From Coriobacteriales bacterium (GTDB taxonomy: Bacteria; Actinomycetota; Coriobacteriia; Coriobacteriales; UBA8131): a stretch of 34,451 nt of DNA. Below the pieces are notes generated by a model. That model ran no database searches. It was not told where the DNA came from and saw only the letters and a program-made list of their open reading frames with translations. Of the stretch, positions 1 through 34,451 are shown one piece after another (within the stretch, counting starts at the first letter, position 1; every line of letters begins with the position of its first letter). The stretch is from the NCBI GenBank assembly GCA_031256715.1, contig JAIRQA010000140.1, positions 1 through 34,451 on the forward strand. Direction: 5' to 3'. Both the position numbers and the translations under genes were made by a program.

Positions 1-2
1 AG

Positions 3-470
3 CACGCAAACATCATGCTTTTTGGCGGTGGCGCTCTTGCTATGCGTTATGGCGCACGTGACGAAACAAAAGACCTTGACGTAATATTTCAAGACAGTGA
101 AAAAGAGCTACTGGTAAAAGCAGTCGCTGAAATTGGTACAAACCATGACATAGAAAAAGACTGGATGAACGATGAGGGAAAAGGAAACGTTACAAAAGAA
201 ATACTAGAAAACTCTACAGTATTCATTGAACTTCCCGGTCTAACAGTTCTCGCCCCAAGTGCTGAGGCTATGCTTGCAATGAAAGTATGCTCAATGCGAA
301 CCACAGATGATTCACCAGACATCAACGACATCAAGTTTCTTATAAAAGAAACAAGCATTAAAACTGTTGACGAAGTGCTTGATATAACCGAAAAGTTTAG
401 ACCAGATTATTTTAGGTATCTCACGCCCAAACACCAATATATGATTAGTCAACTTATTGAGGAAACATGA
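3..470 (+). CDS. Nucleotidyltransferase-fold protein (DUF6036/AbiEii-like), 5' truncated by window edge
   Basis: Frame is open to the left edge (HANIMLFGGGALAMRYGARDETKDLDVIFQ); GG...R..TKDLDV resembles the GG-x(n)-DxD nucleotidyltransferase signature; TGA stop at 468-470. Confidence 0.6.
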   Translation, partial: HANIMLFGGGALAMRYGARDETKDLDVIFQDSEKELLVKAVAEIGTNHDIEKDWMNDEGKGNVTKEILENSTVFIELPGLTVLAPSAEAMLAMKVCSMRTTDDSPDINDIKFLIKETSIKTVDEVLDITEKFRPDYFRYLTPKHQYMISQLIEET

Positions 471-758
471 TCAGAACAAAGTAAAGCAAACAACTTAACA
501 TGTGAAACTAACCTTGCTACAAGTATAAATACACAAACTAGCACAAGCATGCACTCAAAGGCAGCAACAAGCCAAAACCCGCACCAACCAACAAACCCCA
601 AAGAGCTTAGTAGCCTAGATTCTTGTCTTAAAAATGCAGACCATTATGTGCAATTATGATGTTTTGCTTTGGCATAGGCGAAGTTGACAGCATGCGTGCA
701 AGGTACTATCATGAAATAATGATAGCAATTACAAATTATAAGTTTACACAATAGAAAG

Positions 759-959
759 ATGGTGCTAGCAATGGCCACAGAAAGCATTGGTAGAACAGTT
801 TATGCAGATAACGACATGGCAGATAGGATAATTGCAGCCATGGAGTACGAAGACGCGCATCCGTCAAAGCCTGTTGTCGGCATGACAAAATGGGCAGATG
901 AAGAAGATGATAAGATAATTTTAGACATCCTCAAAAGGAGATATCAAAATGCCGTCTAA
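759..959 (+). CDS. Small protein (54-66 aa), possible antitoxin partner of the overlapping GNAT gene; likely real start ATG at 771
   Basis: Short acidic ORF whose 3' end overlaps the next ORF by 11 nt (translational coupling layout). Confidence 0.5.
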   Translation: MVLAMATESIGRTVYADNDMADRIIAAMEYEDAHPSKPVVGMTKWADEEDDKIILDILKRRYQNAV

Positions 960-1539
960 AATCATTCTCAAGCCATTACAAAATATACTGACTGATTGCA
1001 AGTACACGAAAAAACTCCTCGAACAAATGCTCGGGGAGTTCTTTTGTGAACGAGATAAGGATATAGAAACATTTCTTCATAACAAAGCAGTTGACTATGA
1101 ACTGTCTGGAATATCAAGAACATATCTATATATTGTATCAAACCAAAAAAGCGACATTGTAGATGTTGCCGCCTACTTTTCTATAGCACTTACATCCATA
1201 AACCTTGCGGATGCTTCGTCAAACAGACGCTCCAAGATATTGGGCAAAACACCCGGAAGTGGCTTTAAGGATGACTTCGGTGGTGTTTTGATAGCCCAAC
1301 TTGGTCGCAATGATGCTTTTGTAACATCTGAAGTTAATGGTGAAAGAATTATCGCAGACTGTGAATTAACTATAGAAAAAGGCAGAAAATGGCTAGGTGG
1401 TAGAGTTGCTTATTTAGACTGCAAGAAAGCTCTTGTAGGATACTATGAGCGCTTTGGCTATAGGCTGTTGTCTGATGTGCCATCTGACACTGGACTTTAC
1501 AAGATGTTTAAGATGTTGCCTAAATTAGTTGCAGCTTGA
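949..1539 (+). CDS. GNAT-family N-acetyltransferase, possible type II toxin
   Basis: ISRTYLYIVSNQ...VAAYFSIAL...GVLIAQLGRND...YLDCKKALVGYYERFGYRLL is typical GNAT architecture (core strands plus C-terminal 'YYERFGY'). Confidence 0.7.
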   Translation: MPSKIILKPLQNILTDCKYTKKLLEQMLGEFFCERDKDIETFLHNKAVDYELSGISRTYLYIVSNQKSDIVDVAAYFSIALTSINLADASSNRRSKILGKTPGSGFKDDFGGVLIAQLGRNDAFVTSEVNGERIIADCELTIEKGRKWLGGRVAYLDCKKALVGYYERFGYRLLSDVPSDTGLYKMFKMLPKLVAA

Positions 1540-1656
1540 TAATAAAAAAGCAAGAAGATGTCTAAGACAAAACAACTATTGCTGTAAGGAAAACATAAGC
1601 TAAAACATTTAAGCATCAGTAATCTAAATCATATTATTTGATAAATGGCGCAGGAA

Positions 1657-1728
1657 TCTCATGGTCGCCAACAATCTCATGATCGCCAGCAGTCTCATGA
1701 TCCTCAACAATCTCATGATCGCCAACTA
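1657..1728. repeat. 4 x 18-bp tandem repeat (TCTCATGATCGCCAACAA-like)
   Basis: TCTCATGGTCGCCAACAA / TCTCATGATCGCCAGCAG / TCTCATGATCCTCAACAA / TCTCATGATCGCCAACTA, read directly; ends 17 bp before the murI ATG. Confidence 0.95.
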
Positions 1729-1745
1729 CTGCTATACTGTCATTC

Positions 1746-2651
1746 ATGAAAAATCTGGTTAACCAAACAATCTCTAAGGCAAAGTTACCCATAGGGGTAT
1801 TTGACTCTGGAGTGGGCGGCTTTACTGTCGCCCGCGAAATTGCATCGCAGCTGCCGCAGGAGTCAATTATCTATTTTGGTGATACATTGCGTTGCCCCTA
1901 CGGTCCGCGTTCACTTAGCGAGGTGGCTATTTATGTAGAGGAGATCGCCGCTTGGCTCTCGCGTGAACAGGTTAAGCTGATAGTCATCGCCTGCAACTCG
2001 GCTACCGCAGCCGGTTTAGAGATAGCACAACGTAGCTTTGATGTCCCAGTTATTGGCGTTATAGAGCCAGGAGCACGAGCAGCTGTTCAGGCGACTCAGT
2101 CGCGGCGCGTAGGTGTCATTGGAACAGTTGCAACTATAGAATCAGGTGCTTATACTAGATCGATTCGTGGATTGGATGCCGGTATAACGGTGTTTAGCGC
2201 AGCAACTCCACGTTTTGTAGAGATGGTTGAGCAAGGTTTGCGCCTGGATCGTAATCCTATAGAAGATTTAATGGCTCAGACGGCATCCATATATATTCGG
2301 CCGGCATTTCAAGAGATTGCCCGTGACTACTTAAATCCATTAAGGCGCTGTCATATAGACACATTGGTGCTTGGTTGTACGCATTATCCGCTACTTATGC
2401 CCCTAATACGCAGCGTAATGGGCTCAGGTGTACAAATTATCTCATCTGCAGAAGAGACTGCGCGCGATGTGGCGGATGCTTTGCGCAGGCGCGGGCAGCT
2501 AGAAGATGCTAGCGAGATAGCATGCTATCGCTTTGCTACAACCGCAAAAGAGCCACAGGAGTTTGTTGCTTTGGGGTCGGCAATTTTTCAGCGTCCAATA
2601 GACAATCTAACAATAGTAACTTTAGACGAACTGGCAAAGCTGCGTAGATAG
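1746..2651 (+). CDS. murI: Glutamate racemase
   Basis: IGVFDSGVGGFTV, IACNSATAAG, VLGCTHYPLL motifs. Confidence 0.95.
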   Translation: MKNLVNQTISKAKLPIGVFDSGVGGFTVAREIASQLPQESIIYFGDTLRCPYGPRSLSEVAIYVEEIAAWLSREQVKLIVIACNSATAAGLEIAQRSFDVPVIGVIEPGARAAVQATQSRRVGVIGTVATIESGAYTRSIRGLDAGITVFSAATPRFVEMVEQGLRLDRNPIEDLMAQTASIYIRPAFQEIARDYLNPLRRCHIDTLVLGCTHYPLLMPLIRSVMGSGVQIISSAEETARDVADALRRRGQLEDASEIACYRFATTAKEPQEFVALGSAIFQRPIDNLTIVTLDELAKLRR

Positions 2652-2658
2652 GTTCTGA

Positions 2659-2800
2659 TGATGCGGTTTAGAAAATTGATGCGGTTTAGAAAAAGACTAA
2701 CAAAGTGACCAGCAAAGCGTCCGCACCCCAAACGGCTGCTTAAGAAATTAGCAAAGTAACGAGTGATAGCATATGAACAAAGTAACGAACGACAGCTTAG
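2659..2800. repeat. Degenerate tandem repeats between murI and rph
   Basis: TGATGCGGTTTAGAAAA at 2659-2675 and 2677-2693; (A/G)(A)CAAAGT(A/G)AC motifs around 2699, 2750 and 2776. Confidence 0.75.
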
Positions 2801-2812
2801 GAGACTAGAAAA

Positions 2813-3544
2813 GTGACAACTATGATTGGTGGACAAAGAGCACATGCCCGCAGCAACGACGAGATGCGTCCGGTGCGCTTTACGCGCAAGTATCTTAAAG
2901 ATGCTCAGGGCTCATGCCTTGTAGAATTTGGCGACACCCGCGTTTTGTGTGCGGCAACAGTTGATGACGGCGTGGCATCTTGGCTTAAGGGCACGGGTCG
3001 CGGATGGATAACTGCCGAGTATTCAATGCTTCCGGCATCTACCGCAAAGCGTACTCGGCGTGAAACTCATGGGCAAACCGGTCGCACTCAAGAAATTCAG
3101 CGTCTAATTGGTCGTAGTCTGCGCTCGGTGGTTGATCTTAGCGCGTTAGGCGAGTGCACGGTTACCGTAGACTGCGATGTTATTCAAGCAGATGGTGGCA
3201 CACGCACAGCTGCAATCTCTGGCGCTTGGCTTGCTTTGCACGACGCCTTAGCAACATGGCAACGTGCTGGAAAACTTAAGGGTAATCCGATATTCGATCA
3301 GGTAGTTGCAGTAAGTGTTGGCCTTGTGGCTGGTCGTACTTTGCTAGATTTAGATTATCACGAAGACTCGCGGGCAGAGATAGACATGAACTTAGTTCAA
3401 TGTGGATCAGGTGAGTTTGTAGAGTTGCAGGGAACCGGCGAGCAAACTACATTTGACCGTTCGCGCTTAAATACATTATTAGATATTGGCGAGAAGGGAC
3501 TACGCGAGCTTCTTGCCTTGCAGAAAGCAGCTTTGGAGGCCTAA
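2813..3544 (+). CDS. rph: Ribonuclease PH
   Basis: MRPVRFTRKYLKDAQGSCLVEFGDTRVLCAATV...GRGWITAEYSMLP...RTRRE...GRTQEIQRLIGRSLR; GTG start. Confidence 0.95.
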   Translation: MTTMIGGQRAHARSNDEMRPVRFTRKYLKDAQGSCLVEFGDTRVLCAATVDDGVASWLKGTGRGWITAEYSMLPASTAKRTRRETHGQTGRTQEIQRLIGRSLRSVVDLSALGECTVTVDCDVIQADGGTRTAAISGAWLALHDALATWQRAGKLKGNPIFDQVVAVSVGLVAGRTLLDLDYHEDSRAEIDMNLVQCGSGEFVELQGTGEQTTFDRSRLNTLLDIGEKGLRELLALQKAALEA

Positions 3545-3611
3545 GCGTGAAAAATTGGCTAACTTTCATAGCGAATTTGTGCCGCTGCAAAGCGGCGAAA
3601 TGGAGGCAACT

Positions 3612-5153
3612 ATGAATAAAGTGGTGGTGGCAACACGCAATGCTCATAAGTTAAAAGAATTGCAAGCTATCGTTGACGCTATTAGTCCTAATACCTGGCG
3701 CTTGATAACCATGAGCGAAGCTGGCATAGTTGGCGCCGCTAAAGAAGATGGCGACAGCTTTGCTGCTAATGCCCTATTAAAGGCACGCTATGCCCATGAG
3801 GCAACAGGCTACGCTGCCATTGCCGATGATTCTGGACTTGTAGTGGATGCCTTGGGCGGTGCACCAGGTATCTATTCTGCGCGCTATGCAGTATTAAACA
3901 CCGATGACAACTGCTCTAACAAGTGCGATTGCCAAGTTAATGGCAAAAGTGATTCTTTTGCAGACGACAAGAGTGATATTTTTTATGTTGAGAAGAACTC
4001 CAGCCACACAGGCGACAAGAGTGACAACATTTTGTCTAGCAAGGACGCAACGCAGGCAGACGACAAGGCAAATACTAGTAAGCTATTAAAAGAGCTTGCT
4101 AGCCTTAATGACGACAATCGCAATGCTCGTTTCGTCTGCGCTATGGTCTTTATTGCTTCAGATGGTAAAATCGCCGAATCTATTGGTACCATAGAGGGTA
4201 AGATCGCTTGTATGCCTTGTGGCACGAGTGGCTTTGGCTACGATCCAGTGTTTATCCCCACCGAAGATAATCCTAACAGTAAGACTTTAGCTGAGTATTG
4301 CGAACATGAGAAAAACAAGGTTTCGCACCGCTTTCGCGCTATGCAAGGGCTTTGCGAGAAGCTCTTCTCAACAAATACTATTGAGCCTTTAGTTGAAACC
4401 ACCGTGAAGCCTGCTAATGATCAGTCGTCTGTAGAAACAGGCGCGATGCCCGCTGGTGATAGGTCGCCCTCTGCTTCTAAGTTGCCCTATAGGATTGCGG
4501 TCTTTGATTACGATGGAACAGTGATAGATGCCTCGTCTCCGGTGCGCTTGATATTTAGGTTGATAAAAGATCGCATCATTCCCGTACGTGTGGGAACACG
4601 CATTGCCGGCTGGGGGCTGCGTTACAAGATGGGGGCAGAGCTGGATCAGGCGAAGCCAAGGAGACAAATCTTTCGTTCGCTTAGAAAATTTTCTGCTACC
4701 GATGCCAATGCTATCATGCAAAATCTTTATCGCGAGGAGCTTAAGCGCTTTGAGCGTCCAGATGCCATTAGATGTTTACAGGAACTAAAAAAACAGGGTG
4801 TGCGTATAGTTATAGTTTCGGCTTCGTTTGAGCCTATGGTGCGCGAATTTGCCAAAGCAATAGGTGCCGATGGTTGGGTAGCTACAGAAATGGAAATACT
4901 AGATGGTTATTATACGGGTGAAACCGTGCGTGAGCCACCTGAGGGGGAGCAAAAACTCATTCAGTTCACAAATTTTGCTAATGAACGTTATGGCGAGGGT
5001 AATTGGTGCTTAGAGTGGGCTTTTGGCGATCATTTTTCTGATGTTCCCCTCATGCAGACGGCAACTAATCCAATCGCGGTAGACCCGGATAACCGATTGG
5101 AGCGTATTGCCAAAGAGCGTCGCTGGCAGATAGTAAAGTGGCCGCTGGAGTAA
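3612..5153 (+). CDS. rdgB: XTP/dITP diphosphatase (RdgB/HAM1) fused to a C-terminal HAD-superfamily (SerB-like) phosphatase
   Basis: Likely start ATG 3612 preceded by GGAGG. RdgB motifs VVATRNAHKLKEL, IADDSGLVVDALGGAPGIYSARYA, FGYDPVF, SHRFRAM; then HAD motif I FDYDGTVID, motif II VIVSAS, and GDHFSDVPLM. Confidence 0.92.
   Translation: MNKVVVATRNAHKLKELQAIVDAISPNTWRLITMSEAGIVGAAKEDGDSFAANALLKARYAHEATGYAAIADDSGLVVDALGGAPGIYSARYAVLNTDDNCSNKCDCQVNGKSDSFADDKSDIFYVEKNSSHTGDKSDNILSSKDATQADDKANTSKLLKELASLNDDNRNARFVCAMVFIASDGKIAESIGTIEGKIACMPCGTSGFGYDPVFIPTEDNPNSKTLAEYCEHEKNKVSHRFRAMQGLCEKLFSTNTIEPLVETTVKPANDQSSVETGAMPAGDRSPSASKLPYRIAVFDYDGTVIDASSPVRLIFRLIKDRIIPVRVGTRIAGWGLRYKMGAELDQAKPRRQIFRSLRKFSATDANAIMQNLYREELKRFERPDAIRCLQELKKQGVRIVIVSASFEPMVREFAKAIGADGWVATEMEILDGYYTGETVREPPEGEQKLIQFTNFANERYGEGNWCLEWAFGDHFSDVPLMQTATNPIAVDPDNRLERIAKERRWQIVKWPLE
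3891..4070 (+). other. In-frame ~60-aa low-complexity insertion inside the RdgB domain
   Basis: VLNTDDNCSNKCDCQVNGKSDSFADDKSDIFYVEKNSSHTGDKSDNILSSKDATQADDKA interrupts the usual SARYA...NxxKLLxEL continuity. Confidence 0.8.
4392..4469 (+). repeat. 2 x 39-bp (13-aa) tandem repeat in RdgB-HAD linker
   Basis: VETTVKPANDQSS / VETGAMPAGDRSP. Confidence 0.8.
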
Positions 5154-5211
5154 AATAAAAGCAATGCGTTTTTTTAAAGAAATGAGTGGAATGGGACAGA
5201 AAAAAAGTAGA

Positions 5212-5234
5212 CCCCCGCACATCAGGTACGGGGG
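5212..5234 (-). terminator. GC-rich hairpin followed by T-run when read on the minus strand
   Basis: CCCCCGcacatcaggtaCGGGGG; on the minus strand followed by TCTACTTTTTTT. Confidence 0.5.
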
Positions 5235-5244
5235 AGCAACTATT

Positions 5245-5296
5245 AATTATTATAGAGAATTATTATAGAGAATTATTATAGAGAATTGTTATAGAA
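5245..5296. repeat. 4 x 13-bp tandem repeat (AATTATTATAGAG)
   Basis: Three identical copies plus AATTGTTATAGAA. Confidence 0.95.
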
Positions 5297-5844
5297 AATT
5301 GGCTACTCTAAGTCAACTTCGCCTTTCAGACTATAGCAAAGCTTTTTTCAGAGCGCTTGATTGCCAAACTCAATGTCACCTCTGGGCATTAACTTTGACA
5401 GCAGCAAAAATGTTACCTTTGACTATTCCTCTCTCATATCTTCTGTTATCCTTGCCCATGACTGACAGCTTGCAGCGCAGCGCAAAGCACGAGCCTTACA
5501 GGCTGCTTTTGGGCAATATTGGATGCTAGACGACAACCTTAATGAGTACGCCAAATCTTCTTTGTTAAAAACAAAAGACATAGCAGGGCTTACTTTTGGA
5601 TTTTTGGGTTCATCTTATCGGAGTGGGTCCAGGAAGTTATTATGACAAGGTATTATGGAAACTGGCAATTCAGCCATCATTAGTTGGCGCTTTGATGGCG
5701 CATTGGTAAACAGCTTGGTAAACAGTAAGGGTTTTTTGTTTTACAAAGGCAAAAATAGCGATATGATGTAAAATTAAACATTTATGACATGATGGGCGAC
5801 GAGAAGCGCGTACATTGTGATGCACAGGCGAAAGAAGAGACGAC

Positions 5845-8163
5845 ATGGCCATTGATTCAGAAGCTCATGACTTTATAGAGAATTGTGACGATTCGGGAAA
5901 TTCCAACGGTATGGATAATCCGAGAAGTTTGGGCAGTTCAGAAATACCAAGAGATGCGGTTGTTGCACAGCTGTTGGAACAGGCGCAAGAAGCACAAGTT
6001 GGTGGCAGGGGCAGTTTGGCCATCCATTTATATTGTGCTGCTTTTAGGATGTCTTTAGAACAGGGCGGTGCGCCTACATCAGATGCCATTGATGGCTTGC
6101 GTAGCGCTTGGCTTTTGGCTTGTGAGCAAGGCGACAAGCAGTCAGCCGAGAGCATCTTTAGCGATTTTATTCCGTATTGTTCTGTTGAGCAGGCAGAATA
6201 TGCCTTTCTTGACCTACATGACTTGTTAATGTCAAAATTTCGTGAATTTGATGACTCCAGTAAAAATGGTAGCTTAGATTTTCGTAAACATGCGTCAGCT
6301 GTTCTTGTTACCTTTGCGCAATCGCTGGAGCTATTGCGAACAGCCGAGATTGCCCCTGAAGAAAGAATCGACGAGCTTTTGCAAAGTGTACGCGTGTTGG
6401 AGTTAGGCTTAGACGCAATAGAGCTTGGCATTCTTAACCCAATGTCAGGTGTAGGTGCTGTTGCTGCGGTGCCTGTTACTGCTAATGTAAATGCAGAGCC
6501 TGAGATTGGCGAAAGCGCGTCAGCTAGCATCAGTAACGATGTTAAAGAAGATATTTCGATTGGTGACTCATTTGAAAATTTGATGCGTGCAGTTGCTTTT
6601 GGCATGACTGCTACAGTTGTAGGTGACGAATCTACAACATGCCATGCGCCAGTACCAACTAAAAATAACGAGAGCACAAAAACTAGTGTTGGTGATGCTA
6701 ATGCTAACGTCGGCGAAGATGTTGTTGCAAACTCTAGCGCATGCTTAGACGTTAGCCAACATGGCAGTGTCAGGTTTGACTCTAATGCCAGCTTTGGTGC
6801 TGGCCTAGATATCAGATCCGATTTTAACGTTGGTACAGACACAGAAGTTGGCGCTGATTTTGGCGCAGCTAATAGTTATAGCGCTGACGCTAGCCACAGC
6901 ACAAATAGCGGCACTGGTTCTAATGCTAACGTTGACACCAATGACGCTGACATCGATGTTGACACTGACACTAGCTTTAGCACAAGCACCAGTGCCGCTG
7001 CCGCAACTACCAACGCAGCCAGCAACGTTTCAAGTGATAAAAAAAATGCACTTAATAATGAGAAAGACAGCGTGAACACCGGCGCACTATTTTCATCGCG
7101 TAAGTCTGAGTCAGGATCTTCAGCACAGGGAGTGCGTATAGACCTTGGTACGTTGGCGCATAATCTAGCATCACAAAAGAACAATGGCAAGGATGACAAT
7201 AGGTTGCGTTATTTAAGTTTGTCTGGCTTTCAAAACACGCTTCAAGAGATGCGGGAATTCGGTTTTCAGATACCAGGCGATCATCGTTTTGCAGACTTTT
7301 TAGCTGCTGCACAGGAATATCACGGCATTAAAGGCTTGGTGCTTTCGGACACATTTCTTTTTTATGGACCGTCACGCGAAGATACTGCTCTTTTTGCAAT
7401 GGCAACTGCCGGCGAAATTGGTCGCCCTGTTGTGAATATGGATGTAGGTTTAAATGTTAATGGTGGCGGGACAATAAAGGTAACGACACCCATAAAAAAG
7501 ACCATCTTTGGCTCACCACGCCCCACAGATCTTCCAGAGCAATGCACTCTTGTTATTCAGAATATAGATATTTTGCAGGAATTATTTCGTAGGGAAGAAG
7601 AGATGTTGGGACATCCTTACAGTCAATATGGCGATCTTGAGTTTAATACCCGCAGCTTTGGGCAGCCTTTTGGTTCGATGCGCTGTATGCAATCGGAAAT
7701 ATTAAGCTATATAGATGCTTTGCTATCTAACAATGATGTTGTTGTAATTGCTACATCAGAAAGCGGCACCGATATAGACCCTGATTTGTTGGGGGCAGGA
7801 CTTTTAGAAGTACTTAGCCCAATAAGCGAGATTGAGGTAGGTAAACCTACACAACACGAGCGCTTTGATGTTATCGCCACTTTTGCTGCTGAGCATAATT
7901 CACTAAAGGAATTAGACTTTACGGCTTTGTCTAGGCTTACAGAAGATTTGGGGCGCTACGATATTGCGCGTGTTTGCCAAAATGCTGTCGAGAGCGCATA
8001 TCGCGAAACATTAAGAAGTAGGCGACAGCAGCCAGTGAGTATGCAGACTTTTTTAAATGAGTTAAGCTTATTTCTTGACCGTAAGTCTGCTATCTATGAG
8101 CAGGTAGAGGACATGCTTGTTGAAATGTTTAGTCAGGAGCTTCCTGACTCGTTTGTGCAATAG
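5845..8163 (+). CDS. 772-aa protein: N-terminal helical domain, long low-complexity linker, C-terminal degenerate AAA+-like ATPase domain
   Basis: C-terminal order resembles AAA+ (FLFYGPSREDTALFAMATAGEIGRPVVNM ~ degenerate P-loop; TLVIQNIDIL ~ Walker B strand; VVVIATSESGTDIDPDLL; LDFTALSRLTEDLGRYDIARVCQNAVESAYR ~ lid helices). Central D/N/S/T/A-rich segment about aa 210-430. Confidence 0.6.
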   Translation: MAIDSEAHDFIENCDDSGNSNGMDNPRSLGSSEIPRDAVVAQLLEQAQEAQVGGRGSLAIHLYCAAFRMSLEQGGAPTSDAIDGLRSAWLLACEQGDKQSAESIFSDFIPYCSVEQAEYAFLDLHDLLMSKFREFDDSSKNGSLDFRKHASAVLVTFAQSLELLRTAEIAPEERIDELLQSVRVLELGLDAIELGILNPMSGVGAVAAVPVTANVNAEPEIGESASASISNDVKEDISIGDSFENLMRAVAFGMTATVVGDESTTCHAPVPTKNNESTKTSVGDANANVGEDVVANSSACLDVSQHGSVRFDSNASFGAGLDIRSDFNVGTDTEVGADFGAANSYSADASHSTNSGTGSNANVDTNDADIDVDTDTSFSTSTSAAAATTNAASNVSSDKKNALNNEKDSVNTGALFSSRKSESGSSAQGVRIDLGTLAHNLASQKNNGKDDNRLRYLSLSGFQNTLQEMREFGFQIPGDHRFADFLAAAQEYHGIKGLVLSDTFLFYGPSREDTALFAMATAGEIGRPVVNMDVGLNVNGGGTIKVTTPIKKTIFGSPRPTDLPEQCTLVIQNIDILQELFRREEEMLGHPYSQYGDLEFNTRSFGQPFGSMRCMQSEILSYIDALLSNNDVVVIATSESGTDIDPDLLGAGLLEVLSPISEIEVGKPTQHERFDVIATFAAEHNSLKELDFTALSRLTEDLGRYDIARVCQNAVESAYRETLRSRRQQPVSMQTFLNELSLFLDRKSAIYEQVEDMLVEMFSQELPDSFVQ

Positions 8164-8191
8164 CTATGTTTTAAACTAAAGATGAATCAAG

Positions 8192-8216
8192 AAGGGTGGC
8201 CTTGCTGGTCACCCTT
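8192..8216 (+). terminator. Hairpin AAGGGTGGCC-TTGCT-GGTCACCCTT between the 772-aa gene and the Rrf2 gene
   Basis: 10-bp stem with one G-T pair; no T-run follows, so it could be a terminator or an operator. Confidence 0.4.
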
Positions 8217-8248
8217 TGCAGGTGTGATGTAAGGAAAGGTTTCTGGTT

Positions 8249-8695
8249 TTGGAGATTTCTAGAAAGACCGACTACGCGATTAGGTTGATCGCCGCGCTAA
8301 TTCAGCGCGATGGTAAACCATATTCTGTACGCGAGATCGCCGAGCTGCAGGATGTGCCCTATACTTTTGCGCGTAGTATCCAGTACGATTTGGTGCGCAG
8401 CGGCTTTGTTCGTAGTGTGCGGGGAGCGCGTGGCGGTATGGTATTGGCTCGCGACCCAAACGATCTTAGCCTCTTAGATCTTATAGAGGCAGTTCAAGGT
8501 CCGCTTAGTGTTTCTATTTGTGCGTCGTCACCAGCTTGGTGCAGCAGAGAACCCCACTGTCGTTTTCATTCTGTTTGGGAGGGTGCTAATAGGCTGTTGC
8601 GTGACTATTTGTCTTCTGTAACTATTAAGCAATTATTAGATGGAGAGAAACCACATCTAAGCGGAACCTATGCGGTAACGGCATGCAAATGCTAA
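8249..8695 (+). CDS. Rrf2-family transcriptional regulator, putative Fe-S cluster sensor
   Basis: MEISRKTDYAIRLIAAL...YSVREIAELQDVPYTFARSIQYDLVRSGFVRSVRGARGGMVLA; Cys triplet ICASSPAWCSREPHC; TTG start. Confidence 0.88.
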   Translation: MEISRKTDYAIRLIAALIQRDGKPYSVREIAELQDVPYTFARSIQYDLVRSGFVRSVRGARGGMVLARDPNDLSLLDLIEAVQGPLSVSICASSPAWCSREPHCRFHSVWEGANRLLRDYLSSVTIKQLLDGEKPHLSGTYAVTACKC

Positions 8696-8822
8696 CAGGC
8701 TTAAGCGACGACAAGCACTCTGGTAATTATCTAGTTAAACTGATGATTAAAAGATACGCAGATGCTAACGAACGCGACCGATGACATTCTCAAACGAACG
8801 AAGACGAGCCAGCAGATGCATT

Positions 8823-8872
8823 CTTTATGTAAGCCGTGGGTAAAAAACTTTATGTAAGTCGTTGGTTAAAAA
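8823..8872. repeat. 2 x 25-bp direct repeat upstream of hisS
   Basis: CTTTATGTAAGCCGTGGGTAAAAAA / CTTTATGTAAGTCGTTGGTTAAAAA. Confidence 0.85.
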
Positions 8873-8917
8873 GACACAAATTACCAACTAGTCTCTAGAA
8901 AGGTTGACTTAAAACAG

Positions 8918-10252
8918 ATGGCACTACAGGCACCAAAGGGTACGGCAGATCTATTGCCAGCGGATGCCCAACTTCTTAACATTATTATTCAGGCTGCCAG
9001 ACGCGTCTTTACTACTTTTGGCTATCAGTACCTAGAGACTCCAGCATTCGAGTACACAGAAGTCTTCGTTCGTGGTATAGGCGAAGCCACAGATGTTGTA
9101 GGCAAGGAAATGTTTCATGTTTGCTCTAGGCATGCTATTACCAAGCTTTCTGATGGCGAACAATTAAAAAGTGATGAGCGAATGGCATTGCGTCCAGAGG
9201 GAACCGCTGGCGTGGCGCGCGCTATTGTTCAGCATAATTTAGTTTCTCCAGGTGCCCCGCCGGCAAAGCTTTGGTATGCCGGGCAGATGTTTAGACATGA
9301 GCGTCCACAAAAAGGGCGCCTACGTCAGTTTCACCAGATTGGTTTAGAATGTGTTGGGGCTAAGGAGCCTGTTGCAGATGCTGAGGTTATAATCGCGTTG
9401 ATGCGTTTTTTTGCTGCCTGTGGTATTCCGCAAGATGCTATGCGCCTTTTTGTGAACTCTATGGGTGATGAGAACTGCCGACCAATATATCGCAATGTTG
9501 TACGTGACTACATAAATGCCAATGCCAGCGGCCTTTGCGATGAATGCCGTCGCCGTGCTGACACTAATCCACTACGTGCCTTTGATTGCAAGAACCCAAG
9601 CTGCGTTAGCGTTATGCAGGAAGCTCCAAAGATAAGTGCATACTTGTGCGATGATTGCAACGAACACTATAGTAAGGTTAAAGGGTATCTTGCAAACGCA
9701 GACATAGACTATGTTCAGGAGCCAAGGTTGGTGCGCGGATTAGATTATTACACGCGTACTGTCTTTGAGGTTCAGGTAGACACCGGACTTGGGTCGCAAA
9801 ATGCTATAGGCGGTGGCGGACGTTATGATAGACTTATAGAAGAGTTTGGTGGAAAGCCAACATCAGGTCTTGGATTTGCGGTTGGTGTAGAGCGTATAGC
9901 TTTGGTTTTAGAAGCTCTGGGTGTAAAAACTGCCGGCCTGCCTTCGCCTGATGTTTTTGTTGCGGCAGCGCCCGCACCTGCAGATTACAACTCAGAGGTA
10001 CTTAAATCGGTTTTTGCGTGTACACTTGCATTGCGTGATGCTGGCATTATTGCAGAACAAGATTTGCAGTCTCGCTCACTGAAGTCACAGTTTAAGCTGG
10101 CAGATAAGCTGGGCGCACGTTTTTGTGTGGTCATTGGTTACGATGAAGTTGCTGCAGGAAAAGTACGTCTTCGCGATCTTTTTACACATGAAGAGCAGGA
10201 GTTGTTAATGACAGGGCTTTTGGATGTAATTACTAACAAGCTAGCTAGCTAG
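8918..10252 (+). CDS. hisS: Histidyl-tRNA synthetase
   Basis: APKGTADLLP, MALRPEGTAGVARA, FRHERPQKGRLRQFHQ, RGLDYYTRTVFEV, GGGGRYDRL. Confidence 0.96.
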   Translation: MALQAPKGTADLLPADAQLLNIIIQAARRVFTTFGYQYLETPAFEYTEVFVRGIGEATDVVGKEMFHVCSRHAITKLSDGEQLKSDERMALRPEGTAGVARAIVQHNLVSPGAPPAKLWYAGQMFRHERPQKGRLRQFHQIGLECVGAKEPVADAEVIIALMRFFAACGIPQDAMRLFVNSMGDENCRPIYRNVVRDYINANASGLCDECRRRADTNPLRAFDCKNPSCVSVMQEAPKISAYLCDDCNEHYSKVKGYLANADIDYVQEPRLVRGLDYYTRTVFEVQVDTGLGSQNAIGGGGRYDRLIEEFGGKPTSGLGFAVGVERIALVLEALGVKTAGLPSPDVFVAAAPAPADYNSEVLKSVFACTLALRDAGIIAEQDLQSRSLKSQFKLADKLGARFCVVIGYDEVAAGKVRLRDLFTHEEQELLMTGLLDVITNKLAS

Positions 10253-10270
10253 CAAGCTAGTGTAATAAAT

Positions 10271-10302
10271 AGCGTGTTAGCAAACTAGCATGCTAGCACG
10301 CT
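10271..10302. other. Hairpin AGCGTGTTAGC / GCTAGCACGCT in hisS-aspS spacer
   Basis: 11-bp arms with one wobble pair, 10-nt loop. Confidence 0.5.
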
Positions 10303-10309
10303 AGCAACA

Positions 10310-10413
10310 AAATGCCTATCTAGCAACTAAATGCCAGCCTAGCAACTAAATGCCAGTCTAGCAAGAAATCTAGCAGGCAACCTAGTAAGAAATTTAGCAG
10401 GCAACCTAGTAAG
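10310..10413. repeat. 3 x 19-bp followed by 2 x 24-bp tandem repeats, CTAG(C/T)A-rich
   Basis: AAATGCCAGCCTAGCAACT-type units at 10310, 10329, 10348; AAATCTAGCAGGCAACCTAGTAAG-type units at 10366 and 10390. Confidence 0.9.
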
Positions 10414-10454
10414 CAAACAAGATATATGTTAAGCACAACCAACAAGGAGATATT

Positions 10455-12242
10455 ATGACAGCAAGTAATGACCATAGCATGCATACTGCCACCTGTGGCG
10501 AACTTACGGCAACAGACATCGGTCGTCAAGTTACGCTGACAGGTTGGGTGGGTCATCGTCGCGACCACGGAGGACTGATTTTTGTAGATTTACGCGACCG
10601 CGAAGGCAAGACGCAGTGTGTCTTTGACCCTGAGGTGCTAAGCCCAGAACTTTTTGCTAATGGCGAGCGTATGCGTCCGGAATGGGTAATTTTGGTACAA
10701 GGAGCGGTTCGTGAACGCCCTGATGGTACTATTAATCCCAATATGAAAACCGGAGAAATTGAGGTTTTGCTTACAGATGTTAGTATTCTTAACGTCGCGA
10801 AAACCCCTCCCTTTCCTATAGAGAACGGCATAGAGACCGATGAGCTAACTCGCTTGCGCTGGCGCTACATTGACATACGTCGTCCAGAGGTGCTTTCTGC
10901 CCTGCGTTTACGTTCGCAAATTACAGGTGCCATTCATGCCGCGCTAAACAAACGCGATTTTATAGAAGTAGAAACACCTATTCTGGGCAAGTCTACACCA
11001 GAGGGTGCACGCGATTTTCTTGTGCCGGCAAGGCAAGCAGCAGGCTCTTTTTACGCATTGCCGCAAAGCCCGCAGCTTTATAAGCAGCTCTTAATGGTTG
11101 CCGGTTTAGAGCGTTACTACCAAATCGCGAAATGTTTTCGCGACGAAGATTTGCGTGCAGATCGTCAACCAGAATTTACTCAGATAGATTTAGAGATGAG
11201 CTTCATTACCCAAGAAGATATCTTGGGGCTGATGGAGGAGGTCTTGGCCGAGGTTTTGGCACCGCTGGGCGTAGAGCTTGACTTACCACTAAAGCGTATG
11301 ACATACGACGAGAGTATGCGACGCTTTGGCAATGACCGACCAGATGTGCGCTTTGGTTTTGAACTTGTAGATATTTCAGAGCTGGTTGCAAATTGTGGCT
11401 TTAAGGTATTTTCTGCTGCCGTAGCGGCAGGTGGCGTAGTAAAGGCGATTAATGCCAAAGGTGCGGGCGATCTTTCGCGTGGCGAGATAGATAAGATTGC
11501 GGCCGTGGCTACCGACCATGGTGCTGGTGGCATGGCCTGGATAGCATTTACAAGTGCGGGAGAAGAGAAATCGCCAATTATCAAGTTTCTTGGCGATGAT
11601 GTACTAAATGCTATTAAGCTAGCATTAGATGTAGCCCCTGGTGACTTAGTTTGCTTTGGCGCCGATAGCTTTGACGTAGTTAGCGCGGCGCTAAGCGCGG
11701 TACGACTTTACCTAGCCGATGCTCTTGGTGAACAACTTGGCATTAGGCGTGATGGACATAACTTTATGTGGATTGTGGATTTCCCAATGTTTAAGTACGA
11801 TAATGTCGAGAAACGCTACGCCGCCAATCATCATCCTTTTACGCGCATTAAAGACGAACATCTTCAGAAGTTAGAAACTGCTCCTTTAGAATGTGGGTCA
11901 TATTCCTATGACCTTGTTATGGATGGTTATGAAGTTGGTGGTGGTACGTTGCGCATTCATAACGAGGATTTGCAGCTGCGTGTTTTGCGTCAATTAGGCT
12001 TTAGCGAAGAGCAAGCGCGGGAGCAGTTTGGTTTTCTCTTAGAAGCACTTGCTTTTGGTGCGCCACCTCATGGTGGTATTGCCTTAGGTCTGGATCGCCT
12101 TGTAATGTTGTTGGGCGGTCATGAATCTATACGCGATGTTATTGCCTTTCCAAAGACATCATCTGGTTCTGATCCTCTTACGCAGGCACCAAGCTCTGTG
12201 GATGCTCGGCAACTAAGAGAGCTTGGGCTGCGCATATCTTAA
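10455..12242 (+). CDS. aspS: Aspartyl-tRNA synthetase (bacterial type)
   Basis: VTLTGWVGHRRDHGGLIFVDLRDREG, FIEVETPILGKSTPEGARDFLVP, FRDEDLRADRQPEFTQIDLEMSF, GLDRLVMLLGG. Confidence 0.96.
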   Translation: MTASNDHSMHTATCGELTATDIGRQVTLTGWVGHRRDHGGLIFVDLRDREGKTQCVFDPEVLSPELFANGERMRPEWVILVQGAVRERPDGTINPNMKTGEIEVLLTDVSILNVAKTPPFPIENGIETDELTRLRWRYIDIRRPEVLSALRLRSQITGAIHAALNKRDFIEVETPILGKSTPEGARDFLVPARQAAGSFYALPQSPQLYKQLLMVAGLERYYQIAKCFRDEDLRADRQPEFTQIDLEMSFITQEDILGLMEEVLAEVLAPLGVELDLPLKRMTYDESMRRFGNDRPDVRFGFELVDISELVANCGFKVFSAAVAAGGVVKAINAKGAGDLSRGEIDKIAAVATDHGAGGMAWIAFTSAGEEKSPIIKFLGDDVLNAIKLALDVAPGDLVCFGADSFDVVSAALSAVRLYLADALGEQLGIRRDGHNFMWIVDFPMFKYDNVEKRYAANHHPFTRIKDEHLQKLETAPLECGSYSYDLVMDGYEVGGGTLRIHNEDLQLRVLRQLGFSEEQAREQFGFLLEALAFGAPPHGGIALGLDRLVMLLGGHESIRDVIAFPKTSSGSDPLTQAPSSVDARQLRELGLRIS

Positions 12243-12322
12243 GGAAGTACTGCCTGCTGTAACACATGTAAGACAGCAGCTTGTAATTACAAAACACAAA
12301 TAGTGTGCTAGCTATGTGAAGC

Positions 12323-12341
12323 GGGCGACCACAGGTCGCCC
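12323..12341. repeat. REP-like palindrome GGGCGACC-ACA-GGTCGCCC
   Basis: Perfect 8-bp stem in context GCGGGCGACCACAGGTCGCCCCTACGCG, noncoding. Confidence 0.7.
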
Positions 12342-12376
12342 CTACGCGTGCGGACAGCGCACACACAGCTTAAATC

Positions 12377-12427
12377 GTTAAGCGAAGCACTAGGTTAAGC
12401 GAAGCGCTAGATTTGGCGAAGCACTAG
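12377..12427. repeat. 3 x 17-bp tandem repeat (GTTAAGCGAAGCACTAG)
   Basis: GTTAAGCGAAGCACTAG / GTTAAGCGAAGCGCTAG / ATTTGGCGAAGCACTAG. Confidence 0.9.
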
Positions 12428-12463
12428 AAATGCAATGTATCGCGACTCAGTTCTGAAATCAAA

Positions 12464-12814
12464 CTAGCGAGCTAGCTCTATGAAGCGTTTGCTAAGTAGA
12501 TCCTGAGACTCCTCTTCAAGCTTCTCGTAGGCTTCTAAGAGTTTTAATCCCTCTGCGGTTAGCTTCGAACCGCGGGCGCCGTCGCGCGCGATAAGATCAA
12601 AGCCAAAAGCCAGTTCTGTCTCTTTAACAATGCGCCATGCCTTACTGTAGGCCATATGGATTTTTCGTGCAGAGGCATTTAACGAGCCATATTGGTCGAT
12701 ACCTCTAAGAAGTGTGGCTATGCCTTTGCCAAAGGAACCTGTGTCTACACTGTCACCAGTATAAATTGTAAGGCGCGGGCGGATTTTTAAGTGCTTCATA
12801 CTCTTGGTTCTCAT
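12464..12814 (-). CDS. ModE/LysR-type winged-HTH molybdate-like regulator (DNA-binding domain only)
   Basis: GIATLLRGIDQYGSLNASARKIHMAYSKAWRIVKETELAFGFDLIARDGARGSKLTAEGLKLLEAY; start ATG at 12814 with AGGAAG upstream. Confidence 0.85.
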   Translation of the reverse strand: MRTKSMKHLKIRPRLTIYTGDSVDTGSFGKGIATLLRGIDQYGSLNASARKIHMAYSKAWRIVKETELAFGFDLIARDGARGSKLTAEGLKLLEAYEKLEEESQDLLSKRFIELAR

Positions 12815-12846
12815 AAAACTTCCTTTCACATTTGTGTTCGTCGCCT

Positions 12847-14592
12847 TTATTGGCCGTCCTTTGAACGAAGCCATTCCAGCACAGTTTGTCTCGCAGCATC
12901 TAAATCTGCGTTAACCACATCCTTAAAGCGTATGTTTAGACTATCCAACTCACTTAAACCTTTGGGAATCGTAGCGCTTTTAGTGTTATTCTGGGCAACA
13001 AGCTTTTCTAAAATAAGCTTGTTAATACCCATGCCACCAAGGCAAGCAACGTCTTTTGGAAGACTAGCGTCTGGTGCAAGATCGTTAAGAGCGCGGTAGA
13101 CATCTGCGCCAAACTTTGCCCAGTGAGCTGTAGAGACAATAAGAACTTGGTTGTGGCTTCCTATTTGTTGTTCTTCGTTAGTTTGGGCGTCGCGCAACCT
13201 TTCGGCAACTTTCCAGCCTATGGCGCTATGTGGATCCAGAAGATAGCCATATTTCTGGTAAACTTCTTTAATTACAAGCAGAGATTCTTCGCTAGAGACC
13301 CAATCGGCGCCAAAATCTTGTCGCAAGTTTGCAAAAGTCTCGCGGTCTATCTGAAAACGACCTTGTTCGCGTAGCTCGCGCATCCAATTGTTAATCGCAT
13401 CGCAGTTGCGCCCACAAAGCTCAAAGAGTTGGCGCTCTAGATTACTGGATACAAGTATGTCCATGCTTGGCGAAGGTGTTTGCACAAAGTCGCGATTGGT
13501 TATGTCATAGGTGCCACTGTTTATGAAGTCGGCAAGCACGCGGTTTTCATTGCTGGCGCAAAAAAGCCTGCCAATAGGTGTGCCTATCTGTTTGGCATAC
13601 CAGGCAGCCAGTATATTGCCAAAGTTACCTGTTGGAACACAGATATCTATCTGTTCACCAACAGCAACATCGCCTTTGGCAACTAAGTCTGCATAGGCGC
13701 TTACATAATAGACAATCTGTGGCAAAAGACGCCCCCAATTGATTGAGTTAGCCGAAGATAGTAAGATATTATGCTCGCTTGCTAGCCTATAACAAAAGTC
13801 TTCGTCGGTAAACAATTGTTTTACTGTTCTTTGACAGTCATCAAAGTTGCCGCTAAGACCAAAGACACCAACGTTGTTGCCTTGCTGTGTAGCCATCTGC
13901 AAGTATTGGATGTCGCTAACACCGCCGTCTGGATAAAAAACAATTATTTTTGTGAAATCACGATTTGCAAAGCCTTCAAGCGCTGCCTTGCCGGTATCGC
14001 CGGAAGTCGCAACCAAAATCAGGTAGTCGTGGCTGGGTTTAGACACATCGCTATTCACAGAATCGTCATTGCAATTGTTTGTGCAATTAGCAAAATGCAG
14101 TTCTTTTGCCAAAGACTCAGATTCGCACTTACCTGAAACATCTACGCTCGAATCAGATTCGTGTTCGCGTAAGGCCGCTATAGATGCCGAGAAAAACAAA
14201 GGCAGACATTGCAGCGCCATATCCTTAAACGCTGATGTAGGCCCATGCCAGAGTTCTAAGACATGGGTATTACTGGAAATTTTACGCACAGGAGCAATAT
14301 CTGAATCGTCCCACTGGCTTCCATAGGCAGCTTGCATTAGTTCATCAATCTTGCTATTGGGCAGATCTACACCAAAGCATTTATATATAGTTGCCGCCCG
14401 TTGCCAGTATGGCATATCTGCTAAGGCGGCTATCTCGTCTAAAGTTAGATGTGGAATTACCACCGGAACAAAAAGACCACCGCCAGACGCAATGCCTTTT
14501 ATGATAGTCTGTGTAAAAGGAAGCGCGCTTGCTGGCGCAATAGTGCCGCGCGTATCTATGTATGTGTTGGTATAATTGTTAGATTGTCTCAT
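12847..14592 (-). CDS. thrC: Threonine synthase
   Basis: YIDTRG, GIASGGGLFVP, LELWHGPTSAFKDMALQ, LVATSGDTGKAALEG, VPTGNFGNILAA. Confidence 0.95.
   Translation of the reverse strand: MRQSNNYTNTYIDTRGTIAPASALPFTQTIIKGIASGGGLFVPVVIPHLTLDEIAALADMPYWQRAATIYKCFGVDLPNSKIDELMQAAYGSQWDDSDIAPVRKISSNTHVLELWHGPTSAFKDMALQCLPLFFSASIAALREHESDSSVDVSGKCESESLAKELHFANCTNNCNDDSVNSDVSKPSHDYLILVATSGDTGKAALEGFANRDFTKIIVFYPDGGVSDIQYLQMATQQGNNVGVFGLSGNFDDCQRTVKQLFTDEDFCYRLASEHNILLSSANSINWGRLLPQIVYYVSAYADLVAKGDVAVGEQIDICVPTGNFGNILAAWYAKQIGTPIGRLFCASNENRVLADFINSGTYDITNRDFVQTPSPSMDILVSSNLERQLFELCGRNCDAINNWMRELREQGRFQIDRETFANLRQDFGADWVSSEESLLVIKEVYQKYGYLLDPHSAIGWKVAERLRDAQTNEEQQIGSHNQVLIVSTAHWAKFGADVYRALNDLAPDASLPKDVACLGGMGINKLILEKLVAQNNTKSATIPKGLSELDSLNIRFKDVVNADLDAARQTVLEWLRSKDGQ
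14030..14169 (-). other. Low-complexity ~45-aa insertion in ThrC upstream of the SGDTGKA motif
   Basis: EHESDSSVDVSGKCESESLAKELHFANCTNNCNDDSVNSDVSKPSHD lies between FFSASIAAL and YLILVATSGDTGKA. Confidence 0.7.
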
Positions 14593-14717
14593 GGCAAAGA
14601 TTATAGCGCAAATGGATAACCCTTGTTTGTGGCAAATTAAGAATTTGGGAAATAGTTTTAGTTAAGGATAATTTGTTCTATCCAAGAAACTTATTTGTGT
14701 CACCGTAGGGAGGCAGA

Positions 14718-16001
14718 ATGGAGCAAATAATGAAAAAAAAATACGCAATAGTTATACTTGATGGTGCCAGTGGTGAACCACTTACAGAACTTGGCGGTCT
14801 TACGAGTTTAGAAGCAGCGCATACGCCATATCTAGACGCATTGGCAAAAGCAGGCGAGCTGGGTTTGGCAAAAAATGTCCCCGACGAATTAGAGCCATCA
14901 TCTAATGTGGCTTGCATGTCTATCTGCGGTTTAGATCCAAGCTTGTATCCCATTGGTAGAGGAGCTTTAGAGGGTGCTGCGTTGGGTATAGACTTGCAAC
15001 CTGACGAGGTGGCCATGCGCCTGAATCTTTGCAATGTTTCCGATGATGGCATCATGATTAGCTACTCTACAGATAATATCTCGTCAAAGGACGGTCACGC
15101 TCTAATAGGCGAGATTGCCGCAGAGCTAGACAACGAGACATTCACATTGCACAAAGGCGCGGGCTTCAGGGGAATTTTAGTTGTAAAAGGACATTTAGAG
15201 CTAATGCAAAGCGAATTTGCTGCCGCGCACAACATGACAGACGAGTTAGTTGCCGCATATCCGCCTACAGGTCCTAAAGCAGCCTTAATAACGCGTTATC
15301 AGGCCATGGCAAAAAAGATATTGGCACAAAGCCCCACTAACGCAAGGCGCGTACAAGCAGGACAGATGCCGGCGACAGATGTTTTTGTCTTTTGGCCAGG
15401 CATGCGTCCAGCGGGCATGCAGTCGTTTAAGACGCTTTATAACAAAGACGCCGGCATGCTTAGCGGCGTAGATCTTTTAAATGGTATCTCGCGCTTGGCG
15501 GGAATTCGTGAGTATCATTTTGCTGGTGTAACCGATGGCCCAGACAACGATTACGCCGCACAGGGCGAGGGCGCACTAGCAATGCTTGAGCAAGAGGATG
15601 TGGTCATAATTCATGTCGAGTCTCCCGATGCCGAAGGACATGATGGCAATGCTCTTGGCAAAAAAGCCGCCATAGAGGCAATAGATCGCGAAATCATTTC
15701 TAGGCTTATAGACTATGGTCAAAAGCCAGATGTCAAGCTGCGTATTCTTGCGTTGCCTGATCACCCCACGCCGGTAACAAGAAAGCGTCACACACGCGAA
15801 TTGGTACCCTACGTTTTAGTTAACGTTACCAGTGAGCTTTGTTTGCCTGAAGCAAATTTTAATGTCGAGAAACCCACCAACCAAGATTTTCAGTCGCTTG
15901 AGGCAAAGAAGCCTGCCCTTCGTCTAACAGAAGCTGCGTCTAAGGCAAGCGGTATTGTTGCTAACCCAGGGCATCAATTAATGGCCAAATTGCTTTCTTA
16001 G
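14718..16001 (+). CDS. Archaeal-type cofactor-independent phosphoglycerate mutase family (ApgM); proposed homoserine kinase subfamily
   Basis: YAIVILDGASGEPLTELGGLTSLEAAHTPYLD, SSNVACMSICGLDP, GRGALEGAALG, VHVESPDAEGHDGN-like (IHVESPDAEGHDGN), ALPDHPTPV. Confidence 0.88.
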   Translation: MEQIMKKKYAIVILDGASGEPLTELGGLTSLEAAHTPYLDALAKAGELGLAKNVPDELEPSSNVACMSICGLDPSLYPIGRGALEGAALGIDLQPDEVAMRLNLCNVSDDGIMISYSTDNISSKDGHALIGEIAAELDNETFTLHKGAGFRGILVVKGHLELMQSEFAAAHNMTDELVAAYPPTGPKAALITRYQAMAKKILAQSPTNARRVQAGQMPATDVFVFWPGMRPAGMQSFKTLYNKDAGMLSGVDLLNGISRLAGIREYHFAGVTDGPDNDYAAQGEGALAMLEQEDVVIIHVESPDAEGHDGNALGKKAAIEAIDREIISRLIDYGQKPDVKLRILALPDHPTPVTRKRHTRELVPYVLVNVTSELCLPEANFNVEKPTNQDFQSLEAKKPALRLTEAASKASGIVANPGHQLMAKLLS

Positions 16002-16363
16002 CTTTGGCAATGCTTGCAAATGCAAGTGATTATTAATGAAGTTGATATTACCTTGTAGTCTTTTGGCACAAGATCATTGACATTTATCTTGGGGTCGCAG
16101 ATGTCTTCTAGCTTGCCGCAGGATTTGCAAACCAAATGGTGATGCGGTGTAACATTGTGATCGAAATATGTGGGCTGATCAGGTGCGCTAATGCTAAGTA
16201 TCTTGCCTTGCTCTACCAATAATCCCAAATTGCGGTAGATTGTGCTTAGGCTAATGTTTGGTCGCTTTTTATTCGCACGTATAAATATTTCTTCAGCAGT
16301 AAGATGACCCTTGCTTTCGCGTATCACATCTAAGACTATCTGCCGCTGTTGAGTATTTCCCAA
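15998..16363 (-). CDS. Fur-family regulator, PerR-like
   Basis: GHLTAEEIFIRANKKRPNISLSTIYRNLGLLVEQGKI, FDHNVTPHHHLVCKSCGKLEDI, two CxxC pairs; divergent from ahpC. Confidence 0.9.
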   Translation of the reverse strand: MGNTQQRQIVLDVIRESKGHLTAEEIFIRANKKRPNISLSTIYRNLGLLVEQGKILSISAPDQPTYFDHNVTPHHHLVCKSCGKLEDICDPKINVNDLVPKDYKVISTSLIITCICKHCQS

Positions 16364-16452
16364 TCTTATCTCCTACCTATACACTAGCATTTATTGCCGC
16401 CTGCCGTTTGCGTCTATTGACAAGCAAATGAAATAGCTGTTTAATCTAATTA

Positions 16453-16469
16453 TTAGGAATTATTCCTAA
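16453..16469. promoter_or_regulatory. Perfect palindrome TTAGGAAT-T-ATTCCTAA, candidate PerR/Fur operator
   Basis: 8-1-8 perfect inverted repeat between the Fur/PerR gene and ahpC. Confidence 0.7.
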
Positions 16470-16644
16470 AAAGTCAATACCATTAAGGTTAAGCGTGAAG
16501 ATCAAGAGGATATGAGGGAAACACCGACTTATCACATGAATAACGCCAAGCCTAAATGGACCAGTAAAAACATGTCGCTCACTAAAGCTAAGTTTGCACA
16601 CAGTGGGTGCTGCGAGCAAGGTAGCGACGGAAAAGGAGAAAAAC

Positions 16645-17208
16645 ATGTCACTTATCAACAAAGAAATCGTCGATTTCAGCGTCCAAGCGTTTCATAAGGG
16701 AGAGTTTAAGGAGGTGTCAAAGGCCGATGTATTAGGTAAATGGTCTGTATTTTTCTTTTACCCAGCAGACTTTACCTTTATTTGCCCTACAGAGCTTGCA
16801 GACCTAGCCGAGATTTACGACCAGTTTCAGCAGGTAGGTTGTGAGGTTTACTCTGTTTCATGCGACACGCATTTTGTGCACAAGGCATGGCATGATGCTT
16901 CGGATACCATTAAAAAAGTTGGTTATGTAATGCTTGCGGATCCAACCGCTGTTTTGGCGCGCGGCTTTGAAGTTTACATTGAGGACAGTGGCCTTGCCGA
17001 GCGCGGCGCTTTTATTGTAAACCCTGAGGGTAAGATTGTTGCCTATGAGGTTACAGCAGGCAATGTTGGACGTAATGCGCAGGAGCTTTTGCGTCGCGTA
17101 CAGGCGTCTCAGTTTGTAGCGGCACACGGAGACGAGGTCTGCCCAGCAAAATGGCAGCCAGGTGCTGCAACCTTAAAGCCAAGCTTAGATTTAGTTGGCG
17201 CTCTTTAA
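16645..17208 (+). CDS. ahpC: Alkyl hydroperoxide reductase subunit C / 2-Cys peroxiredoxin
   Basis: FFFYPADFTFICPTEL (peroxidatic Cys), HGDEVCPAKWQPG (resolving Cys); start ATG 16645 with AAAGGAG. Confidence 0.95.
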   Translation: MSLINKEIVDFSVQAFHKGEFKEVSKADVLGKWSVFFFYPADFTFICPTELADLAEIYDQFQQVGCEVYSVSCDTHFVHKAWHDASDTIKKVGYVMLADPTAVLARGFEVYIEDSGLAERGAFIVNPEGKIVAYEVTAGNVGRNAQELLRRVQASQFVAAHGDEVCPAKWQPGAATLKPSLDLVGAL

Positions 17209-17231
17209 GCAATTTATAAAATTAAGATACT

Positions 17232-19151
17232 GTGATAGTAAGGATGCTCAAAATGAGCTACAAGAATGAAAACTTATACGATGCAATTATCATTGGTGCA
17301 GGTCCTGCCGGCATGACCGCTGCCTTGTATCTGGCGCGTGCTAGATACCGCGTGCTTGTGATAGAAAAAGAGCGCATTGGCGGACAAATTGCCATTACCG
17401 CAGAGGTGGTAAACTATCCGGGCATCCTTACTATATCAGGTGCCGAGCTTATGCAAACAATGCGAAAGCAGGCACTTGCTTTTGGCGCCGAATTTATAAA
17501 CGCAAAAGCTCTTGCACTGACACTTGATGGCTCTATAAAGGAAGTGCAAACAGATAGCGGAACCTTTCATGCTTTTGGTGTCTTACTGGCAACGGGCGCG
17601 CGTCCACGCAAGTTAGGATTTAAAGGCGAGGATGAATTTCAGGGACATGGGGTTGCTTATTGTGCCACTTGCGATGGTGAATTTTTCACCGGCATGGATG
17701 TTTTTGTTATTGGTGGTGGATATGCGGCAGCAGAAGAGGCTATATTTCTTACTGCCTATGCGCGCAAGGTCATCGTGGTAATGCGTGGCGCAGATTTTTC
17801 ATGCGCCAAGAGTATAGCCGATGCGGTTAAACAGCATGCTAATATAGATATACATTATCATACTGTTATAGAAGAAGTTAGTGGAGACACAGTATTAAGA
17901 AGTGCGCGTTTTCGCAACATCAAGACAGATGAAGTTTGGGAATATGCTCCAAATATGACTAGTAGTGACGCTTGCGACGCTACAAATGGTTTTGATGGCG
18001 ACGATGTATGCGACGCTACAAATGGTATTGATGGCGACGATGTATGCAGTGTTTCTGGTAATTTAGCTAGCGACGATGTTTGCAGTGCTTTAGGTAGCGC
18101 AAACATTGAAAGCTCTAAACCATTAAATGATTCTGCGGTTACGACTTTTGGCGTCTTTGTTTTTGCTGGTTACACGCCAGCGACAGAGCTACTAGAGGGG
18201 CTTGTGAATCTTAACGAACAAGGTTATGTTGTTGTGGATGCCAATCACAAGACATCTGTAGATGGCATTTATGCAGCTGGTGATGTTTGCGCTAAGCGCC
18301 TGCGTCAAGTTGTTACTGCTACAGCAGATGGCGCGATTGCTGCTGGTGAGCTAGAGCACTATGCTCAAACACAGCGTGATTTGTTGGGGATAGTGCCTAA
18401 GTTTACTGAAAAACCGACAGCAGCTGCTTTAGACAGCGCTGCTAAGGCGAGCGATAAGGCTGCCGATGACAAGTTCTTCTCGACAGAAATAAGAAGCCAG
18501 CTGGACACGATTTTTTCGCGGATGGAATCGTCATTGGAGCTACGGCTGAGTTTAGACGAGAGACAGGTGTCTAAGGAGCTTAAAGCATTTGCAGATGAGC
18601 TCGCTTCTTTAACCAATAAGTTGTTCGTAAGTGTAGATTTTGCCGCCAAAGACGCAAGCGCAGAACAACTTCAGGATCTGCCGGTACTGCGCATATTTAA
18701 GGATGACAGCGACACCGGCTTTGCTTTTCATGGTGTGCCTGGCGGGCATGAGTTTAATTCTTTTGCGTTGGGAATGTACAATATTTCAGGTCCTGGACAA
18801 AAGCTAGATGATGACCTGCGCCAGCGTATTGCGGCGATTTGCGAGCCAATAACGATTCGTGTATTGGTCTCGCTTTCTTGTACGATGTGTCCTGATGCGG
18901 TTGTAGCGGCTGGTCACATTGCCGCTCTTAATCCTTTGGTGCGCACAGAGATTTATGACATAGCGCATTTTAGCGCGCTAAGAGAGCAATATCAGGTGAT
19001 GAGCGTTCCATGCATTGTTGTTTTAAGACAGAATTTAACTGCTTGTGCTGGTGCTGTTATAGATACAGAGGGCGCCAATACTAATGAGAGCATTAGCTTT
19101 GGCAGACGCGATATAAGTCAGCTGCTCGATTTGCTTGAGGCACAGGCATAG
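17232..19151 (+). CDS. Thioredoxin reductase-like FAD enzyme fused to a C-terminal AhpF-N-terminal-like double thioredoxin-fold domain
   Basis: GAGPAGMTAALYLARA, VAYCATCDGEFF redox Cys pair, VFVIGGGYAAAEEA, GIYAAGDVC; C-terminal half has IRVLVSLSCTMCPDAVVAAGHIAALNP as in the AhpF N-terminal domain. Confidence 0.9.
   Translation: MIVRMLKMSYKNENLYDAIIIGAGPAGMTAALYLARARYRVLVIEKERIGGQIAITAEVVNYPGILTISGAELMQTMRKQALAFGAEFINAKALALTLDGSIKEVQTDSGTFHAFGVLLATGARPRKLGFKGEDEFQGHGVAYCATCDGEFFTGMDVFVIGGGYAAAEEAIFLTAYARKVIVVMRGADFSCAKSIADAVKQHANIDIHYHTVIEEVSGDTVLRSARFRNIKTDEVWEYAPNMTSSDACDATNGFDGDDVCDATNGIDGDDVCSVSGNLASDDVCSALGSANIESSKPLNDSAVTTFGVFVFAGYTPATELLEGLVNLNEQGYVVVDANHKTSVDGIYAAGDVCAKRLRQVVTATADGAIAAGELEHYAQTQRDLLGIVPKFTEKPTAAALDSAAKASDKAADDKFFSTEIRSQLDTIFSRMESSLELRLSLDERQVSKELKAFADELASLTNKLFVSVDFAAKDASAEQLQDLPVLRIFKDDSDTGFAFHGVPGGHEFNSFALGMYNISGPGQKLDDDLRQRIAAICEPITIRVLVSLSCTMCPDAVVAAGHIAALNPLVRTEIYDIAHFSALREQYQVMSVPCIVVLRQNLTACAGAVIDTEGANTNESISFGRRDISQLLDLLEAQA
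17973..18098 (+). repeat. 3.5 x 36-bp in-frame tandem repeat (12 aa, CDATNGxDGDDV) in the TrxB domain
   Basis: CDATNGFDGDDV / CDATNGIDGDDV / CSVSGNLASDDV / CSALGS. Confidence 0.95.
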
Positions 19152-19152
19152 T

Positions 19153-19182
19153 GCTAGTATATTCGCATAATTGCATACTAGC
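19153..19182. terminator. Possible bidirectional hairpin GCTAGTAT...ATACTAGC between convergent trxB-like gene and jetD
   Basis: Perfect 8-bp arms, 14-nt loop, between convergent genes; no strong T-run. Confidence 0.35.
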
Positions 19183-19282
19183 ATAATGGTATACTAGTAT
19201 AGTTCCCTTCTTTAGCATGTTTGTGACTGAATGGTAGTCTATTTAGTGCTGTTTTAACACCGTACTAACAGGTTTTACGATT

Positions 19283-20635
19283 CTACATTGCCTTTGTGAT
19301 AGCACGCAGCTGCTCTAATGCATATTGCCATTCTATGCGCTCCTGTTCAAGTCGCAATGCTTTGTCGCCAGATAACAATTTGGCTAGGGTTTTCTTTTCG
19401 TCTGCGCTCAGATGCGTAAGTTCGCTTCGGTTGGGGCTTGGCTCATAAACACAGAGGTCGCGATGTATATCAAGTGTTGCACTGTCCATCATTAATGATT
19501 TTGCGTGCGAGAAGTGATGCCGCAATCTATTTAGGATAGCAAATCCATTGCTATCTAAGTCTCCCCAATACCATAATGCTACACTATTTAGCCAAGAAAC
19601 TTCAGACAAGATGCTTACACCATAACCGCTGCCAAAAATAGCGATGGTGCCTAAGATCGGCGGAAGTGCCAAAAAACTAACAAGATTTTCGCAAACTAAG
19701 ACGGCGGCAGGGCGTTGCGCATAGCTATTTAGTTCTTGCGCTGGTACAGAAACGTCGCTAAAGCCTTCTGGCGCCAAGGTAATATCTAGAAATCTGACCC
19801 TAATTAGGTGCGGCTGTTGCATAAAGTCTGGCTTTGCCTTACCTGTTAATGCGCAGTACACAGGCTCGATCATTTTTTGGTGTGCCTCAAACCATTTGCT
19901 ATCTATACCGCGAATAGGCAACTGGCGCACATAACATTTTTGGTTCTGATTGTTCACCAGCCAATCAATAACAGCTATAAACGTGGTCCAGTTCGCATCA
20001 TCTAGACTGCATAGATTACTTATCTGTTTATGTAGCGTCAAGCTAAGCGCTGCCATGTCGCGCTTAAGGCAGTGCGGGAACCACTGCTTAAGGCAAAGGC
20101 AGGCAAGCTCGTTAACTCTTTGTAAGACACGATGCCATTCCTGCTCTCTTTGAGCAAACGCAGAGATTATTTCTGGATTAAGCAATAATAGTCGCTCGGG
20201 AACTTCCTGATGTCCAACGCTTGCCCATTCTCGCTTTACCCAATGTATTTGCATCTCTTCCTTGTAGAACTTGTAGGCCTTACTGTCCTTGCGGGCACTA
20301 CAGGTACTGTAGCCTTTGCAATCTAGATTGCGCCAAGATTGCACCCAAAGGCGTGCGGCTTGCTGATCTTTTAGAACCTGTTGTTCTGTTGGCGGGTGAA
20401 GTGGCAAAGAAAAAGAATGTTTACTTGTAGGTTTCAAGGCAGCCGCGGCTGATTCAGACTTAACCCCAAACGCAGCTTCATGTACGCGCTCTGAAACAAC
20501 CCCAAGCTTAACCCCAAACGCAGCAATTGCCAAAGAAAACTGCTCTGTCGCCCAATCTTTATAATGCCGCTCATAATGTCTTAAAGCTTTGGCTCGCGCC
20601 TGAGAAACAGTAATCATCACATCTTTTTTACTCAT
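19283..20635 (-). CDS. jetD: Wadjet protein JetD (DUF3322/DUF2220, Toprim nuclease)
   Basis: C-terminal AAVLVCENLVSFLALPP...IAIFGSGYGVSIL...WYWGDLDSNGFAILNRLRHHF matches the JetD Toprim layout (E...DxD); last gene of the jetABCD operon. Confidence 0.9.
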   Translation of the reverse strand: MSKKDVMITVSQARAKALRHYERHYKDWATEQFSLAIAAFGVKLGVVSERVHEAAFGVKSESAAAALKPTSKHSFSLPLHPPTEQQVLKDQQAARLWVQSWRNLDCKGYSTCSARKDSKAYKFYKEEMQIHWVKREWASVGHQEVPERLLLLNPEIISAFAQREQEWHRVLQRVNELACLCLKQWFPHCLKRDMAALSLTLHKQISNLCSLDDANWTTFIAVIDWLVNNQNQKCYVRQLPIRGIDSKWFEAHQKMIEPVYCALTGKAKPDFMQQPHLIRVRFLDITLAPEGFSDVSVPAQELNSYAQRPAAVLVCENLVSFLALPPILGTIAIFGSGYGVSILSEVSWLNSVALWYWGDLDSNGFAILNRLRHHFSHAKSLMMDSATLDIHRDLCVYEPSPNRSELTHLSADEKKTLAKLLSGDKALRLEQERIEWQYALEQLRAITKAM

Positions 20636-20641
20636 CTATAT

Positions 20642-23600
20642 TTATAGCTCTGTAACTTCTGTTTTGGCAGCATCTGCAGCTTCTTTTTGGGCAAAGTCAC
20701 CAAAATCTATCATTTGTATTCGTGAATATCTAGAATCCGCGCAGCTTATAGAAGCGATAGCTCCAATATGTCGCTCTAACGTTTGCAACAGCTTCAGCGG
20801 TGTTGCCAAGACCATATGAAAGCCAAAGACCTTAAAGATATCCATAGCCATTGCTGCAAATTGATGATCTGCTTTATCAAAAGCTTCGTCTAAAACTACT
20901 GTGCCATAAGAGGGAATTGGTTGATCTTCATCTGCCAGCTGGTAGCGCAATGCGGCAGCCAAACAAAATATCACCAACTTCTGTTTTTGTCCGCCAGAAA
21001 GACCGGCATCGGATTGGTAAACGCCTTGCACATTGCCATTGTTATCTATTTCCTTGGCGGTAAAGCAAACGTGCAGTCGTGTGTCCAGACATTCGCTCTT
21101 CCATTTTTTGTCGGCAGTTTCATCGGAACGAAAGCGCCTAATAATGCTATCTGTGCGCAGGTATCTGGCCTCGGCTCCAGCAAGGTCGGTTTCGCTCCAA
21201 ACGTCTTTTGTAATGGCTTGCAATTCGTTTAAAAAATCAGTGACTTGTTTACTGCGGTTGTCTTTAACATCAATTTGCAGATGAATGCCAGGACTATATT
21301 CAGAAAGCTTTAAAGATTTGTTAACCATAACTAACTTATCTTTGACCTCTCTAAACGCCGCTCGTACAGTCGTGGCCAAAACGGTAATCTGATCTTGGCT
21401 AAAGTCATGAAGCACTTGCATAAATCGCTTTTCGTATTCCGGCAAACCGTTGGCCTTAATGCGTTTGTAAATTCCCAGATAGGATTGCAAATCGCCAAAC
21501 TCAGAACTAAGATTGGTGGCGGCAAGAGGCCACTTTTGCTTAAACTTATCTATCGTGCGCTCGCATTCCAGGCGGTTTTTTTGCAGGCGCTCTGCCACTA
21601 TACGGCTCTGCTCTTGCAAAAGATTGCGCACTTCTCTGGCTGTTCTACGAATTGAATCTGCGCTTTTATCATATTGGCTGTTTTGCTGTTTAAATTTTTT
21701 GTTAAGAAGGTCGCGTTCCTTCTCACCCACAGTTATTTTGGTAGCAGCACTTGAGGTAATGTCATCAATGTCACTTTGAATTGACGCTAACTGTTTGGCA
21801 AGCATGCCTTCGTCTATTCTTGCTTTTTCTACTTCGGCATCGGCAGCGTCTTTTCTGCGCTGTGCTTCATCGCGCATGGTTTCGGCGTTGCGCAGTTTGC
21901 CATCGCAACTCTTAAGCAGATTATAATGTTTCTGGCTGCTTTCCAAATCGGTTTTTGCCATTAGCTCGTCGTAGTTACTCCATGGCACAGATTGCAACAT
22001 ATTGCTTAGTCTGAGCAAGTTTTTAGCAATGGAGGTTTCATCTTCTGTAGCCGACGCTATTGCCTCTGCACTTGCCAGCTCTTGTTTCAGGCGTTCTTCA
22101 ACTTGGGCTAGGATATCGATCTTCTCGTCATTGGCATCGCCTAATACCCAACGACTGCGGTCATCAATCATAAAGCGGTCGTCTTTTACATAGTGGTTGC
22201 GCTTCTTTATCTGACCAGCTAACGTTAGTGCCATTTCTTTGTCTTGCATGTCTTGTGCTTGATTAACGCAAGTATAGTTAAAGCGTTTTCGTAAATCTTG
22301 GTTAAGCCAGTTACTAAACTCTATATGGTGCTTGTGTTGGCGAACGTTTAGCTTTTTTACTAAGGAATCGTTTGGTGTAGAGCGCATTGTCACTTCTACC
22401 TCGGCAGGAATAGCTTGGTATTCTAAGCGTATGCCAAGATGGTGTTTTTCTAGATATTCTGAAACCTTAGTTACGTGACGTTGAGATACAAGAAGTGTTT
22501 TCGCATAGTTACCCAAGAGTCTCTCTATTGCGCCGCGCCATTTTACCTCTTCCGGTTTAACATTAATCATCTCACCAATAAAAGGAAATTCATCGGGCAT
22601 GATGCCAACATGCGTCGCAAGATCAAGGCGAATTTGAGCAAGCTTCGCGGGAATGTTGGTGCGCGAACTTCGCAAATGCCTAAGTTCTGTGCGCAATTCA
22701 GTTAATTGTGCTTTAAGCTCGCTCACTTGTCCAAAAGTTGCGTAGCGGCTATCCTTTTCGTTAACCTGTTTAGCAGCAGCAACATCGGCTTTAGCTTTAA
22801 GGTCTAGGAGCATGTTTTGCCAATCACTCTGAGTCACGGGCAGATCTATTAACATTTTTACAGACGCCAATTCGTTGGCAAGCGATTTACGGCTATCTAG
22901 TACGTTGTTATAACGCAGCTGGCAGTTATCGCAGGCAAGTCTGGCATCATCAAATGCTTTGCCGCCAGCGCTATCCATGGCAGCTTGCGCCTGAGTTAGT
23001 GCCGCTCTTGCTTGTTCTTGTTCATGAGAAGCTGTGTAAACTGCCTCGGAACATATATTTATCTTGCGCTTGACATCTAGTTGTTTTGCCATAAGATGCT
23101 CAAGCACTAATTGGTCGCTATGGCTATCTAGTGCCACTTGAAGTTGCTCTAGTTCTGTTTGCTCTAACTGTGACTTATGGTAGCGCGAGTCTAGCTCTAA
23201 TAAAGGCTCAAGGTGTTGCATTTGCTGGCGTTGTTCGACTACTCCGGCGTATGCCTGATTTAATGCCGTAAAGCGCTCCACTGCGTCATCGGCTTGTTTA
23301 AAGGTGATAGGGTCGTCAAGCATAAATCTTCTAAAGAGATCATCTAAAGAACCAAAATTTTTTGCTGCTTGCGTTTTGTGCAGTAATACCAGTGTTTTAG
23401 CACCGGCTGTACTCGCTGCTATTTCTGCTCCCGTATTGCTACCTATGCCCATGTCACGGCAAAATTTTTGTGCAAAGCTTGAATGCTCGCGCCAGGCATG
23501 TCCATTACTGCTTTTTTGTTCGCGATTAAATTTGGCAATATCTATGCCATTTATCGCATAAGGCTCGAACTCTTTAAGTAAGTGTTCGCCGCGAACTGTA

Positions 23601-24151
23601 GCGTAGAGCACACTTAATCCATCTGGAGAATTACTGCCAGCCTTAAGGTTAAAAAGTGCAATCAGGTTTATAGCGGCACTGCTCAGTGTTTGTTGCAACT
23701 GTGTCTTGGCATCTAGGCATTGGCTTTCGTAGCGCAATAAAATTCCGCTCCAGGTTGCCACATTTGGACGCAAATAAGTATTGGCAATCTCGCCTGTATC
23801 ATCGGTTTCATGTCGCCAAGCACCGCGAACGTAGCTGCAGATAGTTCTATCGGCAGCCGCATTACTGGCGCCAAGTGCCGCTGCGTTAAGTTTACGATTT
23901 ATTGGTGGCGTTAGTACAGTAGTAATGGCATCTAATAGCGTAGACTTACCTGATCCAGATGGTCCGGTAATCAAAAGCCCGCGCCTACTAACGGGCAGTG
24001 TCTGATAGCCATTAAATGTTCCCCAGTTGGCGGTCTCTATGCGTGCAAGACGCCACTGTCCGGGGTGTAAGCTAGCAGGATCATTAAGGTATTCTAAGTC
24101 ATTAAATAAAGCTTCCTGAGCGCTCAGCATTTTAGTATTCGTCACTTTCAT
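20642..24151 (-). CDS. jetC: Wadjet protein JetC (SMC/MukB-like ATPase)
   Basis: Walker A LLITGPSGSGKSTLLDAITTVLTP, long coiled-coil region, signature LSGGQKQKLVIFCLAAALRYQL, Walker B GTVVLDEAFDKAD; start probably 24151 or 24130 (ORF track extends to 24193). Confidence 0.93.
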   Translation of the reverse strand: MKVTNTKMLSAQEALFNDLEYLNDPASLHPGQWRLARIETANWGTFNGYQTLPVSRRGLLITGPSGSGKSTLLDAITTVLTPPINRKLNAAALGASNAAADRTICSYVRGAWRHETDDTGEIANTYLRPNVATWSGILLRYESQCLDAKTQLQQTLSSAAINLIALFNLKAGSNSPDGLSVLYATVRGEHLLKEFEPYAINGIDIAKFNREQKSSNGHAWREHSSFAQKFCRDMGIGSNTGAEIAASTAGAKTLVLLHKTQAAKNFGSLDDLFRRFMLDDPITFKQADDAVERFTALNQAYAGVVEQRQQMQHLEPLLELDSRYHKSQLEQTELEQLQVALDSHSDQLVLEHLMAKQLDVKRKINICSEAVYTASHEQEQARAALTQAQAAMDSAGGKAFDDARLACDNCQLRYNNVLDSRKSLANELASVKMLIDLPVTQSDWQNMLLDLKAKADVAAAKQVNEKDSRYATFGQVSELKAQLTELRTELRHLRSSRTNIPAKLAQIRLDLATHVGIMPDEFPFIGEMINVKPEEVKWRGAIERLLGNYAKTLLVSQRHVTKVSEYLEKHHLGIRLEYQAIPAEVEVTMRSTPNDSLVKKLNVRQHKHHIEFSNWLNQDLRKRFNYTCVNQAQDMQDKEMALTLAGQIKKRNHYVKDDRFMIDDRSRWVLGDANDEKIDILAQVEERLKQELASAEAIASATEDETSIAKNLLRLSNMLQSVPWSNYDELMAKTDLESSQKHYNLLKSCDGKLRNAETMRDEAQRRKDAADAEVEKARIDEGMLAKQLASIQSDIDDITSSAATKITVGEKERDLLNKKFKQQNSQYDKSADSIRRTAREVRNLLQEQSRIVAERLQKNRLECERTIDKFKQKWPLAATNLSSEFGDLQSYLGIYKRIKANGLPEYEKRFMQVLHDFSQDQITVLATTVRAAFREVKDKLVMVNKSLKLSEYSPGIHLQIDVKDNRSKQVTDFLNELQAITKDVWSETDLAGAEARYLRTDSIIRRFRSDETADKKWKSECLDTRLHVCFTAKEIDNNGNVQGVYQSDAGLSGGQKQKLVIFCLAAALRYQLADEDQPIPSYGTVVLDEAFDKADHQFAAMAMDIFKVFGFHMVLATPLKLLQTLERHIGAIASISCADSRYSRIQMIDFGDFAQKEAADAAKTEVTEL

Positions 24152-25034
24152 GAAGTTGTTCCTCGTTAAGGTCAGTTTGGTCGGTCTCTTCAAATTCAGC
24201 TAATAAAGAAAAGTCCTCTGTCCTTGTTGTTAAAGCGCTTTTGCCTGTAAGTGCAGACTGAATTACGCCTTCAATCGCTTTTACTTCCTCAACACCAAAA
24301 ATTAACTTTAATACTGGCGATATTTCGCAACGCTCTTCTGTCTCTGTCGCCTGTAGCAAGCCTGCCTTAACCAGACGGCTCCATGAAGTTTCAACTCGTT
24401 TTTTAAAAGCTGATTCGTCCATTTTTGTAACTGGTCGGTAATGTGAAAGCTGTCTAGTTAAATCTTCTCTGCCAACGAAAACCCGCTCGCTATTGTCTAA
24501 TAATAGTTCTTTGCGCAAAGTTAACACCATAATAGTATCAACTAATGACAAGCGTTGACTTTTTACGGTTTTGGGAACTCGTCCATCTTCGGCCTCGGCA
24601 TTTCTTACAAACGCAATGCCTGAATCACTGTCTAAAATCAGATCTAGAAATAAGTCGGCAAGACGCGACTGAATAGCTTCTTGGTTGTTTTGTAAAGCCT
24701 GCCAAAGTTCCTTCTTCTCGGCAGTTAACATAGGTCCACGAATCAGAGCGACCAAAGCTCTGCGGGCATCAAAAGGAAGTGTGCCTGTGTCTGCTGGCCA
24801 GTAACGTTCGCTTGTATCTGGCTGCCACTGTTTGCCTGCAAAAGAGTCAGCAGGAAAATCTACAGAAGAGCCCGCCGAATGGCTCGCCAGTGATTGTGTA
24901 GAAGAGCCCGCCGAAGACTGCGCCGAAAAACTCGCAGAAGAGCCCGCCGAATGACTCGCCAAAGATTCAAAGTTGGCGGGATCTGAGTTCTTCTTGGCAT
25001 TATTATTAAAAGTTTTAAAGTCGTAGTTGTTCAT
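24132..25034 (-). CDS. jetB: Wadjet protein JetB (DUF4194, kleisin-associated/MukE-like)
   Basis: RRALVALIRGPMLTAEKKELWQALQNNQEAIQSRLADLFLDLILD...VPKTVKSQRLSLVDTIMVLTLRKELL; between jetA (4-nt ATGA overlap) and jetC. Confidence 0.88.
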   Translation of the reverse strand: MNNYDFKTFNNNAKKNSDPANFESLASHSAGSSASFSAQSSAGSSTQSLASHSAGSSVDFPADSFAGKQWQPDTSERYWPADTGTLPFDARRALVALIRGPMLTAEKKELWQALQNNQEAIQSRLADLFLDLILDSDSGIAFVRNAEAEDGRVPKTVKSQRLSLVDTIMVLTLRKELLLDNSERVFVGREDLTRQLSHYRPVTKMDESAFKKRVETSWSRLVKAGLLQATETEERCEISPVLKLIFGVEEVKAIEGVIQSALTGKSALTTRTEDFSLLAEFEETDQTDLNEEQLHESDEY

Positions 25035-26632
25035 AGTTTAACTTTCCGATAAAATTCCCACTTTTCTACATGGGCAAACCTATCGTCTCCTTGTTTAGTT
25101 TGCCAGCGCACAAGCTCGGTCTGTTCTTTGCTTCTGCCTTGTTCTACAGCTAAAACCAAAAGTCCAACTACACTGGCGACACCTTGACTCGCGCCAAAGC
25201 GCTCAAGCACATCGGCAACCGAAACGCTGGGAATGAAGCATTTTGCATTATTCGCAACCTCACGCATGGCTTCTGCCTTTGGCGCCGCCGCCTCTCGCGC
25301 AGCTTCTGCCACCCGTCTAGCTTCTGCCTTTGGCGCCGCCGCCTCTCGCGCAGCTTCTGCCTCCCGAACAGCCGCCGCAAGCGCCTTGTTTACGTTTTCA
25401 ACCAGTTCGCTAAAGTCGATCTCTGTCTCGCGCGCTAACTCACGCAGTTCGGCTATCGAGAGCACATTGGTTTGCGCCACGTCCATTTCTTGTATGGGAG
25501 CAGCACGCTGTTCGCTGGGGTTATCCAGTTTCCAGCGCGAAAGCGGCTGAAGCGATATGCCTGTTAGGTAAAGGGGCTCACCTAAGGCTTTAATGTCGGG
25601 CAGGCTTTCTATTAAGCTGTGTGCCTTAACAAGCGTTTTGTCTATGTGTTGGCGTAAAATGCGATCTTGCTGATACTCCTGGCTTTGCACGAAGCGGCGC
25701 AGCGCGCGAGCAAATGAGGTCATAACCGTGTTTACTTCTTGGCTAGAGATTGCAAAGTTGCGAATTAAACCTCTAAGGAAGCGGCGATCATCTGCGCTTA
25801 ACTCTTCGGCAAAGTCGCGATCTAGAATGGCATCGATATTATCTTGAACCATTTCTGTTAAGGCATTATCTCTAAGCAAAGAATAAAAGCCGCGAAAGGA
25901 GCGACCGGCAACAGATTGGGATATTTCGTCTACGCCATTAAAGATGTTCTCTAAGATATCTTGGTGTCCGTCTTCGTAGTTAATTATTCTGGCGTGAAGC
26001 TCCTTGTTTATAGCCTCGAAGTCGTCGCGCACACGCACGAAGTCATCGGGGATTCCCTGAGAGAGGTTTAAAATGTCGCTAAGTCGCTCAGATGCTTGAT
26101 CGCTCTCTAAAATCTCTAACTTGCCATTGTCTAGCAAGGCCAGTTGTTCATCAATTTTTCTACGTTCTTCCAGTAGGGCAGCGCGGCGATGCTCTTCATT
26201 GTAGCTTGTAGCCAAGGCAAGGCTGGCAACTTGCTCGATAATGGTGTTTAAACGCGATTGAGTTGCATTTCTGTGCGGCTGCAAAAGGCGTTTGGCAAAG
26301 CTGATGGCGCTAAGCGCTCCACCAGAAAGTTCATAGGTCTCCTGCCTGGTTTGGGCAACAGGCCGTCTTACAAGGTAGCCATCTGCTCGCCAGACATCAC
26401 AATAAGCCTGTGCCGAGCGATTAAATTCTAAGTTGGTTAAAAATCGTAATTCTTCAAGGTCTGCCTCAACCAGACTTACCAGCTCTGCCACAGGTAACCT
26501 TCTGGGGTTACCTCCCAGATGAGTATCAAGTATAGCAATGATTGCCGGAGCATTTTTTGCACGCAAAAGTTTCCAAGCCACTTGGTCGCCTTGCAGGCGT
26601 AATAGCTCATGGGTCATCGAGACAACTGACAT
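25031..26632 (-). CDS. jetA: Wadjet protein JetA (DUF3375, MukF-like kleisin)
   Basis: HELLRLQGDQVAWKLLRAKNAPAIIAILDTHLGGNPRRLPVAELVSLVEADLEELR...WRADGYLVRRP...ETYELSGGALSAISF typical of DUF3375; first gene of the operon. Confidence 0.9.
   Translation of the reverse strand: MSVVSMTHELLRLQGDQVAWKLLRAKNAPAIIAILDTHLGGNPRRLPVAELVSLVEADLEELRFLTNLEFNRSAQAYCDVWRADGYLVRRPVAQTRQETYELSGGALSAISFAKRLLQPHRNATQSRLNTIIEQVASLALATSYNEEHRRAALLEERRKIDEQLALLDNGKLEILESDQASERLSDILNLSQGIPDDFVRVRDDFEAINKELHARIINYEDGHQDILENIFNGVDEISQSVAGRSFRGFYSLLRDNALTEMVQDNIDAILDRDFAEELSADDRRFLRGLIRNFAISSQEVNTVMTSFARALRRFVQSQEYQQDRILRQHIDKTLVKAHSLIESLPDIKALGEPLYLTGISLQPLSRWKLDNPSEQRAAPIQEMDVAQTNVLSIAELRELARETEIDFSELVENVNKALAAAVREAEAAREAAAPKAEARRVAEAAREAAAPKAEAMREVANNAKCFIPSVSVADVLERFGASQGVASVVGLLVLAVEQGRSKEQTELVRWQTKQGDDRFAHVEKWEFYRKVKL
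25269..25370 (-). repeat. 2 x 51-bp in-frame tandem repeat in jetA (AREAAAPKAEA...)
   Basis: Two near-identical 51-bp units at 25269 and 25320 encoding REAEAAREAAAPKAEARRVAEAAREAAAPKAEAM. Confidence 0.95.
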
Positions 26633-27023
26633 TTGCTTTACTTTTGCTCCTTGTTAAATTGCGAAAATAGATATAGCTTATATGGTATCAGAGAGTATGC
26701 GATTGCGCCTAAGACAACGTGCTTGTTGTAAATATTATAATGTCGAGAAGAACGCCAGCGGTTACTACGCACTGTTTAAGTCACACCCAGTGTTGTGTTG
26801 AGGCGTGAGTGTCAAGAGCTCAAGCATCAGGATCGTCTGCCTTTAGCACCAGATTATAAGCACTTGCTTTGGCAATCTTAGGATGATGCAGTGGATCCCT
26901 GAATTGGTGGGACTGAACAGAAAAGAAAGAGTAGTCATACGACATAGCAATTTCTCTACATCATTTGCCAACGTTTGATGTATACTTTTTTAACTTCCGA
27001 TTTATGTTTAAGATTTGTTGCAG

Positions 27024-27196
27024 CTTAAGGGCAACAGCTTATATGATGCGTCACAGCTTGATGAGTACGTCTTAGACAAGGTGTGTTGCTGCTTGATGAG
27101 TACGGCTTAGACAAGGTGTGTTGCTGCCTAAGGACAACGGCTTAGACAAGGTGTGCTGCTGCTTGAGGAGAACGGCATAGAGCTAGCGGCTTAGAG
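27024..27196. repeat. About 4-5 degenerate 35-bp tandem repeats upstream of the efflux operon
   Basis: CTTGATGAGTACGTCTTAGACAAGGTGTGTTGCTG units at 27057, 27092, 27127 (diverged), 27162 (more diverged), with a partial degenerate unit at 27024. Confidence 0.9.
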
Positions 27197-27288
27197 TTAA
27201 CAGATAATAAACAGCAGCTAATAGCTAACAACTTAGAGGTCACAGTTTAAAGATAAATATTTAAAAGCAACAGTTTAGGAGATCGCAG

Positions 27289-28818
27289 GTGAAGACACTT
27301 GAAGCCAAACACGCTGCAACTGAGCTACCGACTACAGATGCTATGCATGCCCAATCGCAACTGCAGACCAGCGACGCCATACAGGCAGCTTCGGAGCTGC
27401 AGGCATTTAAGGCATTAGAGAGCAGAAGTTCAAAGAAGCGTCGGAAGCGACGTTTGCGTATTGCAATAGCTAGCATACTTGTTGTTATTTTGGCTATCTT
27501 TGCTTGGTTTACCATCCCACTTCTTTTCGCAGAGCAACAGCAAGTTACCGCTGTAACCACAGATGTCGTTAGACGAGACACATTTGTTAATACCATTACC
27601 GCTTCAGGTTCATTGGCAGCGGCAGAGCAAGTAACTATTACGTCAGAGATAATGGGTACGGTTTCAGATGTGAAGGTTTCTGAGGGAGATAGTGTTCAAA
27701 AGGGACAACTTCTTTTTGTTCTAGACAATCCCGACCTAGACCGACAGGTAGAGGCTGCCCAGCGGGCACTTGACGCAACTAATTTAAGCCTGCGTGCGGC
27801 CATACAAGCGCGTGATGATGCCAATAGGCAATCTGCAAGCGCTTGGCAAAACTACAATGACGTTAAGGCACAGGTAGATGCCGCCCTCGCCTTAGCGGAG
27901 GCTGCCCGCGCTGCCGCAGATGCCGCTCGCGCAAGTGCCACTGGTGCTGCCGCCGCGACTTCTCAAAATATACCTGCAGTAACAGGCACAGAAGAGCAGT
28001 CTTTTGATGAAGCTGCAGCAAAAAGAGAGATTGATGCCGCATATCAGGCGGCCTGTGCGGCAGATTCTGCCGTTTTTGGAGCGCAGCAACAAATTGAAAG
28101 CGTTAATATGCAGATAACCGAAGCGCAAGCTAATCTTGATGCCACCAAAGCTCAGCTTGAGAAGCGCAATGTCACTTCGCCTATATCTGGGCAGGTAATT
28201 GCCCAAAATCTGGAGCGAGGCATGGACATAAAGACACTTTCTGATTCAGGGAGGTTTCCCATGCAGGTCGCTGACCGCAGCAAGATGAGTGTGACAATAA
28301 ATGTTAATGAGACAGACATCCTTAAACTCGCGGTTGGGCAAGAGGCAACAGTGACATTTGAGGCTTTGCCAGACTATGTTGCTAAGGCACAAGTAAAGCG
28401 TATTGCGCCAACTGCTGAAGGGTCGGGAGGCTTAAATTCAGGCATTGGTATGCCAGGAACTGGTACTGTTGTTGCCTATCCTGTACAGCTGCTGATTGAT
28501 GCTCCCGACGAACGCTTAAAGATTGGCATGACCGCGTCGGTAGAGATTGTGTTACAGCAGATGAAAAACGTACTTGTTGTGAATAGCTTAGCCGTACAAA
28601 TTTTGGGAGAAGATTCTGTAGTTTATGTTCAAGACGAAACCGGCACAATAGAACCAAGAGTAATTGATGTTGTTGAGGACAATGGCAGCTTTGCTGTGAT
28701 AGAAGGTGGCATTAAGGAAGGAGACGTTGTGGTATTAAACAACATGGGTTCTTCTGGAATGTTTGCTTCTGCCGGCGGTTATGGCGGTGGCACAACGGTT
28801 GTGACGCGTGCTTATTAG
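27289..28818 (+). CDS. Efflux RND/MacA-type periplasmic adaptor-like (HlyD family) membrane fusion protein
   Basis: N-terminal TM after KKRRKRRLR, VTITSEIMGTVSDVKVSEGDSVQKGQLLFVLDNPDLDRQV lipoyl domain, Ala-rich coiled hairpin, VTSPISGQVIAQNLERGM; GTG start. Confidence 0.88.
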   Translation: MKTLEAKHAATELPTTDAMHAQSQLQTSDAIQAASELQAFKALESRSSKKRRKRRLRIAIASILVVILAIFAWFTIPLLFAEQQQVTAVTTDVVRRDTFVNTITASGSLAAAEQVTITSEIMGTVSDVKVSEGDSVQKGQLLFVLDNPDLDRQVEAAQRALDATNLSLRAAIQARDDANRQSASAWQNYNDVKAQVDAALALAEAARAAADAARASATGAAAATSQNIPAVTGTEEQSFDEAAAKREIDAAYQAACAADSAVFGAQQQIESVNMQITEAQANLDATKAQLEKRNVTSPISGQVIAQNLERGMDIKTLSDSGRFPMQVADRSKMSVTINVNETDILKLAVGQEATVTFEALPDYVAKAQVKRIAPTAEGSGGLNSGIGMPGTGTVVAYPVQLLIDAPDERLKIGMTASVEIVLQQMKNVLVVNSLAVQILGEDSVVYVQDETGTIEPRVIDVVEDNGSFAVIEGGIKEGDVVVLNNMGSSGMFASAGGYGGGTTVVTRAY

Positions 28819-28862
28819 AAAAGATTTGCCTAAAGCAAGTTGCGTTTAATGAAAGCCAGACA

Positions 28863-29573
28863 ATGACAATAGTATTAGATGTAAGAGACCTACACCGCAT
28901 TTATGAGACGCGTGCCGGCAAGACTCATGCCTTGCGCGGTGTAAGCTTTGCGGTTAATCAAGGCGAGTTTGTGGCAATTATGGGTCCATCTGGTTCGGGG
29001 AAGTCTACATTAATGAATGTCTTAGGCTGTCTAGATAAACCAACTCATGGCAACTATTTTTTTGAAGGTGTAGATGTTGCCAGCTATACAGATGACGAGC
29101 TGGCAGATTTACGCGCTACAAGGATTGGGTTTGTTTTTCAGTCTTTTAATTTGCTGCCTAGGGCAACAATATTGCGCAATGTTATGCTGCCACTGGCTTA
29201 TACGTTCTGCCCACGTGCAGAACGTGAGCAACGTGCGCGCGCCGCGTTACGCTCTGTTGGTCTAGGTGAACAATTTTACGAACACAAAAGTAATGAAGTG
29301 TCAGGCGGTCAGATGCAGCGCGTAGCAATAGCAAGAGCTTTGGTTAACAATCCAGCTTTAATATTGGCAGATGAGCCAACAGGAAATCTTGATACACAGA
29401 CAGGGGAGTTGGTATTAGAGACATTTTCTAGACTTAAGCAAATTGGACGCACTATTGTGCTAATCACGCACGAACAAGATGTGGCTGCCCATGCCGACCG
29501 CATCCTTTATATCCGTGATGGTCTGCTGCAAACTTCCTCATTTTCTATTGCTGCAAAAGGGGGCGAAAACTAA
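28863..29573 (+). CDS. ABC transporter ATP-binding protein (MacB/LolD type)
   Basis: GPSGSGKSTLMNVLGCLDKPTHG, VSGGQMQRVAIARALVNNPALILADEPTGNLD. Confidence 0.95.
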   Translation: MTIVLDVRDLHRIYETRAGKTHALRGVSFAVNQGEFVAIMGPSGSGKSTLMNVLGCLDKPTHGNYFFEGVDVASYTDDELADLRATRIGFVFQSFNLLPRATILRNVMLPLAYTFCPRAEREQRARAALRSVGLGEQFYEHKSNEVSGGQMQRVAIARALVNNPALILADEPTGNLDTQTGELVLETFSRLKQIGRTIVLITHEQDVAAHADRILYIRDGLLQTSSFSIAAKGGEN

Positions 29574-30769
29574 TGGGGATTCGTGATCTTCTCCACGAAA
29601 CACTTTTCTCGCTGTCGGCAAATAAGGCGCGCTCGTTTCTAACCATCCTTGGCATTGTCATTGGTATTGCTAGCGTTATTGCTATGACGTCGCTTATTGG
29701 TGGTATGCAAAACATGTTTTATGACGAGATGGGCTTGTACCAAGCGCGTATGGTGCAGATTGGAGTTTTTGCAGAAAGGCCGCTGACAAGTGCAGATACT
29801 AAAGCTTTAGGTATTGCTTTTCCGGAGTATGAACAAATTGACGCCTCTGCTGGCTATCCTGTTAGTCTTTCTACAAGCAAGAAAAAGTATGAAACTACAG
29901 CTATGGGAGTAACCGGTAACTTTTCAGAGATGGTTGGCATAAAGGTTTCGCAGGGTCGAAATATTAACGAAGACGACAACTTGCGCAAATCTCGCGTTTT
30001 GGTACTAGGCAAAGGTGTCATTCGCGAGCTTTTTGGCGATGAAGAAGCTCAAGTTTTGGGCAGTACCATTCGTGTTGCAGCTAATAACGAGTCATATATT
30101 ATCGTAGGCATTATAGATGGCAATGGCACCAGCGCCTATTTTAATGGTTGCTATATGCCGGTATCTACATTGCACTCGCGCATCACCGGTGGGGAATTTT
30201 ACGATGGCGTATTTGCCTTGGCAAAAGAAGGCACTGACGTTATAGAGTTAAGCCAAAGAACTCGCGAGTTTTTCATGCAGCGCTTTAAGCTTGATGAGGG
30301 TGGTGTCTTTGTGTACTCTATGCAGGAGGTAATGGATCAAGTGAATGTGATTATGGCGGGGTTTTCGATGATGCTTACGGCAATTGCGTCAATTTCGCTT
30401 TTTGTTGGCGGCATTGGTATTATGAATATGATGCTTACTACAGTTACCGAGCGCACTCGCGAAATTGGATTGCGCAAGTCGCTTGGTGCTCATACCTCAG
30501 ATATAGTTAAGCAGTTTTTAGCCGAGTCAATCGCGCTTTGTACTATAGGCGGCATTTTTGGCATTATCATTGGCTATGGTTTATCATGGGGATTGGCGCT
30601 TATCATTGTCATGGTTCAACCTGACATTGGTAACTTTATGCCAGCCTTAGGTCTAAATGCTATCTTAATAGCAGTTGGTGTCTGTGCACTTATTGGCATT
30701 GTTTTTGGCTTTTATCCTGCACGAAGAGCAGCGAAGCTAGATCCTGTAGAGTCGCTGCGTTACCAGTAA
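29573..30769 (+). CDS. ABC transporter permease (MacB/FtsX type)
   Basis: NKARSFLTILGIVIGIASVIAMTSLIGG, VGGIGIMNMMLTTVTERTREIGLRKSLGAHTSDI, YPARRAAKLDPVESLRYQ. Confidence 0.93.
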   Translation: MGIRDLLHETLFSLSANKARSFLTILGIVIGIASVIAMTSLIGGMQNMFYDEMGLYQARMVQIGVFAERPLTSADTKALGIAFPEYEQIDASAGYPVSLSTSKKKYETTAMGVTGNFSEMVGIKVSQGRNINEDDNLRKSRVLVLGKGVIRELFGDEEAQVLGSTIRVAANNESYIIVGIIDGNGTSAYFNGCYMPVSTLHSRITGGEFYDGVFALAKEGTDVIELSQRTREFFMQRFKLDEGGVFVYSMQEVMDQVNVIMAGFSMMLTAIASISLFVGGIGIMNMMLTTVTERTREIGLRKSLGAHTSDIVKQFLAESIALCTIGGIFGIIIGYGLSWGLALIIVMVQPDIGNFMPALGLNAILIAVGVCALIGIVFGFYPARRAAKLDPVESLRYQ

Positions 30770-30843
30770 TTAACAAGGCATTATAGTAAGTTAAAGATAA
30801 TTTATAGATTAAAGATATTTTAAAGGCAATTTAAAGGAGGCTT

Positions 30844-32013
30844 TTGGTGCAATATCGCAAAGACAAATATGGAAATAAACTTTCTGTTCTAGGTTTTGGT
30901 TGCATGCGTCTGCCGCGCACACTGGCTGCTAGCGAAAAGCTGATTGTAGATGCTTGCGCTGCGGGAATAAACTATTTTGATACCGCCTACGTTTATCCTG
31001 GTAGCGAAGAAACATTAGGAAAAATTGTTGAGAAAAACGCCCTTCGCGACCGCATCTATATCGCGTCTAAACTGCCGCATCAGAAGTGTAGCTCTGTTGA
31101 GGATGTTCAGCGCATCTTTAGCGAGCAGTTGCAGCGCTTGCGTACTAGCAAGATAGATTACTATCTTATTCATAATATAGCAAATATTTCATCTTGGCAG
31201 CGCTTAGTAGACTTTGGCTTTTTGGATTGGTTGCTTGCAAAACAAGCCGAGGGCGCAATTGGGCAAATTGGATTTTCTTATCATGGCAAGCAGGGAGACT
31301 TCAAACCGCTTTTAGATGCCTATGACTGGGATTTTTGCCAAATACAGTATAACTATGCCAATGCTAATTATCAGGCAGGGCAACTTGGCTTAAAGGCGGC
31401 GGCTGCGCGAGGAATTCCCGTGATAATAATGGAACCATTGCTAGGCGGTAAGCTTGCTAATGATCTTTCCCCCGCTGCCGCGAAGTTATTTAAGGCAGTA
31501 CACGCGGATCGCTCTTTAGCAAGTTGGGGATTTCGCTGGTTGTACAACCAAGAAGAAGTCACTTTGGTGTTGTCGGGGATGAATGCCAGCGAACAATTGG
31601 CGGACAATCTACAGGCAGCAAGCGAAGCTTGTGTTGGTATGCTTTCGGCAGAAGAAGAAGCGGTTTATGAGCCTGTGCTGCGCGTGTTTCAGAATGCTAA
31701 CAAGATTGCATGTACCGGCTGTAATTACTGTATGCCGTGTTCGCAAAATGTTAATATTCCAGATTGTTTTGCAGCCTATAATGTTCGTCACACCATGGGT
31801 TTTGTTACTGGATTAACGCAATATATCACATCGGCTGTGGCTAACCCGCCCGACAAGCAGGCTTTAGCTAGCAAATGCACAGGTTGTAAAGCCTGTCTAA
31901 AAAAGTGTCCACAGGGCATTGCCATACCCGATGAGCTTGCCTTGGTACGCAAAAGCCTTGAACCATGGTGGTTTGGTTTGGTTGTTGGTGTTGTACGCAA
32001 ATTTACTAGTTAG
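30844..32013 (+). CDS. Aldo/keto reductase with C-terminal ferredoxin-type 4Fe-4S motifs
   Basis: LSVLGFGCMRLP, INYFDTAYVYPGSEETLG, CTGCNYCMPC and CTGCKACLKKCP; likely GTG start at 30847 behind GGAGG. Confidence 0.92.
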   Translation: MVQYRKDKYGNKLSVLGFGCMRLPRTLAASEKLIVDACAAGINYFDTAYVYPGSEETLGKIVEKNALRDRIYIASKLPHQKCSSVEDVQRIFSEQLQRLRTSKIDYYLIHNIANISSWQRLVDFGFLDWLLAKQAEGAIGQIGFSYHGKQGDFKPLLDAYDWDFCQIQYNYANANYQAGQLGLKAAAARGIPVIIMEPLLGGKLANDLSPAAAKLFKAVHADRSLASWGFRWLYNQEEVTLVLSGMNASEQLADNLQAASEACVGMLSAEEEAVYEPVLRVFQNANKIACTGCNYCMPCSQNVNIPDCFAAYNVRHTMGFVTGLTQYITSAVANPPDKQALASKCTGCKACLKKCPQGIAIPDELALVRKSLEPWWFGLVVGVVRKFTS

Positions 32014-32132
32014 TTTACCTACGCTGCCCTTTTGCGTGATTGTTCCTGTATTGGCGCTTTTTCCACGGATACGATTTTTTGCGCGGATATACTTTTGCTG
32101 TCACTATTGGGCAGTCATTTGGGTGTTTTTTC

Positions 32133-32306
32133 TCAACTTGCAAAAATATCGCTATCAATTAGATCGATGAGGTCTAGCGGAGCATAGGTATTTAAGGTTG
32201 TGAAGTCTTTAGATAGTATGCTGATAACAGGGAAATAAACTATATCCAGTGCCTCATCATAGCTAATATTTTGCTTCTGAGCATATGCGTTAATTGTTAG
32301 CGCAGG
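32133..32306 (-). pseudogene. Start-less 57-codon coding-like remnant
   Basis: Minus-strand translation PALTINAYAQKQNISYDEALDIVYFPVISILSKDFTTLNTYAPLDLIDLIDSDIFAS* has coding-like composition but is preceded in frame by a stop and has no ATG/GTG/TTG start. Confidence 0.4.
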
Positions 32307-32678
32307 TTAGTATAACAAAAGGCGGGCGACAGACGACGACGACGGGTTGCATGCCAACCGAACTGCAAAGGTGGGAATTTCGGATGACATTTAACGGCGA
32401 CGACTGCGGCGGCGATATACAAAACATTGACTTTGTTAAGTAGGTGGGTTATTATCCATATTGTGAATTAGTTACTTGCAAGGATATTTGTCTATGAACA
32501 TTTTAATATTGTCATAAAAGCTATTGCCATAAAAGCTTGCTACGGCAAAACAAAATTGCGGCAGATGGCAGATGACAGTTGACTGATTGCGGTTGTGTCA
32601 TAGTTTGTCTTTTTAACTTAACCAATTCATAAATTGTACTTATTTATTAGGGAGAGACAAAAACCGAGAGGAAGTAAA

Positions 32679-33662
32679 ATGCAAAAACGAGTTACAGCTA
32701 CAACGCAAGTGCAAACGCAAGTGCAAACGCAAGTGCAAAACACGCAAAGCAACAAAAGGAAGAGCAGGGGTTCTGTAGATATGCTTGCAAAGGCATTCAG
32801 ACTTGCTGTCGTGGCATTGCTTACGATAGCGTTAACAGGTATTTTGGGTGCCTGCAATCAAGAGAAGCCTGCCGATACCACCACACCTGCAACAGAAGAA
32901 AAGACCACACAAAAAGAGTCGGAAGTAACACCTGTTTCGCTGCAAATATTTGCCGCGAATTCTTTAGAGAAGGCTTTGCCGGAAATTCAGGCTTTGTACA
33001 CCAAGGAGCATCCCGAAGTGACGTTTGCAGACACGCAGTTTAAGGGTTCCGGCGATTTGGTAACCCAACTTCAGGGTGGCGCACAGGCAGACATCTTTAT
33101 TTCGGCGTCAAAAAGCAGCATGGATAGCGCGGTAGAGAATGGCAACATAGATGAGGAGACCCGCGTTGACATGTTTGGCAACGATTTAGTTGTTGTTACT
33201 GCAACAGGTTCTGATATTAAGATTACCTCGTTAGAGGATATAAAGAGTGACGAGATTACTAAGATTGCCATTGGTGAGCCAGCTGCTGTGCCAGCAGGAT
33301 CATACGCTAACCAATCGCTAAATAAAATTGGGCTTTATTCTGCAGATACTGGCAAAGAGGGTGAATACGATGCCTCAATTGCCGGCAAGATTGTACAGCA
33401 GTCTACTGTGGGCAATGTTGCCAAAACTGTAGAGACAGGCGATTGCCAAATAGGCTTCGTATATTCTTCTGATCTTTATCGTTATAGTGGCATACAAACT
33501 GTCTTTAAGGTGCCGGCAGACACGCATAAAGCAATAGTTTATCCTGGTGCTGTAGTTAAGGATAGTAAAAACGCTAGCGCTGCGGCTGACTTTTTGGACT
33601 TCTGCCTAACAAATGCAGAGGCACAAAAGATTTGGTCACAGTATGGGTTTGAGGTCTTATAA
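32679..33662 (+). CDS. modA: Molybdate ABC transporter substrate-binding lipoprotein
   Basis: Lipobox LTGILGAC; LQIFAANSLEKALPEIQALYTKEHPEVTFADTQFKGSGDLVTQLQGGAQADIFISASKSSMD; start ATG 32679 behind GAGGAAG. Confidence 0.92.
   Translation: MQKRVTATTQVQTQVQTQVQNTQSNKRKSRGSVDMLAKAFRLAVVALLTIALTGILGACNQEKPADTTTPATEEKTTQKESEVTPVSLQIFAANSLEKALPEIQALYTKEHPEVTFADTQFKGSGDLVTQLQGGAQADIFISASKSSMDSAVENGNIDEETRVDMFGNDLVVVTATGSDIKITSLEDIKSDEITKIAIGEPAAVPAGSYANQSLNKIGLYSADTGKEGEYDASIAGKIVQQSTVGNVAKTVETGDCQIGFVYSSDLYRYSGIQTVFKVPADTHKAIVYPGAVVKDSKNASAAADFLDFCLTNAEAQKIWSQYGFEVL
32703..32738 (+). repeat. 3 x 12-bp in-frame repeat (ACGCAAGTGCAA, TQVQ) before the ModA signal peptide
   Basis: Three identical 12-bp units. 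Confidence 0.95.
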
Positions 33663-33714
33663 GGGTCCAAGCGTCTTGTAGCTGTTTGCGAGCTACCTGA
33701 ATTATAATATCCAT

Positions 33715-34451
33715 GTGAGAAAACATCGTCCACATACTTCGTGTAAAACTGGTACGAGCGCTTTTTCGGCGCTCGTACTTTTCTGTTGCCCGCTTCTATT
33801 AGTCGTTGTCGTGGCAACCTCTGTTTTTGCGCCTTTGCAGGCTGTTGCACTTACACAAGAAGCATTGGTCACAAAAGATGTCGCAAATAGCACATCTATA
33901 GAAACAAATACATTTGTTGAAACAAACACCTCTACAGCAACCAGTGCTTTTACTGCGTTATATGCCCCTACAGCAACCAGCACTTTTACTGCATTATATG
34001 CCCCTACAGCAACCAGCACTGCAATTTCTGATATTACTGTTTCAGCCAAAGGCGATGCCGCCAAAGATGACGACGCAAACTTTGCAATTAGTGACTTTGT
34101 GCGTCTGAACAAAGGCACAGCAAAAGAGTACAACGGCAAGGATTTTGGCTATCGTTATCCGTTGCAAAGCAAGCAGTCATTTGCCGCTATCTTATTAGAC
34201 GAGCAGACCGCCATTTTATACATTAATAAGGAAGTCGCAACAGCAGTTGGCTATAATCCCAACAGTGAAGATGATCAAACCAAGCTTATTGCCATGCTTA
34301 CAGCACTAGACGATGTCTCTAATAATGGTGGCAAGCAGATAAGCGCCTTAAATCTGAAGTGGTATTTTGTGACCGATGGAATAACTAATACCGCAACCGA
34401 TGTGTCAGCGCAAGCAAGCGCAACGAGTGGTGAGGCAACTCGTGACGAAGC
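33715..34451 (+). CDS. Secreted/membrane-anchored protein of unknown function, 3' truncated by window end
   Basis: Open frame from GTG 33715 to window end: VRKHRPHTSCKTGTSAFSALVLFCCPLLLVVVVATSVFAPLQAVA (signal-like) then ...FVRLNKGTAKEYNGKDFGYRYPLQSKQSFAAILLDEQTAILYINKEV...; absent from the ORF track because it has no stop in the window. Confidence 0.65.
   Translation, partial: MRKHRPHTSCKTGTSAFSALVLFCCPLLLVVVVATSVFAPLQAVALTQEALVTKDVANSTSIETNTFVETNTSTATSAFTALYAPTATSTFTALYAPTATSTAISDITVSAKGDAAKDDDANFAISDFVRLNKGTAKEYNGKDFGYRYPLQSKQSFAAILLDEQTAILYINKEVATAVGYNPNSEDDQTKLIAMLTALDDVSNNGGKQISALNLKWYFVTDGITNTATDVSAQASATSGEATRDE
33752..33782 (+). terminator. Perfect 10-bp hairpin plus T-run (GTACGAGCGC-tttttcg-GCGCTCGTAC-TTTT)
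   Basis: Rho-independent terminator-like structure 90 bp after the modA stop. Confidence 0.75.
33929..34020 (+). repeat. 2.5 x 36-bp in-frame tandem repeat (PTATSTFTALYA)
   Basis: Units at 33929, 33965 and partial at 34001. Confidence 0.95.

Follow-up and report, generated by a model that had tools for sequence, protein, structure and literature searches.

The question raised by this locus is whether four closely packed genes at 19283–26632 of the window (the whole analysed stretch of 34,451 nucleotides, contig JAIRQA010000140.1 of a Coriobacteriales bacterium) constitute a complete type I Wadjet (jetABCD) operon, as proposed in the original prediction, and whether its components are intact. 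ORFs for all four genes are present on the minus strand in the order jetA-jetB-jetC-jetD, as listed in Table 1. Profile searches with PADLOC bore out the proposed identity: each product strongly matches its own type I profile, the best matches being JetA1, JetB1, JetC1 and JetD1 (4 of 4 genes), and chance matching is excluded because the E-values reach down to 0. JetC additionally matches the Pfam families AAA_29 (4.5e-22) and SbcC_Walker_B (5.5e-24). Assignment to type II or III Wadjet was considered and rejected, since the type I profiles dominate and the best type II/III scores are marginal (JetC2 3e-4, JetD3 2.9e-6). Profile searches with DUF3375 or SbcC_Walker_B found no second jet copy in this genome, a MAG that is 78% complete. 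We are highly confident that the operon is a chromosomal member of an already known system, type I Wadjet (JetABCD/MksFEBG).

Table 1. Genes of the jet operon and the tandem repeats within them (window coordinates).
Feature	Position	Strand	Description	Evidence
jetA	25031..26632	-	kleisin subunit, DUF3375, 533 aa	Pfam PF11855 8.9e-116; PADLOC JetA1 1.5e-157
jetB	24132..25034	-	KITE subunit, DUF4194, 300 aa	Pfam PF13835 1.4e-36; PADLOC JetB1 1.5e-65
jetC	20642..24151	-	SMC-like ATPase, ~1169 aa from preferred ATG	PADLOC JetC1 E=0, 1096 bits
jetD	19283..20635	-	Toprim nuclease, DUF3322 + JetD_C, 450 aa	Pfam PF09983 1.8e-46, PF11795 7.2e-31; PADLOC JetD1 2.7e-108
jetA tandem repeat	25269..25366	-	in frame, 51 bp, 1.9 copies	TRF
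jetB tandem repeat	24863..24963	-	in frame, 36 bp, 2.8 copies	TRF

The spacing of the genes is as originally described: jetA and jetB overlap by 4 bp in an ATGA at 25031–25034, and jetC and jetD are 6 bp apart. Each reading frame is open from end to end, with no internal stop in jetA, jetB, jetC or jetD. Three starts were considered for jetC. The longest ORF, as called mechanically, begins with a TTG at 24193 and would overlap jetB by 62 bp; the ATG at 24151 is preceded nine bases upstream by GAGG and overlaps jetB by 20 bp; and the ATG at 24130 is located immediately beyond the stop codon of jetB. The ATG at 24151 is favoured over the TTG because of the upstream GAGG and the smaller overlap, and is probably the start, with the ATG at 24130 also possible. 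The conserved part of JetC lies downstream of all three candidates (in the longest form, the PADLOC match begins at residue 39). A scan for promoters and terminators gave numbers not above the expectation from shuffled sequence (15 versus 11.6 and 8 versus 10.3).

The motifs of JetC and JetD were assessed by aligning each protein with homologues that ranged from members of the same family and order to distant phyla; across 17–21 homologues, the catalytic columns show little or no variation. The ATPase motifs predicted for JetC are intact, namely Walker A (TGPSGSGKST), the LSGGQ-type signature (GLSGGQ) and Walker B (VVLDEAF), and most of the protein can be aligned to solved structures of JetC (8as8 and others, 9e-65). 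The predicted Toprim E...DxD residues of JetD are likewise present, as E316 in the sequence ENL and D359 and D361 in WYWGDLDSNG, and a conserved ExE pair (E430/E432) is found in RLEQERI. E316, D359/D361 and E430/E432 are invariant across 21 aligned JetD proteins.

In sequence searches the best match of JetD is MksG (8b7f, 1.7e-40), and the JetD proteins of P. aeruginosa and E. coli (7til, 8q72) are also matched. Mutational work on MksG from C. glutamicum has shown that cleavage requires E236 and D279; Y258 and E349/E351 are further candidates for a role in catalysis (PMC10123090). By our own mapping from the sequence alignment, E236, D279, Y258 and E349/E351 of MksG correspond to E316, D359, Y338 and E430/E432 of JetD. 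The AlphaFold2 model of JetD has a mean pLDDT of 89, and a Foldseek comparison with the PDB gave E-values below 0.001 only for MksG 8b7f (3.3e-25) and two JetD chains of 7til. The overall TM-scores are modest, at 0.37–0.48 by query length, and the rmsd is large, which fits the two-domain flexibility reported for JetD (PMC10586767).

The operon lies between redox genes and an efflux operon, with ahpC and an ahpF/trxB-like gene on one side and macA/macB on the other, and the expectation that no mobile element would be recognisable here held up, transposase and integrase families being unmatched among the window genes scanned. Searches of the window for tRNAs and Rfam RNA families were negative. 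Foreign insertion was considered on grounds of composition and rejected, since the GC content of 44–47% across the operon is the same as in the flanks and there is no mark of recent arrival. Membership of a defence island was also rejected: other ORFs of the window, compared with PADLOC, gave only a weak AbiEii-like match (3e-5) at 15–470, which is 19 kb away. This small ORF has a similarly weak Pfam match to the DUF6036/AbiEii nucleotidyltransferase toxins (4.9e-6). Elsewhere in the window, a gene at 3486–5153, which immediately follows one for RNase PH, encodes a Ham1-type NTP pyrophosphatase fused to a HAD-family hydrolase, and 5845–8163 is a 772-aa ORF with no Pfam or PADLOC match. No relaxase (PF03432) was found in the same assembly, which is compatible with few plasmids, a weak indication since the MAG is 78% complete.

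The distribution of the operon among relatives is patchy: of 101 genomes examined by protein search, 12 have jetD, the one analysed here among them. A search with the JetD_C profile matched 26 of these genomes, the weaker of which probably represent other Toprim proteins or type II/III-like ones. Wherever the contigs are long enough, the genes keep the order A-B-C-D. Relatives carry jetABCD at other chromosomal sites, for example beside a histidine kinase and metG in genome G001, and the ahpC-ahpF regions sampled from relatives have no jet operon and no macA neighbour. The idea of a shared integration site was rejected, since with jetABCD elsewhere in G001 and no macA beside ahpF in the relatives sampled, no empty site is definable. 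A few plasmids also carry related JetC genes, in 16 of 72,556 records and always at less than 60% identity. This distribution fits a defence operon that moves horizontally or is repeatedly lost, and the present operon adds one natural Wadjet to a family whose genomes, in the material used here, are mostly fragmented.

These results also bear on whether the complex could be a MukBEF/MksBEF-type condensin for chromosome organisation, with JetD secondary. JetB does match the Pfam family MksE (5e-08), and the MksBEF complexes described from other bacteria work on the chromosome (PMC10586767). However, presence in only some of the relatives is unlike that of an essential condensin, JetD is adjacent and intact with its position in the gene order conserved across relatives, and the PADLOC type I profiles are ahead by a wide margin. 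A condensin lacking the nuclease did not emerge as best match, and the jetD gene is present with its catalytic residues. We regard a condensin role as extremely improbable and retain the assignment to type I Wadjet.

JetA and JetB both carry repeat-derived insertions. JetA has approximately 41 extra residues (near 422–462) before its C-terminal winged helix, which contain the 51-bp tandem duplication. This insertion is shorter or absent in eight aligned relatives, and the closest JetA homologue, from G001, aligns only to residues 2–421 and 463–532. In the JetA model, which is weak (mean pLDDT 72), most of the insertion prolongs the helix that runs into the C-terminal winged helix, and a loop modelled with low confidence comes next. 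At the N-terminus of JetB is a Ser/Ala-rich tail, coded by the 36-bp repeat and absent from aligned relatives. According to a review, an IFDR motif at the N-terminus of JetB contacts JetD (PMC10586767); a literal IFDR motif is absent from JetB here, and likewise from 11 related JetB proteins examined.

The insertions are not specific to the operon but part of an excess of in-frame minisatellites that extends across the genome. We counted 61 tandem arrays of period at least 9 in 172 kb of this genome, or about 35 per 100 kb, in a sample comprising the window and L096–L104, which consists of sampled contigs chosen non-randomly. The arrays cover about 4.9 kb (2.8%) of this sample, and a second-order Markov simulation gave 0.2 arrays per sample against the 61 observed. 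Comparison samples gave approximately 13 per 100 kb for the same family and 2 per 100 kb at order level, the samples from relatives being small; 135 kb from seven more distant loci contained 3 arrays, and E. coli K-12 none in 50 kb. The period is divisible by three in 27 of the 28 arrays inside long ORFs, compared with 13 of 33 outside (Fisher p = 1.7e-6), a bias that is partly selection by definition because stop-to-stop ORF calling favours in-frame arrays. A search of the literature for similarly high minisatellite loads returned nothing directly relevant, and this load is odder than the operon itself. Close to the operon, the ahpF/trxB-like gene has a 36-bp in-frame tandem repeat at 17973–18047 (CDATNGIDGDDV), in an insertion at about residues 240–303 that relatives lack, and a 35-bp repeat of 3.6 copies (27056–27181) lies in the gap of about 650 bp between jetA and macA.

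The repeats raise the possibility that this is a former Wadjet system, now non-functional or impaired because their expansion has damaged JetA or JetB. The extra residues and duplication in JetA, the repeat-derived tail of JetB and the low confidence of the JetA model at its insertion all point in this direction, and the operon may be poorly expressed or have lost its function. On the other hand, neither the reading frames nor the catalytic motifs are disrupted, the repeats preserve the frame, and the insertions fall in a linker (JetA) and an N-terminal tail (JetB). In-frame repeats are evidently tolerated in this genome, because the conserved redox gene ahpF of the same window carries them too. 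We consider impairment by the repeats unlikely, and the insertions most probably represent expansions of a linker or tail that the proteins tolerate. It is very unlikely that the jetA and jetB minisatellites vary between cells, altering the lengths of the kleisin linker and JetB tail such that copy number tunes or switches between plasmid tolerance and restriction. The insertions offer a natural test of the length change that the kleisin linker and the JetB tail accept.

Characterised type I systems extrude DNA and then cut it (PMC10586767, PMC12647877, PMC10123090). The analyses above establish the gene content, order and type of the operon, the integrity of its ATPase and nuclease motifs, and the JetD fold, and at the level of sequence we see no departure in the residues needed for the published mechanism. 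By analogy, the operon most likely works in the same way, and the assembly of the complex, loop extrusion and the cleavage of circles only would be expected from characterised relatives. On this mechanism, JetA (kleisin), JetB (KITE) and JetC (SMC ATPase) would by homology assemble into a dimeric, loop-extruding motor. Once a small DNA circle has been fully extruded, the two JetABC motors would collide, and the collision would activate a JetD dimer to make a sequence-independent double-strand cut, with ATP. Plasmids below roughly 50–100 kb would be lost, and the chromosome spared. In Clostridium cellulovorans, deletion of jetABCD raised plasmid transfer by about five orders of magnitude (PMC12287153). 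Poor plasmid uptake would similarly be predicted for the present organism, which matters for making it genetically tractable.

Among known systems, MukBEF/MksBEF condensins share the kleisin-KITE-SMC core, but they lack the JetD nuclease that is present here. The type I JetABCD systems of E. coli GF4-3 and P. aeruginosa PA14 share the architecture and motifs, with JetC matching the structures 8as8 and 8dk2, although JetB here has no literal IFDR motif and their JetD proteins are more distant from the present JetD than MksG is. The type I system MksBEFG of Corynebacterium glutamicum has the same four subunits, and its MksG is the best match of JetD, which has counterparts of all the metal ligands and of the candidate Tyr258. 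It differs in sequence (26% identity over the structural alignment), and the JetA and JetB insertions are extra in the operon described here.
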